Assembly (NCBI GenBank): GCA_026388185.1
Contig: JAPLKG010000011.1
Span: forward strand, 186,001-250,000
Reading direction: 5' to 3'
DNA from: Candidatus Eisenbacteria bacterium
GTDB taxonomy: Bacteria; Eisenbacteria; RBG-16-71-46; JAFGJU01
Length of the DNA stretch: 64,000 nucleotides
Part shown: piece after piece, positions 1 through 64,000 of the stretch
Layout of the letters: each line of letters opens with the position of its first letter
Position numbering within the stretch: position 1 is the first letter of the stretch
The notes under the pieces: model-generated
Seen by the model: only the letters and a program-made list of their open reading frames with translations
Databases searched by the model: none
Told to the model about the DNA's origin: nothing
Translations under genes and position numbers: made by a program

Positions 1-845
1 TGAAGCTGATACAAGGCGTCCGTTCCATGAGGCTCTGGTCCGACAAGGCGAGGGCTCGCGGAAAAACAATCGCGTTCGTGCCGACCATGGGTTTTCTCCA
101 CGAAGGGCATTTGAGCCTCGTGAGGAGAGCGCGCAAAGAAGCCGACGCCGTCGTGATGAGTATTTTTGTAAATCCTCTCCAGTTCGGACCTCGTGAAGAT
201 TTCAGAGCCTACCCGCGAAACATTCACCGGGACACGACCCTGGCCAGAGCCGAAGGCTGCGACGTGCTCTTCGTTCCGCCGAGACGGCAGATGTACCCCG
301 AAGGGTTCCTTACGCGAGTGAACGTCGAACAAATGGACAGGGTGCTGTGTGGCGCCTTCAGGCCCGGGCATTTTGCCGGGGTCTGCACCGTGGTGCTGAA
401 GCTCGTCAATATCGTGCGACCTCACGCGCTCGTCGTGGGGCAGAAGGACGCGCAGCAGGCGATCATTCTGGGTAGGATGCTGAGAGATCTGAACGCCGAC
501 GTGAGAGTCGTAGCGTGCCCCACGGTACGCGAGAGGGGCGGGCTTGCAATGAGCTCTAGGAACAGCTACCTCAGCCCCGAAGAAAGAGTGCTGGCTCTGG
601 CGATACCCGGGGCGCTTCTTCTTGCCAGGAAGCTCGTACGCGACGGCGAGAGAAACGCGGCGCGGATTCTAGCGCGGGTCAAGACGGCGCTTTCGCTGGG
701 TGGGATTTCGGACGTCGACTACGTGGCCGTCGTGGACTCCAGTGAGTTGACTCCGATCAAGAACATCCGCGGCGACGTGCTGATAGCCATAGCTGCGAGA
801 GTCGGAACCACGAGGCTCATAGACAACATAAGACTCAAGGTTTGA
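1..845 (+). CDS. panC: Pantothenate synthetase, first base outside window
   Basis: Condenses pantoate with beta-alanine using ATP, the last step of pantothenate (CoA precursor) synthesis in the cytoplasm. The family signature FVPTMGFLHEGHLSLVRRA near the N-terminus carries the nucleotide-binding HxGH-type motif, and VVGQKDAQQ and the SSRN motif follow in the usual order. An internal ATG lies at 27, but the frame is open to the left edge and codes KLIQGVRS, which matches the usual PanC N-terminus; the window opens with TG, so the natural start is most likely an NTG codon whose first base is just outside. About 281 residues, normal for the family. The next gene follows after 6 bases, suggesting one transcript. 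Identification is firm; only the start is inferred. Confidence 0.96.
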   Translation, partial: KLIQGVRSMRLWSDKARARGKTIAFVPTMGFLHEGHLSLVRRARKEADAVVMSIFVNPLQFGPREDFRAYPRNIHRDTTLARAEGCDVLFVPPRRQMYPEGFLTRVNVEQMDRVLCGAFRPGHFAGVCTVVLKLVNIVRPHALVVGQKDAQQAIILGRMLRDLNADVRVVACPTVRERGGLAMSSRNSYLSPEERVLALAIPGALLLARKLVRDGERNAARILARVKTALSLGGISDVDYVAVVDSSELTPIKNIRGDVLIAIAARVGTTRLIDNIRLKV

Positions 846-851
846 TTCCCG

Positions 852-1604
852 ATGTCGAGTCCCAACACCATAGCGATAGTTCTCGCCGCCGGCCAGGGCA
901 CAAGGATGAAATCCAACCTGGCCAAGGTTCTTCACAATATTGTGGGCCGCCCCCTCATCCATTACGTGATGGACTCAGTTCTGGAAGTCGGATTCGACCG
1001 TAACGTGGTCGTGATCGGATTCCAGAAGGACGTGGTGAGGGACGTGTTGAAGGGTTATCCCGTGGAATTCGTCGAGCAGGACGAACAATGTGGGACCGGG
1101 CATGCCGTTCAGCTTGCCCTGAGGCAGATCCGCGAGACAGACGGGGCGGTGGCGGTGTTGAGTGGAGATTCTCCGTTTCTGCGCCCGTCGACCCTCAAGT
1201 CTCTGGTGACTCAACACGTTTCCTCCGGGCGCGATTGCACGGTGCTTACGGCCGCGGTGAAGGACCCCAAAGGGTACGGCAGAATCGTGAGAGACGCCTC
1301 GGGGGTCATGCTCGCCATAGTCGAGGACGTGGACTGCACCGAGGAGCAGAGGTGCACCACGGAAGTGAACTCGGGTATGTATTGCTTCCGGCTGCCGAGT
1401 CTGGTATCCTGCATCGAGCTTCTGAGGAACAACAATCTGCAAGACGAACTCTATCTCACAGACGTGGTGACAATCATGCACTCCAAGGGAATGAAGCTAG
1501 GCACATTCCCGGCGCCCGATTGGAGAGAGATCCTGGGCATCAACACGGTCGAGCAGTTGAAAGAGGGCGAGAAAATACTCAAGGATTTGGGCGCAGGCGG
1601 TTGA
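852..1604 (+). CDS. GlmU-like N-acetylglucosamine-1-P uridylyltransferase, one domain
   Basis: Nucleotidyltransferase of the GlmU N-terminal type, expected to make UDP-GlcNAc from UTP and GlcNAc-1-P for cell-wall precursors. The signature LAAGQGTRMKS (residues about 11-21) is the nucleotide-binding loop; QDEQCGTGHAV, LSGDSPFL, GYGRIVRD, EVNSGMYCF and the ELYLTDVV segment all fit the sugar-nucleotide fold in order. At 250 residues it stops where bifunctional GlmU would begin its left-handed beta-helix acetyltransferase domain, so acetylation of GlcN-1-P must come from another gene if this enzyme serves the standard route. It sits between panC and a HIT-family gene with very short gaps. The fold is certain; sugar specificity is inferred. 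Confidence 0.88.
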   Translation: MSSPNTIAIVLAAGQGTRMKSNLAKVLHNIVGRPLIHYVMDSVLEVGFDRNVVVIGFQKDVVRDVLKGYPVEFVEQDEQCGTGHAVQLALRQIRETDGAVAVLSGDSPFLRPSTLKSLVTQHVSSGRDCTVLTAAVKDPKGYGRIVRDASGVMLAIVEDVDCTEEQRCTTEVNSGMYCFRLPSLVSCIELLRNNNLQDELYLTDVVTIMHSKGMKLGTFPAPDWREILGINTVEQLKEGEKILKDLGAGG

Positions 1605-1611
1605 GGTTTTC

Positions 1612-2160
1612 ATGAGCGAGCTGCTCTGGGCTGGTTGGCGTATGAAATACATCGAATCTGCGAAGTGCAAGGAATGCCTCTTCTGCGGGAAGGTTGACGC
1701 CAGACCGGGAAAGAGCAACCTGGTGCTCACCGTGTCCGAGAAATGCTTGGTCATGCTGAATGCTTTTCCGTACAATTGCGGTCACCTGATGATTGCCCCC
1801 AAGCGTCACGTCGGCACGGTGTCGGGGCTGACGGAGGGCGAATCGTGTGACCTCATGAGGCAGCTATCGTTGTGTGAGCGCATCTTGAGGAAGGCATACC
1901 GCGCACAGGGGTTCAACGTCGGCCTGAACCTCGGCAGATGTGCCGGCGCAGGGGTGCTGGGGCATCTGCACGTGCACGTGGTGCCGAGGTGGTCGGGCGA
2001 CACGAATTTCATGTCCACTGTCTCGGGCACGAAGGTTCTCCCGGAATCCCTCGTGGACACCTACGCGAAGTTGAAGGCCGCCCTCGATGAAATAGTATCT
2101 CCTTCTCGAAAGGGTTCGATACGGCAACGGCATGGGTCGAAAAAAGAACGCACCTCTTAG
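1612..2160 (+). CDS. HIT-family hydrolase / AP4A phosphorylase-like
   Basis: Histidine-triad nucleotide-binding protein, most like bacterial Ap4A phosphorylase/hydrolase-type HIT proteins. The start LLWAGWRMKYIES resembles the WAPWRMEYI opening of that subgroup, a CKECLFCGK zinc-type CxxC pair follows near residues 20-26, and the catalytic HxHxH triad is in LGHLHVHVVPRW (about residues 122-133). It begins 7 bases after the uridylyltransferase and its last 29 bases overlap the next gene. Nucleotide cleavage (removal of signalling dinucleotides) is the family role; the exact substrate cannot be read from sequence. Confidence 0.9.
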   Translation: MSELLWAGWRMKYIESAKCKECLFCGKVDARPGKSNLVLTVSEKCLVMLNAFPYNCGHLMIAPKRHVGTVSGLTEGESCDLMRQLSLCERILRKAYRAQGFNVGLNLGRCAGAGVLGHLHVHVVPRWSGDTNFMSTVSGTKVLPESLVDTYAKLKAALDEIVSPSRKGSIRQRHGSKKERTS

Positions 2161-2617
2161 AGGCATGTTTGGTCCCCTGAGATTGGGCCACGTTTGTGCG
2201 GCAGGAGTGGTGATCCTGGTCGTTGCTCTTAGCTATCCTCTCCTGAGGCCTTCCGAGAAGAAGAAAGTGACGTGGGCGGAGAATCCCTCATTTGACATAA
2301 GGATAGAGGTCCAGAACGGCTGCGGGACGGAGGGCGTTGCCGAGGAGGTGGGGTCATGCTTGAGAGACGCCGGGTTTGACATAGTGGGAACAGGGAACGC
2401 CGACGCTTTCGACTACGAACACACGCTCGTGATTGACAGGTGTGGTCTCATAGACAAGGCCGTCAAAGTGGGGAAGGCGCTTCGATGTGAGAGGGTGATA
2501 GTGCAGAGAATCGCCGCTTCTGCTAGTGACGTGGTGGTCGTGGTCGGCTCGGATTGGGCGAATCTCGAACCCGTGCGAGAGTGGAGACGAGGGAAAGGGA
2601 TAGCGCTCAACAAGTAA
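2132..2617 (+). CDS. Membrane-anchored LytR_C-domain protein
   Basis: A short cytoplasmic N-terminus (basic, residues 1-17) is followed by one hydrophobic helix (about 19-40) and an extracytoplasmic LytR/CpsA/Psr C-terminal-type domain: IRIEVQNGCGTEGVAEEVG, then a GFDIVGTGNADAFDYEHT segment and VIDRCG. In other bacteria this domain either follows a LytR phosphotransferase or occurs alone, as here; a role in envelope assembly is inferred only from that association. It overlaps the HIT gene by 29 bases, so translation of the two is probably coupled. The domain call is good; the function is unknown. Confidence 0.82.
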   Translation: MGRKKNAPLRGMFGPLRLGHVCAAGVVILVVALSYPLLRPSEKKKVTWAENPSFDIRIEVQNGCGTEGVAEEVGSCLRDAGFDIVGTGNADAFDYEHTLVIDRCGLIDKAVKVGKALRCERVIVQRIAASASDVVVVVGSDWANLEPVREWRRGKGIALNK

Positions 2618-2636
2618 ACACTGGAGGCTCTCGTCG

Positions 2637-2909
2637 TTGAACGGTAGAAAACTTGGCTATCTGACGCTGGTCCTGATAGTCGGGCTTGTCCTGGGCAGTG
2701 CCGTGGGTGAAGTTCTGGGGTATTTTCTCCCGGACTCTCCTGTGAAGCGAGTTTTCGTTCTTGGCTTCACCTACGTTTTTCCGCCTGCCACGTTGAATCT
2801 GATTGTGTTTTCGATCACGTTGGGTTTCTCTGTGAAGGCAAACGTTGTGAGCGTTCTTTTTGTCCTTTTGTTGGCTCACCTTCTCAAGTGGTTCAGCATG
2901 GGAAGGTAG
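2637..2909 (+). CDS. DUF4321 small membrane protein
   Basis: A 90-residue protein with two or three hydrophobic helices (about residues 7-30, 40-60 and 68-85) and the pattern of DUF4321: [17 protein letters not shown] early, then a conserved [15 protein letters not shown] region. It begins with TTG at 2637, nine bases after GGAGG at 2623-2627, and no ATG start is available near that Shine-Dalgarno. It lies directly before tatA, about 43 bases away. Function unknown; the adjacency to a Tat component may be chance. Confidence 0.8.
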
Positions 2910-2952
2910 GCTGCCCGAGACTCGTTTTGTTCGGGCGACGGAGGTAACTGCA

Positions 2953-3156
2953 GTGCCTAATGTCGGCTTCAGGGAAATTCTGGTCATCCTTCTCGTAGTG
3001 CTCCTTCTTTTCGGAGCGAAGAGAATTCCAGAGGTGATGAAGTCCTTCGGCAAAGGAATCAGGGAGTTCAAGAAGGCCGCAAAGGAACTCGAGTCCGGGG
3101 ACGAGGATAAGGAGCCGGACAAAGACGAGAACAAGCCTTCCTCTCCCGCGGGATGA
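2953..3156 (+). CDS. tatA: Sec-independent translocase TatA/E
   Basis: Pore-forming subunit of the twin-arginine pathway for folded proteins. Short periplasmic N-terminus, one transmembrane helix ([20 protein letters not shown]), the FGxxRIPE hinge, then the amphipathic helix [19 protein letters not shown] and a charged acidic tail. At 67 residues it is standard for TatA. The chosen GTG start at 2953 has GGAGG at 2940-2944; a longer reading from an upstream ATG would add residues inside the preceding gene and is not supported. No tatC is visible nearby. TatA versus TatE/TatB is not distinguishable. Confidence 0.93.
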
Positions 3157-3242
3157 GAGCCGGAGCAGGTGGGCGAGTGCGGCAAGCCCAGCGACGCCAG
3201 AGGGCGCCGGGACGTCAAGAGCCGCGGAGGAGGCCGGGTCTG

Positions 3243-5045
3243 CTAGAACCCGAGCACTTGTGATCGAAAGTCTTGTATGCGCGCGGATTTGCGCATCTGA
3301 TCCAGCCACAGTGAAACAGCGATCATTCTCTTCTGCTCAAGAATCTGCGCCTTCATGGCGAGTCTCTGGCTTTCAAACGCGACTTCGTCAAGCGCAGTGC
3401 GGTGGTCCAATCTCACTATGAAGAAGCCGGCGTTGCCCTGCAACACAGGACTGGACTGACCGGGCTCGAGAGCAAATGCCGCTCCGATCAACGCTGGCTC
3501 CCTGCCGATCTCTGGCACCGGGTCATTCCTGGTGATGTCGTTTGCGCGGGTCACGGCAAGCGAAGCTGCAGTAGCAGCCTGCTCGAGAGTCAGCCCCTGG
3601 GAGAGCTTCGAAGCGACCGCTTGAAGCGCCTGCCGGGCCAATTCCTCCTGTTTCCTCATCGCCGCGACCTTCTTGACCCTGGGAAGCGCTTCTTCGAATT
3701 GAGGGACGTGCGAAGGGATCTTCTCGGTCACTTCCAGAATGTACCAAGCTCTGTCAGTCTCCACCGGGTTGCTTACTGTTCCCACTTTGTTCTTGAAGGC
3801 GAAATCCTTTGTTGATTCCTCGGTAGGAAGGATTGGAGACAGGTTTCCTTTGTAGAAGACGCCGGTTTCCTTCACTTCCCATCCCGCCTGCTTGGCCGCA
3901 TCTTTGAGAGACATCTTCGATGCCGCGGCCGATACGTCGGTGACCTTGGTGCGAATCTCGGACAGCGTCTCATTACTGGGGTCTACAGGCATGAGGATGC
4001 GCCTGAACCTTACTTTCACGACCCCTCCCTCAGTCTTTTTCTCCTCCAGCTTTATTATGTTGAATCCCCTCTTGTCCCTGAACGGGGAAGAGATCTCGCC
4101 CGGCTTCAGAGAGAATGCAACGTCGGCCTGTTCGCTCGGCATCGATTCTCTCGGCACGAGTCTCCCTATGTCTCCACCATTGCTGGCCTCTGGACCCTCC
4201 GAGTAGTCAGTCGCAAGCTGTGCGAAGTCCGTGCCTGCGCGTGCTTCTCTCCAAAGATCGTTTACCTCTGCCAGGGCATCACCTTCGTCACGGGCCGAAG
4301 GCGTCTTTGGCACGACGAGATATTGCATCTTGGCCGCGTCGGGGACTCGAAATTGGTCGGTATTGGCGCCGTAAAAGGTTCTGAGTTCCTGTTCAGATAT
4401 GTTGTCAGGGTTGATCTGGAAGGCTCCGGGCCTCGCCAAGACGTAACTGAAATTCGCCTTCCCGGTGCCGGCCTCAAAGTACGATCTGAGCTCGTTGTTA
4501 CTCACCTTGGCAGAGGACGCCACAAGCTCTTCGAGTTTCCTGATCGGGATGGTGGACCTCACCAGGGTCTCGAGACCCGTGAGGTCATATTGAGGATTCT
4601 GCAGAATCTGCTTGTACTTCATCGGGTCGAACTTTCCGTCGGTTTGGAACGCAGGACTTTCTGCCACTTCGGGAGGGGGACTGAGCCGGATGTAGTATTC
4701 GACCTCCGCATCGGAGGCGGAGATCTTTCGGCGTTTCAATTCCTGATTGATGAGGATCTCATTTACCAGCCTGTCCCAAGTCGAGCTTCGGATTGTTCCT
4801 TCCTCATTTTCCGACACCTTCTTGCCGGTCTGCTTCTCGTATTGCGCGTAGGAATCCTGCAGGGCTTGCTGGTAAGAAGTGGTCTGTATTCGCTGGCGGT
4901 TCACGCTGCCGATCGTCCCCGGGTTGGGGCCCGAGCTACGCTGAACGTCCATTCCCCAGATGAGAAATATGAATCCGACGAAAGCGAAAATGGTAATCCA
5001 GAGCACTATTTTCATACTCTTTCTGAGTCGTTCGAAAAGAAACAT
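3243..5045 (-). CDS. PpiD/SurA-type periplasmic foldase (PPIC domain)
   Basis: A 600-residue inner-membrane-anchored peptidyl-prolyl isomerase expected to assist folding of exported proteins. One signal-anchor helix (residues about 11-31, IVLWITIFAFVGFIFLIWGM) is followed by a SurA_N-like region (NRQRIQTTSYQQALQ) and a parvulin domain around residues 250-340 with the typical ASNGGDIGRLVPRESMP and FSLKPGEISSPF motifs; a second degenerate parvulin-like half lies near the C-terminus (FALEPGQSSPV). GAGGAG precedes the ATG at 5045. It converges on tatA and diverges from the CNNM gene. Confidence 0.9.
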   Translation of the reverse strand: MFLFERLRKSMKIVLWITIFAFVGFIFLIWGMDVQRSSGPNPGTIGSVNRQRIQTTSYQQALQDSYAQYEKQTGKKVSENEEGTIRSSTWDRLVNEILINQELKRRKISASDAEVEYYIRLSPPPEVAESPAFQTDGKFDPMKYKQILQNPQYDLTGLETLVRSTIPIRKLEELVASSAKVSNNELRSYFEAGTGKANFSYVLARPGAFQINPDNISEQELRTFYGANTDQFRVPDAAKMQYLVVPKTPSARDEGDALAEVNDLWREARAGTDFAQLATDYSEGPEASNGGDIGRLVPRESMPSEQADVAFSLKPGEISSPFRDKRGFNIIKLEEKKTEGGVVKVRFRRILMPVDPSNETLSEIRTKVTDVSAAASKMSLKDAAKQAGWEVKETGVFYKGNLSPILPTEESTKDFAFKNKVGTVSNPVETDRAWYILEVTEKIPSHVPQFEEALPRVKKVAAMRKQEELARQALQAVASKLSQGLTLEQAATAASLAVTRANDITRNDPVPEIGREPALIGAAFALEPGQSSPVLQGNAGFFIVRLDHRTALDEVAFESQRLAMKAQILEQKRMIAVSLWLDQMRKSARIQDFRSQVLGF

Positions 5046-5240
5046 GAAGAATCCTCCTCACAAATGGGTTCCAAAGATGTTAATGTGAAGATTACCATTC
5101 CCGGTGGATAAATGCAAGAAGCATGAGACGCGAAATCGTCCGTGACATCGACGCTTCTTGCGGTTCCGGCTTCCGGTTGTCCATTGACGTTCGAAGGCAT
5201 TGCCGATAAACTCGGCCTCGGAGGTGGGAGAGACTTTCGT

Positions 5241-6476
5241 ATGTCCTTCTTCTTACTCGTTCTGTTTGGAATCCTGTTGGCTTTCTCCGCTTTTTTCTCT
5301 GCGTCCGAGACTTCGCTGTTTTCGATAAGGACCGTGGAGCTGAGTGCGCTCGCCGATGCCGGGGGACGAACCGGCCGGCGCATCGTTCGTGCGATGGAGA
5401 AACCCAGCCACGTCCTCACCACCATAATCGTCGGCAACACGCTCGTGAACGTGGCGAGCGCCGCCATCGCGACGGCGATATTTGGAATGCTGATGGGTCC
5501 GAGAGGGCTCGGCGTAGCGATAGTCGTTGATGCCGTCCTGGTCCTCATCTTTGGGGAAATCGTGCCCAAGACCATCGCCGTCAGCTTCCCTCTGCCGATT
5601 GCCAGGGTTCTCATCGGCCCCCTGAGCGTTGTCATGGGATTCTTCGGACCCGTTACTCATGGAGTCGCCTCCTTCTCCAATTTCGTTCTCTCTTCGCTGG
5701 GCCTGGTGGGCCGGAATGAGCTTGAGCAAAGACCGGCCGTGGGACTCGGCGAACTCAGAATGCTGATGCACGAGGTGGATGAGGTCGAGGGTTTCACCAG
5801 GGAAGAGAGGCGAATCGCCATGAACATTCTGGAATTCGCCGAAACACGCGCGGAAGAGATAATGACTCCCAGGGTGGACATCGTGGCTGTTCCGCACGAT
5901 GCGAGCAGGGAGGACGTCGCGCGTCTCATGCGCAAGGCCAAGCACAGCAGGATTCCTGTCTGCAGGAAAAACATAGACAACGTCGTAGGCTTTGTCAGTA
6001 CGAAGGAGTTCTTCCTTTGGCCCGACAGGCCCATCGAACGGCTCATAAAGCCCGTCCTGTTCGTTCCCTCGTGCAGGAAGCTCGAGGGACTTCTCCACGA
6101 GATGCAGGGGAAGGGCACGCTGATGACAATAGTGGTGAACGAACACGGAGAGACGCTGGGTCTGATCACGAAGGAAGACATCCTTGAAGAGATCGTGGGG
6201 GAGATCTACGACGAATTCGAGGCCGACCAGGTTCCCGTGCGTCGCCTCGCGGATGGCGGAATTCTTGCAGACGGCCGCGCCAGTCTTGATCTGGTCCGTG
6301 AAGAGCTCGGCCTGAGACTGGCGGACACCGGAGCAGTCACGTTGAGCGGGTTCATCTTCGAGAGGCTCGGCGAGCTGCCCTCCAAGGGGGCCGGCTTCGA
6401 GCACTCGGGTTACAGGTTTGAAGTTCTGGACGTCAAGAGAAACAGGGTGACCCGGTGCAGGGTCAAGAGATTGTAG
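5241..6476 (+). CDS. CNNM/CorC-family membrane protein, first of two
   Basis: Hemolysin-C/CorC-type transport protein: an N-terminal DUF21 (CNNM) membrane domain with about four helices (residues 1-165), a paired CBS domain (opening with EEIMTPRVDIVAVP; second CBS ends with LGLITKEDILEEIVGEI) and a C-terminal CorC_HlyC domain. Family members are linked to Mg2+/Co2+ efflux or membrane repair. The ATG at 5241 gives a protein starting directly with the first helix and has purine-rich GGAGGTGGGAG just upstream; an in-frame ATG at 5142 would add a non-hydrophobic extension. It is followed after 19 bases by a paralogue, so the two may form a heteromeric pair. Confidence 0.9.
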   Translation: MSFFLLVLFGILLAFSAFFSASETSLFSIRTVELSALADAGGRTGRRIVRAMEKPSHVLTTIIVGNTLVNVASAAIATAIFGMLMGPRGLGVAIVVDAVLVLIFGEIVPKTIAVSFPLPIARVLIGPLSVVMGFFGPVTHGVASFSNFVLSSLGLVGRNELEQRPAVGLGELRMLMHEVDEVEGFTREERRIAMNILEFAETRAEEIMTPRVDIVAVPHDASREDVARLMRKAKHSRIPVCRKNIDNVVGFVSTKEFFLWPDRPIERLIKPVLFVPSCRKLEGLLHEMQGKGTLMTIVVNEHGETLGLITKEDILEEIVGEIYDEFEADQVPVRRLADGGILADGRASLDLVREELGLRLADTGAVTLSGFIFERLGELPSKGAGFEHSGYRFEVLDVKRNRVTRCRVKRL

Positions 6477-6495
6477 CGGGGGGAGAGTTCAAGGC

Positions 6496-7737
6496 ATGTC
6501 ACCTTCGACGCTCGCGGGACTCATCGTCATAGCCGCCTGTGTGTGCCTGAGCGCCTTTTTCTCCGGGAGCGAGACCGGCGTGGTCTCACTGAACCGGATT
6601 CGCCTCAGGCACATGATCCGCTCAGGAGACAAGAGGGCCGAGAGGCTCTCGAAGCTTCTGGTGCAGCAGGAGGGAGTCCTTGCCGCGACGCTCATAGGCA
6701 CGAACCTGTTCAACATCATCGCTGCGGCGGTTGCGACGGTTCTTCTCGCCCGCAACTTCGGAGCCGCGTCGGCGATTTTCTCGACACTCATCGTGACTCC
6801 AATCCTGGTCGTCTTTGCGGAAGTCATTCCGAAGTCGTATTTCAGACTCAGGGCGGACACTGCGATGCTGAGCGTGTGTCGTCCCCTCTCCGCCGCCACC
6901 TTCGTGCTGACGCCTTTTGTGCGGCTCACGTCCTTCTTCGTGAGATCACTCTTCACCTTCACTGGTGCGACAAAGAGAAGCCCTTTTGTAACCAGGGAGG
7001 AATTGAAGAGCATAGTGAGAGAGAGTGCGGAAAGGGGCGCACTGCGACTGAGAGAGCGCGACATGCTGCAGGGGGTGTTGAATTTCAGCAAGACCGTGGC
7101 CAGAGACGTGATGATTCCTTTGCGCGAGGTGGCCTCGATAGAAGAGAAGGCCGGAGTAGGAGAACTCGGAGAGCTGGTGAGGAGCAGGGGACATACTCGA
7201 ATCCCCGTCTACAGGGAGAGGGTGGACGAGGTCGTAGGCTTCATCAACGTTTTCGATGTTCTCTACGACGAGGATCGCGGAGACGGCATGTCGAGGTTCG
7301 TCAGACCCATCCCTGTCGTGCCGGAGATAAAGAGGCTTGACAGACTGTTGATAGAGATGCTCCGGGCGAGAGTACCCATCGCCCTGGTCGTGGACGAACT
7401 CGGCACGTGCGCCGGGATCGTCACCGTCGAGGACATCATAGGAGAAATAATGGGCGAACTCGTCGACGAGCACGACGCCGTCGTGGAACAGATTCGAGCG
7501 GTGGGGGACAACGAGTACGTGATCGACGCGAGAACCTCGATCGACGACCTCAACGAACACTTCAAGCTCGGCCTGCCCAAAGAGGGCTACGAGACCCTGG
7601 GCGGCTTCATACTCAAGGTACTCGGCAAGCTTCCGCAGACAGGCGAACAAGTCACTCGCGGCCCCGCCATCTTCGAAGTGACCGATGTGCACCGCTACGG
7701 AATCAGAAAGATCAAGATGACGCTGACGGCGAACTGA
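6496..7737 (+). CDS. CNNM/CorC-family membrane protein, second of two
   Basis: Paralogue of the upstream gene with the same order: DUF21 membrane domain starting IVIAACVCLSAFFSGSETG, CBS pair (DVMIPLREVASIEE to GIVTVEDIIGEIMGEL) and CorC_HlyC C-terminal domain. 413 residues, complete. The ATG at 6496 follows a GGGGGGAGAG tract. Tandem CNNM pairs like this are common in several phyla; the cation or stress served is not evident. No terminator is seen between the two copies. Confidence 0.9.
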   Translation: MSPSTLAGLIVIAACVCLSAFFSGSETGVVSLNRIRLRHMIRSGDKRAERLSKLLVQQEGVLAATLIGTNLFNIIAAAVATVLLARNFGAASAIFSTLIVTPILVVFAEVIPKSYFRLRADTAMLSVCRPLSAATFVLTPFVRLTSFFVRSLFTFTGATKRSPFVTREELKSIVRESAERGALRLRERDMLQGVLNFSKTVARDVMIPLREVASIEEKAGVGELGELVRSRGHTRIPVYRERVDEVVGFINVFDVLYDEDRGDGMSRFVRPIPVVPEIKRLDRLLIEMLRARVPIALVVDELGTCAGIVTVEDIIGEIMGELVDEHDAVVEQIRAVGDNEYVIDARTSIDDLNEHFKLGLPKEGYETLGGFILKVLGKLPQTGEQVTRGPAIFEVTDVHRYGIRKIKMTLTAN

Positions 7738-7963
7738 ATCCGGCGTCGCGCGCCTCACACATTTGCCTTGAACGACCGACCAAGACCGATTACCGAAATT
7801 CCCGGACGACGTGAGAGACGTCGGAGAAGAAAGTTTTTTCGAAATTTTCATCTTTTATGTTGACAGGATTTTGTAGTTGTGGCATCAGTGGCTTAAGAGC
7901 CACAAAAAACGACGGCGTAGAAGAACACGAGTTCTTATACAACGCAACGAGGGGGTGAGAAGT

Positions 7964-8020
7964 ATGGCAGCAAAGAAGAAAGCCAAGAAGAAGGTCGCGA
8001 AGAAGGGCAAGAAGAAATAG
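7964..8020 (+). CDS. 18-residue lysine-rich peptide
   Basis: A very short open frame, MAAKKKAKKKVAKKGKKK, preceded by a strong Shine-Dalgarno-like GGGGGTGAG at 7951-7959 and followed 31 bases later by a clear intrinsic terminator (8052-8085). Eleven of 18 residues are lysine. Such histone-tail-like or ribosome/nucleic-acid-binding basic peptides occur in many genomes, often unannotated. The isolated position between two larger genes, good ribosome site and own terminator support real expression; function cannot be inferred beyond likely binding to acidic polymers. Confidence 0.6.
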   Translation: MAAKKKAKKKVAKKGKKK

Positions 8021-8051
8021 CGAGTCTTTGACTTGGTGAATTCTCTGAAGA

Positions 8052-8085
8052 TGTCAGCGTGGGATTCTCCCGCGCTGGCATTTTC
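8052..8085 (+). terminator. Rho-independent terminator
   Basis: A 13-bp stem (arms 8052-8064 and 8068-8080, with two G-U pairs) around a 3-base loop, followed by TTTTCATTT. It terminates the lysine-rich peptide transcript and separates it from uvrA. Confidence 0.85.
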
Positions 8086-8175
8086 ATTTAGTCGCCTCGC
8101 GGTTTCTGCTACTCTTGTCTCAGCTCGTGCTCGTGGAGGCAATCGATACCGCGCAGTCTGAATATCGCTGGCCAA

Positions 8176-10974
8176 ATGGAAGAGTGGATAAGAATAAAGG
8201 GTGCACGTCAGCACAATCTCAAGTGCATCGACGTCGCGATTCCGATCGGCAAGATAACCGCGATTACCGGCGTCAGCGGTTCCGGGAAATCGACGCTGGC
8301 ATTTGACACTCTTTACGCGGAGGGGCAGCGCCGGTACGTCGAATCCGTGTCGAGCTACACGAGACAGTTTCTGGAAAGGATGTCCCGACCCGAAGTAGAC
8401 TCGATCGAGGGATTGAGACCCGCCGTCGCGATAGGCGGGTCGGAAGCCCCAAGAAGCGCGCGTTCCACCGTGGGCACTGCAACGGAGACCTACGACTACT
8501 TGAGGCTCCTCTTCGCGAGAATCGGCAAGACCTACTGCGGCGAGTGCGGAATCGAAGTGGTGTCCCACACGGTTCAGACCGCCGTCGACACGATCTTGAA
8601 CCACAAGGCGCAAGTCGTCCTCATTGCATTTCCTCTTGGTCGTTTTGAATCCAGAGAATTCTCCAAGATTGCCCGGCATCTCAAGGCCTCCGGTTTCCTG
8701 CGCGTCCATTCCGGCGGGAAGGTCTTCGAGCTGGAAGATCTCAGGCCGGCGGACGTTCGAAGACTGCGCGACGTTCTGGTGCTCGTCGACCGCATCCGAG
8801 TAGACGATCAAAACGCCGAGAGGCTCGCCGATTCGATGACCACCGCCTTTGAGAAAGGCGGCGGCAAGGCCGCCGTCGTCACGGAAGAGAACGGAATCCT
8901 CAGATTCGACAGGAGTTTCAGATGCAACGTCTGCGGGCGGGAATACCCGGAGTCGACGCCGTTGCTTTTCTCTTTCAACAGCCCGTACGGTGCATGCAAG
9001 CGCTGTCGCGGATTCGGCAACGTTCTCGAGTTCGACCCAGAGCTCGTGGTGCCTGACGGAAACAAGAGCCTTTCCGAGGGCGCAATCGCTCCGTGGGCGG
9101 GGCAATGGAAGCCCCATTTCCTGTGGGAATTCAAGAAGCTCCGCCGGAAGATCGAAGTGCCCCTCGACGTTCCTTTCAAGAAGCTGAGTGAAGAACAGAG
9201 GAACGTCCTGCTTCACGGCACGAAAGGTTTCGCCGGCGTGATGCCTTTTCTCGAGAGGCTCAAGAAGAAGAGCTACAAGAGCAACGCACGTTTTCTTGTG
9301 AAGAGGTTCCAGCGACCCGTCGTGTGTGAAGAGTGTAACGGAGTGCGACTGAGGCGAGAGGCCCTGAATGTCAGGGTGGGTGGCCGGGACATCGCAGCAG
9401 TCGCGTCAATGGACGTGGGCAGAGCAGTGGAATTCTTCTCGTCCCTCCCCTTGACTCCCTACGAGGAACAGGTGGCAGGTCGGATACTATCCGAGATCAG
9501 GTCCCGGCTGCATTTTCTCAAGGAGGTCGGCCTGAGCTACATCACGCTGGACAGGCTTTCCAGGACTCTCTCGGGAGGAGAGCTGAGAAGAATTGAGATA
9601 GGCAATGCGCTGGGTTCCGGACTCGTGGATTCTCTCTACGTTCTGGATGAGCCCACGACGGGGCTTCATGCAAGAGACGGCGAGAGACTTGTTTCCGTCC
9701 TCAAGCATCTGAGCCGCACCGGCAACACGGTCGTAGTCGTCGAGCATGACAGAGACGTTGTTCGCGCGTCAGACTGGATTGTCGACCTCGGTCCGCTCGC
9801 GGGCAAGAGAGGAGGGGAGTTGGTGTACCAGGGAGACCTGCCGGGGCTTCTGGACAACGACGAGTCCCTCACCGGTCGATACCTCAGCGGAAAAGAAAAA
9901 GTCCACGTCACCGGACGACGCAGAAAGCCGGGCGCGCACGCAATAGTTATCAGAGGCGCCAGAGAGCACAATCTCAAAGATCTGACGATAGAGATTCCGG
10001 TCGGGCTCTTTGTTTGTGTGACGGGAGTGTCCGGCTCGGGTAAGAGCACGCTGGTATCGGACATACTTTACAGGCAACTTGCATTTGAGAAGGGAAGAAG
10101 CGTTCTCAAGGCAGGCGCTCATGCCAAGCTTGAAGGCGGACGCCTGATAAGCGACGTACGACTCGTGGATCAGACTCCGATCGGGAAGACGCCCCGCTCG
10201 AATCCGGTCACCTACGCGAACGCGTTCGGCCCCATCAGAGAGATCTTTGCCTCGTCCATAGAATCAAGAAGAAGGAAATACACACCAGGCACTTTCTCCT
10301 TCAACGTTCCGGGCGGCAGATGCGAGACTTGTCAGGGCGTCGGAAGCACGAAGGTGGAGATGTATTTCCTTGCGGACGTGTTCGTGACTTGTGACAGTTG
10401 TGGAGGCGCGAGATACAAGCAGGCGATCCTGGACATAGAGTATCGGGGGAAGAACATAAGTCAGGTGCTCGATCTCACCGTTGACGAGGCGATATCGTTT
10501 TTCTCCGGCCACCCCGCTGCCTGCGAGAAGCTCTGGATTCTCAAGACGGTGGGCCTGGGCTACTTGACACTCGGCCAGCCTGCCAACGCTCTTTCCGGAG
10601 GCGAGGCTCAGAGACTCAAGATAGCGGCGGAACTACTTGAGTCCGGCGCGAGAGATGTGCTTTACGTTCTCGACGAACCTACGGTCGGATTGCATCCGGC
10701 GGACGTCAAGAACCTCGTCGAAGTCCTGCACAAACTGGTCGACAGGGGAAACACGGTGGTCGTGGTCGAGCACAACGTCGAACTCATTGCCTCCGCGGAT
10801 CACTGCATTGACTTGGGACCGGAGGGAGGAGACGAAGGCGGGTATGTCGTGGCTTGCGGGACGCCCGAGGAAATTGCCGAGGCGGAAGGCTCGTACACCG
10901 GGAAATATCTCAGCCGATACCTGGGAGTCTCGAGCCGCGGAACTTCAGGCCGACCATCACGTAGTCGAAAGTGA
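8176..10974 (+). CDS. uvrA: Excinuclease ABC subunit A (UvrA), divergent
   Basis: Double ATPase that scans DNA for bulky lesions and loads UvrB. Two ABC cassettes are visible: Walker A GVSGSGKST at residues 32-40 and again near 617; signature LSGGELRRIEIG in the first half and LSGGEAQRLKIA in the second; each followed by a YVLDEPT Walker B. Zinc-finger cysteines are present (CNVCG...CKRCRGFG, CEECNG, CETCQGVG...CDSCGGARY). At 932 residues it is of normal length. Odd: the loop usually reading (I/L)DQK after RPAI reads AIGGSEAPRSARSTVGT (residues 85-101), and the first signature lacks the usual SGGEAQR. It may be a divergent or second UvrA. Its 3' end overlaps the convergent beta-barrel gene by 65 bp. 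Confidence 0.92.
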   Translation: MEEWIRIKGARQHNLKCIDVAIPIGKITAITGVSGSGKSTLAFDTLYAEGQRRYVESVSSYTRQFLERMSRPEVDSIEGLRPAVAIGGSEAPRSARSTVGTATETYDYLRLLFARIGKTYCGECGIEVVSHTVQTAVDTILNHKAQVVLIAFPLGRFESREFSKIARHLKASGFLRVHSGGKVFELEDLRPADVRRLRDVLVLVDRIRVDDQNAERLADSMTTAFEKGGGKAAVVTEENGILRFDRSFRCNVCGREYPESTPLLFSFNSPYGACKRCRGFGNVLEFDPELVVPDGNKSLSEGAIAPWAGQWKPHFLWEFKKLRRKIEVPLDVPFKKLSEEQRNVLLHGTKGFAGVMPFLERLKKKSYKSNARFLVKRFQRPVVCEECNGVRLRREALNVRVGGRDIAAVASMDVGRAVEFFSSLPLTPYEEQVAGRILSEIRSRLHFLKEVGLSYITLDRLSRTLSGGELRRIEIGNALGSGLVDSLYVLDEPTTGLHARDGERLVSVLKHLSRTGNTVVVVEHDRDVVRASDWIVDLGPLAGKRGGELVYQGDLPGLLDNDESLTGRYLSGKEKVHVTGRRRKPGAHAIVIRGAREHNLKDLTIEIPVGLFVCVTGVSGSGKSTLVSDILYRQLAFEKGRSVLKAGAHAKLEGGRLISDVRLVDQTPIGKTPRSNPVTYANAFGPIREIFASSIESRRRKYTPGTFSFNVPGGRCETCQGVGSTKVEMYFLADVFVTCDSCGGARYKQAILDIEYRGKNISQVLDLTVDEAISFFSGHPAACEKLWILKTVGLGYLTLGQPANALSGGEAQRLKIAAELLESGARDVLYVLDEPTVGLHPADVKNLVEVLHKLVDRGNTVVVVEHNVELIASADHCIDLGPEGGDEGGYVVACGTPEEIAEAEGSYTGKYLSRYLGVSSRGTSGRPSRSRK

Positions 10975-11488
10975 ATTCGCTGGGGATTGTCTGGCGGGCC
11001 TCGCCGAAGATGCTGATTTTGGAGTTAGAAAAGAATTCGACACCCACAAAGATACTCAGCGTGGCGGAAAAATCGGAATTGGATTCAGTTCCGAAATCCT
11101 CGAGGTCGGCCCAAGAGTAGAGATAACTGAAGCTGGGCCCCAAGGCGATGTAAGGGGTAAAGCCGAGCGCGGTTGAAGCTGTTCCCGGTGCCACGGCCTT
11201 CAGCAGAGGCGACGCGGAACCCACTACAAGACTAACGCCGTCCCTCGTGGCGCCGTATCCGGACAGCCTCACGACGGGACTAAGATAGGCGGGGAGAAAG
11301 TCCACACGAGAAACGAATTCCCCTCGAACCCCGAGGGCGTGTTCGTAGAAACCACGCGGAAATGCAACCCCCGCGGCAACGTCAAGGGCGTGAGCCGCCG
11401 TGGCCGCGCCCAGACCAAACATCAAGAGGAAGAGACCGGCCAACAAAGCGGGCGGTCGCCTTCTAGCGCTGGACAACGATGTCACCAT
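10910..11488 (-). CDS. Outer-membrane beta-barrel protein
   Basis: 192 residues with a signal peptide (hydrophobic LLAGLFLLMFGLGAATAAHA) and alternating hydrophobic/aromatic strands characteristic of an 8-stranded barrel (for example FTPYIALGPSFSYLY, ATLSIFVGVEFFSN, ISIFGEARQTI, FDYVMVGLKFRG). No family name is recognised. Its start overlaps the end of the upstream lipoprotein gene by 26 bases, so both are probably co-transcribed and coupled; its own end lies inside the 3' end of uvrA on the other strand. Confidence 0.72.
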   Translation of the reverse strand: MVTSLSSARRRPPALLAGLFLLMFGLGAATAAHALDVAAGVAFPRGFYEHALGVRGEFVSRVDFLPAYLSPVVRLSGYGATRDGVSLVVGSASPLLKAVAPGTASTALGFTPYIALGPSFSYLYSWADLEDFGTESNSDFSATLSIFVGVEFFSNSKISIFGEARQTIPSEFTFDYVMVGLKFRGSRLPGIG

Positions 11489-11945
11489 GAGTCACATAGT
11501 CTCCTGCCATGAAGTAGGCTCGATAGGTGCCGTTGGCGACTTGGATTCCATTATCGTCCGCAAGATCCCACACATACACGTACGTGTTCGCGGTCTGCCG
11601 CTCCCTGACTATCGTGGTCACCTTCTCGCCCTTCTCCGAGTAGATTGCAAGCGACACGTTCATCTCGGAAGGCAGGACGTACTGGAAGCAGATGGAACCC
11701 GAGGTGGGGTTCGGACCGGTACAAATGTCAACCGTTCCTTCGACCGGTGGAGGGACCAACCGTGCCTGACTGCTCGCCGTCAACCCCTCGCAGTCCCTAA
11801 CTTGGCGCCACGTTTCGGGATTGTGAGAGTCAAGAATATCAAGCGGGTCGATCAGGTTCTCATTCTTGCAGGAGCAGAAAATGAGAAACAGCAGGAAACC
11901 CATTGCCAGAAAAAGAACGACTAGCTTCTCGGTGCGTTCTGTCAA
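11463..11945 (-). CDS. Lipoprotein with FlgD-Ig-like domain
   Basis: Secreted lipoprotein of about 160 residues. A TTG start at 11945 with GAGGAG six bases upstream gives a compact signal (LVVLFLAMGFLLFLIFCSC) ending in a lipobox-like cysteine; a longer frame to 12014 lacks signal features. The C-terminal 90 residues (GPNPTSGSICFQYVLPSEMNVSLAIYS through NGTYRAYFMAG) match the FlgD Ig-like / T9SS-associated fold that often ends cell-surface proteins. It precedes the beta-barrel gene, and the pair may form an outer-membrane complex. Function unknown. Confidence 0.68.
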   Translation of the reverse strand: MTERTEKLVVLFLAMGFLLFLIFCSCKNENLIDPLDILDSHNPETWRQVRDCEGLTASSQARLVPPPVEGTVDICTGPNPTSGSICFQYVLPSEMNVSLAIYSEKGEKVTTIVRERQTANTYVYVWDLADDNGIQVANGTYRAYFMAGDYVTHGDIVVQR

Positions 11946-12250
11946 CGTCTTCTCCTCGTAACTGAGCCCAAAACACGGAAGTTCCCCGCCCAAGCGTTCT
12001 TTCGGCAGCCCCAAAACCTCTTCTTGCGAAGATAGCCCGCTTTACAAGTTAGGCTTAAGCGCTGAAAGGTCACGCCCCAGGCAGGGAACTCCGCTTCGCT
12101 CTACTGGACTAAGGTTAGCAGAGCGGCAAAAATGTTGTCAACTGCAAAAATGCTCTTTTCCTAGTTGCCCTTGAAGTATCGGAGGCCCTGTGGCACACTA
12201 CAGCCTGGTGGCTTTGTGCGGAGAGCCTTGAGACAGGTACGGAGGTGCTC
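11946..12250. other. Divergent intergenic region
   Basis: About 300 bases between the minus-strand lipoprotein gene and galE, presumably holding both promoters. It contains a 9-base direct repeat GCAAAAATG at 12126-12134 and 12144-12152 (18-base pitch) in the AT-rich part, a spacing that could seat a regulator on one DNA face. No gene and no convincing promoter pair was found. Confidence 0.35.
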
Positions 12251-13231
12251 ATGAACGTTTTGGTCACCGGCGGAGCAGGCTACATAGGTAGCGTGCTGGT
12301 AGAGATCCTCGTGAAGAAAGGGCATTCAGTCGTTGTTTTTGACAACCTTTCAACCGGGCACAAGGACGCGGTCCATTCTTCGGCCCGATTCGTTGCGGGA
12401 GATCTCGCAGACGCGAGCGAGGTTGAAGGGCTCTTCAGCGAGAACGCGTTCAATTGCGTCATGCATCTGGCGAGCCCTAGCCTTGTGGAAGAGTCGTTGC
12501 GCGCTCCCGAAAAGTACTACTGGAGTGAGCTGGTATGCGGGCTCAATCTTCTTACTGCAATGATGCGCTTTGGCACCAAACGGATCGTGTTCTCGTCTTC
12601 CGCGTCCGTGTATGGAGAGCCCGATGCCGTGCCGATCACAGAAGACGCGCCGACAAGACCAGTGAACCCCTACGGAGAGTGCAAGCTGGGCTTTGAGAGA
12701 ATGCTGCACTGGTTTAGGGTCGCGCATGGGCTCAACTACATTTCCTTCCGTTACTTCAACGCCGCAGGCGCAACTGAGAGCCACGGCGAGCTCCACGACC
12801 CGGAGACACATCTTGTTCCGCTCGTGCTCAAGACGGCGAAGGGACAGCGGGAGGCGGTAGAGATCTTCGGTACCGACTATCCGACTCCAGATGGCACATG
12901 CGTGAGGGACTACGTCCACGTGCTTGATCTGGCCGAGGCGCACGTCCTCGGGATGGACGCACTCGTGCGAGGCAAACACGGGATTTTTAACCTCGGTAAC
13001 GGCGAAGGATATTCCGTCGAGGAGGTCATTTCGGTCGCCAGCAAGGTGACCGGAGTCGCGATTTCTAAGAGAAGCGTCGGGCGCAGAATGGGAGATCCCG
13101 CCAAGCTGGTTGCGAGCCCGGAGAGGGCCAAGAGCGAGCTGGGATGGGTCCCCCAGCATACGTCTCTCCGCGAAATCGTTGAGAGCGCCTGGAACTGGCT
13201 GGCAGCATTTCCCTCCGGTTATGATAAATGA
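12251..13231 (+). CDS. galE: UDP-glucose 4-epimerase family (GalE)
   Basis: NAD-dependent short-chain epimerase interconverting UDP-glucose and UDP-galactose or their N-acetyl forms, feeding surface polysaccharide synthesis. The Rossmann motif GGAGYIG is at residues 7-13, the catalytic Ser/Tyr/Lys set is in SSSASVYG and Y141-GEC-K145, and FRYFNAAGA, RDYVHVLDLAEAH and FNLGNGEGYSV follow as in GalE. The ATG at 12251 has GGAGG at 12241-12245; an in-frame GTG at 12245 lies inside that site and is unlikely. The usual HFAA loop reads HLASPSLVEES, so substrate preference is uncertain. Confidence 0.9.
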   Translation: MNVLVTGGAGYIGSVLVEILVKKGHSVVVFDNLSTGHKDAVHSSARFVAGDLADASEVEGLFSENAFNCVMHLASPSLVEESLRAPEKYYWSELVCGLNLLTAMMRFGTKRIVFSSSASVYGEPDAVPITEDAPTRPVNPYGECKLGFERMLHWFRVAHGLNYISFRYFNAAGATESHGELHDPETHLVPLVLKTAKGQREAVEIFGTDYPTPDGTCVRDYVHVLDLAEAHVLGMDALVRGKHGIFNLGNGEGYSVEEVISVASKVTGVAISKRSVGRRMGDPAKLVASPERAKSELGWVPQHTSLREIVESAWNWLAAFPSGYDK

Positions 13232-13292
13232 AGGCCGCAGAGTGGAATGCCGGTCGAGGGTTCGCCTGAACCGGGGAGAAGGAAGAACGACA

Positions 13293-13691
13293 ATGGACGT
13301 CATAGACGTGAGCACTCATTCAAGGACGGAAATGATAGACGTCACGAGGCAGGTCGCCGAATGCGTGCGCAAATCCGGCGTGGAAGAAGGAACATGCACG
13401 ATCTACGTGCCGCACACCACGGCGGCCGTCACAGTAAACGAGGGAGCAGACCCTTCCGTGAAGGCCGACGTCATCAACATGCTGAACCGCCTCGTGCCTT
13501 TTGAGGGCGGCTACTCGCACGCCGAAGGGAACTCCGCCGCTCACATCAAATCCACGATCGTGGGAGTCTCCCGCACCGTTCCCATCAAAGACGGGGCCCC
13601 TGCGCTCGGCACTTGGCAGAGCATCTTCTTCTGCGAATTCGACGGCCCACGCAGAAGAGAAATCTACGTGACGACGTTGGGGAAGGCGTGA
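13293..13691 (+). CDS. yjbQ: YjbQ / UPF0047 family protein
   Basis: 132-residue single-domain protein of the YjbQ family, for which a weak thiamine-phosphate-synthase-like activity has been reported in other bacteria. The hallmarks YVPHTTAAVTVNE, GGYSHAEGNSAAHIKST and GTWQSIFFCEFDGPR are all present, including the histidines that cluster at the trimer's metal site. The ATG at 13293 with AGAAGGAAG upstream is the family-consistent start; the frame extends 5' but without similarity. It ends 3 bases before rarA. Confidence 0.9.
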   Translation: MDVIDVSTHSRTEMIDVTRQVAECVRKSGVEEGTCTIYVPHTTAAVTVNEGADPSVKADVINMLNRLVPFEGGYSHAEGNSAAHIKSTIVGVSRTVPIKDGAPALGTWQSIFFCEFDGPRRREIYVTTLGKA

Positions 13692-13694
13692 TTC

Positions 13695-15050
13695 ATGGAG
13701 CTTTTTTCTTCCGAAACGACCCCGCCGAAGCAGGCCGGCGCGCCTCTCGCCGACAGGATGAGGCCTCGCTCCCTGGAGGAATTCGTCGGTCAGGAGCACA
13801 TAGTCGGGCCCGGCAAGGTGCTCAGGAAGGCCATCGAGAATGACGAAATCCAGTCGGTCATATTCTGGGGGCCTCCGGGGACCGGCAAGACGACGCTCGC
13901 CCGCATCATAGCCAACATGACCGATTCTCACTTCGCGGCATTCAGCGCGGTGACTTCCGGTGTGAAGGAGATTCGGGAGGTCATTGCAAGGTCCACTGTG
14001 GAGAGAAAGCGCTCGGGACGAAGGACGATTCTTTTCGTTGACGAGATCCACAGGTTCAACAAGGCTCAACAGGACGCTTTTCTTCCTCACGTGGAAAACG
14101 GGACCATCGTGTTGATAGGCGCAACGACTGAGAATCCGTCTTTCGAGGTCATCTCGGCGCTTCTTTCTCGCTCGAAAGTGTTTGTCCTCCGTCCGCTCAG
14201 TACTCCGGAGCTCGAACTTGTGCTCGAGAGGGCGACGATTGACCAAGAGCGAGGGCTTGCCTCCTTCTTCCCGGTCGTGGAACGAGACGCAATCAGTTTT
14301 CTTGCAGGCACCGCAAACGGAGACGCAAGAGTTGCCTTGAACGCCCTTGAGCTGGCCGTTCTGACCACCGCACCGGATGCGGGGGGACGGCGCACGATCA
14401 CGCTGGCCGCGGCCCAGGACGCCATGCAGAAACGGTCCCTTCTTTATGACAAGGAAGGGGAGGAGCACTACAACATCATCTCGGCGCTTCACAAGAGCAT
14501 GAGAGGCGGCGACCCCGACGCGTCCCTCTATTGGCTCGCCCGGATGCTCGAAGCGGGAGAAGACCCTCTGTACGTCGCGCGTCGTCTGGTGCGTTTCGCC
14601 TCCGAGGACGTGGGGAACGCCGATCCCCAAGCCCTGCTCGTGGCCGTCGCGGCCAAAGAGGCCGTTCATTTCATCGGAATGCCGGAGGGCAATACTGCTC
14701 TGGCCCAGACGGTCATCTACCTGGCAACGGCCCCGAAGAGTAACGCCGTCTACGAAGCGTATCAGAAAGTCCAGAAAGACGTAGCGGAAGGCGAGAATCC
14801 CCCCGTTCCTCTGCAAATACGGAATGCTCCGACCGGACTCATGAAAGAGCTCGGATACGGCAAGGATTACAAGTACCCTCACGATTCTCCCGACAAGGTG
14901 GTGGACCAAGAGTACTTCCCGGAGGCTCTGACGGGCAGGCAATACTATCGTCCAGGCGACACGGGCTTCGAGTCTGTGATAAAGGAGAGGATGGAAGAGT
15001 GGAGGGAGAAGAGGCAGGCCTTGCGTCGCAGTCCCGGGAAGCCTGAGTGA
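13695..15050 (+). CDS. rarA: Replication-associated recombination protein A
   Basis: AAA+ ATPase of the RarA/MgsA (WRNIP1-like) clamp-loader family acting at stalled replication forks. Walker A GPPGTGKTT is at residues 59-67, Walker B FVDEIHRFN near 115, sensor motif GATTENPSFEV near 137, then the MgsA C-terminal region with HKSMRGGDPDASLYWLARML and YPHDSP motifs typical of the family. 451 residues, complete. It starts 3 bases after yjbQ and converges on the radical SAM gene. Confidence 0.95.
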   Translation: MELFSSETTPPKQAGAPLADRMRPRSLEEFVGQEHIVGPGKVLRKAIENDEIQSVIFWGPPGTGKTTLARIIANMTDSHFAAFSAVTSGVKEIREVIARSTVERKRSGRRTILFVDEIHRFNKAQQDAFLPHVENGTIVLIGATTENPSFEVISALLSRSKVFVLRPLSTPELELVLERATIDQERGLASFFPVVERDAISFLAGTANGDARVALNALELAVLTTAPDAGGRRTITLAAAQDAMQKRSLLYDKEGEEHYNIISALHKSMRGGDPDASLYWLARMLEAGEDPLYVARRLVRFASEDVGNADPQALLVAVAAKEAVHFIGMPEGNTALAQTVIYLATAPKSNAVYEAYQKVQKDVAEGENPPVPLQIRNAPTGLMKELGYGKDYKYPHDSPDKVVDQEYFPEALTGRQYYRPGDTGFESVIKERMEEWREKRQALRRSPGKPE

Positions 15051-15078
15051 GGGCGCGGGTAGGGTCCGCATTGCGGCG

Positions 15079-16023
15079 CTAGACCAGCCGCTGAGCCCAG
15101 CCTTCAGTCAATCCCAGTTCGTGCATCTTCTTCAACGCCTTTGCATATTCGTCTCGCGTGATCTTCCTGTCAAGCGGGGGGTGAAGGCCGGCCTTGTGCG
15201 CCGGAAAATACTGAGCCATCAGGCTAATGAAACTGCCGCGGGAAATCTCCTCCGCAATGAACTCCAGCGTCTCTTCGGTGCCGCTTATCGAGCCGGGAAG
15301 AACGAGAAGCCTGATGACTATCCCCCTGACGGCAACCCCGTTGTCGTCAATCTGCAGGTCCCCAACCTGTCTGTGCATTTCCTTGACGGCCTCTCGGTTG
15401 TGGGTCGCATAGCCGGGAGCATTCGAGTACTTGAGAGCCATCTCGTCGCTGGCGTATCTCATGTCCGGCATGTAGACGTCGACGATCCCGTCGAGTAGCC
15501 TCAAGACCTCGACCAGCTCATACCCGCTCGTGTTGTATACGACGGGGAGCCGGAGTCCTTGTTCGGCAGCCACCGCCAACGCGGACAGTATCTGCGGCAT
15601 GTAGTGGGTGGGGGTCACGAAGTTGATGTTATGACATCCCCGTTCCTGGAGAGAGAGCATCATCCTCGCAAGCTCGCGTTCGGAGGCTTCGTTTCCGTGA
15701 CCCAGCTGGCTTATGGGATAGTTCTGGCAGTAGATGCACTCGAGATCGCAGTTGGTGAGGAAGATCGCGCCGGAGCCTCTCTGGCCCGAGATGGGGGGTT
15801 CCTCGCCGTGGTGATCGTTGTGGCTCGAGACCATCACGGTCCGGGTCGCACGGCACTTCCCGATCACGTCCCGTGTTCTGTCGACACCGCACCTCCTGGG
15901 GCAAAGGGCGCACTTCCGCAGGATCTCCATCGCATCCCGGGCGCGAGCTTTTAGGCTTCCACCCTCAAGCAGGTTAAGGTAAGATGGGTAAACAAGCGGC
16001 AAAAGAGCCACCTCCTCAAGCAA
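15079..16023 (-). CDS. Radical SAM protein, PflA-related (COG1313 type)
   Basis: Putative glycyl-radical-activating-type enzyme. An N-terminal cysteine group (CALCPRRCGVDRT, then C57) precedes the radical SAM motif C92-x3-C96-x2-C99 in NCDLECIYCQN, and HNINFVTPTHY, VYNTSGYE and the VDVYMPDMRY segments are as in the uncharacterised PflA homologues. The partner protein is not obvious nearby, so the substrate is unknown. The frame opens with TTG at 16023; a second TTG at 16002 sits about 8 bases after GAGGAGG and may be the real start. Confidence 0.88.
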   Translation of the reverse strand: MLEEVALLPLVYPSYLNLLEGGSLKARARDAMEILRKCALCPRRCGVDRTRDVIGKCRATRTVMVSSHNDHHGEEPPISGQRGSGAIFLTNCDLECIYCQNYPISQLGHGNEASERELARMMLSLQERGCHNINFVTPTHYMPQILSALAVAAEQGLRLPVVYNTSGYELVEVLRLLDGIVDVYMPDMRYASDEMALKYSNAPGYATHNREAVKEMHRQVGDLQIDDNGVAVRGIVIRLLVLPGSISGTEETLEFIAEEISRGSFISLMAQYFPAHKAGLHPPLDRKITRDEYAKALKKMHELGLTEGWAQRLV

Positions 16024-16099
16024 AGCATTATACCAGCGGGAGGCAGGTTAGTCCAACGCGGGTCCGGCCCGCTGCAGAAACCGTATCCAAGGGACACAA

Positions 16100-19000
16100 T
16101 TGAGCGCGGAACAGAAACTCGCACACCAGGACTTCGTGCACTTACACCTCCACACGGAATACAGCCTTCTTGACAGCATGTGCCGCATCGAGCCCCTGAT
16201 GGAGTCTGTAGTGCAGAAGGGCATGCGTGCCGTCGCGATGACGGACCACATGTCTCTGTTCGGTGTTGTTCCTTTTGTCAAGGAAGCGCGGGCCAGAGGA
16301 ATCAAGCCCATCATAGGCTGTGAGTTGAACGTCGAAGGCCTCATGGCGAGCGGGAAGTCGCCCAGGAAGGATTCGTTCCACCTGGTCTTACTTGCTGAAA
16401 ATAAAGAGGGATACAGGAATCTATTAAAGTTACTTACGAAGGCGCTCACGAGGGACGACGATCTCAAGGGGCGCGTCACACCGCAGGAGATTTCACATCG
16501 CAAGAAGGGGCTGATTGCCCTGAGCGGGTGCCCGCGTTGCGAGATCGCGTGCGCGTTCCTGCGTCAGGGGCCAAGAGCCGCTTCTCGTCTCATATCCCAA
16601 TACGGCGAGCTTTTCGGCGCGGGCAATTGGTTTCTGGAAATCGCGAGGCACGGCATTCCCGAGGAGGACAGTCTCAACGACTTTCTGGCGGCACAGTCTG
16701 CATCGCAAGGCATGCCGCTGGTTGCCGCGAACGACGTTCACTATCTGGGGCCGGAGGATGCCGAGGCTCACGACACTCTGCTCGCCATACAGGCCGCAAC
16801 TCATTTGGACAACCCATCGCTAATTCGTCTGGGCCCGCACGAATTCTACTTGAAAAGTCCCGGGGAAATGCGGGAGCTTTTCAAGGACGTGCCCGAGGCG
16901 CTGAGCCTCACGCGCGAACTGGCAGAGAGGTGCGACCTGGACATCGGCCTCGGTGGCGTTCATCTCCCCGGAATCAAAGTCTCACCTGGTCACACAGTCA
17001 GAAGCTACTTGCGAGCCAAGTGCGAAGAAGGGCTTGCGCGTCGCTTCACGGCCGAGACGCTTTCTCCAGCGAGAGCGCGCCTGGAAAGAGAGCTCACCGT
17101 CGTTTCGGACAAGGGACTCTCGGGCTACTTCCTCGTGGTGTGGGACATGGTGCGCTTCGCCCGCTCGCAGGGTATTCCGGTCGGACCCGGTAGAGGCTCT
17201 TCAGTCGGGAGCCTCATCTCGTATTGTCTTGGCATAACCGACGTGGACCCGATCAAGTTCAACCTGGTTTTCGAGCGGTTTCTCACGCACGCGCGCCAGG
17301 GGCTACCCGACATCGACGTGGACATAAGTCACAAAGACCGGGACAGGGTGGTGGAGTACGTGACGAGGAAATACGGTCACGACCACGTGGCTCACATCGC
17401 CACGCTAGATACGATGGCGGCCAGGAGCGCAATACGGGACGCCGGAAGAGCCCTCGCAGTCCAAGAGGAACTGGTCGACCGCGTTGCGAGCGCAATCCCG
17501 GGCGCGATGTCCATGACGATCGACCTCGCTTTGAGGGAGTCGGTTTCCTTTGCGAAGATGTACACGGGCGACGAGAGAGTCAAAGTTCTTGTTGATCGCG
17601 CCAGGCAAATCGAGGGACTTCCGCGCCATCCGTCGGTCCACGCGGCAGGCATTCTCATCACGGATGCGCCCCTCACCGACTACGTTGCCCTGCAGAAGCT
17701 TCCCAGCGGAGAAGTGATTGCTCAAGTGACAAAGGATCCCGTCGACGAGCTGGGTCTTCTCAAGATCGACCTCCTCGGCCTCAGATTCCTGACCGCGCTG
17801 TACGAGGCGGTGGCACTCGTGAGAAGGCACAGAGGGACAGAGCTCGAAGTCTCTTCGATCCCTCTCGACGACAAAGCGACGTACTCGCTCCTTGCCGAAG
17901 GAAAGACTCTGGGCGTGTTCCAGTTGGAAAGCACGGGCATTCAAGACCTTCTGAAGCGGCTCAAGCCGGACAGGTATGAGGACATAGTAGCCGCCCTCTC
18001 GCTCTACAGGCCCGGTCCGATCGGAGGTGGCCTCGTAGACAAGTACATCGCGAGGAGGCACGGCCGTGAGCCCGTGAGTTACCCTCATGCGATGCTGGAG
18101 GCCGTCCTCAGCGAAACCTTCGGCGTGATTCTTTACCAGGAACAGGTGATGGAAGTGGCGAAGGTCATCTCGGGCTTCTCGATGGAAGAGGCAGACGGGC
18201 TGCGCGGCGCGGTCTCGCGGCGCAGCCCGGCAGAGCTTGTCTCGATGAGGCAGAGGTTTGTGACTGGGGCCATGGACAAGGGGGTGGAAAGCGAAGACGC
18301 GGACCGAATTTTCAATCTTCTCCTCCACTTCGGCGGCTACGGTTTCAACAAGTCGCACAGCGTGGCGTACGCCCTGACCACTTACCGCTGCGCTTTCATG
18401 ATGACGCACTTTCCGATGGAATACGTTACGGCTCTACTCAACAGCAACTTGGGTTTCGTGGATCGTATGAGAAACTACATGGCCGTGGCCAGAGAGAGAA
18501 ATGTGAGTTTTCTTCTCTGTGACGTGAACGAAAGTGAAGTCGAATTTACCGTCGAAGGCGACGCCATCAGGGCCGGTCTCGCCATCGTCAAGCACGTCGG
18601 TGAGACGGGCGCGAGAGCAATCGTTTCCGTGAGGAAAGGCTCCGGGAATTTCGACTCGTTGACCGATTTCTCTTCAAGAATGCACGGGAAGATCAACAGG
18701 CAGGGCATCGAGAGTCTGGTGCGGGCTGGAGCCTTCGATTTCACCGGTCTCGAGCGGTTGCAGATGCTTGCCGTGTTGGGTCAGATCGTCAGGGCCGTGA
18801 GTGAAGGGACGACGACCCAGAGGGCTGAAGTTGAGGGGGGTGCTCCGACGGAGGCAGGCGAGACCTCGTCGCCAATTGTCGAGGGTGAAGAACAGGTCGA
18901 ACTCGGTCTCAAGGAAACGAAAAGAGCGGGCGAGTGCGTTTCCATCCCGGAGATGTCCGAGTCTTCAAAGGCGGAGCTACGTGCCATGGAGCGTGACGCC

Positions 19001-19714
19001 ACAGATTTGTTCATCATCCAGCATCCTTTGCACGAGAGAGAAACTTTGCTGAAGCAGATGGGCATAATGACGGTCAACGAGGCTCTGGAGGCCGCCGACA
19101 AGGAACGTGTCTCCGTGGCAGGCTTCATGGTGGAGTACAGAAGAGTCAGGACGAAGCAGTCACGCCTCATGGCCTTTCTCACTCTCCGTGATGAAACCGG
19201 CTCGATGGAAGTCGTGGTCTTCCCGTCGGTCTTTGCCAGGGCAGGAAGGGCCACTGAAAATGCGAAAGGGGCATCACTCTCCATGAACTGGGCAAGGGAC
19301 GAAGCGCTCGTAGTGAGTGGAACGATCGAGAAGAAGGAGAGCACGAAGATATTCTGCCAGGCGCTCGAGCCCCTGGAAGCGGCTCGCGAGCGATTCTATT
19401 CAGGCGGCGTGCTGGAGCTGAGACTTCCCGATGGCTTCAAGAACTATTCGAAACTCAAGAATGTGATTCTCTCCTGGCCCGGTAGCTCGGACGTGAGAGT
19501 GGGGTGGAGACAGACTGAGTTGAGCTTTGGCGGGGACGAGGAGGCGTCTGCCGACGGGGCGCGTGAGGAAGCGGGCATTGAGATCGACTCCTTGAGGAAG
19601 CTCAAGGTGCACATCGGCGAGGAATCGGTTGCCGAGGTCGAAGCGGTCGTGGGAAAGGGGAACGTCGCTGTCGTGACCAAGCGGGGTGGTGGTGCCTGGC
19701 GCTCGGCGCCGTAG
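16100..19714 (+). CDS. dnaE: DNA polymerase III alpha subunit
   Basis: Replicative polymerase of the C-family. PHP domain opening HLHLHTEYSLLD (about residues 14-25); catalytic palm aspartates in LPDIDVD at D404 and D406 with a third at D408; GPGRGSSVGSL, the ILYQEQVM region and FNKSHSVAYA in the thumb/fingers; a late OB-fold (VAGFMVEYRRVRTKQSRLMAF) for single-strand binding. 1204 residues, a normal DnaE1-like length. The start is TTG at 16100. Minor oddity: the strand after the catalytic aspartates reads DVDIS where DFDIDF is usual. The region near residues 905-945 is a low-complexity linker. Confidence 0.96.
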   Translation: MSAEQKLAHQDFVHLHLHTEYSLLDSMCRIEPLMESVVQKGMRAVAMTDHMSLFGVVPFVKEARARGIKPIIGCELNVEGLMASGKSPRKDSFHLVLLAENKEGYRNLLKLLTKALTRDDDLKGRVTPQEISHRKKGLIALSGCPRCEIACAFLRQGPRAASRLISQYGELFGAGNWFLEIARHGIPEEDSLNDFLAAQSASQGMPLVAANDVHYLGPEDAEAHDTLLAIQAATHLDNPSLIRLGPHEFYLKSPGEMRELFKDVPEALSLTRELAERCDLDIGLGGVHLPGIKVSPGHTVRSYLRAKCEEGLARRFTAETLSPARARLERELTVVSDKGLSGYFLVVWDMVRFARSQGIPVGPGRGSSVGSLISYCLGITDVDPIKFNLVFERFLTHARQGLPDIDVDISHKDRDRVVEYVTRKYGHDHVAHIATLDTMAARSAIRDAGRALAVQEELVDRVASAIPGAMSMTIDLALRESVSFAKMYTGDERVKVLVDRARQIEGLPRHPSVHAAGILITDAPLTDYVALQKLPSGEVIAQVTKDPVDELGLLKIDLLGLRFLTALYEAVALVRRHRGTELEVSSIPLDDKATYSLLAEGKTLGVFQLESTGIQDLLKRLKPDRYEDIVAALSLYRPGPIGGGLVDKYIARRHGREPVSYPHAMLEAVLSETFGVILYQEQVMEVAKVISGFSMEEADGLRGAVSRRSPAELVSMRQRFVTGAMDKGVESEDADRIFNLLLHFGGYGFNKSHSVAYALTTYRCAFMMTHFPMEYVTALLNSNLGFVDRMRNYMAVARERNVSFLLCDVNESEVEFTVEGDAIRAGLAIVKHVGETGARAIVSVRKGSGNFDSLTDFSSRMHGKINRQGIESLVRAGAFDFTGLERLQMLAVLGQIVRAVSEGTTTQRAEVEGGAPTEAGETSSPIVEGEEQVELGLKETKRAGECVSIPEMSESSKAELRAMERDATDLFIIQHPLHERETLLKQMGIMTVNEALEAADKERVSVAGFMVEYRRVRTKQSRLMAFLTLRDETGSMEVVVFPSVFARAGRATENAKGASLSMNWARDEALVVSGTIEKKESTKIFCQALEPLEAARERFYSGGVLELRLPDGFKNYSKLKNVILSWPGSSDVRVGWRQTELSFGGDEEASADGAREEAGIEIDSLRKLKVHIGEESVAEVEAVVGKGNVAVVTKRGGGAWRSAP

Positions 19715-19788
19715 GCCCGGGCGTAGCGGCCCCGGTCTCGGCGGTGTGACCGAGCGGGCTTGGGGTGCGTAGCGCCGACGGGTGAAGG

Positions 19789-19818
19789 TTGACAGGCGCG
19801 GTGCGATTCTGCTAGATT
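19789..19818 (+). promoter_or_regulatory. Sigma-70-type promoter of tRNA-Glu
   Basis: TTGACA at 19789-19794 and TAGATT at 19813-19818 with an 18-base spacer, about 35 bases before the tRNA gene. Confidence 0.65.
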
Positions 19819-19852
19819 GACGGAGGCTTCGGCGACGAAGCCTTTCTTCTGC

Positions 19853-19925
19853 GTCCCCATCGTCTAATCGGTTAGGACACCGCTCTTTCAAGGCGGCAAC
19901 AGGGGTTCAAATCCCCTTGGGGACG
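19853..19925 (+). tRNA. tRNA-Glu (anticodon UUC)
   Basis: Acceptor arms 19853-19859 (GTCCCCA) and 19918-19924 (TGGGGAC) pair fully; discriminator G at 19925. The anticodon stem is CCGCT/GGCGG (one G-U) with loop CTTTCAA and anticodon TTC at 19887-19889; the T arm AGGGG-TTCAAAT-CCCCT is intact. CCA is not encoded. The accessory region begins directly downstream. Confidence 0.95.
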
Positions 19926-19955
19926 TTACCCTCCCTTCTCTCCGCGCAATACTGC

Positions 19956-19984
19956 TTGACCGGTACATCCACTAGTCCTACACT
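19956..19984 (+). promoter_or_regulatory. Promoter of the truncated kinase-TPR copy
   Basis: TTGACC at 19956-19961 and TACACT at 19979-19984 with a 17-base spacer. The same layout and flanks (TTGACC, 17 bases, TACATT, then TCAGGC) precede the intact copy at 23150-23178, which argues that both are true promoters inherited in the duplication. Confidence 0.6.
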
Positions 19985-20055
19985 CAGGCCGATCTTCATA
20001 TCTGTGTGACAGTTTCCCCCTTTTCACTATTGGGTTCCGTTGCAGAGGACACCTC

Positions 20056-20091
20056 GTGATTGGTAAGACGATCTCCCACTACCGCATCCTT
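20056..20091 (+). pseudogene. 5' remnant of Ser/Thr kinase gene
   Basis: GTG at 20056 followed by codons for IGKTISHYRIL, the same residues that begin the intact kinase at 23235. After this point the kinase domain is missing: the next bases encode, one frame over, the linker and SIAVLPF domain that lie after the kinase in the intact gene. So an internal deletion of roughly 280 codons at about 20090 has joined the start to the post-kinase part out of frame. Confidence 0.8.
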
Positions 20092-20150
20092 ATGAGGCCG
20101 AACGCGAGGTATTTCACCTCGGAACCAAACGGGCTTCGCCGTCGATTGCC

Positions 20151-21515
20151 GTGCTGCCATTCGTCAACATGAGCCCCGATCCGGAGAATGAGTATTTCAG
20201 CGACGGGCTATCGGAAGAGCTCATCAATGCATTGAGCAAGCTCGAGAGCCTGCATGTGACCGCCCGCACATCCGCCTTCCGATTTCGGGGGAAGGATCTT
20301 GATATTCGCGAAATCGGCCGCCTTCTGAATGTTGCAACCGTTCTCGAAGGAAGCGTTCGCAAGGCGGGCAATCGAATACGGATCACCGCGCAGCTGATCA
20401 ACGTCGCCGACGGCTATCACATCTGGTCCGAGAAATATGACCGTGAATTGGACAATGTATTTACTGTCCAGGACGAGATTTCCCTGGCGATTGTGGACAA
20501 GCTGAAGGTCAAGCTTTTGGGAGAAGAAAAGCAAAAACTCGTGAAGCGTTACACGGATAGCCTGGAAGCGTATGACCTCTACCTACAAGGCCGATTCCAC
20601 ATGCACCACAAGCTCACCGAAGAGAGCATCAAGAAGAGTCTCGATTGCTTTTGCGAGGCAATCCAAGAAGATCAAAGATATGCTCTGGCCTATTTCGGAA
20701 TGGCCGAAGCCTATGTTGCACTTGCAAATTTAGGGTTTGCTCCTTCGAGAGAAAGCATCCCCAGGGCTAAAACAGAAGCTTTGAAGGCGCTTGACCTGGA
20801 TGGCGAGCTTGCCGAAGCGCACGCAATCTTGGGATTTATCTCTTTGAGCTACGATTGGGACTGGCCCGCCGCTGAAAGGCGATTCAAGCGAGCCATCGAG
20901 CTCAACCAGAATTGTGCCGAAGCGCACTATCCCTATGCCAACTACCTCTCTGCTTTGGGCCGTCCGGAGGAAGCCGTGGTGGAGGCGAAGCGCGCTCTCA
21001 ATCTCGATCCCCTTTCCGGCATCACCAATGCAAACATGGCGTATGTACTGTACGCCGCACGGCGGTATGACGAAGCGATCGAACATTGCAAGAAGGCTCT
21101 GCAGATAGAGCCGGATTCCTTGTACCCGCATTTCCACCTGTGGCGCACCTTCACAGAGAAGAAAATGTATGAAGAAGCCCTGGATGAGTGCCGGAAGGCG
21201 TTCGCCTTTCTTGGGTACGATGTAGTCCCGCAAGCCGTGGAACGATCCCTTCAAGAACCGGGTTACCGGGAAGCGATGGGAGCGGCCGCGCAGCTGGTCA
21301 TAGAGCAATCGAAGACGAGGTACCTTTGGCCTCCCCTCATGATTCCCCTGTATGCGTACGCGCAGATGGATGACGACATGTTTCGCTGGCTGGAAAAAAG
21401 CTGCGAGGAGCGCGATTTGGCGGCCTTTGTCTATGGGACGGATCCGATGCTCGACAGGGTGCGATCGGACGCGCGACTCATTGCGCTATTGAGGAAGATG
21501 GGCCTGCAAAAATGA
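20151..21515 (+). CDS. Kinase-less TPR protein, truncated paralogue
   Basis: 454 residues beginning with the VLPFVNMSPD domain (the TolB-like / adenylyl-cyclase-associated fold: NEYFSDGLSEELINALS, VARTSAF-like segment, VLEGSVRKAGNR, YHIWSEKYDRELDNVF) followed by about six TPR-like helical repeats and a conserved end (RSDARLIALLRKMGL). It is collinear with the second two-thirds of the kinase at 23235. The frame is open back to 20067 but has no good start before the GTG at 20151, which lies inside the domain and lacks a Shine-Dalgarno. Either a decaying pseudogene or a kinase-free protein translated from a weak start. Confidence 0.65.
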   Translation: MLPFVNMSPDPENEYFSDGLSEELINALSKLESLHVTARTSAFRFRGKDLDIREIGRLLNVATVLEGSVRKAGNRIRITAQLINVADGYHIWSEKYDRELDNVFTVQDEISLAIVDKLKVKLLGEEKQKLVKRYTDSLEAYDLYLQGRFHMHHKLTEESIKKSLDCFCEAIQEDQRYALAYFGMAEAYVALANLGFAPSRESIPRAKTEALKALDLDGELAEAHAILGFISLSYDWDWPAAERRFKRAIELNQNCAEAHYPYANYLSALGRPEEAVVEAKRALNLDPLSGITNANMAYVLYAARRYDEAIEHCKKALQIEPDSLYPHFHLWRTFTEKKMYEEALDECRKAFAFLGYDVVPQAVERSLQEPGYREAMGAAAQLVIEQSKTRYLWPPLMIPLYAYAQMDDDMFRWLEKSCEERDLAAFVYGTDPMLDRVRSDARLIALLRKMGLQK

Positions 21516-21533
21516 TCGGGTCGGCCTGCCTGC

Positions 21534-22694
21534 TCATTTTTCGCCTGACAGCAATTGCGGCAGATTCTTGAGCATTTGCTGAGCCGGCACAATTTCAATC
21601 TTATCTTCGTGCATTCGTCGGCTTCCCATATACGCAAAATGAGCGCTTGCCATCGGATAATCACTCAGGAAGGACTTCAGCCCGCCGAGCATGGCCGGAG
21701 TCGCTCTCGTCGTTCTCTTGATCTCGAATGCAAGTAATCCCCTCGGCCCATACAGAACAAAGTCCACCTCGCGACCGTTTGAGGTACGCCAATAATGAAC
21801 CCGGTAGCCGAGATCGAGGGCGCTATTGAGCGCCATGATCTCCTGTAGAAAAAGCGTTTCAAGCGCGATTCCCTCAACCTCTTCGGGAGAATCCAGCGGC
21901 CCCACGGGTCTCAAGGTCCTGAAGATGCCGGCATCGAAGAAATAGAACTTGGGATGGATGGCGAGGCGCCTCTTCGCTCTCCTCGAGAAAACGGGTATTC
22001 GATATGCAATCATGAGATCTTCAATGACCGAGAAATAGCTTTCAACGGTCTTTCTCTCGACGTGACATTCACGCGCAACTGAGGAGATATTCAACACGGA
22101 TCCTTGAGAAAAACTCGCCGCTTCAAGAAACCGGGCAAATGCCGAGAGATTCCTCGTCAGACCTTCCTGCCGGATCTCCTCTTCGAGGTATGTCTTCACA
22201 TACGCCTCGAGATATTTCTTGGGGTCTGCTTCCCCGTATGCCGCGGGCAATTGACCGTATCTGAGAGAATGCTCGAGACTGAAATCGCCGCCCAGCTCCG
22301 CCACGGTCAGGGGATGCATGGAGAACGTCAATGCTCTGCCGGCGAGGAGGTTTGGACCCTTTCCTCTCAGCTTGCGCGCACTCGAGCCTGTCAGGACAAA
22401 ATGATATTTCTTGGATTCGATAAGCCGATGAACCTCATGCAGAAGATCGGGCACCCGCTGGACCTCGTCGATGACGATCCAACCCCGGAAGCCACGAGGA
22501 ATGAAGTTGTCGAGGCGCTGCGGATTTGCCGTCAGATCATTGAAGAGCTCCGCTTCCAATAGATCAATATAGATCGAATCGGGGAAAGCGGATCTCACCC
22601 AGGTGGTTTTTCCGGTCCCCCGCGGACCGAACAGAAAGAAGCTTTTTCGAGCCGGCGGTTTGATCAATCTGGAATACATAACTCCATTTTGCAT
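21534..22694 (-). CDS. AAA ATPase with DUF4143 domain
   Basis: 386-residue member of the AAA_14/DUF4143 group. Walker A FGPRGTGKTTW at residues 22-32, Walker B WIVIDEVQRVPDLL near 75-88, sensor VLTGSSARKL, then the DUF4143 nuclease-like C-terminal part (YYWRTS-type HYWRTSNGREVDFVLYG with E and D residues, FEIKRT). These genes are common in accessory and defence-rich regions; a physiological role is not established. ATG at 22694 or 22679. It lies tail-to-tail with the truncated TPR gene, 19 bases apart. Confidence 0.88.
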   Translation of the reverse strand: MQNGVMYSRLIKPPARKSFFLFGPRGTGKTTWVRSAFPDSIYIDLLEAELFNDLTANPQRLDNFIPRGFRGWIVIDEVQRVPDLLHEVHRLIESKKYHFVLTGSSARKLRGKGPNLLAGRALTFSMHPLTVAELGGDFSLEHSLRYGQLPAAYGEADPKKYLEAYVKTYLEEEIRQEGLTRNLSAFARFLEAASFSQGSVLNISSVARECHVERKTVESYFSVIEDLMIAYRIPVFSRRAKRRLAIHPKFYFFDAGIFRTLRPVGPLDSPEEVEGIALETLFLQEIMALNSALDLGYRVHYWRTSNGREVDFVLYGPRGLLAFEIKRTTRATPAMLGGLKSFLSDYPMASAHFAYMGSRRMHEDKIEIVPAQQMLKNLPQLLSGEK

Positions 22695-22777
22695 GGAAAT
22701 ATGGAATTGTCAAGACAATACTGAATGCGATTGTGTACGGTATTGTGGGGAAATTGGGTGGCTGGAGGGAAAAGAAC

Positions 22778-22927
22778 TGGGTGTATCCTTCGCAAACGTA
22801 GGAAAGGAGGGATACACCCATGGGAGAACTTGCATTCTCACCACAGACAAACGTAGGACGGAGGCTCAGCGGCGTCAAGGAGTCTTCGCATCAGGGTTTC
22901 TATGATGAAAGCTGCTCTGGTCTGTAA
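22778..22927 (+). other. Inverted repeat with 35-codon open frame
   Basis: An 11-bp perfect inverted repeat (TGGGTGTATCC at 22778-22788, GGATACACCCA at 22810-22820) brackets a Shine-Dalgarno-like AAGGAGG at 22804-22810. An ATG at 22820 opens a 35-codon frame (MGELAFSPQTNV...) ending at 22927. No family is recognised; it may be the 5' remnant of a mobile-element gene or a small regulated peptide. In RNA the repeat would form a hairpin ending at the start codon. Confidence 0.3.
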
Positions 22928-22964
22928 TTGTGTTTACAGTTGGCCTTCCGGTTAGGCCCGCCGT

Positions 22965-23072
22965 CTAGCTTACCATCACCTCCGTTTCTTCCGAAGGATT
23001 TTCAAAGACGAACTTCTGGTACAGGGCTAGCCCGTCCACAAACGTCTCCATCGGCCTGCGCCCCTGACGCCG
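22965..23072 (-). pseudogene. C-terminal remnant of an integrase-type transposase
   Basis: About 35 open codons ending at a stop at 22965-22967, reading GRRPMETFVDGLALYQKF and a short acidic tail. This is the pattern found at the end of rve-type (IS481/IS3-like) transposases, where GRTPMETF follows the catalytic glutamate region. Everything upstream is missing, and a stop lies just before the remnant. Confidence 0.5.
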
Positions 23073-23149
23073 TCATGGCCCAGGTTCGATAATCGTCCCT
23101 TAGGGCACGTTACCTTTTTTTCACTGAGCTTCCCCCGCCGCAAAACTCC

Positions 23150-23178
23150 TTGACCCTCATGATGTCTCGTTCTACATT
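23150..23178 (+). promoter_or_regulatory. Promoter of the kinase-TPR gene
   Basis: TTGACC at 23150-23155 and TACATT at 23173-23178, 17-base spacer, conserved with the upstream copy at 19956-19984. Confidence 0.65.
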
Positions 23179-23234
23179 CAGGCTGGTGTTCAGACTACTG
23201 TGCGAATCGATATGTTCTACCGAGGGACCGCCAA

Positions 23235-25472
23235 ATGATCGGCAAGACCATCTCCCATTACCGCATCCTCGAGAAGCTCGGTGAAGGCGGTATGGGTGTC
23301 GTCTACAAGGCAGAGGACACGAAGCTCAAGCGCAGGGTTGCCCTCAAGTTCCTGCCGTCCGAATTGACTCCTGATGCCGAGGCTAAGGAGCGCTTCATTC
23401 AAGAGGCACAAGCTGCATCTGCGCTGGACCATTCGAACATTTGCAACGTTCATGAAATAGGCGAGACGGACGAGGGGCAACTCTTTATCGCTATGGCATG
23501 CTACGAGGGAGAGACGCTCAAGAAGAAGATTGAGCGCGGACCGCTCAAGGTCGATGAAACAGTTGGTATTGCTGTTCAGGTTGCGCAGGGGTTGGCGAAG
23601 GCGCACGAGCATGGCATTGTGCACCGCGACATTAAGCCTGCGAACGTCATCCTCACGAAAGATGGAGTCGCAAAGATTCTCGACTTCGGGCTGGCCAAGC
23701 TGGCAGGGCCGGCAAAGCTCACAAAGACAGGCTCCACAGCGGGGACTGCGGCGTACATGTCGCCTGAACAGGCCCGCGGAGACTCCGTTGATTCTCGGAC
23801 AGACATCTGGTCACTCGGTGTTCTCATCTATGAAATGCTTACCGGGCAGCTACCTTTCAGAAGTCAATACGAGCAGGCGATGGTGTACGCGATCTTGAAT
23901 GAGGAGCCGCTTCCTGCGTCGAGTCCTCGAGGCAACGTCCCTTTCCAGTTGGAACAGCTTGTCAAGAAAGCCATGGCCAAGAATCGGGACCAGCGTTACA
24001 AGGGCGCGAGTGAGATTCTCAACGAGCTGAGAGGGATAGCGGAGAAGCTAAGACTTGCGGAATCTGGAGAGGGTGGTGAGGCCAGACACCTTGGCCCTTC
24101 GATCGCTGTCCTGCCCTTCAGGGACATGAGTCCACAAGGCGATCAAGACTATTTTTGTGAGGGAATGGCTGAAGAGCTCATCAATGGACTCGCACAAGTT
24201 GAGGGACTGCGGGTAGTAGCTCGGACGTCCGCGTTTCAGTTCAAAGGCAAGAACTTGGACGTCCGCAAGATCGGTGAACAACTGGACGTGGGCACCGTCC
24301 TTGAAGGAAGCGTTCGAAAAGCAGGGAATCGTGTGCGAGTCACCGCACAGCTTGTAAGTGTCACTGATGGGTACCATCTTTGGTCCGAGAAATACGATCG
24401 TGAGATGGAAGACGTCTTTTCCATACAGGACGAAATATCCCTGGCGATTGTGGAGAAACTGAAGGTGAGACTCCTTGGAGAAGAGAAGGACAGGCTACTG
24501 AAGCGTTACACAAAGAACCTTGATGCATACAATTTGTACTTACAAGGCCGCTGGATGTGGAACAGAAGGACGGAGGAGGGACTCAAGAAGGCGATTGGGT
24601 ACTTCAGGCAGGCGATTGAGAAAGACCCAAACTATGCTCTGGCATATGCTGGGTTGGCTTCGACATATGTCGTCCTTCCAGAGCATGCCGTAATCCCGCC
24701 GAAGGAGATGATATCGGAGGCAGAAGGTGCGGCAAGAAAAGCCTTAGAGCTTGATCCCACACTCGGGGAAGCTCACGCTGTTTTAGGGATGATTAAGAGC
24801 GAGGTTGAGTGGGATTGGGCAGGTGCAGAGCGTGAGTTTAAGCGAGCAATTGAACTCGATCCCAGCAACCCAACAGCCGGTCATTGGCACTCCCATCTGT
24901 TACGCCACCGCGGCAGGTTAGATGAAGCCCTCGCGGAGATCAAACGAGCGCAGGAGCTTGATCCACTCTCGCTTGTCATCAGCTCGAATGTGGGAGAAGT
25001 TCTGTACTACCTGCGGCAATATGACGAAGCGATCGCTCAATACAAGAAGACACTCGAGCTCGACCCAAACTTTGCCGTTGCTCATTCCTGTCTGGGTTCC
25101 GTATATGCAGCGCAAGGTAGATTCGACGAAGCTATTGCAGAGTCTCAGAAGGCAAGAGCACTTCTTGGAAGTAGTCCTTTTGGACTATCTGAGCTTGGAT
25201 ACGCTTATGCACGAAGCGGAAATAAGGGTGAGGCTGCAAGAATACTCAATGAATTGCTTGGGCTCTCGAAGCAAGCGTATTCAGTGTCTTCGGGTATTGC
25301 CCTTGTCTATTGTGGACTTGGGGATAAGGACAAAGCATTTGAATGGCTTGAAAAAGCTTATCAGAAACGGGAGGGCGGATTCCTCTATTTGAAAATGGAC
25401 CCCGCTTGGGACGGCCTTCGTTCGGACGCGAGATTTTCTGAACTGCTCAAGAAGATGGGGTTGGAGGGCTGA
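23235..25472 (+). CDS. Ser/Thr protein kinase with TolB-like and TPR domains
   Basis: 745-residue soluble protein. Kinase domain at about 1-275: glycine loop GEGGMG (16-21), VALK lysine 38, catalytic HRD at 130-132, DFG from D150, APE-like SPEQ. A linker leads to the domain LGPSIAVLPFRDMSPQ...VLEGSVRKAGNR...YHLWSEKYDR (about 285-420) shared with many CadC/cyclase-associated TPR proteins, then about eight TPR-like repeats. No transmembrane segment, so cytoplasmic signalling is likely, with TPRs as substrate or partner docking. The ATG at 23235 begins MIGKTISHYRI, typical of this group. A near-copy lacking the kinase lies 3 kb upstream. Confidence 0.93.
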   Translation: MIGKTISHYRILEKLGEGGMGVVYKAEDTKLKRRVALKFLPSELTPDAEAKERFIQEAQAASALDHSNICNVHEIGETDEGQLFIAMACYEGETLKKKIERGPLKVDETVGIAVQVAQGLAKAHEHGIVHRDIKPANVILTKDGVAKILDFGLAKLAGPAKLTKTGSTAGTAAYMSPEQARGDSVDSRTDIWSLGVLIYEMLTGQLPFRSQYEQAMVYAILNEEPLPASSPRGNVPFQLEQLVKKAMAKNRDQRYKGASEILNELRGIAEKLRLAESGEGGEARHLGPSIAVLPFRDMSPQGDQDYFCEGMAEELINGLAQVEGLRVVARTSAFQFKGKNLDVRKIGEQLDVGTVLEGSVRKAGNRVRVTAQLVSVTDGYHLWSEKYDREMEDVFSIQDEISLAIVEKLKVRLLGEEKDRLLKRYTKNLDAYNLYLQGRWMWNRRTEEGLKKAIGYFRQAIEKDPNYALAYAGLASTYVVLPEHAVIPPKEMISEAEGAARKALELDPTLGEAHAVLGMIKSEVEWDWAGAEREFKRAIELDPSNPTAGHWHSHLLRHRGRLDEALAEIKRAQELDPLSLVISSNVGEVLYYLRQYDEAIAQYKKTLELDPNFAVAHSCLGSVYAAQGRFDEAIAESQKARALLGSSPFGLSELGYAYARSGNKGEAARILNELLGLSKQAYSVSSGIALVYCGLGDKDKAFEWLEKAYQKREGGFLYLKMDPAWDGLRSDARFSELLKKMGLEG

Positions 25473-25564
25473 GGATTCGCTTATAATCTGCGGAGGTGTT
25501 TCCACTCTGAACAGGAGGCCTTAACTCTGGGCGGGGTTTCAATTGCGCACAGGGAGTGCTTATC

Positions 25565-25906
25565 GTGAAGATAGTCAGCGAGCAATTAGAAAGGGACGAG
25601 CTAGGGCGCATGGCCTCGGGCATGTTTGGCAACATGGTGAAGGCCGTCGTTGACGTGGATAGAGAGCTTCTCGCAGTTGATGCAGAGCTTCATGCCGATC
25701 TGGAGTCCTTGCTCATCGAGCATGGGTCGAGGCAACGGAGTCTGTGGGGAATCAATCTGTATCCGGAGATGGAAGGCGATGATTTCGTCGAATTTGATTC
25801 CCTCATTAATGTGCGCCCCTCTCAAGGAAATAGAAGTCGATGCGTTGAGAGCGCGCAGACGCGCGAGAGAATAATGCGTGTCATCGCGAAGAGGATTCGG
25901 CTATGA
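25565..25906 (+). CDS. DUF5674 family protein
   Basis: 113 residues with the family hallmarks MFGNMVKAVVDVDRELLAVD, AELHADLE, LWGINLYPE and FDSLINVRPSQGNRSRCVE. GTG at 25565 preceded by AGGGAG eight bases away. Function unknown. Its stop codon overlaps the next gene's ATG (ATGA at 25903), so the two are translationally coupled; no toxin motif is evident. Confidence 0.8.
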   Translation: MKIVSEQLERDELGRMASGMFGNMVKAVVDVDRELLAVDAELHADLESLLIEHGSRQRSLWGINLYPEMEGDDFVEFDSLINVRPSQGNRSRCVESAQTRERIMRVIAKRIRL

Positions 25907-26235
25907 GCTGTCAGCACAAGGATCTCGCGGCCGGGCGCTGGAAGGAGCTATCGTCCCTGGAGCGAATGGCGAACATCGGTGGGGAGGTGGAACGCGCCCT
26001 CTCATGGCGAGCGAAGAACAACGCCGAATACAGCTCCCTCGCATTCGAGCGCGCCCTCGAATTGATCGATCTCTCTCTAGAATGTTCCGACACTCCCTCG
26101 CATCTGAGAGAAATCTCTCGCATGAGGGAAACTCTAGTTGATTACTTCCATGGAGCGAATGAGTTCGGATCTACCGAAGCGTCATGGAAGAAGTACTTTT
26201 TCTATTTCGCATACGCAGCTCGCAGAAAGTTGTAG
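25903..26235 (+). CDS. Conserved hypothetical partner of DUF5674 protein
   Basis: 110 residues, all-helical by composition, with the recognisable patterns HKDLAAGRWKELSSLERMANIG, EVERALSWRAKNN and KYFFYFAYAARR. I recall similar proteins directly downstream of DUF5674 genes in other bacteria, but this is memory, not a search. Starts with ATG overlapping the previous stop. No catalytic motif; function unknown, possibly a two-component nucleic-acid or toxin-antitoxin-like pair. Confidence 0.7.
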   Translation: MSCQHKDLAAGRWKELSSLERMANIGGEVERALSWRAKNNAEYSSLAFERALELIDLSLECSDTPSHLREISRMRETLVDYFHGANEFGSTEASWKKYFFYFAYAARRKL

Positions 26236-26297
26236 AGATCCTGCGCAGGCTTGGTCTCGACGCACTCCCCTGAGGGCGATGTGTGCCTCGGAAGATC

Positions 26298-27029
26298 TTA
26301 GCTTCCGAAGACCTTACGCAACAGATCGGTTGTCCGGGCCAAGGGATCTTGTCTGATCTTCTGCTCTTCCGTTGCCAGAACTGTGAACAGCCCAGTCAGA
26401 GCCTCGTCGGTCACGTATTCGTCGAGATCGACCAGACGCGGCGTTCCTGCCAGGGGAAGGCTGTTGTAGGCGTCCGCAATTCGGCTGTAGACACGCGAGA
26501 GTCCAACCTCTTCGATCTTCTGCTGGATGATGGGGTGGAAGCGCGTGCGCAGAGCGGCATAGGTCCGATCGTGGAAATACTCGGTGGCCGCGTTGTCGCC
26601 TCCATTGAGGATTCCAAACGCGTCCGAGACAGTCATGCCTGTGATAGCATTCCAAAAAATGTCTCGGGCCTCTCCGGCCGCGAGCTCGGCAGCCCGGTTC
26701 ATTCCGACCTCCAACTCATCGACCAGGCTACCCAGTCCCGCTGTGCGCAGGGCCAAGGTCACGGACTGCATCTGCGTCGGAATGGCAATCCGTATCAGTG
26801 CATTCCCAAGGTATCCATCCACCTTAGACGTAGACAGCACGGTGTTCTGCGTTCCGATCCGCAGCGCCTCCTTGATGCCCGCGATGACAGTGGATTCATC
26901 AAGCGTTCCGCTACCGCTTGAATCCCCCTTCAGAATATCGGTCACGCTCCCCTGTAGCGTCACGCAGCCAGAAACCGCAACCAACAACACCAGACATAGC
27001 AACAGATTGATACGCGTCACGAGGTTCAT
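26298..27029 (-). CDS. DUF4197 lipoprotein
   Basis: 243-residue exported lipoprotein. Signal helix LLLCLVLLVAVSGC ends in a lipobox cysteine; the mature part matches DUF4197: GIKEALRIGTQNTV, YLGNALIRIAIP, MNRAAELAAGEARDIFWNAI, MTVSDAFGIL and YFHDRTYAAL. Role unknown, periplasmic or outer-membrane face. The ATG at 27029 with AAGGAGAG upstream is better than the TTG one codon earlier. Confidence 0.85.
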   Translation of the reverse strand: MNLVTRINLLLCLVLLVAVSGCVTLQGSVTDILKGDSSGSGTLDESTVIAGIKEALRIGTQNTVLSTSKVDGYLGNALIRIAIPTQMQSVTLALRTAGLGSLVDELEVGMNRAAELAAGEARDIFWNAITGMTVSDAFGILNGGDNAATEYFHDRTYAALRTRFHPIIQQKIEEVGLSRVYSRIADAYNSLPLAGTPRLVDLDEYVTDEALTGLFTVLATEEQKIRQDPLARTTDLLRKVFGS

Positions 27030-27043
27030 CAACGTCTCTCCTT

Positions 27044-27154
27044 TCAGGTTCCCAGCATGGTCGTCAGGATTATCATGGCGATGTCGTTCGGCGACGCGCC
27101 GTCCGTTCCATCAACATCGTCAAGTCGGATCTCGGGAAGCGCATCGTGCGCTTC
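27044..27154 (-). pseudogene. Possible 3' remnant of an AsmA-like gene
   Basis: An open stretch of about 36 codons, without a start, reading LPEIRLDDVDGTDGASPND and ending MIILTTMLGT. It resembles the conserved C-terminal end (LPxIRLxxLG...GxTPAEL) of a family of small AsmA-like membrane proteins. A stop precedes it and the other frames look random, so if real it is decayed. The rest of 27155-27443 shows nothing supported apart from a good GAAGGAGGG ribosome site before the next gene. Confidence 0.3.
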
Positions 27155-27443
27155 TCAAGTCCGAGGGCGGTTGCAGTATAATCTATCGTGCATGGACACC
27201 ACAAGCCGTTGGTAGCCGCCGCGAGGGGCGCCTCAACGCACTCTAGCATCCCCACTTGAATTAGATCGATCGCCGTTGTAGTATCAAGGCCACGTCCGAT
27301 CACTCAAGTCAGCAGCTCATCCGTGTGTCTGGACCCAAGAGCATGCCCTCAGAAGATGAAGCGCGCTTTCGGGCAGCATCATCTGAAGAGACCCGCCGGC
27401 TGAGCGAGAGACCAATCACAAGGTTTGAAGGAGGGAGCGAATC

Positions 27444-28109
27444 ATGAAGATGCTTGAAAAACTGATTGTCGTGGTCGTACTCCTGGCAGGGACCGCTGCA
27501 GCTTCGGCCGCGGGTGAAGTGTCCGTCGGAGTAAAAGGAGGCGTCATCACCTCCAATGTCACCGGCATCCCCGAACAGTGGGGCGATGCGCAGGATTATA
27601 GAATCAGTTTCACCGGAGGAGTCTTTCTGAACTACGCCTTCGACGACGCCTTGAGCCTCCAGCCCGAGTTGCTCTACACACCGAAGGGCTTCAAGGGCAA
27701 CCTCTATGACGGATTCATTGACGTGGACGCGACGCCGATGATCGATTTCCTGGAGCTGCCGGTGCTGGTGAAGTACACGTTTCCCGGCGCGAGACTTCGC
27801 CCCTGCATTTTCGCGGGTCCGAGCTTGGGTTTCGTGGTGGATTCAAATCTGAAGATCTCTGCAGGATGGCTGGCGACGAACATTGACATCTCCAGGTTCA
27901 CGAACGATACTGATTTTGGTATTGTCGCGGGCGCGGGATTGGACTATGAAACGAGCTATGGGGTACTCACCTTCGATGCCCGCTACCAGCGCGGATTTGC
28001 GAACATCATCGAGAGCGCCGAGTTCGAAATCAACGGGTCACCACAGACGATAACGGTCGACCAATTCAAGCATTACGGATTTTCCTTCATGATGGGGTAT
28101 CGGTTCTAG
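27444..28109 (+). CDS. Outer-membrane beta-barrel (porin-family) protein
   Basis: 221 residues with a cleavable signal (LIVVVVLLAGTAAASAA) and the pattern of the PorT/OMP_b-brl_2 group: VSVGVKGGVITSNVTG start, LSLQPELLYTPKGF, FLELPVLVKYTFP, PCIFAGPSLGFVVDS, terminal GFSFMMGYRF with the C-terminal aromatic needed for barrel assembly. Strong Shine-Dalgarno AAGGAGGG. Role in transport or attachment unknown. Confidence 0.85.
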   Translation: MKMLEKLIVVVVLLAGTAAASAAGEVSVGVKGGVITSNVTGIPEQWGDAQDYRISFTGGVFLNYAFDDALSLQPELLYTPKGFKGNLYDGFIDVDATPMIDFLELPVLVKYTFPGARLRPCIFAGPSLGFVVDSNLKISAGWLATNIDISRFTNDTDFGIVAGAGLDYETSYGVLTFDARYQRGFANIIESAEFEINGSPQTITVDQFKHYGFSFMMGYRF

Positions 28110-28140
28110 CTGAAACGAAATCGAAATTCCCATTAGGGAC

Positions 28141-28197
28141 AGAATCCTCGAGAACCTCGGCGAAGGCGGCATGGGCGTCGTCTACAAGACCGAGGGT
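28141..28197 (+). pseudogene. Kinase P-loop scar (third kinase copy)
   Basis: Nineteen codons reading RILENLGEGGMGVVYKTEG, nearly the same as residues 10-28 of the kinase at 23235 (glycine loop and VYK). Nothing of the kinase precedes or follows: the right side switches directly into the leader of the lmo0937-type gene. An isolated fragment left by recombination. Confidence 0.75.
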
Positions 28198-28250
28198 ACT
28201 GGGCACATGATTAGGATCGTCGTCATGCCATAGAAGGAGGTGAAACAAAG

Positions 28251-28397
28251 ATGCTGTGGACTGTAGGGGTCATTCTGCTGATTCTCTGGCTACTTGGTCT
28301 CGTCACCGCACACACATTTGGCGGAGCCGTTCACGTTCTCTTGGTCATCGCGCTCGTGGTGATAGTGATTCGTGTACTTCAAGGTCGACGCATATAG
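28251..28397 (+). CDS. Small membrane protein, lmo0937/DUF5670 type
   Basis: A 48-residue protein: MLWTVGVILLILWLLGLVT, a short HTFGGAVH turn, then a second helix VLLVIALVVIVIRVLQGRRI. This two-helix hairpin is the lmo0937-family pattern; the family is widespread, short and of unknown function, often stress-linked. AAGGAGG lies about 10 bases before the ATG. A truncated relative of this gene with the same leader is at 33710-33800. Confidence 0.8.
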   Translation: MLWTVGVILLILWLLGLVTAHTFGGAVHVLLVIALVVIVIRVLQGRRI

Positions 28398-28429
28398 AGA
28401 CGCGGCGACAACTTGACGGAGGAAATTCT

Positions 28430-28972
28430 ATGGGAAAGAAAACTTTGCTGATATTGGGGTTAATCACGTTGGTGGTTACCCAGGTGAATGCGCAGAGCAT
28501 AAGTCTGGGCCCGCAGGTGGGCTACTATAAAGTCCAGGATGCCGACGAGGGTAAATTTATGGGTGGAGCAGCCTGTCGGTTGAAATTGACGCCGGTTATT
28601 GGTGTCGAGGCGTCCATCAACTACCGTCAGGAAACATATGCGGATGAACTCTTGACGGTCCGTAGCTGGCCGGTGATGGTAACCGGTTTGATTTACCCAC
28701 TCCCCATTGTGTATGGGGCTATTGGCGCCGGCTGGTACAACACCACTTTCGATTATGACCAGGACAGGCTCCCGTTGTTTGACGACGAGACAACGCAGGC
28801 ATTTGGCTGGCATTTTGGCGGTGGCGTGGAAGTACCCGTCGGTCCAAGTTTCAAATTGACGGCCGACGTTCGCTACGTCTTCCTGAATTACGATTTTAAG
28901 GAAATCCCAGGCAGCGAGGACCTGGATAGTAACTTCACTGTCGTCACAGTCGGGTTCCTGTTCGGTCTGTAG
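28430..28972 (+). CDS. Outer-membrane beta-barrel protein
   Basis: 180 residues: signal peptide (TLLILGLITLVVTQVNA), then strands typical of an 8-stranded barrel (ISLGPQVGYYK, IGVEASINYRQE, YGAIGAGWYNTTF, GWHFGGGVEVPVG, ADVRYVFLNYDF, FTVVTVGFLFGL). ATG at 28430 with ACGGAGG upstream. Transcription very likely ends at the hairpin right after its stop. No specific family. Confidence 0.8.
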   Translation: MGKKTLLILGLITLVVTQVNAQSISLGPQVGYYKVQDADEGKFMGGAACRLKLTPVIGVEASINYRQETYADELLTVRSWPVMVTGLIYPLPIVYGAIGAGWYNTTFDYDQDRLPLFDDETTQAFGWHFGGGVEVPVGPSFKLTADVRYVFLNYDFKEIPGSEDLDSNFTVVTVGFLFGL

Positions 28973-28978
28973 TCAATC

Positions 28979-29019
28979 ACAAAGCTGAGTGGACATGAGA
29001 GTCCGCTCAGCTTTGTTCC
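28979..29019. terminator. Hairpin terminator after beta-barrel gene
   Basis: A 16-bp stem (28979-28994 with 29001-29016, one G-U) around a 6-base loop, starting 7 bases after the stop codon. The T-run after it is short (TTTGTTCCC), so it may act in both directions or need a factor. Confidence 0.7.
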
Positions 29020-29115
29020 CACATGTTGCCTGGCCGGACCGGATATTCGGTCCGAATTCTGGCGAACTGTCCGACGCGGCGGCGATCCGATCTGCATAGC
29101 TGAACGGAGATCCTG

Positions 29116-30276
29116 ATGGACGTTAGAAAACGAAAGCGGTGGGCGCTGATCGCCCTGCTGGTGCTCGTCGTCCTTATCGTGGGCGGCATCGTAGGGTTTC
29201 GCGTGGCTGTCAGTGCCCTGAAGGGCAGGGTGGTGGAAGCCCTGCCGCCGGACAGCGAGATCAAGAGCATTCGGGTGGGCTGGTCCAGCGTTAAGGTGGA
29301 GGAACTGCGGATCAAGGGTCCGAGCGGGTGGCCGGCGGTCGACGCGTTGCGGGCAGAGCGTGTGTCCATCGTTCCCAGCCTGCGAAGCATCCTTTCCAGA
29401 CAGTACCAGATCCGCGCCATCACCATGGTCAAGCCCTATCTTTCAGCACTCCGGACCAAGGACGGGAGATTTCTGGTGGTCCCCGGCCTGCTGGCTAGGG
29501 CGGTCGGGGAGGGCCAAGCGGGGACCCTGTCGGCCCCCGGCGCTGCCTTCCCGGGGGTGACCATCGGGCACATCACCCTGCAGGACGCGGTGGTGGAGAT
29601 CTTCGATGCCACGGTAGCCGAGCCTCCCCTGAAGATCCGGCTGGAGAAGGTCCGGGTCACCGTGCGGAACGTGGTGGCCCCGGGGCGGAAGGGGAAGAGC
29701 TGGTTTGAACTCGCAGGTGTGGTGAAAGGCGTCCGGCGGGACGGGCAGGCCGACGTCGCGGGATGGGTCGAGGGCAGCACCAACGACTCCTCTGTGAAGA
29801 CGCAGCTCCGGTCCGTGGACCTGCTGGTGCTCCAGCCCTACCTCATCAAGGTTGGCGAGATGGGGGTTCAGAAGGGCAGCGTCGACCTCGACCTGCAGTC
29901 GGACGTGAGCAATAACCGGCTGAGGGCGCCCGGGAAGATCACGATCTCGGACTTGGAGCTCACCCCAGCCAAGGGCCCGCTCGGCACCTTCATGGGTCTT
30001 CCCCGACAGGCCGTAATGGCCTTTCTTATGAAGAATGAAAACAGAATCACGGTGAACTTCGTCCTGGAAGGGAACATCAAGGACCCGCAATTCTCCCTGA
30101 ACGAGACTTTCACCACGCGGCTGGCGTTCGCGACGGCGCGGGTCCTGGGGCTCGACCTCGGCGGGATGGCCAAGGGCTTGGCTACGCTTGGGCAGAAAGG
30201 TGGGGAGGCGACGGGCCAGGCAGCGAAAGGCGCTGGGGGCTGGTTGTGGCACCTCTTCAGGGGCAAAAAGAAGTAA
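29116..30276 (+). CDS. AsmA-like / DUF748 membrane-anchored protein
   Basis: 386 residues: basic N-terminus, one transmembrane helix (ALIALLVLVVLIVGGIVGF), then a long beta-rich region of the AsmA/DUF748 kind (IKSIRVGWSSVKVEELRIKG, VTIGHITLQDAVVEIFD, GAGGW end) proposed in the family to bridge inner and outer membranes for lipid traffic. It starts with ACGGAG eight bases before ATG. GC content and codon choice are visibly higher than in the neighbouring genes, suggesting separate acquisition. Confidence 0.78.
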   Translation: MDVRKRKRWALIALLVLVVLIVGGIVGFRVAVSALKGRVVEALPPDSEIKSIRVGWSSVKVEELRIKGPSGWPAVDALRAERVSIVPSLRSILSRQYQIRAITMVKPYLSALRTKDGRFLVVPGLLARAVGEGQAGTLSAPGAAFPGVTIGHITLQDAVVEIFDATVAEPPLKIRLEKVRVTVRNVVAPGRKGKSWFELAGVVKGVRRDGQADVAGWVEGSTNDSSVKTQLRSVDLLVLQPYLIKVGEMGVQKGSVDLDLQSDVSNNRLRAPGKITISDLELTPAKGPLGTFMGLPRQAVMAFLMKNENRITVNFVLEGNIKDPQFSLNETFTTRLAFATARVLGLDLGGMAKGLATLGQKGGEATGQAAKGAGGWLWHLFRGKKK

Positions 30277-30485
30277 GCCGCCAAGAACGGCGAACCTAAT
30301 TAATTTCGCCTACGAGCTATTGACTATTGAAATCATCCCTGCTAGTTTTCTTTTCGAATGCCGTCACTGATGCCAGAACGCCGGACAATATCTTGAAAGG
30401 AGTGTAGAAGCGTCATTGCGGTGCAGGCAATCAGTAGGTTTCTTTTCAACTCCATTTCTTCTCAGCTTCACGATAAGGAGGAGCC
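30277..30485. other. Intergenic region
   Basis: About 210 AT-richer bases between the DUF748 gene and the next exported protein. It holds the strong AAGGAGGAG site before 30486; no promoter pair or gene was recognised. Confidence 0.4.
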
Positions 30486-30932
30486 ATGTCAGCACGAACA
30501 ACGTCACGATTGATCGTCATGGCGTTCGTCATGATGTTCGCCCTGGTTCACGTGGGAAATGCGCTGGGACAAGACAATCTTCAAAAGTATTTCAACGACA
30601 CTGCCTGCAAAGTGAAGGCAACGGCCGACCCATCGCAGAAGCGTGCAATCCTCAACGAGGGACTTCAAAATATGTCCGAGGCGTTGAACAGGGTTGAAAG
30701 CTCGCGGCTGATTTCGAAAGACGATCGCGTCGGGATTGATCGCTTCAGGGTCACCCTTGAAGAGAGACAAAATGAGCTCGTGGGTAGTAATGGCTACGAT
30801 CGTGTGCCCGATGAGCAACTCAATGCGTTCTCTGATTTCGTCGTGCAAGACATGGAGCAGGCCGAGCAGACGATAACCATCAGTGTGGTCGTACTGCTCT
30901 TGATCATAATCATTGTGATCCTCATCACGTAG
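30486..30932 (+). CDS. Exported protein with C-terminal membrane anchor
   Basis: 148 residues, not recognised. N-terminal signal (LIVMAFVMMFALVHVGNALG), a helical middle (about 30-125) rich in charged residues, and a strongly hydrophobic C-terminal helix TISVVVLLLIIIIVILIT ending at the stop. The layout puts the middle part in the periplasm, anchored by its tail. AAGGAGGAG directly before ATG. It is followed 35 bases later by the caspase-like lipoprotein gene and may be its partner. Confidence 0.65.
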   Translation: MSARTTSRLIVMAFVMMFALVHVGNALGQDNLQKYFNDTACKVKATADPSQKRAILNEGLQNMSEALNRVESSRLISKDDRVGIDRFRVTLEERQNELVGSNGYDRVPDEQLNAFSDFVVQDMEQAEQTITISVVVLLLIIIIVILIT

Positions 30933-30966
30933 TCTCGGCATAGAGCGATCACTTTGGGCTGCCGGT

Positions 30967-32088
30967 ATGCAAAGTCCGCCCAACCGATTCTTGGCGAGCG
31001 TCACGCATGCGTACCCGATGCTCCTAGGGGGCGTCGGCTGTGTGGCGCTCGCGTTGTTTCTGTCTTCGTGCAGCTCCATCCGTCCTGCTCGCCGTGCGAC
31101 CCTGCTTGGGGAGGAGAGTGGGCTCCCCCCCCGCTACTCAATCGTGTGTATCATCCACGGCGACAGTGGCTACCTCTATCATGATACCCGCGGCAATGCG
31201 TACAGAGCAGATCAAGAAACTCTGGCGAGAGCGAAGAGGGTCGCGGAACGGAACACGCAGGCAGAGGTGTTCATCTTTCATGAAAGACACAGGAGGCACT
31301 TCTTGCTTTTTTTTCCTGTCCGTGACGGAACATTTTATTACTACCGGCACGGACGGCTTCTCGCCGAAGAATCGTACTGGCGCGATCAGGGACAATCGCG
31401 CTTCGATCCCGAGGTGGAGCTTTATGACCGCTTCCGCGCGGAAGAGCAACCTCAGTTGGTGAGACTGTTCCTCTACTTTGGTCACGAAATCCCTGAATTC
31501 GGGGGCGGGGGTTATGATGCATCGTACTCGGATTGGACCTTCACGATAGATGACCTTGCCGGCGGATTGAAACGCATAACGCGTGATTCCACGAAGTTCG
31601 ATCTCGTCGTCCTTTCCACGTGTTTCAGCGGCACGCCTCACACCGTCGCCGCGCTTGCACCGTACGCACGATACGTCGTTGCTTCTCCCGACAATCTTCA
31701 CCTCTCTTACTTCGATCTATATCCATTGGAGCGGTTGGATGTGGGTTTGCCAGACGGAGACGTGTCTGCGTTCGCGAAGAAGTTCGCTCGGCATGCATTC
31801 GACCGGCTGGCAGAAGATATTCAGACGGCGATCACCGTTGTCGTGTATGATGTGGACCGCGTGCGTGGATTCCTGGACTCCGTCGACGGTGTCTACGATC
31901 GTGCCTTGACCACATTGAAAGGGAAGAAACCGGTATCCATTGAGCACTGCGATTGCGCCGAAGACCCTGCTTACGTGCTGCCGGGGATGAGCGAGGGGGT
32001 CGACGTGTTCTACCGCCCGCCGCGCTTCGGACGCTCAAAGCACACACAGAGCCATTCCGGATGGGAATGCAGCAAGCTTCTCAAGTGA
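30967..32088 (+). CDS. Lipoprotein with clostripain/caspase-like fold
   Basis: 373 residues with a signal ending in a lipobox (ALFLSSCSS). Strand/motif order is that of clan CD cysteine peptidases: YSIVCIIHGDSGYLYHD, EVFIFHERHRRH, then the catalytic-type histidine H173 in LFLYFGHEIPE, and about 46 residues later cysteine C219 in LVVLSTCFSGTPHTVAAL, followed by YVVASPDNLHLSY like the post-cysteine strand of C11 peptidases. The HxE and TCxSG sequences differ from the classical HG/DAC, so this is a motif-based assignment. If active it is an envelope-attached endopeptidase; substrate unknown. Confidence 0.6.
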   Translation: MQSPPNRFLASVTHAYPMLLGGVGCVALALFLSSCSSIRPARRATLLGEESGLPPRYSIVCIIHGDSGYLYHDTRGNAYRADQETLARAKRVAERNTQAEVFIFHERHRRHFLLFFPVRDGTFYYYRHGRLLAEESYWRDQGQSRFDPEVELYDRFRAEEQPQLVRLFLYFGHEIPEFGGGGYDASYSDWTFTIDDLAGGLKRITRDSTKFDLVVLSTCFSGTPHTVAALAPYARYVVASPDNLHLSYFDLYPLERLDVGLPDGDVSAFAKKFARHAFDRLAEDIQTAITVVVYDVDRVRGFLDSVDGVYDRALTTLKGKKPVSIEHCDCAEDPAYVLPGMSEGVDVFYRPPRFGRSKHTQSHSGWECSKLLK

Positions 32089-32227
32089 TTCAGCGTTGTG
32101 CGAAATGCTTGCACAACGGGGCTGGAACATTTAGACTGATGCAATCGATGAGGTCACGAGTCGCCATTTTGCATACTTCGACACATCTCGCATGCAATTC
32201 CGTTCATTGAGAATAGGGGGGCACAAG

Positions 32228-33670
32228 ATGGCCAGCCGCAATGCCATATCCATCGTCGCAAAAATCCTCATGTTTCTTTTGGTCCCGCTCTCCTGCGCGA
32301 TTAATCCCGTCACGGGCAAGAAACAATTCATGCTGGTTACGGAACAGGACGAGATTTCCCTTGGAAGACAGGCCGATCAGGAAGTGGGTCAGACATACGG
32401 TTTCTATGAGAATCCGGCGTTGTCGGATTACGTCAACCGGGTCGGTCAGAGCATATCCAAGAACACGCAGCGGCCGAATAACGAGTACCATTTCAAGGTG
32501 CTGGACACGCCTGTCGTCAACGCGTTTGCCGTGCCGGGTGGATACGTGTACGTGACGCGAGGCATTCTGACTTACATGAACGACGAGGCCGAGCTGGCCG
32601 GGGTCATCGGGCATGAACTCGGCCACGAGAACGCCAGGCACATTGCCCAGCAGATGAGCCGCCAGCAGGTTGCCCAGCTCGGATTAAATGTCGGCGTGAT
32701 CCTTTCGGAAGACTTCCGAAAATACGCCGGACTGGCCCAGCTCGGCTCGAGCATGCTGTTTCTCAAGTTCAGCCGGGATGACGAGCGTCAGGCGGACGAT
32801 CTCGGCGTCGAATACGGCAGCAAGTCGGGCTACGACACCTATCGGATGGCTGCATTCTTTCAGACTTTGGAAAGACTCAATTCGGCGGGCGGCGGTCTGC
32901 CGGATTGGTTTTCGACCCATCCCGATCCGGGGAACCGGGTGACGGCGGTCAACAACAAGACAGTGGAATGGCGCCAGAAACTCACTCTGACCCAGTATGC
33001 GATCAGGCGTGATAATTACTTGAGGGCGGTCAACGGAATCATTTTCGGCGAAGATCCGCTTCAGGGATACGTGGAAGGCGGCGCGTTTTACCATCCGACC
33101 ATGAGATTCACCTTCCCGGTCCCAAGCGGATGGCAGGTCAACAATACGCCTTTGCAGGTCCAGATCGTTTCGGATAAACAGGACGCCGTCATCCTGCTGA
33201 TGCAGGACAGTTCGGCTTCGATCTCCGAGGCCGCAGATCATTTCGTGCAAGAAGCCAATGCGACTGTGCAGTCCAGGGGACGGCTCGTCGTCAACGGGTT
33301 TCAAACTGAGAAAGTAGTTGCGCGTCTGATCTCCGGGCAGGACTCACTTCAGGTCTTGTCGTACTTCATAGCCAAAGGGAAAGCCGTCTATGCCTTTCAC
33401 GGAATGACCAGATGGAATCAATACTCACAATACTCGCCGACATTTTCCAGAACATTGGGCGGGTTCAAGAATCTGGACGACTCATCCAAAATCAACGTAA
33501 CACCGGAGAAGCTCATCGTCAAAACCGTCACCAAAGCGGGCAGTTTGAAAGCGATTTTGAAACAATTCGGTACGGCAGACGACGAATTGGAAAATCAGGC
33601 CGTTTTGAACGGAATGCAACTGGCGGACAATGTGAGCGCGGGAACGCTGATCAAAATTGTGGTGAAATGA
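32228..33670 (+). CDS. M48-family metalloprotease lipoprotein
   Basis: 480 residues, BepA/YfgC-like periplasmic metalloprotease for outer-membrane quality control. Signal with lipobox-like LVPLSCA, the conserved NPVTGKKQFMLVTEQDE opening, zinc motif HELGH at 129-133, third-ligand region DDERQADDLGVEY, and the FSTHPDPGNRV motif. The C-terminal part (LRAVNGIIFGEDP...NGFQTEKV) is the additional domain seen in long M48 proteins, ending with a LysM-like stretch (VTKAGSLKAILKQFG). ATG at 32228 after AGGGGGG. A 7-bp inverted repeat (32095-32101 with 32111-32117) sits upstream. Confidence 0.9.
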   Translation: MASRNAISIVAKILMFLLVPLSCAINPVTGKKQFMLVTEQDEISLGRQADQEVGQTYGFYENPALSDYVNRVGQSISKNTQRPNNEYHFKVLDTPVVNAFAVPGGYVYVTRGILTYMNDEAELAGVIGHELGHENARHIAQQMSRQQVAQLGLNVGVILSEDFRKYAGLAQLGSSMLFLKFSRDDERQADDLGVEYGSKSGYDTYRMAAFFQTLERLNSAGGGLPDWFSTHPDPGNRVTAVNNKTVEWRQKLTLTQYAIRRDNYLRAVNGIIFGEDPLQGYVEGGAFYHPTMRFTFPVPSGWQVNNTPLQVQIVSDKQDAVILLMQDSSASISEAADHFVQEANATVQSRGRLVVNGFQTEKVVARLISGQDSLQVLSYFIAKGKAVYAFHGMTRWNQYSQYSPTFSRTLGGFKNLDDSSKINVTPEKLIVKTVTKAGSLKAILKQFGTADDELENQAVLNGMQLADNVSAGTLIKIVVK

Positions 33671-33709
33671 TCCTGCGCAAGAGACACGGATTCGTCAGGC
33701 GGCAGGGGA

Positions 33710-33800
33710 ATACGGGGCATTTGATTCGGATCGTCCCCATGTCACGGAAGGAGGTCAAGGAGAAATGCTTTGGAGCGTAGGAATCATTCTGCGGTTGATT
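33710..33800 (+). repeat. Truncated copy of lmo0937 leader and gene start
   Basis: About 90 bases resembling 28196-28285: the leader (GATTCGGATCGTCCCCATG versus GATTAGGATCGTCGTCATG), the AAGGAGG site and the first codons MLWSVGIIL, after which similarity stops. The truncated frame runs on in frame into the next lipoprotein gene, giving a possible but unlikely fused start at 33765. Confidence 0.7.
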
Positions 33801-33839
33801 TCTTCGATGCGGCGCCCCGCTCGGGCAGAAGGAGGAGAA

Positions 33840-34844
33840 ATGAAGAAGTCTTTAATTCGTAGCGCTCTTTGCGCTTTGGCACTATCTTTTTTGGCTTTCG
33901 GAACGGTAGGCTGGCTGGCGGGCTGCTCGGACAACAGCGTCAAGTCGGAAACCGTTCCTCCCAGTGAGCCTACCAACGTGACGGTCACGCAAGTGGACTC
34001 AACCACCGTCGAAGTTACCTGGACTGCTTCGACCGACAACCTGGTGGTGTGCTCGTATAACGTCTACAGAGGGCTGGTTCTGGCCGGCAACACCAGAGAC
34101 ACCACCTTCCGGGACACCGGTCTTATTCCCGGCATGACTTATATCTACTCCGTTGAGGCCTTAGACTGTTCGCAAAACGCAAGCACGCGCTCGGCCTCCG
34201 CCGATACCTTCACAACTCCGGGGACTCCTCCCAGCGACAGCACTATCCTTGGGTGCGCGGCCGATTTTGCGATTCTGGCCGGCACGACGATTACCAACAC
34301 CGGTGGCACAGCGATTACCGGAGATGTTGGGTTGAGTCCGGGTTCTGCAATGACTGGATTTCCTCCGGGAACTTACACCGGGACCTTACACATCAATGAT
34401 ACTGCCGCAAACGATGCTAAATTGTGCTTGACCACCGCGTATCTCTACCTCCAGGGACGACCACCAGTTGCAACTGTGGCCGGAAACATAGGCGGGCAAA
34501 CCATCTACCCTGGCACCTATGCATCCAGCTCTACGCTTGCGATATCGTCAGGGAATCTCACTCTCGACGCCGGAGGCAACGCGGATGCTCTCTTCATTTT
34601 CCAGATTGCATCCGCTCTTACCGTGACGTCCGGTCGACAGGTTATCCTGGCCGGCAGCGCACAGGCCAAAAACGTCTATTGGCAGGTAGGCAGCGCGGCG
34701 ACTCTTGGAACAACTTCGGTCTTCAGGGGGAACATACTGGCCCTTGACGCAGTCACGCTGGCGACCGGCGCAACTGTGGATGGCAGAGTATTTGCACGGA
34801 ATGGAGCGGTTACCTTAGACGCCAATGTGGTTACCATGCCGTAA
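33840..34844 (+). CDS. Lipoprotein with FN3 and DUF3494 (ice-binding-like) domains
   Basis: 334 residues: signal with lipobox (FGTVGWLAGC), a fibronectin type III domain (about 43-120: PSEPTNVTVTQVDSTTVEVT, YNVYRGL, TYIYSVEALD) and a DUF3494 beta-helix-type domain (AADFAILAGTTITNTGGTAI, GDVGLSPGSAMTGFPPG, TLTLDA-like NLTLDAGGNADALFIFQ, VYWQVGSAATLGTTSVFRG). DUF3494 includes ice-binding proteins but most members are adhesins of unknown ligand. Start chosen at ATG 33840 after GGAGGAG; a fused upstream start would not give a signal peptide. Confidence 0.88.
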   Translation: MKKSLIRSALCALALSFLAFGTVGWLAGCSDNSVKSETVPPSEPTNVTVTQVDSTTVEVTWTASTDNLVVCSYNVYRGLVLAGNTRDTTFRDTGLIPGMTYIYSVEALDCSQNASTRSASADTFTTPGTPPSDSTILGCAADFAILAGTTITNTGGTAITGDVGLSPGSAMTGFPPGTYTGTLHINDTAANDAKLCLTTAYLYLQGRPPVATVAGNIGGQTIYPGTYASSSTLAISSGNLTLDAGGNADALFIFQIASALTVTSGRQVILAGSAQAKNVYWQVGSAATLGTTSVFRGNILALDAVTLATGATVDGRVFARNGAVTLDANVVTMP

Positions 34845-34919
34845 GGGAGAAACAAAGTTGTGCGGTCTGAAACGATGGTAGAACGTATCCTTGAAAACCA
34901 AGACCAAGAAGGTGGGAAA

Positions 34920-36542
34920 ATGAAGAGAACGACCTGTTTATTAAGTATAGTGGTGTTATCTATGTGGTTGGTGTTAGCCGTCGCCCCGGCGCAAGGCATG
35001 GATCAGACCGGGAAACTGGGACTAGGCCTTCACGGTCTAGTCTATAAGCTCGGCTTGACCGACCACTCCGACTTCTGGACCGTGGGTGAAGGGGTTAACC
35101 TGGGACTAAAGTATGGCCTGACCAGCAAGGCTGCTATTGGCCTGGAAGGGCAGATTATGCAAACCTACCTGGCCGACCTGAGCGACGGCTCCAAGCTGGA
35201 GGACGGAGCCGGGTTCACCTTCGACAACGTGACCGACGGGCCCCGGCAGCGGGCTTATGTGATTGGAGCGGTGGTCGAATATCATTTTATGCCGGAGAAA
35301 AATTGGTCTCCCTACATCTTCGGTGGCCCGGGCATTTATATCTGGAGGTGGACCGATAAGGATTGGAATACCTTGATTTCGGCGGACCCTTCCCTGATCG
35401 GCACCGGCATCCCTCCCCTTGATACTGACTCAGAGTGTTACTATATGAAAGACCAGGAACTCTATCTTATGGGGGGGGCGGGACTGGAATTTTTTCCTGC
35501 CGAATGGCTGTCTTTTGACTTCGGCGCAAAGTTTCGTTACCTGTCCCATCTCTTGACCAACTTTAAGGACGGAAGAGACATTGTGGGGTCAGATCCCGGC
35601 CAATTAGACTTGCCCAAAGGCATAGGCGAATTGTATGCCGGCTTAACCTTGTATTTTGGCGGGAAGAAAGAATGCCCGCCATTGTCCTGCCAGGGCTCCG
35701 GAAATCCGATGAGCGGGAGTCCTTCCCTAACGGTGCAGTTTGACGGTTCGGCCAGTGGAGGCTGCCCGCCCGGCACCTACAGCTGGGATTTTGGGGATGG
35801 CGTCTCCAGCAGCGACCAGAGCCCCCGGCATACCTACCAGACGGCGGGGAACTATACGGCCTGGTTGACGGTCACCGATTCGAAAGGGAACCGCTGCCAG
35901 GAAAGCGTCTCTTCCATAATGGTCGGCTGCCCACCATTGACCTGCACGGCCTCGGCCAATCCCACCAACGGGCCGGTCCCCTTGACGGTGCAGTTTGGGG
36001 CTACGGTCAGCGGAGGGTGCCCGCCCTACACCTACAACTGGAATATTGGGGAGGAGCGCTCCAGCAGCGAGCAGAATCCCAGCCAACGTATCGAGAAAGC
36101 GGGGAACTATACGGCCCGGCTGACGGTCACCGATTCGAAGGGGAACCGCTGCCAGGAAAGCGTTTCCTATGAGACTTTCGTCGAGTACATCCCGACTCCG
36201 GACAAGCCGATAGTGCTCCACGGCGTGAAATTTGAATTCGACAAATCCATACTGTCCGTCAGAGCCGATTCTCTCCTTGACCTGGTGGCAGCCAGTATGA
36301 AAAGGAGGCCGGATGTTAAGGTGGAAGTCGCCGGACACTGTGACTGGGTTGGTTCGGACGCCTACAACCAAGCGCTCTCTATCCGTAGAGCCGAGGCAGT
36401 GCGCGATTACCTGATCTACAAAGGTGTTAAGGCTGAGAATCTGACCTTCAAGGGCTACGGCGAGACCAAGCCCATGGCTGACAACAAGACCGCCGAAGGT
36501 CGGGCCCTGAACCGCAGGGTGGAATTGAGGAGAGTTCAGTAA
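34920..36542 (+). CDS. OmpA-family protein with barrel and two PKD domains
   Basis: 540 residues: signal (LLSIVVLSMWLVLAVAPAQG), an outer-membrane barrel (about 25-250, with repeated GLKYGL, YIFGGPGIYIW, GGAGLEFFPAEWLSFDFG strands), two PKD domains (TYSWDFGDGVSSSDQSPRHT and YNWNIGEERSSSEQNPSQ, each closing with NYTAxLTVTDSKGNRC), and an OmpA peptidoglycan-binding domain (FDKSILS, AGHCDWVGSDAYNQALS, RAEAVRDYL). The repeated PKD ends are identical at the protein level, suggesting a recent internal duplication. Links the outer membrane to the wall. Terminator follows. Confidence 0.9.
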   Translation: MKRTTCLLSIVVLSMWLVLAVAPAQGMDQTGKLGLGLHGLVYKLGLTDHSDFWTVGEGVNLGLKYGLTSKAAIGLEGQIMQTYLADLSDGSKLEDGAGFTFDNVTDGPRQRAYVIGAVVEYHFMPEKNWSPYIFGGPGIYIWRWTDKDWNTLISADPSLIGTGIPPLDTDSECYYMKDQELYLMGGAGLEFFPAEWLSFDFGAKFRYLSHLLTNFKDGRDIVGSDPGQLDLPKGIGELYAGLTLYFGGKKECPPLSCQGSGNPMSGSPSLTVQFDGSASGGCPPGTYSWDFGDGVSSSDQSPRHTYQTAGNYTAWLTVTDSKGNRCQESVSSIMVGCPPLTCTASANPTNGPVPLTVQFGATVSGGCPPYTYNWNIGEERSSSEQNPSQRIEKAGNYTARLTVTDSKGNRCQESVSYETFVEYIPTPDKPIVLHGVKFEFDKSILSVRADSLLDLVAASMKRRPDVKVEVAGHCDWVGSDAYNQALSIRRAEAVRDYLIYKGVKAENLTFKGYGETKPMADNKTAEGRALNRRVELRRVQ

Positions 36543-36553
36543 GTAGCCGCAAA

Positions 36554-36613
36554 CAACAAGAAAGAGCGCCCTTGGTTCCCCCTTCCTCGGGCGCCTTTCT
36601 TGTTGCAGTTTTT
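36554..36613 (+). terminator. Rho-independent terminator
   Basis: Long hairpin CAACAAGAAAG...GGGCGCCTTTCTTGTTG (arms about 36554-36571 and 36589-36605, one bulge) then CAGTTTTT. Ends the OmpA-type transcript. Confidence 0.85.
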
Positions 36614-36663
36614 GTGCGGCCGGCAACTCGGCCTGCGGCTCAACCGCGACGGCAGAAACTACC

Positions 36664-37059
36664 ATGCCTCAGACGCCACACACCGATCTGATCACGCAAC
36701 GCTTATTGAAGGCCGCCATTGCCGGCCGAGCTGCGCCGTATAGCTATGCCGAACTGGACGTGCTGGCCAAACACTTCACCGAAGAAGATGATGCCGCCAA
36801 CAAGGTCGAACGACAGGTCGGCAAATCCGCGGCCGCGCTCCTCCTTGAATCCAGGATCGGCGAACAGTTTGACGCCATTGTCACGGGTGCTTCTGATAAA
36901 GGCACCTGGGCAAGGTTGCTTACCATCCCTGTTGAAGAAAGAGTGGTGCGCGAGTTCGAGGGCGTGGATGTCGGCGACCGGATTCACGTGCAACTGATCG
37001 CCGTGGACGTTGAGCTGGGATATATTGATTTCGGGAAAGTCGGTTCATCAGGGCATTGA
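36664..37059 (+). pseudogene. 3' fragment of an RNase II/R-family (RNB) gene
   Basis: 131 codons matching the C-terminal part of RNB-domain exoribonucleases: TDLITQRLLKAAIAGR, EEDDAANKVERQVGKSAAAL, SRIGEQFDAIVTGASDKGTW and the S1-like end VGDRIHVQLIAVDVELGYIDF. The catalytic RNB half with its aspartates is absent: the preceding THSTAPNRRFP region is replaced by unrelated sequence. It is high in GC like the following mgtA, from which it is separated by 11 bases; the two were probably imported together. Confidence 0.7.
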
Positions 37060-37069
37060 TGAGGTAGGC

Positions 37070-39703
37070 ATGGATTCTCCGAAACCAACGCCGACTCCGT
37101 CTCAGCGTCCAGGTCATCCCGCCGGCGCGAACGGGCCCACCATCTCCGCTCAGTTGTTGGCAAAGGCGCGCGTCGATACCGCGACCCTCCTGCAGGAGCT
37201 GGCATCGCGCTTGGAAGGCTTGAGCCAGGCGGAAGCCGATGCGCGATTGAAGCAGGTCGGGCCGAACGAGATCGCCCGCGAAAAGCGCCAGTCCCCCGTG
37301 CGGCGCCTGCTGAATAACGTCAAGAATCCGTTGGTCATCCTGCTGGTCGCGCTGGGTGTGCTGTCGTATCTGACCGGTGACCTGCGGGCGATGGCGGTCA
37401 TTTTCGTAATGGTATTGCTGGGCGTGGTGTTGCGTTTCTCCCAGGAGCTACGCGCCGACAACGCGGCTGAGAAGCTCGAAGCGATGGTCAGCAACACGGC
37501 GACGGTGGTGCGCGGCGGGGCGGAAGTGGAAATGCCGCTCAAGCTGGTGGTGCCGGGCGATATCATCCACCTGGCCGCCGGTGATATGGTGCCGGCCGAC
37601 GCGCGGCTGCTCGCCGCCAAGGACCTGTTCCTGAACCAGGCGGCGCTCACCGGCGAGGCCTTGCCGGTGGAACGCAAGGCCGACCCTGCGCCGGCGGACG
37701 TGCAGAACCCGCTCGATCTGCCCAACCTCTGCTTTCTCGGCTCCAACGTGGAAAGCGGCTCCGCGACCGCCGTGGTCATCCACACCGGAGACCGCACCTA
37801 CTTTGGCTCGCTGGCGGCCAGCATCGTCGGACAGCGCCAGCTCACCAGCTTCGACAGGGGCGTCAACAAGTTCACCTGGCTGATGCTCCGTTTCATCGCC
37901 GTGATGGTGCCGGCGGTCTTCCTGATCAACGGGCTGAGCAAGCACAACTGGTTGGAAGCGTTTCTGTTTGCCCTGGCGGTGGCAGTCGGGCTGACCCCCG
38001 AGATGCTGCCCATGATCGTGACCGTCAACCTGTCGAAGGGCGCCCTGGCGATGGCGCGCAAGAAAGTGATCGTCAAACGCCTGAACGCCATCCAGAACTT
38101 CGGAGCGATGGACGTACTCTGCACCGACAAGACCGGCACCATCACCCAGGGCAAAATCGTGCTCGAAAAGCATCTGGACGTGCGCGGCGAGCCTAGCGAT
38201 AAGGTGCTGTACTACGGCTACCTGAACAGCTATCACCATACCGGACTAAAGAATCTACTCGACGAGGCGATCCTTGCCCATGAGGAACTGGAAGAACGCC
38301 TGAAGGCGAAAGAAAAATACCGCAAGATCGACGAAATCCCCTTCGACTTCGTGCGGCGGCGGATGTCGGTGGTGGTGGAAGATGAAACCGGATTGAACAC
38401 GCTGATCTGCAAAGGCGCCGTGAATGAAGTGATGGGTCTGTGCACCCGGGTGGTAATCAACGGGAAGGTTCTCGATGTTCTGCCCGAGCATGATGCCCAC
38501 CGCCGGCAGATGGTGGACCAGCTGAACGGTCAAGGCTTCCGGGTGGTCGCCCTGGCCTACAAAGAAATGCCCGGCTCCTCCGATGAGCCTGTTTACGCGG
38601 TCAAGGATGAGTCCGATCTGATCCTCCTGGGTTTTCTCGCCTTCCTCGACCCGCCCAAGGAGACCGCCGCGGAGGCCTTGCAGCGGCTGCACGGCCTGAA
38701 GGTCGACGTTAAGATCCTGACCGGCGATAACGAGATCGTCACCGCGTATATTTGTAGGGAAGTGGGCCTGCCGGTCGAACAGATCTTGCTCGGCTCGCAG
38801 GTCGAGACGCTGAGCGAGGCGGCGCTGGCCGAAGCCGCCAGCGTCACCAGCGTTTTTGCCAGGCTGGCCCCGGCCCACAAGGAGCGCATCATCAAGGCGC
38901 TCCAGAGCAAAGGGCACGTGGTGGGCTTCATGGGCGACGGCATCAACGATGCGCCGGCCCTCAAAGCCGCCGATGTGGGCATTTCGGTGGACAGTGCGGT
39001 GGACATCGCCAAGGAGTCGTCCGACATCATCCTGCTGGAGAACAGCCTGCTGATCCTGGAGCAGGGTGTGCTGGAAGGCCGGCGCGTGTTCGGCAACATT
39101 ATCAAGTATATCAAGATGGCGGCCAGCTCCAACTTCGGGAATATGTTCAGCGTCGTGGGGGCCAGCGCATTCCTGCCCTTCCTGCCCATGCTGCCAATCC
39201 AGGTGCTCACCAACAACCTGCTCTACGACTTCTCACAGACTGCTATCCCCACCGACGAGGTGGACGCTGACTGGCTGACCAAGCCGCGCAAATGGACGAT
39301 CGGCGAAATCCAACGCTTCATTTTGTTTATCGGTCCGATCAGTTCGATCTTCGATTACCTGACGTTTTTCATCATGCTGGCCGTGTTCAAGGCCCGGCAC
39401 AACCCGGCCCTGTTCCACACCGGCTGGTTCGTGGAGTCGCTCTTCAGCCAAACGCTGATCATCCACGTGATTCGCACCCGTAGGATTCCGTTCATCCAAA
39501 GCCGGGCGAGTTGGCCGCTGATCGCCACCTCCCTGATCATCGTTGCTGTGGGCGCCTGGCTGACGGTTTCGCCCCTGGCCGGCACGCTCGGCTTTGTCCC
39601 GCTGCCGCAGCTCTACTGGCTGCTGCTGGCGATCATGCTGCCGTGCTACGTAGTGCTGACCCAGTTGGTGAAGACTTGGTTCTACCGGAGGTTTGGCGAA
39701 TGA
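37070..39703 (+). CDS. mgtA: Magnesium-translocating P-type ATPase (MgtA type)
   Basis: 877-residue P3B-type ATPase importing Mg2+. Phosphorylation motif DKTGT with D353, TGEALPVE actuator motif, GDGINDAPALK hinge near residue 621, and about ten transmembrane helices; the segment VGLTPEMLPMIVTVNLSKGA and the TSFDRGVNKFTWLML region are specific for MgtA/MgtB. N-terminal extension rich in Pro/Thr. ATG at 37070 with GATGAGGTAG upstream. Codon use and GC are higher than in neighbours and an RNB gene fragment is fused to its 5' side, so transfer from another lineage is likely. No Mg-sensing leader recognised. Confidence 0.93.
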   Translation: MDSPKPTPTPSQRPGHPAGANGPTISAQLLAKARVDTATLLQELASRLEGLSQAEADARLKQVGPNEIAREKRQSPVRRLLNNVKNPLVILLVALGVLSYLTGDLRAMAVIFVMVLLGVVLRFSQELRADNAAEKLEAMVSNTATVVRGGAEVEMPLKLVVPGDIIHLAAGDMVPADARLLAAKDLFLNQAALTGEALPVERKADPAPADVQNPLDLPNLCFLGSNVESGSATAVVIHTGDRTYFGSLAASIVGQRQLTSFDRGVNKFTWLMLRFIAVMVPAVFLINGLSKHNWLEAFLFALAVAVGLTPEMLPMIVTVNLSKGALAMARKKVIVKRLNAIQNFGAMDVLCTDKTGTITQGKIVLEKHLDVRGEPSDKVLYYGYLNSYHHTGLKNLLDEAILAHEELEERLKAKEKYRKIDEIPFDFVRRRMSVVVEDETGLNTLICKGAVNEVMGLCTRVVINGKVLDVLPEHDAHRRQMVDQLNGQGFRVVALAYKEMPGSSDEPVYAVKDESDLILLGFLAFLDPPKETAAEALQRLHGLKVDVKILTGDNEIVTAYICREVGLPVEQILLGSQVETLSEAALAEAASVTSVFARLAPAHKERIIKALQSKGHVVGFMGDGINDAPALKAADVGISVDSAVDIAKESSDIILLENSLLILEQGVLEGRRVFGNIIKYIKMAASSNFGNMFSVVGASAFLPFLPMLPIQVLTNNLLYDFSQTAIPTDEVDADWLTKPRKWTIGEIQRFILFIGPISSIFDYLTFFIMLAVFKARHNPALFHTGWFVESLFSQTLIIHVIRTRRIPFIQSRASWPLIATSLIIVAVGAWLTVSPLAGTLGFVPLPQLYWLLLAIMLPCYVVLTQLVKTWFYRRFGE

Positions 39704-39782
39704 ACCAACGCCGCCTTCTCGCCCCGGGCGCGCAGAAAATCGCGATGGGAGAGACGAGGTAGGCAGACTGCGGACGGACGCT

Positions 39783-40724
39783 CTACTGTTTGGGTTCCGG
39801 GATCGGAATCGAAAAGGTAAAGCTCTGGATGGCCTCTCCACCGTGCCCGTCGGTCGCCCCTATTCTGACGTCATACGTCGGCTTGCGCTCCTCCCCACTT
39901 GGCACGGTCCATTCGATCTTCCCTTTATCGTTGATGCTCATGTGCGGCGGCCCGGAGAGTAGCTCGTAGGTAATGTGGTCGCCGTCCGCGTCCTCGCACA
40001 CGACCTGGTAAATGAGTAGAGCCCCGGACGTGGACGTCGGTGGAGACGAAGTGATGCTGGGCGCGTGGTTCTCAAGTTTGAGAGGCCCAGTCCTAAAAGG
40101 TGGAGAACTGGTTTCTCCGTCGCTCGCGATGATTTCTGCGTAGATCTCATCTTCTCTTTGAACGACCGAGGGGTTCAGCGTCGCGCTCGCTTGTCCGTTC
40201 ATTTTTCTTCCGTTCTTGAACCAACGGTAGGAGTAGGCAATCTGGTCGTTGTCTACGTCCAGGCATCTTGGCATCACAGAAATACTTGGTAGTTGTCTGC
40301 CTTCCAGGGCAAGCGACGCCTCGAGAATTTGCGGGGGGGTATTGAGAATTGTGACCGCGGGGAGGCGGAAAACCTTCCGTGGAAAGGTCGAGTCGAGAAG
40401 GGCTACTTCGACCGATATCTGATCACCTTTATGCACATTCTCCGGCTCGAGCGAGTTTCCGGTCACGCCGGGGACGATCACACCATTTCGTTTCCACGTG
40501 TAGATGACGTCGGGCAACTTGGTTCGGGGATTGGTCCTGAACCGGACTTCGAGGTGGTTGTTGGCGTAAGCCTGTCCGGGATAGATTCTGCCGGTCTCGA
40601 GCACAGTTGTGGGGCTGGCCCCTTCTTCGTTTCTCGTCTTCTGCCCCTGTCCAGAGCAGCACAGGAACAGGAGACAGAGGAACAGAGGAAAGGCAGGAGC
40701 GATGGCACCATTGAGTTTATTCAC
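39783..40724 (-). CDS. Lipoprotein with Ig-like repeats
   Basis: 313 residues, signal with lipobox (FPLFLCLLFLCCSG). At least two tandem Ig/cadherin-like domains: VIYTWKRNGVIVPGVTG, then YSYRWFKNGRKMNGQ, then a putative-Ig-type domain ending YELLSGPPHMSINDKGKIEWT and FTFSIP. GTG start preceded by GGCGGAG. Last gene of the minor-pilin gene line on this strand; a surface or pilus-associated role is possible by position only. Confidence 0.7.
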   Translation of the reverse strand: MNKLNGAIAPAFPLFLCLLFLCCSGQGQKTRNEEGASPTTVLETGRIYPGQAYANNHLEVRFRTNPRTKLPDVIYTWKRNGVIVPGVTGNSLEPENVHKGDQISVEVALLDSTFPRKVFRLPAVTILNTPPQILEASLALEGRQLPSISVMPRCLDVDNDQIAYSYRWFKNGRKMNGQASATLNPSVVQREDEIYAEIIASDGETSSPPFRTGPLKLENHAPSITSSPPTSTSGALLIYQVVCEDADGDHITYELLSGPPHMSINDKGKIEWTVPSGEERKPTYDVRIGATDGHGGEAIQSFTFSIPIPEPKQ

Positions 40725-40807
40725 GTTACACTCCGCCGGTCATAGATGAGGCGCGATCACTGGCGAAGAACGATTCGCCCCTGGCTGAACGGACCGGGCG
40801 ACAAGCC

Positions 40808-41266
40808 TCATCTGGGGGTTTCCGCAGCAAGCGTGCCCGTGTTCGGATTCACTCCGCTTGGAATGGCTTTTTCCGGGATTGCCGCCTTCCGGTAGTCTTC
40901 TCTGAGCACAGAGTCGTCCGGGCGAACTACTACCATCTTCACCCTCGAAATCCCGTTCTCCTCGAAACCGCTCAGGAGTATGCTGACATTCGATACGGGC
41001 GTCCCTGTTTGTCGCAGTCCCTCGCCGATGATGTAGATTGTCGTACTCCGAGTAATCGAGAACTCCTTCCCGTCAAGCCATATGTCACCGTCAATCCTGC
41101 CGGTGTACGTCCCCGAGGTCAAGAAAAACGCGCCTGCCGACTTCCCGACCAGTTTCTCTTTCCCGTACATCAGCATATTGCTTGACGCGTACGCTCCGGC
41201 CGCGAGGGTCAAGACCGCAGCGGTCGCGGCGAGCAGAACCAAGACGAACACTCGTTGGTTTCTCAT
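40808..41266 (-). CDS. Exported protein downstream of pilY1
   Basis: 152 residues, not recognised. Signal (VFVLVLLAATAAVLTLAAGAYA) and a mature beta-rich part with TYTGRIDGDIWLDGKEFSIT and VSILLSGFEENGISRVKMVV. It starts 15 bases after the pilY1 stop with AAGGAAGGAA before the ATG, so belongs to the same transcript. Possibly a pilus accessory protein. Confidence 0.7.
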   Translation of the reverse strand: MRNQRVFVLVLLAATAAVLTLAAGAYASSNMLMYGKEKLVGKSAGAFFLTSGTYTGRIDGDIWLDGKEFSITRSTTIYIIGEGLRQTGTPVSNVSILLSGFEENGISRVKMVVVRPDDSVLREDYRKAAIPEKAIPSGVNPNTGTLAAETPR

Positions 41267-41280
41267 ACTGAATTCCTTCC

Positions 41281-44007
41281 TTATTGAAAGTCCTCACGCC
41301 AAGAATGGACGACGATATGCTGGAAAACTCCCACGGCGTCTTCCGAGGTCAGTTCGGCATACGTGTTCTGAAGAATGATGGTTTCACTCGGCAGGTCAAA
41401 CACTGGCTCGGAGAAGATGCCGCTACCAATGGATTTCACACGTCCCGCCGTGGTGTTGTTTTCCGTACCATTCTCGTTATCGGGCGCCGAACCGTCCTCG
41501 AAGTCGAGACTGTACAGCCACGACGTCCCGCCGGCAAGGCACGGCGTGGACACGGGCTGAAATGATGTGAAGTAGACGACGCCCGCGGCCAACACACACG
41601 CCTTGCTGACTCTCTCTCCCGACGCCTTCACAAGGTCGATGAACCATCCGCGACTGGTGCTGCTCAAGGTATGGATGGAAGACGTCTGGTCCGCCAGATT
41701 GGCCCTGGTTACCGTTGTGCCGCTGTGATTGTCGATAATGCAGTAGAAAGTCTGCTGACTGGTATTCGAGAGATCAGCCGGCTCCACAAACCTGCCCGTC
41801 CCGAAGTACAGAAGAACGTTGCCCGTCGCCGTGACCGTAGGGATTGGTTTCGCCTGAATTGGTTGGCTGGAGCTAAAGAGCACAGTCTTCGACCAGGGAG
41901 TCGTGCGAAGGTCGATGCGCCACAAGTTACCCGCCAGATCTCCAGCATAGATTAGATCGTCATAACCGTCGGAGTCCACGTCAACTTTGACGGGGGACGT
42001 GACCAAGTTCGTGCTTGTCGAGGTGCTGAGAAGACTTGACCACAGGGTGGATCCATTCTGCAGGCTCAGGGCGAGCAGGTAGCCTTCTCTGGCAGTCTCA
42101 TCAGGACCGGATCCCACGAACGCAACGAATTGACCGAGACTGCTGGAGCGTGCCACTTCCGGCACTCCCCACGATTCGTTCACCATGGGCACGGAGACGT
42201 CCCAGAGGAGTGAGAAGCCCTCCGGGGTCGGGACGGTTACGTCAAGGGCGAAGTAACCGTCGCCTCCCTCTCTTTCACTCCCGATGAGAATCGTTCTCCA
42301 ACTTCCATTCACGTATGCATCGACCACCTTCGAAGTCCCATTTACGTAGAACTGGTGGCAGTAGCGCCGGTTCATGAGTTCCCTTAGGTTCGGAAGCTGG
42401 TTCTTGGGGATGTACGCCCATTTTTCGTTCCCGTCTGCAGTCCGTATGCAGTGGAGCATCCCATCGTTTGCGCCGACGTATATCACCTCGTCCCTGCCAG
42501 AGTTGCTGATCTTGAAGGTGCTGTAGCTCAGAAAATTGTAGAAATACGAGGGCGCCCCCACGATAACCGGAGAAGAATCCACGACGTCCCCAAGTTTCCA
42601 ACCTCCCCGAACTCGATATCCCGAAAGATCGGTTCCACGGATGTACCGAACAATATAGGTGGCAGTGTCTATGGTGGTTGTGCTCAGATAGGGCTTCAAC
42701 TGAGCCACGTTCCCGACACTAAATTCCATTTTGCTGGTTCCGTCGATCGAAGTGTAGATATTCCGTGCGTCTGCACTCTGGCTCTGAAGTTGTACCCCTG
42801 CGTCCCAGACCGGGGAATCGCTCTCGTCGTACGGCAAGTCGAAGGCCTCGAGATGTCCCTGCCATTCGCCGGGTTTGAACTTCGCCCTGTACACCTGCCT
42901 GTTGGATGCGCTTTCAGTGGAGACCACCGCAGCGGCTGTTCCGGAAGACATTCTGGTGACGATGTCCGCCACTGTTTCTGTCAGGCTGTTTGCGAGCTCC
43001 TCGGGGTTGTTCGCGTTGAAATAGAGGCCGCCTCCGTCGTTGGCCGTCTCCTGGAGGAGTCCTGCGTCAACATTAAATCCAATCGTATACGTTACTACAT
43101 TTTGGTTTCCGTCCAGGTCTGGCCGCATGTCATTGTTGTGAAGGTAAAGCGCGACGTCGTCCATATAGTGTGAGCACTTGTTCGATTCATCATAAGGAGC
43201 GCCTATACTGGCACAGTTTCCAGGATCCAGTCCGTCGTGATCGTAGTCGCCGATGTAGCTCGGCAAGTTCCTGTCCATTGTCGGGAACCCGTCGGTGACG
43301 ACGATCACGAAATTGTGCTGGCACCAGGCCTGAATGGGGGCGCTCGAACCGCTCTGTTTGAAGTAGTCGAGCGCGGTGACCATCGATTCAGCGGTCGGGG
43401 TCCAAGCCGTTCCCCCTATGTCATAGAGCCTCGTCAGCAGAGTGGCCTTGGCCGTTCCGATGTTGGCGACCATCGTGCCACCGGTGTCGTAGTTGAATTT
43501 CATTATGCCGAATCGGACACCATCTGTTTCATTGATAATATCGGCCACGGCGGCTTTTGCGACTTGTATTCGAGTCATGCGGGGAATCCCGCCACGCTGT
43601 GCAGTCGAAGCATGGTAGAAGATCCAGTTCAAGTAGTTCCCCATGTATCGTCCCGACTCTCCCTCGTCACTGGTCACAAGATAGGCGGCCGGCGTAGTGG
43701 GCCACCCGTAGTGGAAATCCCTGGGTCTGTACGAGCCACTGGAACTGACGTAGTAGGTGGTCGGTCCGGAAAACCTGCCTGAGTAGTTCGTGTTGGGATC
43801 GTAGTCGGGATGGAACATGGCCTCGTTCATGCTGCCGGAGTTGTCGAAAATGAATAGCACGTTTGCATCCAGTCCGCCGGTCTGGATGAACAGCGGATAC
43901 TCGCACGAGGCCAGCACCGGTTGGTAGGGAGTGCTCCAGATGACGAGCGCAAATCCGATCAGAGCCAGGAGCAATACGGCGGTGGTCGGCCGGGGTTTCA
44001 AAGGCAT
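41281..44007 (-). CDS. pilY1: PilY1-type pilus adhesin
   Basis: 908 residues: signal/anchor (AVLLLALIGFALVIWS), a von Willebrand A domain with MIDAS motif DNSGS (FIFDNSGSMN) and FVIVVTDGFPT, and a C-terminal seven-bladed propeller of the PilY1/Neisseria PilC type with the calcium loop DVDSDGYDD. PilY1 sits at the type IV pilus tip and controls retraction, adhesion and mechanosensing. ATG at 44007 with CAAGGAGGGATACTGATC upstream; the frame extends 40 codons further without signal. It immediately follows the pilX gene. Confidence 0.93.
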   Translation of the reverse strand: MPLKPRPTTAVLLLALIGFALVIWSTPYQPVLASCEYPLFIQTGGLDANVLFIFDNSGSMNEAMFHPDYDPNTNYSGRFSGPTTYYVSSSGSYRPRDFHYGWPTTPAAYLVTSDEGESGRYMGNYLNWIFYHASTAQRGGIPRMTRIQVAKAAVADIINETDGVRFGIMKFNYDTGGTMVANIGTAKATLLTRLYDIGGTAWTPTAESMVTALDYFKQSGSSAPIQAWCQHNFVIVVTDGFPTMDRNLPSYIGDYDHDGLDPGNCASIGAPYDESNKCSHYMDDVALYLHNNDMRPDLDGNQNVVTYTIGFNVDAGLLQETANDGGGLYFNANNPEELANSLTETVADIVTRMSSGTAAAVVSTESASNRQVYRAKFKPGEWQGHLEAFDLPYDESDSPVWDAGVQLQSQSADARNIYTSIDGTSKMEFSVGNVAQLKPYLSTTTIDTATYIVRYIRGTDLSGYRVRGGWKLGDVVDSSPVIVGAPSYFYNFLSYSTFKISNSGRDEVIYVGANDGMLHCIRTADGNEKWAYIPKNQLPNLRELMNRRYCHQFYVNGTSKVVDAYVNGSWRTILIGSEREGGDGYFALDVTVPTPEGFSLLWDVSVPMVNESWGVPEVARSSSLGQFVAFVGSGPDETAREGYLLALSLQNGSTLWSSLLSTSTSTNLVTSPVKVDVDSDGYDDLIYAGDLAGNLWRIDLRTTPWSKTVLFSSSQPIQAKPIPTVTATGNVLLYFGTGRFVEPADLSNTSQQTFYCIIDNHSGTTVTRANLADQTSSIHTLSSTSRGWFIDLVKASGERVSKACVLAAGVVYFTSFQPVSTPCLAGGTSWLYSLDFEDGSAPDNENGTENNTTAGRVKSIGSGIFSEPVFDLPSETIILQNTYAELTSEDAVGVFQHIVVHSWREDFQ

Positions 44008-44009
44008 GA

Positions 44010-44456
44010 TCAGTATCCCTCCTTGAATAGTCTGCTTGCTTGAACGACGATTTGGCTCTCGCTTTCCTGACTGCTTGCGCCCACAGCTTCGATGTTGTAT
44101 TCGAAATCCTTGTATTCGGCGCCCCAACCCGGTCGGGTCGTTTTCCGAAGATACGTGATTCTGAATTGATATCTGTGATCTTGGCTCAGGTTGGAGTAGC
44201 CTACCGGAACAAACACGTGGTCGTCCTCGTCGACAATGCCAGGGGGCGAGCTCTGTGCCCTCAGCCAGTTAATTGCCGCCTCGCCGGCCGCGTCCGCGGA
44301 ATAGAAGGACCTTCCGTGTGCGTACTCGTTGGAAGTAATTTTCTTCTCCGAGATCGCCACAGCTATGATGATCGCCGCCAAGAGCGCGAGGCAGGTAATG
44401 AACGCAAGTGCCGTTACCATGGCGATTCCCTTGTTATTCGAAAGTGAGTGCTTCAT
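44010..44456 (-). CDS. pilX: PilX-like minor pilin
   Basis: 148 residues: short leader ending in NNKG, then the hydrophobic helix IAMVTALAFITCLALLAAII and a mature domain with the SFYSADAAGEAAINWL segment typical of PilX_N proteins (Y.A..G). Ends two bases before the pilY1 start. Type IV pilus priming component. Confidence 0.85.
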   Translation of the reverse strand: MKHSLSNNKGIAMVTALAFITCLALLAAIIIAVAISEKKITSNEYAHGRSFYSADAAGEAAINWLRAQSSPPGIVDEDDHVFVPVGYSNLSQDHRYQFRITYLRKTTRPGWGAEYKDFEYNIEAVGASSQESESQIVVQASRLFKEGY

Positions 44457-44503
44457 GGTGTTTCCCGCCTGGGATTAATGACTTAGAATGTCAACAACGG
44501 CCT

Positions 44504-45088
44504 CTACGAATTCCTCAGTGCCGCCGTAGTAGTCAACGTGATCTGCTCGCCCTCTCGAGCGTGTGTCGTGATTGATATCGCAACCGACCGGACCTGGGCG
44601 GCCAACAAAGTTGTCAGTGGCAGAGGGCTAAGCGGGTCGTTGTTCGCGTCCAGGTAGTTGAACACAAGGCCGCTTACGTTGGGAACGAGCACCTGCGGCC
44701 CGGTGCCCGGGTCGCGGAAGAGAACTTGCGAGACGACGTCGTAGTAGTAGGTTACGTCTTCCGACGGCTCCGCCGTCTCGATGACGCCGTCTCCGTCCAG
44801 ATCAGCCTGTATGCGCAGGCTATCTGACGAGGCAACGATGATGGCCGAAACACCCACGCCTGAAGGATCGCACCCGGCATGGCGAAGTTCCTTGACGATA
44901 ATGTCCATGCCAAGCCTGGCATTTCTCTGCATGTTGACTCGCCGACTCGTCTTCCTGTAAGTGTCGTTGCTTGAGTAGAAGACAGTACTGACGACGGCGA
45001 GCACGATGCCCAGCATCGCCGCCGTTAACATCATTTCAACGAGGGTAAACCCTCTGTTGCCCTGCGCTAATCTCCTAAGGAATCTCAT
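44504..45088 (-). CDS. pilW: PilW-like minor pilin
   Basis: 194 residues with prepilin cleavage site GFTLVEMML and long hydrophobic helix; PilW-like features VNMQRNARLGMDIIVKELRHAG and GDGVIETAEPSEDVTYYYD. ATG at 45088 chosen for the GAGGAAATGAC before it. It starts 19 bases after pilV ends. Confidence 0.88.
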   Translation of the reverse strand: MRFLRRLAQGNRGFTLVEMMLTAAMLGIVLAVVSTVFYSSNDTYRKTSRRVNMQRNARLGMDIIVKELRHAGCDPSGVGVSAIIVASSDSLRIQADLDGDGVIETAEPSEDVTYYYDVVSQVLFRDPGTGPQVLVPNVSGLVFNYLDANNDPLSPLPLTTLLAAQVRSVAISITTHAREGEQITLTTTAALRNS

Positions 45089-45107
45089 GTCATTTCCTCT
45101 AACAGCG

Positions 45108-45464
45108 CTATCGCCACGATAGCAAGTTTCGGAAGGTGACGGCTCTTTCGTCACCTGTTTCCTGCCACTGTACCGTCACTGTCACCAAATTGAGACCTAC
45201 TCCTGCCGACTCGACGTGCGTACGCCACATGAAGGGGCCGGTGGTTCCGGAATCGGGTACTGCAGAGTTGAATCCCAGGTTTCTCGCGCGCTCCATCTGC
45301 ATTTGGGCAATGTTTAGCGCTTGGGTTCGCTGACCGGAGTGAAAGACGTCCCTCTGAGACAAGGTCTGCACAAAGGCGAGAGGAAGCAGTCCTATGGCCA
45401 GTATGATCATCACGACCATCAGTTCCACAAGGGTGACGCCTTTGTTGTTCCATAAAAGTGACAT
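45108..45464 (-). CDS. pilV: PilV-like minor pilin
   Basis: 118 residues; prepilin peptidase site GVTLVELMVVMIILAIGLLPLA with E5, then ALNIAQMQMERARNLGF as in PilV/MshD. Short mature domain. Member of the minor pilin operon. Confidence 0.85.
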   Translation of the reverse strand: MSLLWNNKGVTLVELMVVMIILAIGLLPLAFVQTLSQRDVFHSGQRTQALNIAQMQMERARNLGFNSAVPDSGTTGPFMWRTHVESAGVGLNLVTVTVQWQETGDERAVTFRNLLSWR

Positions 45465-45479
45465 TATGCCTACATTACC

Positions 45480-45908
45480 TCAGTCGCAGAGGACGGTTCC
45501 GTTGGACGACAAAACCAGGGTCTCGCCTTTGCTGCCGTTTGAGATGGTGATGTTCGCTGCGTCGGTCAGCCCCCATGCGTAAAAACTGGGATTGGCGGAT
45601 GCGTTGAAGGCGAAGCCGACAGGCACTGCGCGGGTTCTGATGACCACGCCCGTGGCGGTCTCAATAATGCGATACTGATTCGCTTGAAATGCGATGTGGT
45701 AAGTCTTATGTCTGGCCTGGGCCAATGAACTGGCATAATGGATGTCTGCGATGAGCTCGCTGGAAGCCCCGTTCAGGCGGGAGGTCTCAAGGTATCTCGA
45801 GAAAGAAGGTACAGTGAGAGCAACCAGCAGGCCGAAGATGATCATGACCCAGGTCAACTCGAGGAGTGAAAACCCGCTTTGTCCCTTTATGTTACATCTT
45901 GTTTTCAT
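45480..45908 (-). CDS. fimT: FimT/GspH-like minor pilin
   Basis: 142 residues; cleavage site GFSLLELTWVMIIFGLLVAL, then VPSFSRYLETSRLNGASSEL and RIIETATGVVIRTR as in FimT/GspH. First gene of the minor-pilin operon on the minus strand. Confidence 0.87.
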   Translation of the reverse strand: MKTRCNIKGQSGFSLLELTWVMIIFGLLVALTVPSFSRYLETSRLNGASSELIADIHYASSLAQARHKTYHIAFQANQYRIIETATGVVIRTRAVPVGFAFNASANPSFYAWGLTDAANITISNGSKGETLVLSSNGTVLCD

Positions 45909-46215
45909 GACATCTCACCAACGGGTCTTAATGCAATAGGCATGCCAAGATGATCGAGAGGGAATGGAGGCCCCAAGGGGTCGCTCTGCCGCTCCTTCTG
46001 TCGTGGGGGTGGGGACCAGGGTTTTCGTCGTGGTGATCGACGGATGGATTTCGGTCGTTGGGGGCTCCGATGGTGCCGCCGTTGGCCAATCACGGGCCGG
46101 TCTCTGCCGGTAAATCGAGAGATCTACGGGGCCGCAGCGCCTTCGAACCCCGACACGAACGGCTTGGAGTGTGGCGCGGTGGTGTTGGGGTGAGCCTGGT
46201 ATTTCGCAACGAGTT

Positions 46216-46284
46216 GCACGCTGCAATGTGCCAAGGAGCAGATTGCAGCGTGCGCCCTGGGTGACTTTCAGTCCCCGGCCAGGG
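46216..46284. promoter_or_regulatory. Two adjacent hairpins in the region upstream of fimT
   Basis: First: a perfect 12-bp inverted repeat, 46216-46227 with 46242-46253 (14-base loop). Second: CCCTGG...CCAGGG (about 46255-46284) enclosing GACTTTCAGTC. They lie 300-380 bases upstream of fimT on the minus strand, within the 760-base gap 45909-46667 between divergent transcription units. Possible leader structures or protein sites; the rest of the gap has only a doubtful small membrane frame and a repeated TTTTTGCCGTT (46553-46586). Confidence 0.4.
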
Positions 46285-46309
46285 TGACTCCTGCAAAGGG
46301 AATCACGAT

Positions 46310-46465
46310 CTAGTCCCTGCCACGGGTGGCCAATCCGGAGATGGCCAGAAGAATGATCGAGCCAATCATTGCCACCGCAAAGCTGGACGGGTTGAAGCGA
46401 AAGCTGAAGCCGCGGCCGGTTGCCAATTTCATGACGAGACCGCCAAGAAGGCGAAGGAGGACCAT
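46310..46465 (-). CDS. Possible small membrane protein
   Basis: 51 residues (MVLLRLLGGLVMKLATGRGF, then FAVAMIGSIILLAISGL and a charged end). Composition is protein-like with one clear helix, but there is no ribosome site before the ATG and no family is recognised. Confidence 0.3.
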   Translation of the reverse strand: MVLLRLLGGLVMKLATGRGFSFRFNPSSFAVAMIGSIILLAISGLATRGRD

Positions 46466-46667
46466 GAATTCATTGCGCTCGCGGCGGTTTTTCGCATACA
46501 GTGGCGCCTGGTGAAACGGCGGACAATTCCACGGGAAGCGTAACGTCGAGCACATTTTTTGCCGTTCAGCGGAGGTTTTTGCCGTTTCCGGTGTCTAATG
46601 AGAAAGCGAAGCAGTGCCTTGTTCATTTCAAGTCATATCAAATCACATTAGGTCTTCTTGAGTCACC

Positions 46668-47252
46668 TTGGGGCGTTCTGTGGAAGATCAAGAGCTAGTT
46701 CAGAGAATCGTCGCGAAGGACCACGCTGCCTTTCAATCGTTTGTTCAACACTATCAATCCCGGGTGTATCGTACGTGCTATCAGATACTGGGTAACGAGC
46801 AAGATGCCGAAGACTTGGCGCAAGAGGTTTTCCTCAGGGTTTACGAGCAAGCTGCAGGCTTCCGTGGCGAGTGCAGGATCTCCACGTGGCTCTATCGTGT
46901 TGCCGTCAACCTTTCGTTGAATCGACGCCGCAAGCAAAAATGGAATCGCTACCTGGGGGCGTTCGGCTCTCCAGAGGATAAGGAAAACGATCCCGACAGT
47001 CACGTGGCAGCCGAAGACGAACGACCGGACAAACTACTTGAGAAGAAAGAAGTTAGCGAGATTCTGAGACAGGCTCTGGACGCCCTCCCGGAGAAGCAGC
47101 GTGCGGCAATGATTCTGCACAAGCTCGAAGGGCTTTCGTATCAGCAAATTGCGGATGTGCTGCAGACGTCGTTGCCGTCCGTGGAATCACTTATTCACCG
47201 TGCCAAACGCAATCTACAGAGAAGGCTGCTTCCCTTTGCCGAGGAAACCTGA
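46668..47252 (+). CDS. ECF-type RNA polymerase sigma factor
   Basis: 194 residues (about 190 if the GTG at 46680 is the start). Sigma2: FVQHYQSRVYRTCYQILG, EDAEDLAQEVFLRVYE and ISTWLYRVAVNLSLNRRR; linker; sigma4: LPEKQRAAMILHKLEGLSYQQI and SVESLIHRAKRNLQRRL. Weak ribosome site; TTG 46668 or GTG 46680. It is followed by its likely anti-sigma factor 59 bases later, the classic arrangement for envelope-stress control. RpoE-like group. Confidence 0.92.
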   Translation: MGRSVEDQELVQRIVAKDHAAFQSFVQHYQSRVYRTCYQILGNEQDAEDLAQEVFLRVYEQAAGFRGECRISTWLYRVAVNLSLNRRRKQKWNRYLGAFGSPEDKENDPDSHVAAEDERPDKLLEKKEVSEILRQALDALPEKQRAAMILHKLEGLSYQQIADVLQTSLPSVESLIHRAKRNLQRRLLPFAEET

Positions 47253-47311
47253 ACAGCCCGCAAGTTTTGGCAACCTCGTGTGTCAAAAAGAATGAGGTGA
47301 GAAAGAACAAT

Positions 47312-47794
47312 ATGGACTGCAAGTTCGTGCGAGAAAATCTCATCGATATCGTTGAAGGAAGATTCAAGCCTGAGGCCAACGTACAGCTTGAAATACATCT
47401 GCAGTCCTGTGGCAAGTGCGCGAGCCTGGTTGACCGGTTTGGGCGGCTCTGGGCGGTGTGGGGAGAGACCGCACCCGCTGAGCCCTCGCCTTTCTTTTGG
47501 ACCCGGCTGCAACAGAGGCTCAGAGCTTCAGAGGTCAGGAGGCCGTGGTTTACGTCTTTCTTGGCGAAACCAGAACACTTGCTGCGACCTGCAATTGCTC
47601 TGGCCAGCGTTCTAATAGGTATCGTCGCCGGACATTATCTCGGCAATTTCCCAGCAGAGAAAGTCGCGCAACTTTTGGGGCAGAGACGTGATGTCGCGAC
47701 TGAACAGTTGGTTGAATATCACTTGGGTCCTCTCGACGATTTCCCGTCGGGTTCCGTGGCAGACATGTACCTGAACGTTGCGGAGAACAACTAG
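47312..47794 (+). CDS. Zinc-finger anti-sigma factor
   Basis: 160 residues: N-terminal zf-HC2 domain (C-x..., then HLQSCGKC giving H-x3-C-x2-C) that sequesters a sigma factor in the cytoplasm, one transmembrane helix (about 100-118, LLRPAIALASVLIGIVAGHYLG) and a short periplasmic C-terminus as sensor. ATG at 47312 after GAGGTGAG. Most likely controls the adjacent sigma factor. Confidence 0.88.
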   Translation: MDCKFVRENLIDIVEGRFKPEANVQLEIHLQSCGKCASLVDRFGRLWAVWGETAPAEPSPFFWTRLQQRLRASEVRRPWFTSFLAKPEHLLRPAIALASVLIGIVAGHYLGNFPAEKVAQLLGQRRDVATEQLVEYHLGPLDDFPSGSVADMYLNVAENN

Positions 47795-47806
47795 GAGAGT
47801 CCGACC

Positions 47807-48376
47807 ATGAAAAGACACTGGCTTAGTCTGGCAGTAGTCATCCTGATTATCCTGAATCTATCAGCCCTGGGTACCCTGGTCTATCATCGTTGGTTCACAC
47901 CTCCGAAGCACCGGCTTCCGCACCACCCTGAGCGCATGGTCGACTTCCTTCGCAAGGAGCTCTCTCTGACCGACACTCAGGTGGCAGAGTCGGAGTCGCT
48001 CAGAGTCCGTTCTGAAGCGAGTATGAGTGGAGTACAGCGGGAGCTGGAGCAAAAGAGACAATCTCTGATGAAAGAGCTTGCCGCAGATGCGCCGGACAGC
48101 ACGCGCGCCAATCAGTTAGTAGAGGAAATCGCCATGCTCCAGATGACGCTTGAGAAACAAGTGATCCGGCACATGCTACAGCAAAACGCGATACTCACGT
48201 CGGAACAGCGCGCGAAGCTCTTCTCGCTGTTGCAAGAGCGCATGCATCGTCGGGACGCGATGTTCGGACCTTCGATGGGAGGACCGGAGGGTGGGCCGCA
48301 GCTAGGAGGGCCTGGAGGGAGGCCACCGGAGGGACCGCGAGAAGGATCCAGGGAGGAACGGGGACACGGAGGGTGA
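47807..48376 (+). CDS. Spy/CpxP-like periplasmic protein with Gly-rich tail
   Basis: 189 residues. Signal-anchor (LSLAVVILIILNLSALGTLVY), then a helical Spy/CpxP/ZraP-like core: HPERMVDFLRKELSLTDTQ and the second LTSEQRAKLFSLLQER, both LTxxQ-type repeats, with heptads between. Ends in a Gly/Pro/Arg-rich tail (about 160-189, GGPEGGPQLGGPGG). Periplasmic chaperone or metal-stress sensor in the regulon of the upstream sigma factor. Confidence 0.82.
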   Translation: MKRHWLSLAVVILIILNLSALGTLVYHRWFTPPKHRLPHHPERMVDFLRKELSLTDTQVAESESLRVRSEASMSGVQRELEQKRQSLMKELAADAPDSTRANQLVEEIAMLQMTLEKQVIRHMLQQNAILTSEQRAKLFSLLQERMHRRDAMFGPSMGGPEGGPQLGGPGGRPPEGPREGSREERGHGG

Positions 48377-48412
48377 GCGCGCCGGTTGTTCACGCGTTGC
48401 GGGAGAGAGAAA

Positions 48413-49357
48413 GTGACTACCAAGCAGTTCGTTGCAGTGTTCTCAAAGCTATTGTCAAGAGCGTTGACTGCGCTTGTGCTGGTGGGACTCACGGGGTCCG
48501 TCGGTTGCGCCGCAAGTCGGGACGTGGCTAGTCCGTGGTGTGACAAACCAATGACGATAGACGGTCAGATGGCCGAGTGGGTGGAGCTTGCGCTCACCAA
48601 TTTCGAAGCGAGCGGTGCAGGAGTGGGAGTGAGCAACGATGGTGAGAGACTCTACGTCCTCGTTTGTTTCAGAGACGAGAAGTGGGCACGAGCCATCAGC
48701 ATGAGTGGTCTGACTGTGTGGCTCGACAATTCTGCGAAGAAGAAAAGGGACTTGAGCATCCGGTACTCCGCCGGGCCGTCCGTCCCGGAGATGCAGAAAG
48801 CTGAAACGAAAGGGGAAGGCGGCTTCTCGAATAGCATGCCTAAAGAATTCAAGGAGCGCCTTGCGCAGCGCCAGGCCTCTGCGGCCAAAGAAATAGCCAT
48901 CGTTCAGAAGAAGAGCAACAAGACAACGATTGTATCTGCGGACGGCTCGTGTGGTCCGGCCGCGCGCTACGGGAGCAATAAGAGCATCTACGTTTACGAA
49001 TTCAGTATTCCGCTCAAGGCTAGTGGTGCGGATTCTTGTGTAGATTTCTGTGCTCTCGATGCGAAGCCGGGGCAGAAGGTGTGTCTCGGTTTCGAATGGG
49101 GCGGCATGGACAAGAGCGGACCGAGTGGGTCTCCGGGAGACATGGGTGGTGGAATGATGGGAGGTGGGCCGCCTTCAGGTGGCGGGCCTGGTGGGTTTGG
49201 TGGAGGCGGAATGGGTGGAGGAGGGTCCATGGGTGGTGGTCCTCGTTCTGGTGGTCCTCCTTCCGGTGGTTCTCCGGGGGGGCCGAAAATGGAGTCAACA
49301 GAGAAGCAAGAGGTCTGGCTGAAAGTCACACTGGCCTCGGGACCGACAGGAAAGTGA
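48413..49357 (+). CDS. CBM9-like lipoprotein with Gly-rich tail
   Basis: 314 residues starting at GTG 48413 (GGGAGAG upstream): signal ending in a lipobox (LTGSVGCAAS), then a region like the carbohydrate-binding family-9 / DOMON-like fold (KPMTIDGQMAEWVEL, VSNDGERLYVLVCF, ISMSGLTVWLDN, YVYEFSIPLKA, VCLGFEWGG) often found at cell surfaces, then a strongly Gly/Met/Pro-rich tail (about 245-300, many GGG and GGPPSGG units). The tail resembles that of the Spy-like protein before it, suggesting they interact or meet the same stress. Substrate unknown. Confidence 0.75.
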   Translation: MTTKQFVAVFSKLLSRALTALVLVGLTGSVGCAASRDVASPWCDKPMTIDGQMAEWVELALTNFEASGAGVGVSNDGERLYVLVCFRDEKWARAISMSGLTVWLDNSAKKKRDLSIRYSAGPSVPEMQKAETKGEGGFSNSMPKEFKERLAQRQASAAKEIAIVQKKSNKTTIVSADGSCGPAARYGSNKSIYVYEFSIPLKASGADSCVDFCALDAKPGQKVCLGFEWGGMDKSGPSGSPGDMGGGMMGGGPPSGGGPGGFGGGGMGGGGSMGGGPRSGGPPSGGSPGGPKMESTEKQEVWLKVTLASGPTGK

Positions 49358-49810
49358 CTGAGTGACTACTGCCGGCGATGAGACTGGCGGGCGGAAGGAT
49401 GCTTTTGTCTTTCATGATTGCGTCGCGCTAGCTTGCAACACAATCCCTCGTTTGGCCTCCATAGCGTGTGACGCAGTCGCTGCAAAGGCGCGTGTGGCTG
49501 TTTACAGGGCACCGCTGCTGCCCTCTGTCAGAGAAGTAGCAGCGGCGGCTACCGTCGCCTCTCCCACGCTCTACCCGGAAGCAGTGTGGAGATCTGCAGC
49601 GTAGCATCGCCGTCCGCCAGGCTCACAGTCTTCCAGGCGTCTGCACACATCTGCGTGGGCCGTCGGCGCTTCTTTTTTCTCTTGCGCTCCGTCTGGCGGT
49701 TCTGTAACATCCCTGCGATAATTTGAGGGCTTTTGCACCTCAGGACCCTGTATCGAGGTCCGTCACCAGGGTCCAGAGTGTCACGTTGTCTGAACCAAAG
49801 GAGGTTCCTG
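49358..49810. other. Intergenic region before citrate synthase
   Basis: 450 bases with no supportable gene (an 80-codon frame at 49362 overlaps the previous stop and lacks features). The end carries AAAGGAGG for citrate synthase. Confidence 0.4.
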
Positions 49811-51088
49811 ATGGCAACTCTGCAAGAAAGACTGGCTCAGCAGATTCCCAAGATCAGGGAAGACATCCGCGGGCTTGTCAAAGACCACGGAAGCAAGGTC
49901 ATCTCAGAGGTGACGGTTGAGCAAGCCTACGGAGGAATGCGAGGTGTGAAAGGCCTCGTTTGTGATACCTCTGTTGTCGAGCTTGACCAGGGCTTGATCA
50001 TACGCGGCATTCCCATCGCCAAGCTGACGGACAAACTTCCGGAGGAGATTTTCTATCTGCTTCTGACCGGCGAGCTCCCAGACAAGGCCGCTCTGAAGGC
50101 CCTGCAGGATGATTTCAAGAAGCGCTCGGGCGTGCCTTCTTACGTGTGGGACGTGCTCAAGGCCATGCCGGCCGATTCCCATCCCATGGTCATGTTCGAC
50201 ACCGGCATTCTGGTGATGGAGAAGGAATCACTTTTCAGGAAGCGCTACGATGAGGGCATGAAGAAAGATGAATACTGGCAACCGATGCTCGAGGACTCTC
50301 TCACGTTGATTGCAAGACTGCCCGAGCTTGCCGCCGGTGTGTACCGCATGCGCTTCGGCAAGGGTCAGCGAATTGCTTCCAAGCCCGGTCTGGACATGGG
50401 CGCAGACTATGTCCACATGCTCGGACTTCCTGATCCGACAGGCGAGTTTGCCAACCTGATGAGGTTGTACCTGGTGCTTCACAGTGATCACGAAGGTGGA
50501 AACGTCAGCGCCTTCTCGGCGCACACCGTTGCCTCCGCTCTCTCAGACATCTACTATGCGCTCTCGGCGGGCCTCAACGGTCTGGCTGGACCGCTGCACG
50601 GTCTTGCCAACCAGGAGTGCCTCGCCTTCGTGATTCAGCTCAAGGAGCACTTCAAGGGTGTTCCGACAGACGAGGAGTTGAAGAAATTTGCATGGGAGAC
50701 GCTCAACTCGGGAAAAGTGATTCCGGGTTACGGGCACGCGGTCTTGAGAGTGACAGACCCGAGATTCACGGCGTTTCTCGAGTTCGGAAATCGTGTCTGC
50801 CCCGAGGATCCGATATTCAAGATTGTGGATCGCATCTTCGCCATCGTCCCTGCCGTGCTTAAAGAGCAGGGCAAGGCGAAGGACCCGTGGCCGAACGTGG
50901 ACGCCGGCTCCGGCTCGCTCCTTTATCATTTCGGTCTCACGGAATTCTCGTACTACACGGTGCTTTTCAGCGTATCGCGTGCGATGGGGATTTGCGCGCA
51001 GGCGATCGTGAACAGAGCCATCGGCTCTGCCATCGTGCGTCCCAAGTCGGTTTCGACCGAGTGGATGAAGAAGACCGCCAGCAAGTGA
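49811..51088 (+). CDS. gltA: Citrate synthase, eukaryotic (mitochondrial-like) type
   Basis: 425-residue enzyme condensing oxaloacetate with acetyl-CoA. Catalytic triad regions SDHEGGNVSAFSAHTV, PGYGHAVLR and DAGSG (in WPNVDAGSGSLL), and LAGPLHGLANQE, are those of the mitochondrial-like subgroup rather than the hexameric GltA type. ATG at 49811 after AAAGGAGG; the frame extends 26 codons upstream without similarity. Entry to the TCA cycle; stands alone with its own terminator. Confidence 0.93.
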   Translation: MATLQERLAQQIPKIREDIRGLVKDHGSKVISEVTVEQAYGGMRGVKGLVCDTSVVELDQGLIIRGIPIAKLTDKLPEEIFYLLLTGELPDKAALKALQDDFKKRSGVPSYVWDVLKAMPADSHPMVMFDTGILVMEKESLFRKRYDEGMKKDEYWQPMLEDSLTLIARLPELAAGVYRMRFGKGQRIASKPGLDMGADYVHMLGLPDPTGEFANLMRLYLVLHSDHEGGNVSAFSAHTVASALSDIYYALSAGLNGLAGPLHGLANQECLAFVIQLKEHFKGVPTDEELKKFAWETLNSGKVIPGYGHAVLRVTDPRFTAFLEFGNRVCPEDPIFKIVDRIFAIVPAVLKEQGKAKDPWPNVDAGSGSLLYHFGLTEFSYYTVLFSVSRAMGICAQAIVNRAIGSAIVRPKSVSTEWMKKTASK

Positions 51089-51191
51089 GGTAGTGGAGGG
51101 GCTGGAACGCCGCCTGCTCTGGGCTATGCCAGGGATTGTGCGGCGGCTAAGCTGCGGCCGAAATAGTGGCCCCAAATTGCGGCGCAATGCT

Positions 51192-51230
51192 GAACGCCGG
51201 GAGCTCAATGAGCTTCCGGCGTTCTTGTTG
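51192..51230 (+). terminator. Rho-independent terminator
   Basis: 14-bp stem (51192-51205 with 51211-51224, one G-U) and 5-base loop, then TTGTTGTTGG. Ends the citrate synthase transcript. Confidence 0.75.
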
Positions 51231-51255
51231 TTGGATCTTGGGGCGAAAGAATCTG

Positions 51256-51300
51256 TTGACAGGAAGCGCGAATGGACTTATTATTGGCATATGCTAATAA
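51256..51300 (+). promoter_or_regulatory. Promoter with overlapping 20-bp palindromic operator
   Basis: TTGACA at 51256-51261, 17-base spacer, TATTAT at 51279-51284: nearly consensus. The palindrome TTATTGGCATATGCTAATAA at 51281-51300 (9 of 10 pairs complementary, centre between 51290 and 51291) covers the end of the -10 box and the likely transcription start. The next gene encodes a DNA-binding protein, so autoregulation is likely. Confidence 0.8.
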
Positions 51301-51312
51301 CGAGGAGCCTCG

Positions 51313-51786
51313 ATGCCCAGACCCTGTAAGTTGAGAAGAGTGATGTGCGACCCTGATGCCGTGAGTTTCAAGCCATGCGGGATACCGCTCAGGGACCTTG
51401 AGGCCGTCTCTTTGACGTTGGACGAGCTGGAGGCGATCAGGCTTGCGGATCTTGAAGGATTGTATCAGGAGGATGCCGCCCAGAGAATGCGCATCTCCCG
51501 GCAGACCTTTGGAAACATAGTTTCCTCGGCTCACCGGAAGGTGGCGGATTTCCTGGTCAATTCCAAGAATCTGACCGTAGAAGGGGGTGTTGTCGTGATG
51601 CGAGAGCGTAGTTTCACGTGTGGCCAGTGCGGGCACGTGTGGCCGGTGGCGTTCGGAACCGGAAGACCGTGCGAGTGTCCCCAGTGTAAGAACGCGAACG
51701 TACAGCGCTCGGAGGATCAACGTTGCGTCGGACGAAGAGCCGGCCAAGGTCGTGGCCACGGATCATGTTGCAGGGGGTCGAAATGA
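51313..51786 (+). CDS. DUF134 DNA-binding regulator with zinc ribbon
   Basis: 157 residues. DUF134 family: MPRPCKLRRV start, DELEAIRLADLEGLYQEDAA and MRISRQTFGNIVSSA, a helix-turn-helix like sigma region 4; the C-terminal part has paired cysteines CGQCGHVW and CECPQCKN (zinc ribbon) and a basic tail. ATG at 51313 with GAGGAG just upstream. It shares an ATGA overlap with the next gene and sits behind the palindromic promoter. DUF134 proteins often accompany NifX/NifB-like iron-molybdenum cofactor proteins in anaerobes. Confidence 0.88.
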   Translation: MPRPCKLRRVMCDPDAVSFKPCGIPLRDLEAVSLTLDELEAIRLADLEGLYQEDAAQRMRISRQTFGNIVSSAHRKVADFLVNSKNLTVEGGVVVMRERSFTCGQCGHVWPVAFGTGRPCECPQCKNANVQRSEDQRCVGRRAGQGRGHGSCCRGSK

Positions 51787-52160
51787 AGCTGTGTATACCT
51801 ACTATCGATGCCAAGGGGATTGATTCCATTGTCTCTGACCATTTTGGGAGTGCACCGTATTTCACTCTGTTTGATACGGAGAGCAACGAGATTGCGGCGA
51901 CGGAGAATCCGCACGGCGAGCACACACACGGTGGATGCATGCCGGTTGCCGTGCTGAAGACGCTTCAAGCCGACGCAGTGCTCTGCAAAGGAATGGGAGC
52001 AAGAGCTGTCGGTCTGCTCGGAGAGGCAGGAATCAAAGCCCTTCTTGTCGACGCGAAGACCGTGTCGGAAGCAATCGAACAATTCAAGGCGAAGAGCACA
52101 AGAAGTCTGGATGCCGAGACTGCCTGTCGGAGACACGAGTGCCATTCGAAAACGGAGTGA
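51783..52160 (+). CDS. NifX/MTH1175-like cofactor-binding protein
   Basis: 125 residues of the dinitrogenase iron-molybdenum cofactor family: MKLCIPTIDAKGIDSIVSDH, GSAPYFTLFD, CMPVAVLKTLQADAVLCKGMGARAV and a LLVDAKTVSEAI end, with a histidine-rich HGEHTHGGC metal site. Small metallocofactor carriers; outside nitrogen fixation they belong to orange-protein-like or redox clusters. Start ATG overlaps the DUF134 stop (ATGA at 51783). Confidence 0.88.
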   Translation: MKLCIPTIDAKGIDSIVSDHFGSAPYFTLFDTESNEIAATENPHGEHTHGGCMPVAVLKTLQADAVLCKGMGARAVGLLGEAGIKALLVDAKTVSEAIEQFKAKSTRSLDAETACRRHECHSKTE

Positions 52161-52193
52161 CACGCACAGATGTGCGGGGCTGCAACTCGTCTG

Positions 52194-52511
52194 TCATTCG
52201 GCGCGTGCCACGATGTACAGATATTTCAATCGCCCGGGCCCCGTGCAAGAGACGTTGTGCTCGGTCTTGGGAGGGCAGTAGGCCACGGCACCGGACTTGA
52301 GCTGCAACGTGGCGCCACCGGTGATCACCATCTTGCCCTTACCCTCCAGCACGACGAGGACTTCCTCATAGTTATCCGTGTTGTGGGTCCCGACCGATTT
52401 GCCAGAGGTTAGCACGACAAGGCCGGAGCGCATCGTCACCGTCTCAGGTGGGCCGGCGAGCACCCTCATGTATTCCTTTGCTGTCGAATCCAGCACGATC
52501 AACTTCGGCAC
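52194..52511 (-). CDS. Cupin-domain protein
   Basis: 105-residue single cupin: GKSVGTHNTDNYEEVLVVLEG (motif 1, with H and E ligands) and LKSGAVAYCPPKTEHNVSC (motif 2). Small metal-binding barrel; substrate unknown. GTG start at 52511. Convergent to the NifX-like gene with a 33-base gap. Confidence 0.82.
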   Translation of the reverse strand: MPKLIVLDSTAKEYMRVLAGPPETVTMRSGLVVLTSGKSVGTHNTDNYEEVLVVLEGKGKMVITGGATLQLKSGAVAYCPPKTEHNVSCTGPGRLKYLYIVARAE

Positions 52512-52631
52512 GGGAACCTTGTTCTCTGCATCCCCGGCGGCGAGCCCGTCAGTGGCAGTGTAACTTCATCGGGCCGGCGCGGTGGACATCACCTGTGAGT
52601 CTCGAAGCGCACCGCCAGTTGTGTGGCCAGA

Positions 52632-52883
52632 TCAGCTCGCCTCGAAGTGCATAAGGATCTCAACCCGCTGGGATGAGCTCAACTCGTGCCCGTAAAGCCT
52701 GAGGAAAACCAGTGGGCGAAGGTCCTCGATCCGCCCGTGAGTTTGGCCCCGCAGCCCCGCCTGTACCAGTGCCACGCCCGTAGAAAACATGCGACAGGCC
52801 ATTGCCACTCGCGTCCCGGGCGACTGGCTCATGATCATCTTCTGAAAATTCGTCTCGATATATCGCGTAACATGCTCATCCAT
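52632..52883 (-). CDS. Small partner of nucleotidyltransferase
   Basis: 83 residues (MDEHVTRYIETNFQKMIMSQ ...RVAMACRMFSTGVALVQAGL ... RVEILMHFE). This resembles small proteins frequently encoded next to minimal nucleotidyltransferases; its ATG overlaps the upstream gene's stop by 8 bases, indicating coupling. Function unknown; an antitoxin-like role is possible by position. Confidence 0.65.
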   Translation of the reverse strand: MDEHVTRYIETNFQKMIMSQSPGTRVAMACRMFSTGVALVQAGLRGQTHGRIEDLRPLVFLRLYGHELSSSQRVEILMHFEAS

Positions 52884-53424
52884 GTCGAACCTCGTGCAGA
52901 AGCTGCGCCACACACAAAGCAACGGCCCAGCGTTCCAGATAGGCCCAGTCAAGGTTAGTGACATTGTCAATGATGGCACGGGTGTCGCGCAGATGAAGCT
53001 CTGACGAAGATTCCCTCGACCAAACCAGCTTCGATAGGATCAGGTCCTCCGGGGTCACCACGTATATCGTGGTTCCCTCGACATCAAATGGACGCCGCCG
53101 TCCGAACTCTTCCTCTCGATATTCATCGCCCTTTCGAACAATGAAATCAGCCTTGATGATCCACTTGTTGTGAATAATGTTGAACATAGATCTCTGCGTT
53201 GCGGCTTCACGAATACTGCCTACGTCAACGTAGGAATCCGACTCAAACAACTTCGCGAGCCGTTCCGCGTCCTGCGGCTGGCACTCGATCACAAAGTCGA
53301 TGTCACGTGTCATCCTTGGCGGAGCATAGACAGCCATGGCCATAGAACCTGTCAGCATGTAGGGTATGTGGATGGAATTCAGTCGAGAGACAATGGATTT
53401 CAGAAATGCGAGCTGCTCGTCCAT
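52876..53424 (-). CDS. Nucleotidyltransferase (AbiEii/DUF6036-like)
   Basis: 182 residues: GSMAMAVYAPPRMTRDIDFVIE carries the GS...DxD nucleotidyltransferase motif (TRDIDF), then HNKWIIKADFIVRKGD, VVTPEDLILSKL and RDTRAIIDNV, as in AbiEii-type toxins and related enzymes. Complete start. It and the small downstream gene form a pair that could be a toxin-antitoxin or tRNA-modifying module; the antitoxin assignment is inferred. Confidence 0.75.
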   Translation of the reverse strand: MDEQLAFLKSIVSRLNSIHIPYMLTGSMAMAVYAPPRMTRDIDFVIECQPQDAERLAKLFESDSYVDVGSIREAATQRSMFNIIHNKWIIKADFIVRKGDEYREEEFGRRRPFDVEGTTIYVVTPEDLILSKLVWSRESSSELHLRDTRAIIDNVTNLDWAYLERWAVALCVAQLLHEVRHG

Positions 53425-53632
53425 GTGGCATAGTCTATATCACATTGGCCGGAGCTGCAAGAGAGACGTCACTGCGGTTCAAAGGCATCGGGCTGGGTCA
53501 CCTGAGCGGTCGTGTTCAGCGGCGGCCGCCACGCGACCAAAGAGCTTCGAGAAAAGACCGCCTAATGTGCACCTCATGTTTGCTCGTCAGACTCCAAGCG
53601 GTTGTTATGTGTATCAGTCGCACGGCGGAAGC

Positions 53633-53767
53633 TCAGTGATTAGACGACAGGCAACACCTCTTGTACTTTTTTCCAGTTCCACAAGGACACGGATCGTTTC
53701 GACGGATCTTCCCGCGGGCGCTTTTGGCAGCACTGAGCCTGTTGCTCCTTAGCGCATCAGCCTCTGC
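53633..53767 (-). pseudogene. SEC-C motif tail in a shifted frame
   Basis: 45 open codons reading [20 protein letters not shown] then [18 protein letters not shown] before a stop at 53633-53635. The SEC-C zinc motif (CxCx8CC) is complete, but it is one frame away from the upstream gene, which stops at 53749. It should be the C-terminus of that protein. Confidence 0.65.
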
Positions 53768-54567
53768 TCAACATAGTGGAGGAAAGATAGCGGATTATCA
53801 AAAATGTCGGCGTACACCATTAGATCGCTTATGGATACAGACCACGCTGGGTGCTCTCCGACATCCATGCCGATCCTTCTTAGATGCTCTACCCGTGCTG
53901 CCAATTCACTAAAGGTATCAAGTGTGATGGCGCATACGGTGACATGCTCAAAGTTGTTCTTTGATATCTTGCCGATTTGATCGTGGTTGCGGTCAAAGAG
54001 ATCAAGTCCGAGAAGCCTTCCCAGAACACTGTCTCGCCGTTCCTCCCAAGCGTTTTCCTCAATCACTTTAGACGTTAAACCACGCAGGTTCTCCCGCGAT
54101 ACCGATTGCAGCACTTCGATCTTTTTCTCAAGCTCCCTGGTGGTGACTGCATGGAACTGACGAAAATCTCTGCTAAGTATGCCGAGACCAAGTGTCAGTG
54201 AATCCTGGATCTTCTGAATTGAATCGATCAGTCCTTGGAAACTGATACCAAATAGCTCTCTGAGCACGTCATCGTGGGGTGACAACAAGAACCGGAGAAA
54301 AGGTATATCATGCACAAGATAGCGATCTCCCCTGACGCTGCACCAGTACAATTGCGCTTTGACATAATACTCATCAAAAGCTCTGTCGTAATGCGGATCG
54401 GTTCTGCGAGCATACGCCGTGCGACAAACGTGGTACTCCGAGTCAAGCTGCGAGAAAAGATCACCGACCGATTTTCTGAGTTGTTGCCAGTCTTCCTCAG
54501 ACACCTCTTCTTCGATGGACTCATCTGGTTCTATAGAGGCAATGATACTTTGAACATAGTCCACCAT
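53749..54567 (-). CDS. SEC-C-protein body, probably truncated by frameshift
   Basis: About 272 residues, unrecognised but ending [20 protein letters not shown] then HYVEQRLMR, a pattern seen before SEC-C tails in nuclease-associated proteins. Mostly helical with acidic [12 protein letters not shown] start. ATG at 54567 (or TTG 54573), no clear ribosome site. A TAA at 53749-53751 ends it where the SEC-C motif continues in another frame, so the gene is probably broken here. Confidence 0.55.
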
Positions 54568-54573
54568 TCTCAA

Positions 54574-55119
54574 GGAGACAGCAGCGTCTTGGTTCGGCGC
54601 TTAGACTCACTCTTTGTCCCCATGATTCTTCCTGGAAAGACGGATTGCTTTCGTTGGAACGGCACATACCTAGCAGCATTGTCAGCGTCGGTCTTGTTTG
54701 TCCACAGATCCTCGCTGTCGCAACACTCAGGTCAAGCGGATAGACTCCTTGTACATGAAGGCGTGCAGCTTTTGATGCCAGTAAAGAAGACACACCCCGT
54801 CCTACGAAGCCTGTCACAAGATCAAGGTGGTGTCAAGAGGGTGTGCCGCGCAGCATTTGCCTTGACCAGGGGCCGGCGACAGGGTAGACTCGTCTAGTTT
54901 GATTGCATGCGCCAAGTCGGGTGCCCCAGGAGCGGAGGACCCGTCCAGCACCTGAGCAGTATGATGATAAGGGGTGGCCAGCGGGGCGTGCTTCCAGCAC
55001 TGGAAGACTGCGCTCTTGATGCTGAGTGAGTTACTTCCCATGCAGGGTGGCCTCCTCGTGATAACATAGAGGGGCGACCTCGAAGACAACGGAGTCGAAT
55101 CAACGGAGTCGGATGAGAA
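54574..55119. other. Intergenic region
   Basis: About 545 bases with no supportable gene; open frames present are short, lack ribosome sites and match nothing known to me. Near the end an 11-base repeat CAACGGAGTCG occurs at 55087-55097 and 55101-55111. Confidence 0.4.
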
Positions 55120-57126
55120 ATGAACGAAGATGTCGTCACCTCTGATTCGAGGGTTCTTGTTACGTCAGCTTCTCACGAGCGCGAGGATTGTGCTGAACTT
55201 GTCCAGCCGTCTCCCTGTAGTCAGGCCTGCCCGATCGGGACGAACGTCAAAGCGTATGTTTCTCTGATTGCGACGGGCAGATTCGACGAAGCCCTTGCCG
55301 TGGCGAGCGAACCGAATCCTTTTCCCGGAATCTGTGGACGCGTCTGCACGCATCCGTGTGAAGACAAGTGCAATCGGAGCGAGCGCGATGACCCTGTTGC
55401 CATAGCGTGGCTGAAGCGCTTCGCGGCGGACTATGAGCTTCGCCGCGGAAGGGACAAGGTCAAGCCCGCCAACGTATGGCGGAAGGAAAAGATCGCCATC
55501 GTCGGCGCCGGGCCTGCCGGCCTAACTGCTGCCAAGGACCTGGTACTCAAGGGTTATCCTGTCACAGTGTTCGAGGCGCTGCCCAAACCGGGCGGGATGC
55601 TCTACTCGGGGATTCCCACCTTCAGGCTTCCGCGCCGCATCATTGATATCGAAATAGCCGCGATCAAGGACCTGGGCGTGACCATCAAGACTGGCACCAC
55701 CTTCGGAAAAGATGTCACGCTCGACTCTCTCAAGGCCGAAGGCTATAAGGCCTTCCTACTTGCCATAGGCGCCTACAAGAGTCTCAAGCTCGGCGTGCCT
55801 GGTGAAGAGCTGAACGGCGTCCACGATTGTCTGGGTTTTCTCTTCAAAGTGAACGAAGGTAAACATCCCGGTCTCTCCGGCAAAGTCGCCGTGATCGGCG
55901 GAGGAAGCTCGGCCGTTGACTCGGCGAGGGCGGCGGTCAGAGTGGGCGCGGAATCCGTCGAGATCTTCTATCGCCGAACTGAAAAAGAGATGCCTGCAGC
56001 GAAGACGGAAGTGGAGGAGGCAAAACACGAAGGCGTTAAGGTACACCTACTGGTGGCCCCCGTCGAGGTCATTGGGAAGGACGGCAAGGTTACGGCCATG
56101 AAGCTCCAGAAGATGCAGCTCGGCGAGCCGGACGCCAGCGGTAGACGACGGCCGGTTCCGATTGAGGGTTCCGAATACGTCGTGGAAATCGATCACGTCA
56201 TAAGTGCCATAGGCCAACAACCTGACGTGTCCTTTGCGCAGGAGATGAAAGACCTCAAGATCACGCGCTGGAATACCGTGGAAACAAACAGCGAGACGCT
56301 CAGAAGCTCTATGGAAGGAGTTTATGCCGCCGGTGACGCCGTGACCGGTCCGGCCACCGTTGTCGGGGCAATAGCCTCAGGTCACAGGGCGGCCTCCGCC
56401 ATACACAGTTTCTTGAGTGGAGAACGGATGGTTCTTCCGCCGGGGATGGGTGAGACGAGACGCGAATACGAGCTTAAGCCGCCCGAGCCGCCCGTTCTTC
56501 CCAGAAAGTCCATAGAGAAGCACGAGGTCAAGAGTTTCAAAGGGAATTTCGAGGAAATCGAACTCGGCTTCACCGAGGCCGCGGCCATGGAAGAAGCGCT
56601 GAGGTGCATGCGCTGTGGTCCGTGCTTCGAGTGCGAGCTCTGCATTCAGGAATGTGAGAAAGAAGTCATGGTGTTCGGGAGCTCTCGGAGCGAGATCTTT
56701 CCTTTTGTGGTACGAGTTCCCGAGGACGCGCGCGACTCTCTCGACGGCGCGCGCGCCGTCCTGTCACTTTCTGCGACAACTTCGGACGCCAAGCCTGAGG
56801 CGGGTCGGCAGACCGGGACCGCGGAGACTCAGATCGAAGGCACTCTCGTGAATATCGTTGCTGCCGTGAACGAAGAGCTATGCCGTGGATGCGGAAAGTG
56901 CGAAGAAGTTTGTCTCTATGCCGCTCCACGCGTGAGCTACAAGAAGGAGCGCGGAGCGCTCATTTCGTCCGTCAACGAGAAAGAATGCAAGGGTTGCGGC
57001 ACCTGTGTCGCGATGTGTCCGTCGGGTGCGATGCAACAGAAATACTTCAGTGACGAAATGATTATCCGAACACTGAAGGAGCATCTCGCCCCAGTGGGGG
57101 AAGAAGCTGCTACGGCAACCTCGTGA
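55120..57126 (+). CDS. GltD-like flavoprotein with ferredoxin domains
   Basis: 668 residues. Fer4_20 N-terminal domain (PCSQACPIGTNVKAYV, CGRVCTHPCEDKCNRSE), FAD motif VGAGPAGLTAAKDLVLKGY at about 128-146, NAD(P) motif VIGGGSSAVDSARAAV near 265, YAAGDAVTGPATVVGAIASG, then two 4Fe-4S clusters: CMRCGPCFECELC and CRGCGKCEEVC ... CKGCGTCVAMC. Electron transfer between NAD(P)H and ferredoxin-like partners; probably the electron acceptor of the two following dehydrogenase subunits, 85 bases downstream. Confidence 0.88.
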   Translation: MNEDVVTSDSRVLVTSASHEREDCAELVQPSPCSQACPIGTNVKAYVSLIATGRFDEALAVASEPNPFPGICGRVCTHPCEDKCNRSERDDPVAIAWLKRFAADYELRRGRDKVKPANVWRKEKIAIVGAGPAGLTAAKDLVLKGYPVTVFEALPKPGGMLYSGIPTFRLPRRIIDIEIAAIKDLGVTIKTGTTFGKDVTLDSLKAEGYKAFLLAIGAYKSLKLGVPGEELNGVHDCLGFLFKVNEGKHPGLSGKVAVIGGGSSAVDSARAAVRVGAESVEIFYRRTEKEMPAAKTEVEEAKHEGVKVHLLVAPVEVIGKDGKVTAMKLQKMQLGEPDASGRRRPVPIEGSEYVVEIDHVISAIGQQPDVSFAQEMKDLKITRWNTVETNSETLRSSMEGVYAAGDAVTGPATVVGAIASGHRAASAIHSFLSGERMVLPPGMGETRREYELKPPEPPVLPRKSIEKHEVKSFKGNFEEIELGFTEAAAMEEALRCMRCGPCFECELCIQECEKEVMVFGSSRSEIFPFVVRVPEDARDSLDGARAVLSLSATTSDAKPEAGRQTGTAETQIEGTLVNIVAAVNEELCRGCGKCEEVCLYAAPRVSYKKERGALISSVNEKECKGCGTCVAMCPSGAMQQKYFSDEMIIRTLKEHLAPVGEEAATATS

Positions 57127-57211
57127 GGACACCCGTTCTCACTCTGATGTTTGCGCCAACCTCGGGTTCCGGGAAGTCGCCGGCGTTTGCGCGCCATGCC
57201 GCAAAACAAAG

Positions 57212-59335
57212 ATGAGTTCAGCAGCAAGAATCACAAATCATCCCATAATAGACGTCGTCGAGAGGCGGGAGATTCCGTTCACGTTTAACGGCACGAAACT
57301 CACCGCCAAGGAAGGCGAAGTCATATCCTCGGCGCTTTTCGCGAACGGCGTTCATGAATTCGGCCATCATCCCAGGGACGGGAGTCCCCAGGGAATATTC
57401 TGCGTGAACGGCCAGTGTTCTCAGTGCCTGGTCATCGCGGACGGCGTGCCTGTCAAGGCATGTATGACTCTCGTCCGGAAGGACATCGATGTGCGAAGCT
57501 GCGAGGGCCTGCCTTCGCTCCCCGAGTTCGATGAGCCCGTTTCTTTCGAGGAGGTTCCCCAGTTTGACACGGAAGTGCTCGTCATCGGCGCCGGCCCCGC
57601 AGGCCTCTGCGCAAGTATCGAGCTTGGGAAGCTTGGTCTGAACGTAATTCTCATCGACGACAAGCCGGCGCTCGGGGGAAAACTGACCCTTCAGACGCAT
57701 CAATTCTTCGGCTCCAGAACTGATTGTTTCGCTGGCACGAGAGGGATTGACATTGCAGAGCTCTTATCCAGACAATTGGCCGAGCTCTCCAACGTGGAGG
57801 TGTGGACTCAATCACTTGCCGTCGGAGTGTTCCTGGACAGAAAGGTCGGAGTCCTTCGTTCCGGGCGGTACGTTCTCGTCTCACCCAAGATTCTTCTTGT
57901 AGCGTGCGGGGCACGAGAGAAGAGCCTTGGTTTTGTCGGTTGTGACTTGCCCGGCGTGTACGGCGCGGGTGCATTTCAGACTCTCGCCAACAGGGACTTG
58001 GTGAGACCCGCAGAGAAGCTCTTTGTCGTGGGCGGTGGGAACGTCGGTCTGATAGGAAGCTATCATGCGCTTCAGGCCGGCATCAAGGTTGCCGGACTGT
58101 GCGAAGCCCTGCCGGAGTGTACCGGTTACAAGGTGCACCTCGACAAGATCAGAAGGCTTGGCGTGTCCGTTTTCACTTCCCACACCGTAGTCAGAGCAGA
58201 AGGAAAGGGCCGAGTGACCGGCGTCACAATCGCCCGGTGCGGCAAGGACTTTAAGCCCATCGCAGGCACTGAGAAATCCTTCAAAGTTGACACAATCCTC
58301 ATTGCCGTCGGTCTTTCCTCTGTAAACGAACTGTTTCTCCAGGCCAAAGAGTGCGGCATGGAGGTTTACGCGGCCGGAGATTCGGAGGAGATTGCCGAAG
58401 CGAGCGCAGCCATTTTCAGCGGGAAGCTCCTTGGCCGCAAGATTGCGCGTCGGCTCAACGTGGAATGCGACATTCCTCCTGAATGGGAAGGACTCGCCTG
58501 CGTGTTGCGCAGCAAGCCGGGCCCCGTGCACGAACCGGACGCGCCTCCGCCGGGCCTGTTGAGATTCCCCGTGATCAGATGCGTTCAGGAGATCCCGTGC
58601 AACCCCTGCACCAAAGTCTGCCCCAAGAAGGCGATATTCATTCCCGGTGATTCGCTCATGGGGAGACCTCAGTTCAGGCGGGCGTGCCTCGGCTGCGCGA
58701 GGTGCGTTGCAGGCTGCCCGGGTCTTGCCATCGTGATGGTGGAGCTTGATTACGACCCCGAAGGGAAAGTCGCCCTCCTCACCGTGCCCTTCGAATTCTC
58801 GGAGGAAGTGATTCCTGAAGGAAAGCAAGTCGAAACCGCGGATTTCGAGGGGAAGCGGTTGGGCCACGGAACCGTGGTGGCCGTGAAGAACAATCCCACG
58901 CAGAATAGGTGCAGGCTCGTCCTGCTCGAGGTTCCGTACGCGGATGCTCTATCGGTCGCCGGGATAAGAATTCAAGAAGAGGAATCTCCGATCCCGGGCG
59001 AAATCTGCGCGGACACGGGCAAGGTCGGCGCGTCTGCGAAAACGGCCTCCATTGAAGATGAAGACATCATTATCTGCCGCTGCGAAAGGGTCGGGAGGAA
59101 GGCGATCGTAGAGCAGCTCAGGGCCGGCGTGAGGGACATGAACCACCTCAAGGCCGTACTGAGGCCCGGGATGGGATCGTGTGGAGGGAAAACTTGCAGG
59201 GAACTTATCCTCGGGATTTGCAGGGAAGAAGGGATAAGGCTTTCTGAAGTGACGCCGTCGACGTATCGGCCCTTTGAAGCAGAGGTGCCGCTGGCTGCCT
59301 TCTGCGGATGCAAGAACGAGAAGAGCGGAGGCTGA
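57212..59335 (+). CDS. Multidomain FAD/2Fe-2S/4Fe-4S subunit, HcnAB/PDH-alpha-like
   Basis: 707 residues. N-terminal 2Fe-2S (Fer2_4) domain with FCVNGQCSQCLV (about 15-105); FAD motif VLVIGAGPAGLCASIELGKL near 124; NAD-type loop VVGGGNVGLIGSYHALQAG; then CVQEIPCNPCTKVCPKK and CLGCARCVAGCPG clusters; C-terminal BFD-like 2Fe-2S motif with CRCERVGR and GMGSCGGKTC. This order joins HcnA, HcnB and ferredoxin modules in one chain, as in alpha subunits of dye-linked L-proline or opine dehydrogenases. Next gene is the catalytic subunit. Confidence 0.87.
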   Translation: MSSAARITNHPIIDVVERREIPFTFNGTKLTAKEGEVISSALFANGVHEFGHHPRDGSPQGIFCVNGQCSQCLVIADGVPVKACMTLVRKDIDVRSCEGLPSLPEFDEPVSFEEVPQFDTEVLVIGAGPAGLCASIELGKLGLNVILIDDKPALGGKLTLQTHQFFGSRTDCFAGTRGIDIAELLSRQLAELSNVEVWTQSLAVGVFLDRKVGVLRSGRYVLVSPKILLVACGAREKSLGFVGCDLPGVYGAGAFQTLANRDLVRPAEKLFVVGGGNVGLIGSYHALQAGIKVAGLCEALPECTGYKVHLDKIRRLGVSVFTSHTVVRAEGKGRVTGVTIARCGKDFKPIAGTEKSFKVDTILIAVGLSSVNELFLQAKECGMEVYAAGDSEEIAEASAAIFSGKLLGRKIARRLNVECDIPPEWEGLACVLRSKPGPVHEPDAPPPGLLRFPVIRCVQEIPCNPCTKVCPKKAIFIPGDSLMGRPQFRRACLGCARCVAGCPGLAIVMVELDYDPEGKVALLTVPFEFSEEVIPEGKQVETADFEGKRLGHGTVVAVKNNPTQNRCRLVLLEVPYADALSVAGIRIQEEESPIPGEICADTGKVGASAKTASIEDEDIIICRCERVGRKAIVEQLRAGVRDMNHLKAVLRPGMGSCGGKTCRELILGICREEGIRLSEVTPSTYRPFEAEVPLAAFCGCKNEKSGG

Positions 59336-59375
59336 GACTGCCGAGAGAAGCGAGAGAGCCAGGGGAACTAGCTTA

Positions 59376-60539
59376 GTGGAGAATTACGATGTCATAGTGG
59401 CCGGCGCAGGTAGCGTCGGACTTCCTAGCGCCTGCTATCTGGCAGACAAGGGACTCAGCGTCTGCGTGATAGAGAAGGAGCCTTCGGTCGGCCAGGGTCA
59501 GAACAAGGCCGCCATAGGAGGCGCGAGGGCGACGCATTCTGACCCTGCCAAGATAAGGCTCTGCCAGGAGAGTCTCAAGGTTTTCTCTTCGTGGAAAGAT
59601 GATCGCGGGGAGGACGTAGGGTGGAAGAAGGGGGGTTATTGCTTTCCCGTTTACCGAGAGTCCGAAGAGAAGACACTCAAGGGGATTCTGCCCGTCCAGA
59701 AGAAATTCGATCTCAACATCGACTGGGTCGACCCCGCGACGATAAAGAGGCTCATTCCCGGCGTGAATCCGAATGAACTCAGGGGAGGAACCTATTCGCC
59801 CGACGACGGCCAGGTCTCTCCTCTGCTTGTGGCGAGCTCCTATTACAGGCTCTGCGTATCGAAAGGCGTGAAGTTCGCGTTTCAGGAGGAAATCGTAGAG
59901 GTCACGCAGAGTCGAGGAAAGATAAAGGCGATTCGCACAAACATGAACGACTATTCTTCGGGAATTCTCCTAAACGCAGCGGGCGCCCGTGCGAGGGAGT
60001 TGGGCAAATTGTGCGGCCAGGACATTCCGGTTGTCCCCGACAGTCACGAAGGTGGAATCTCGGCTCCCGTTCAGATGTTCCTCGAACCCCTTGTTGTGGA
60101 CATGAGGCCCGGGTCCGACGGGAAGAGCTCGAACTTCTATTTCGGCCAGACCTCCGAGGGGCAGATCATTTTTTGCTACACCCCCGCTGATCCGTTCGTC
60201 GGCGGGGAAAGAAGAAGCCTTTCCGAGTTCATGCCCAGCGTGGGTAGGAGGCTTGTGGAGTTGATGCCGAGGCTCAGAAACCTACTCGTTCGAAGGTGCT
60301 GGAGAGGTCTTTACCCGATGACTCCCGACGGCAATCCCATAATCGGCAAGGTTGCAGAGCCCGAAGGTCTGTTCTTGGCCGTCGGCGCGTGCGGACAGGG
60401 ATTGATGATGGGGCCGGGTGTCGGGAGGAACATCGCCGAGCTTATCTCCACCGGTCGGCCTCTGATGGAGGAAGAGATTTTCGAACGGATGAGCGTTCAT
60501 CGGGATTTCTCAGCGGCGAAAGCTGAAGCGCTGCGTTAG
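59376..60539 (+). CDS. DAO-type FAD amine/amino-acid dehydrogenase (HcnC-like)
   Basis: 387 residues, catalytic subunit of the trio. FAD motif VIVAGAGSVGLPSACYLADKG at about residues 6-26, IGGARATHSDPAKIRLCQES, TYSPDDGQVSPLLVASSYY, a GLYPMTPDGNPIIG motif and ACGQGLMMGPGVGRNIAEL end, as in sarcosine/proline dehydrogenases and HcnC. GTG at 59376 follows AGGGGAA. Family substrates include glycine (HCN synthase), D-amino acids, L-proline and sarcosine; the specific substrate is open. Confidence 0.88.
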   Translation: MENYDVIVAGAGSVGLPSACYLADKGLSVCVIEKEPSVGQGQNKAAIGGARATHSDPAKIRLCQESLKVFSSWKDDRGEDVGWKKGGYCFPVYRESEEKTLKGILPVQKKFDLNIDWVDPATIKRLIPGVNPNELRGGTYSPDDGQVSPLLVASSYYRLCVSKGVKFAFQEEIVEVTQSRGKIKAIRTNMNDYSSGILLNAAGARARELGKLCGQDIPVVPDSHEGGISAPVQMFLEPLVVDMRPGSDGKSSNFYFGQTSEGQIIFCYTPADPFVGGERRSLSEFMPSVGRRLVELMPRLRNLLVRRCWRGLYPMTPDGNPIIGKVAEPEGLFLAVGACGQGLMMGPGVGRNIAELISTGRPLMEEEIFERMSVHRDFSAAKAEALR

Positions 60540-60570
60540 CACTCGGCATGCCCTCACGGGGAAAAGTCTG

Positions 60571-62337
60571 TCAACGTGCCTTCAACACGACCAGTGTGAG
60601 GTCGTCGTTCTGTTTTGCGGCTCCTCTGAACGAGGCGACCTCATCGATTATGCGCTGCATCACTGCTTCCGCGGGCGCGTCGATTGAAGAAAGCAGTAGC
60701 CTTTCGAGCCGCTCCTGCCCGAATTGTTCGCGCGAGACATTCATTGCGTCGATCACGCCGTCGGTGTAGAGGACCAGTAGGTCGCCGCTCGAGAGGCCCA
60801 CGGGTCTCTCCTCGTAACTTGTGCCGGGGATGACACCCAAGACCGGTCCTCCTTCGGTGAGGAGCTCCATCCGGCCGTCTTTTCTTATGAGAATGGGCGG
60901 GTAGTGGCCGGCGTTTGAAAATGTGAGTACCTTGTTCTTCGTGTCAAGGACACCGTAGAAAGCAGTGACGAAAGCCCCGCTCTCGACGCTTTCGCAGAGA
61001 AGGGCGTTGACCTTGGCCAGGATTGTCCTTATGGCGTAGTTGTTTCTTATCTCCGCCCTGAGGCTCGCTCTGTAACTCGCCATTATCAGTGAGGCGGGGA
61101 TGCCCTTTCCCGACACGTCGGCGATTGCGATGCCGATTTGATGTTTCACTATGTTTATGAAATCGTAATAATCACCCCCGACTTCCTCGTACGAAATGTT
61201 TGTTCCGCACACTTCGAAGTCCGTGAGCGCGGGGCACGAGGAGGGGAGAAAGCTCGTCTGGATTTGGCGGGCAATCTTGAGTTCGTCCTCGATCCAGCGC
61301 CTTTTCTCCAGTTCGTCGTGGAGTCTGGTGCGTTCTATCAAGATTCCCACCTGGTTTGCGAAGGCCGTCAGCAACTCCAGGTGGTCCTCCGTGTACGCGT
61401 TGTGCTTGTCGCTCTCCACGTTGAAGGCGCCAATCACGGCGTCTCCGGCGGTCAGCGGAACGACCATTTCTGAATTGGTCGCGGACCTCACCTGATAGTA
61501 CCTCGGATCGTTCTGCGTCTCGGGAACGATCAGACCACGACCGGTCTTCACGGCCCATCCGACGAGACCCTCGCCGACCTTCAACTTGATCTTTTCCTCG
61601 ACCCCCGGGTCGTAGCCTTTCGTAGTTATGGCTCGTATTTCCATCGTGTCGGAACGAATCAAGTAGATTCCGGCGGCCTCATATCGAAGCACCATGTGCA
61701 GCGCCTCCAGCACGGAGTTGAGGACGGCCTGAACGTCAAATGAAGACCCCACGGCCCTGCCGACTTCATATAGCATCTCCCACTCTAGCACGCTCTTTCT
61801 GAGCTCGTTCTTGTTGCTGGAAAGCCTCAGGGCCAGGGAAATCGGTGCGGCCATTGCCGCGGCAAGCGAGAGGTCTCTGTTGGAAAATTCCTCGCCGGCT
61901 CGCTTATCGAACGCACATATCACGCCGAAGCCACCTTCTTCGCCCAAGAGCGGCACGCAGAGGCTCGAGTTCAGACTGGTTTTGAGAAAGTCCTTGAGCC
62001 GCTGATCGAGCCTTCCCTCGACAACCTCTTTGCGTCCCATCGTGGGGACTCCGGAGTGAATCAGAGAAGCGATAAAGGGCTCTTCGACCGGCAATTTGAT
62101 GTTCGAGAATGCCGTGTCGTGGGAAGGACGATTGACGAACCCGGAGAGCGAGGTGTTCAGCCTGTTGAAGAGAAAAAGAGCCGACCTCTCCGCAGAGAGA
62201 GCGGTGGCCAAGTTAAGAAGGATAATCTCTACGAGCTGGTCAAAGGTGCCTGCACCGTTCAGCTCCTCAGTGAACCGGAGCGCAAACAAGCAATCCTCGT
62301 GTGCAACTTTTTCGACATCAATAGTATTCTCTCTCAC
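60571..62337 (-). CDS. GAF-GAF-SpoIIE serine phosphatase
   Basis: 588 residues: two GAF domains (about 20-165 and 185-340), a short coiled coil (LHDELEKRRWIEDELKIAR) and a PP2C-like SpoIIE/RsbU phosphatase (about 345-588: FEVCGTNISYEEVGGDYYDF, IGIAIADVSGKGIPASL, FSNAGHYPPILI, LLVLYTDGVIDAM, NDDLTLVV). Sensor-regulated phosphatase of the partner-switching type that controls anti-sigma antagonists. No anti-anti-sigma gene is adjacent. Convergent to the amine dehydrogenase gene, 31 bases apart. Confidence 0.92.
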   Translation of the reverse strand: MRENTIDVEKVAHEDCLFALRFTEELNGAGTFDQLVEIILLNLATALSAERSALFLFNRLNTSLSGFVNRPSHDTAFSNIKLPVEEPFIASLIHSGVPTMGRKEVVEGRLDQRLKDFLKTSLNSSLCVPLLGEEGGFGVICAFDKRAGEEFSNRDLSLAAAMAAPISLALRLSSNKNELRKSVLEWEMLYEVGRAVGSSFDVQAVLNSVLEALHMVLRYEAAGIYLIRSDTMEIRAITTKGYDPGVEEKIKLKVGEGLVGWAVKTGRGLIVPETQNDPRYYQVRSATNSEMVVPLTAGDAVIGAFNVESDKHNAYTEDHLELLTAFANQVGILIERTRLHDELEKRRWIEDELKIARQIQTSFLPSSCPALTDFEVCGTNISYEEVGGDYYDFINIVKHQIGIAIADVSGKGIPASLIMASYRASLRAEIRNNYAIRTILAKVNALLCESVESGAFVTAFYGVLDTKNKVLTFSNAGHYPPILIRKDGRMELLTEGGPVLGVIPGTSYEERPVGLSSGDLLVLYTDGVIDAMNVSREQFGQERLERLLLSSIDAPAEAVMQRIIDEVASFRGAAKQNDDLTLVVLKAR

Positions 62338-62369
62338 GCTTTGTCACTCCTATCTTGCCATGCTCTTCA

Positions 62370-62410
62370 GGCCGTTCCACGCGGCACCGGGCAAGACGCC
62401 CGGAACGGCC
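62370..62410. repeat. Nested inverted repeat
   Basis: GGCCGTTCC (62370-62378) pairs with GGAACGGCC (62402-62410), enclosing GGGC (62389-62392) with GCCC (62398-62401). A strong hairpin just upstream of the phosphatase gene on the minus strand, possibly in its leader. Region 62338-63190 holds no convincing gene. Confidence 0.5.
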
Positions 62411-62599
62411 GTGATGAACGCAACCCGAGGAGCCATGCAAGCGACACAGCCAATGTATCATCGCGCGCCGTCGAAGTCAAATGCAACGCGCCGGCAGGGG
62501 CTTCCTGCGCCGGCGAGAAAATCAGACGAAGCACTCTCGGCGGAAAGAGGCGTGGATGGTGGTGGAGTGAGGAGTCACGGAAGTATCGACCGTTTTCTC

Positions 62600-62628
62600 T
62601 TGACAAATAGGAGCGGATGCGGAATAAT
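62600..62628 (+). promoter_or_regulatory. Sigma-70-type promoter without clear gene
   Basis: TTGACA at 62600-62605 and AATAAT at 62623-62628, 17-base spacer. Downstream lies only a 39-codon frame (start 62629 or 62635, MNRKYRVRLAWVF) without ribosome site. May drive a small RNA, or an alternative start for the adenine deaminase transcript. Confidence 0.5.
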
Positions 62629-62976
62629 GAACATGAACAGAAAATATAGGGTCCGTCTTGCCTGGGTTTTCCGGGCGGGCGTCGCGGAAGTGTCAGCCTC
62701 TCCCGTCAGCAGCCCTCGGGTCCGGGAGATAAGCTGCCAAAAATAACAGACCTACCAAACAATCCGCATCTTGCCTGTCAGCACGGCAGCAGTGCTGGCG
62801 CGGAAGCGACGCCTCCCCTGAAGACCCATTTGCTTTTGGTGCGACTTTTCCCGCCCAGGCCGTACATTGAACTCACTCTCTGGCTTCGCTCGCGTCTGGC
62901 GATGTCCCATCGTGCCGGCCTTTTCTAGAATTTCCTCACTGTCGCCGTCCTGGCGCCTTGCCGCCGACCTTTTGGT

Positions 62977-63006
62977 TTGACATTTCTTCGTGTTCCTCGC
63001 TATATT
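62977..63006 (+). promoter_or_regulatory. Promoter of adenine deaminase gene
   Basis: TTGACA at 62977-62982 and TATATT at 63001-63006, 18-base spacer. Transcription would start near 63013, giving a leader of about 178 bases before the GTG at 63191, long enough to hold structure, though no known riboswitch motif was recognised. Confidence 0.6.
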
Positions 63007-63190
63007 TCTAGCATCCGGAACGGGACGGCACTCCTGATCAAGAGGTGTCGCACGTGCCGAGGTTAGTGCATTCGGAGCTTTGTGCATTTCGAGGTTCGGG
63101 CATCGAAGGCTCTGTGGAGACTGGACGCCGGACGTGTTGGGTTCGGTGCGGTTTGTCTCGCCGGGCTCACTTCAACCAAGGAGCTAGCAA

Positions 63191-64000
63191 GTGGGAATTG
63201 AAGAACTCATAGCGGTAGCGGCGGGGGAGAGGGACGCGGATCTCGTACTGAAGAACGGCATGGTGGTGAATGTGTTCAGCGGGGAGATCTACAAAGCCGA
63301 CGTAAGCATTCAGGGCAAGAAAATAGCTGGCGTGGGATCGTATTCGGGCAGGAACTCCATAAACGTGGAGGGAAAGTACGTCTGTCCCGGTTTGATTGAC
63401 GGGCACGTTCACATCGAAAGCTCGATGGTTTCGGTCCCTGAGTTTGCCAGAGTCGTGGTGCCTCTGGGCACGACCACGGTGGTTGTCGATCCGCATGAGA
63501 TTGCCAACGTAATGGGATCCGAAGGAATTCTCTTCACCCTCAAGGCCAGTAAGTATAACCCATTAAATGTGTTTGTGATGCTTCCTTCATGTGTTCCTTC
63601 AACCGATCTGGAGACCGCCGGTGCGGAGCTGAAGGCGGTTGATTTGTTCCCGTTTCTCTCTCATAAGTGGGTTCTCGGTCTTGGCGAAATGATGAACTAC
63701 CACGGTGTAATCACTAGGGACGAAGACGTGATGGACATGATAAAGATCGCGAGCGGGAAGCGGATCGATGGCCATGCACCAGGTGTGACGGGTTGCAGAT
63801 TGAACGCATACGCCGCCGGCGGCATACAGTCTGACCACGAGTCCGTCAGCGTGGAGGAGGCAAGGGAGAAGCTGAGGGTAGGCTTTCACATCATGCTGCG
63901 CGAAGGTTCTGCAAGTAAGAACCTCCTCGACCTTCTTCCCTTGGTGAGCGAGCGAAACGCAGACAGGTTTATTTTTGTGACTGACGACAAGCATCCCGGG
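63191..64000 (+). CDS. ade: Adenine deaminase, 3' end outside window
   Basis: First 270 codons of an AdeC-type adenine deaminase (adenine to hypoxanthine, purine salvage), running off the right edge. GTG at 63191 after AAGGAG. Family motifs: ADLVLKNGMVVNVFSGEI, metal-binding GLIDGHVHIESSMVS, VDPHEIANVMG, SHKWVLGLGEMMNY and DGHAPGVTG, DHESV. Amidohydrolase superfamily with binuclear metal. The active-site end is missing only because of the window edge. Confidence 0.95.
   Translation, partial: MGIEELIAVAAGERDADLVLKNGMVVNVFSGEIYKADVSIQGKKIAGVGSYSGRNSINVEGKYVCPGLIDGHVHIESSMVSVPEFARVVVPLGTTTVVVDPHEIANVMGSEGILFTLKASKYNPLNVFVMLPSCVPSTDLETAGAELKAVDLFPFLSHKWVLGLGEMMNYHGVITRDEDVMDMIKIASGKRIDGHAPGVTGCRLNAYAAGGIQSDHESVSVEEAREKLRVGFHIMLREGSASKNLLDLLPLVSERNADRFIFVTDDKHPG

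What the first reader, a model, noticed from the sequence alone, without database searches (positions are those of the whole stretch)
55120..60539. Three-gene HcnABC/proline-dehydrogenase-like complex with GltD-type reductase
A GltD-like ferredoxin flavoprotein, a fused 2Fe-2S/FAD/4Fe-4S/BFD subunit and a DAO catalytic subunit sit in one line. The alpha-type subunit is longer than HcnA+HcnB and carries extra 4Fe-4S clusters, suggesting electrons go to ferredoxin or NAD(P) rather than to a respiratory chain. It could oxidise an N-methyl or imino compound.
Basis: partly seen in the sequence, partly recalled or inferred. Interest (0 to 1): 0.6.

Follow-up and report, generated by a model that had tools for sequence, protein, structure and literature searches.

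The report
Proline dehydrogenase with swappable electron module
Three adjacent genes in an uncultured Eisenbacteria-type bacterium most likely make a soluble enzyme complex that oxidises the amino acid proline and passes its electrons through iron-sulphur clusters to NAD(P) or ferredoxin instead of a membrane chain; related bacteria keep the same core but attach other electron-handling parts, including a complete electron-bifurcation module.

Summary
A GltD-like flavoprotein (55120-57126), a fused [2Fe-2S]/FAD/2x[4Fe-4S]/BFD alpha subunit (57212-59335) and a DAO-fold subunit (probable start GTG 59376) lie in line. The DAO subunit is closest, by profile (230.6 vs 117.5 bits for the next) and by fold (TM 0.89/0.93), to the beta subunit of archaeal L-proline dehydrogenase PDH1. 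Context points to L-proline: classical PRODH is absent from the window's genome and from 25 of 30 carriers, while P5C dehydrogenase is present in the window's genome and 15 others; related loci sit beside PutP, P5C dehydrogenase plus ornithine aminotransferase, or a glutamate dehydrogenase-like gene. The alpha-DAO pair occurs in MAGs of seven bacterial phyla and one Asgard archaeon, but its upstream electron module differs by clade: GltD/StnC-type here, a complete HydBC-type (Bfu) bifurcation core in Myxococcota and Fibrobacterota, GltD plus HdrBC-like elsewhere. I found no published proline-linked Bfu complex in the library searched. The window's GltD carries Lys where bifurcating NfnB has Glu, so it is more likely a plain NADP(H) port than a bifurcation site. 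Substrate and coupling are inferred; nothing was assayed.

The parts
55120..57126 (+). GltD/StnC-type FAD flavoprotein, 668 aa: N-terminal [4Fe-4S] loops (Cys33,37,72,76,80,84), FAD and NADP(H) Rossmann folds (YRRTEKEMPA motif), Cys cluster 496-512, C-terminal 2x[4Fe-4S] (588-598, 623-633)
   Evidence: best PDB match 9bov_A, the GltD-like subunit of bifurcating Nfn-ABC (E 4.7e-124; entry title); PRK12771-like, below every NCBIfam cut-off
57212..59335 (+). alpha subunit, 707 aa: [2Fe-2S] (Cys64,69,72,84), FAD/dinucleotide fold 117-415, 2x[4Fe-4S] (Cys457,463,466,470; 492,495,498,502), beta-rich linker domain ~515-595, BFD [2Fe-2S] (Cys622,624,657,662)
   Evidence: fold nearest SoxA and PDH1 alpha
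59376..60539 (+). DAO-fold catalytic subunit, 387 aa, GTG start (ORF opens at 59274); FAD site, invariant Arg307-x-Trp309 FMN motif
   Evidence: nearest solved relative 1y56_B (L-proline dehydrogenase PDH1 beta)
59361..59366 (+). AGGGGA, ribosome-binding-like motif 9 nt before the GTG start of the DAO gene
   Evidence: sequence printed

Best explanation
A soluble, multi-flavin L-proline dehydrogenase. The DAO subunit (FAD) oxidises L-proline to 1-pyrroline-5-carboxylate (P5C), which an unlinked P5C dehydrogenase turns into glutamate. Electrons leave through the FMN expected at the DAO/alpha interface, then alpha's FAD, [2Fe-2S] and [4Fe-4S] clusters, and enter the ferredoxin-like tail of the GltD/StnC-type subunit, whose FAD exchanges them with NADP(H), probably with ferredoxin as second partner. 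Fold, cofactor motifs and gene linkage are shown; substrate, electron path and acceptor are inferred. In Myxococcota and Fibrobacterota the same core carries a complete HydBC/Bfu core, so there it probably couples proline oxidation (about -123 mV, from memory) and reduced ferredoxin to NAD+ reduction by confurcation. For the window version confurcation is possible but less likely than simple electron delivery (about 0.3 vs 0.5).
For: DAO nearest PDH1 beta by phmmer, by profile at 230.6 vs 117.5 bits and by fold, TM 0.89/0.93, rmsd 1.8. R-x-W FMN motif invariant, as described for L-ProDH/D-HypDH/opine dehydrogenases (PMC4575208). PRODH PF01619 absent in G000 (97.9% complete), G001, G002 and 25/30 carriers. 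P5C dehydrogenase present: G000 706 bits vs cut-off 659.65, with 16/30 carriers over a cut-off, 11 of them without PRODH. Neighbours: PutP 641.8 vs 515.5 (L066); P5C dehydrogenase 782 vs 613.6 and ornithine aminotransferase (L048); glutamate dehydrogenase-like gene (L039). In the class, PRODH and DAO homologues avoid each other, 6/17/20/4, p=1e-4. Acceptor side: NADP(H) motif kept in window/L038/L039; upstream modules in relatives are NuoEF, GltD or HdrBC-like; NuoEF matches HydB at 705 bits vs 347 for complex I and keeps cysteines for all six Bfu clusters.
Against: DAO identity to PDH1 beta is only 29%; an opine dehydrogenase subunit close to archaeal L-ProDH does not use proline (PMC4575208), so kinship alone does not fix substrate. 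Krumholzibacteriota carriers have no P5C dehydrogenase over a cut-off, and their operon neighbours are PycB, 2-oxoacid oxidoreductase and malic enzyme. Orphan P5C dehydrogenase is common in the class even without this complex. Proline to NADP+ is uphill, so the window version needs P5C pulling or a second low-potential donor. The GltD Lys at the proximal-cluster site argues against bifurcation there.
Confidence: 0.6

Rival explanations
1. The same architecture, but the DAO subunit oxidises another amine or amino acid (sarcosine, dimethylglycine, glycine, a D-amino acid, hydroxyproline or an opine) and feeds it into C2/C4 metabolism.
For: The DAO fold is shared with SoxB, DMGDH, ThiO and DadA; Krumholzibacteriota operons with PycB, Kor and malic enzyme but no P5C dehydrogenase; substrate exchange is documented in this enzyme class (PMC4575208).
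Against: Clear score gap to PDH1 beta; SoxB, SoxA and ThiO models far below their cut-offs; Tyr313 invariant where glycine oxidases have the Arg of GLRP (its role in substrate binding from memory); proline-pathway neighbours.
Confidence: 0.22
2. The window complex is itself an electron-confurcating proline:ferredoxin:NAD(P)+ oxidoreductase, with bifurcation at the GltD FAD (Nfn-like) or by partnering in trans with one of the genome's own NuoF/HydB-like modules.
For: GltD is close to the Nfn/StnC family and keeps the FRLP Arg; the genome has HydB-like genes on other contigs; sister clades carry a Bfu core; energetics resemble the lactate dehydrogenase-EtfAB case (PMC5861303).
Against: Lys in place of Glu at the proximal cluster, as in StnC, whose GltD domain does not bifurcate (PMC10482914); no NfnA homologue in the operon; the HydB-like genes sit in their own clusters.
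Confidence: 0.3
3. The GltD gene is an independent NADPH:ferredoxin or glutamate-synthase-type flavoprotein that merely lies next to the alpha-DAO pair.
For: Most other lineages lack GltD at this place; GltD-like genes occur elsewhere in this genome.
Against: The gene order is conserved in all three genomes of the family; alpha carries extra 4Fe-4S clusters that need a partner; in other clades the same slot is filled by other NAD(P)/ferredoxin modules; the GltD/GOGAT models miss their cut-offs.
Confidence: 0.15

Closest known systems
L-proline dehydrogenase PDH1 of Pyrococcus horikoshii (PH1363/PH1364, PDB 1y56)
   Same: DAO beta subunit with R-x-W FMN motif, partner alpha flavoprotein with an N-terminal ferredoxin-like part; nearest solved relative of the DAO subunit
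   Different: 29% identity; alpha here is 707 aa with an inserted 2x[4Fe-4S] domain and a BFD spacing of x32; linked to a GltD module; bacterial
HcnABC, D-hydroxyproline and opine dehydrogenases (OdhABC)
   Same: Same three building blocks: [2Fe-2S], FAD/BFD, DAO
   Different: There the [2Fe-2S] part is a separate gamma subunit; here it is fused to alpha, with 4Fe-4S clusters and a reductase added
Heterotetrameric sarcosine oxidase SoxABDG
   Same: Alpha fold and N-terminal Fer2 plus FAD region (best alpha matches 2gag_A, 1vrq_A)
   Different: No aminomethyltransferase-type match in alpha, no NCBIfam SoxA/SoxB hit over cut-off, no SoxD or SoxG gene in the window operon
Bfu family (HydABC, Nfn-ABC/StnABC)
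   Same: Relatives in Myxococcota and Fibrobacterota carry a complete BfuBC core plus a BfuA-like Fer2/Fer4 protein upstream of alpha-DAO; the window GltD is closest to the NADPH-entry subunit of Nfn-ABC
   Different: Published third substrates do not include proline or any amino acid; the window operon has the GltD part but no BfuBC
Lactate dehydrogenase-EtfAB (LctBCD) of Acetobacterium woodii
   Same: Working analogy: a moderately positive donor oxidised with NAD+ at the expense of reduced ferredoxin
   Different: Unrelated proteins (Etf-based)

Membership tests
PDH1 / opine / D-hydroxyproline dehydrogenase class | DAO-superfamily beta subunit with Arg-X-Trp FMN motif | tested here: met
   PF01266 E 1.5e-57; R307-x-W309 invariant in 26 sequences; motif from PMC4575208
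PDH1 / opine / D-hydroxyproline dehydrogenase class | [2Fe-2S] motif C-x4-C-x2-C-x11~12-C (gamma or alpha N-terminus) | tested here: met
   Cys64-x4-69-x2-72-x11-84, invariant
PDH1 / opine / D-hydroxyproline dehydrogenase class | second [2Fe-2S] motif C-x-C-x15~20-C-x4-C as printed in PMC4575208 | tested here: not met
   Cys622-x-624-x32-657-x4-662: same order, longer spacing. Hence filed as a distinct clade, not as a PDH1/Odh member
PDH1 / opine / D-hydroxyproline dehydrogenase class | L-proline dehydrogenase activity | not testable with these tools
   only inferred from context
HcnABC HCN synthase | three separate subunits, HcnA [2Fe-2S] apart from HcnB | tested here: not met
   Fer2_4 fused to alpha
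Heterotetrameric sarcosine oxidase | SoxA and SoxB family models over cut-off; aminomethyltransferase part in SoxA | tested here: not met
   TIGR01372 145.8 vs 1164; TIGR01373 91.2 vs 529.5; no such Pfam domain in alpha
Glycine oxidase ThiO | TIGR02352 cut-off | tested here: not met
   113 vs 250.8 bits
Classical proline dehydrogenase PRODH/PutA | PF01619 barrel | tested here: not met
   no PF01619 hit in the proteins or anywhere in G000
NfnB bifurcating subunit | Glu at the position of StnC Lys170 near the proximal [4Fe-4S] cluster | tested here: not met
   Lys in window, L038, L039, L040, L059, L060 and in StnC; Glu in NfnB 4ylf; that the Glu is a cluster ligand is from memory
NfnB bifurcating subunit | NfnA partner | tested here: not met
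   no NfnA-like gene in the operon; alpha is SoxA/PDH1-like
Bfu family | BfuBC core (NuoE-like plus NuoF-like with six Fe-S clusters) in the complex | tested here: not met
   absent from the window operon; met in relatives L043, L044, L049, L050, L066, L071
GOGAT small subunit GltD | TIGR01316/01317/01318 cut-offs | tested here: not met
   378.6 vs 471.75, 220 vs 447.7, 304 vs 483

The most novel reading that the evidence does not exclude
A previously undescribed family of anaerobic proline dehydrogenases in which one conserved catalytic core (alpha-DAO) has been plugged into at least three electron-handling modules (GltD/StnC-type, HydBC/Bfu-type, GltD plus HdrBC-like), so that proline oxidation is coupled to NAD(P)+ and ferredoxin by electron confurcation. 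This would make proline a new third substrate of the Bfu family, and the window version an NADP(H)-linked variant.
Probability: 0.4. Interest if true: 0.78.

Novelty: new variant of a known kind. Interest (0 to 1): 0.6.

Why it matters
Proline is abundant in decaying protein, but its oxidation is too positive for NAD+ or ferredoxin alone, so anaerobes without quinone-linked PRODH need another route. A proline dehydrogenase joined to Bfu, GltD or Hdr-type modules would be such a route, would add an amino acid to the known third substrates of electron-bifurcating complexes, and would explain how Eisenbacteria, Myxococcota and others with a P5C dehydrogenase but no PRODH degrade proline. It also shows one catalytic core with interchangeable electron modules, directly testable by expressing three or four gene sets.

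Tried and rejected
HCN synthase, sarcosine oxidase, glycine oxidase and GOGAT membership: not met; the sarcosine oxidase, glycine oxidase and GOGAT models are far below cut-offs. Plasmid-borne DAO relatives as named references: the hits were distant and mostly generically annotated, no substrate information gained. Literature searches for proline dehydrogenase with bifurcation or Hdr modules found nothing on this arrangement; the library lacks most subscription journals, so absence there is weak. [quoted passage not shown] The orphan-P5C-dehydrogenase argument was weakened when 13 of 15 such genomes in the class proved to have some DAO homologue and only two of those 13 carry this complex.

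Full report
OBSERVATION. The three ORFs lie at 55120-57126, 57212-59335 and 59274-60539, all on +. Pfam confirms the layout. The DAO ORF opens at 59274, but relatives begin about 34 residues later and AGGGGA precedes a GTG at 59376, so the DAO protein is ~387 aa and follows alpha after 40 nt. The window is G000:C11:186001-250000 of a 2.6-Mb, 97.9% complete genome; its nearest named relatives are Candidatus Eisenbacteria MAGs. The genome has one copy of each of alpha and DAO.

WHAT THE SUBUNITS ARE. DAO: the best solved relative is 1y56_B, labelled sarcosine oxidase in the chain list but entered as L-proline dehydrogenase from P. horikoshii. The family profile scores it 230.6 bits against 117.5 for the next, and the AlphaFold2 model (pLDDT 88) matches it first, TM 0.89/0.93, rmsd 1.8. 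No NCBIfam model reaches its cut-off. Alpha: nearest to SoxA and PDH1 alpha by profile and fold, with a 2x[4Fe-4S] insertion and a C-terminal BFD; all sixteen cluster cysteines are invariant in 27 sequences. GltD-like subunit: nearest to the GltD-type subunit of Nfn-ABC and StnABC, with an HdrA-like C-terminal ferredoxin domain.

SUBSTRATE. Four lines point to L-proline. (i) The kinship above and the R-x-W FMN motif described for this class. (ii) Classical PRODH (PF01619) is missing from G000, from the single-contig relative G002, from G001, and from 25 of 30 carriers. P5C dehydrogenase is present over the model cut-off in G000 and G002 and in 16 of 30 carriers altogether; 11 of the 16 have no PRODH. 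In G000 it follows glycine C-acetyltransferase. Many of these genomes are incomplete MAGs, so single absences are weak. (iii) Single loci have proline-pathway genes next to the core: PutP (L066), P5C dehydrogenase and ornithine aminotransferase (L048), a glutamate dehydrogenase-like gene (L039; best model hit 599 bits, below its 750 cut-off). (iv) In the class, PRODH and DAO homologues avoid each other (6 both, 17 PRODH only, 20 DAO only, 4 neither; Fisher p=1e-4). Genomes are related, so this p-value overstates the case, and most of those DAO homologues are only 26-32% identical; the 15 examined have no alpha gene within 1.5 kb. Against: Krumholzibacteriota carriers lack a recognisable P5C dehydrogenase, and an opine dehydrogenase close to archaeal L-ProDH does not use proline.

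ELECTRON MODULES. A table of 40 loci shows alpha-DAO as the constant pair. Upstream stand: GltD alone in the window's family; a NuoEF fusion plus a Fer2/Fer4/FlpD protein, or only the latter in some, in eleven mostly Myxococcota loci; NuoF, NuoE, Fer2/Fer4, GltD-FlpD and HdrBC-like in L040; GltD, Fer2/Fer4 and HdrBC-like in L059 and L060; an HdrB-like gene in L042; no electron module in the rest (domains). On the alpha tree the GltD rows form a clade (100/100*), the L040/Krumholzibacteriota rows another (100/100*), and the NuoEF rows lie in one group of lower support (89/88) that also holds two rows without a module. The NuoEF fusion matches bifurcating HydB at 704.8 bits against 347 for complex I and keeps invariant cysteines for all six clusters of a BfuBC core, the stated hallmark of the Bfu family. 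That paper (PMC9304861) lists hydrogen peroxide, pyruvate, CO, aldehydes, aryl-CoA, NADP+, F420, formate and quinones as third substrates; the word proline does not occur in its main text.

THE WINDOW'S GltD. It keeps the NADP(H) motif YRRTEKEMPA and the FRLP arginine; L040, L059 and L060 have lost the YRR motif. At the position of StnC Lys170 it has Lys, as do StnC and T. sibiricus NfnA, while NfnB has Glu. StnC's GltD domain passes electrons without bifurcating (PMC10482914). I therefore favour a plain NADP(H) port in the window version. The genome does hold NuoF/HydB-like genes elsewhere, so a partner in trans is not excluded.

MECHANISM. Shown: subunits, cofactor motifs, conserved linkage, module exchange. 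Inferred: L-proline to P5C on the DAO FAD, electrons via interface FMN, alpha FAD and Fe-S clusters to the GltD ferredoxin tail, then FAD and NADP(H). With about -123 mV for proline/P5C (from memory), NAD+ at -320 and ferredoxin at -420 mV (PMC5861303), proline to NAD+ alone is uphill by roughly 38 kJ/mol. Adding reduced ferredoxin lowers this to about +19 under standard values and to about -12 kJ/mol with the physiological potentials quoted in the Bfu paper (-280 and -500 mV). These sums are my own arithmetic. The lactate dehydrogenase-EtfAB complex works on this principle.

VERDICT. It works like PDH1 on the substrate side and like Nfn-ABC or Bfu enzymes on the acceptor side, but misses one motif spacing of the PDH1/Odh class as printed and lacks the Bfu core, so it is filed as a new variant.

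Noticed in passing
L045, L046, L047, L052, L054, L055, L069 (Krumholzibacteriota): The alpha-DAO pair follows a PycB/oxaloacetate-decarboxylase-type carboxylase, and in three loci 2-oxoacid:ferredoxin oxidoreductase and malic enzyme follow, yet no P5C dehydrogenase model is reached in these genomes. The fate of P5C, or the substrate, is unexplained there.
   Followed up: partly
L117-L131 (Eisenbacteria-class genomes): A second, 26-32% identical DAO clade occurs mainly in genomes without PRODH and without an alpha gene within 1.5 kb; possibly an independent proline dehydrogenase.
   Followed up: partly
L138:2543-10467 (G000:C3): NuoE gene, a NuoF-GltD fusion of 1059 aa, a protein with a glutamate-synthase domain and a glutamate dehydrogenase in one cluster: looks like a bifurcation-type module tied to glutamate metabolism.
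   Followed up: partly
L139:4889-16826 (G000:C14): NuoF-like protein, a CCG-domain (HdrB-like) protein and a GltD-like protein in one cluster, resembling Flx/Hdr systems.
   Followed up: partly
L109:7983-10744 (G000:C6): Glycine C-acetyltransferase directly followed by P5C dehydrogenase: threonine and proline catabolic genes paired.
   Followed up: yes
L064 and L011: A Heimdallarchaeota MAG alpha subunit groups with that of an Eisenbacteria-class genome (100/99) on long branches; possible lateral transfer or binning error.
   Followed up: no
L063:1066-3186: Polyangiaceae alpha subunit without a DAO gene beside it; the next genes look like PheS and PheT.
   Followed up: no
G059 (L088, L095): P5C dehydrogenase appears as two halves about 460 kb apart in the L040 genome; split gene or assembly problem.
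   Followed up: no
window 51313-52160: DUF134 protein followed by a NifX/MrpORP-like dinitrogenase-cofactor domain protein.
   Followed up: no
window 63191-64000: Start of an adenine deaminase gene, cut by the window end.
   Followed up: no
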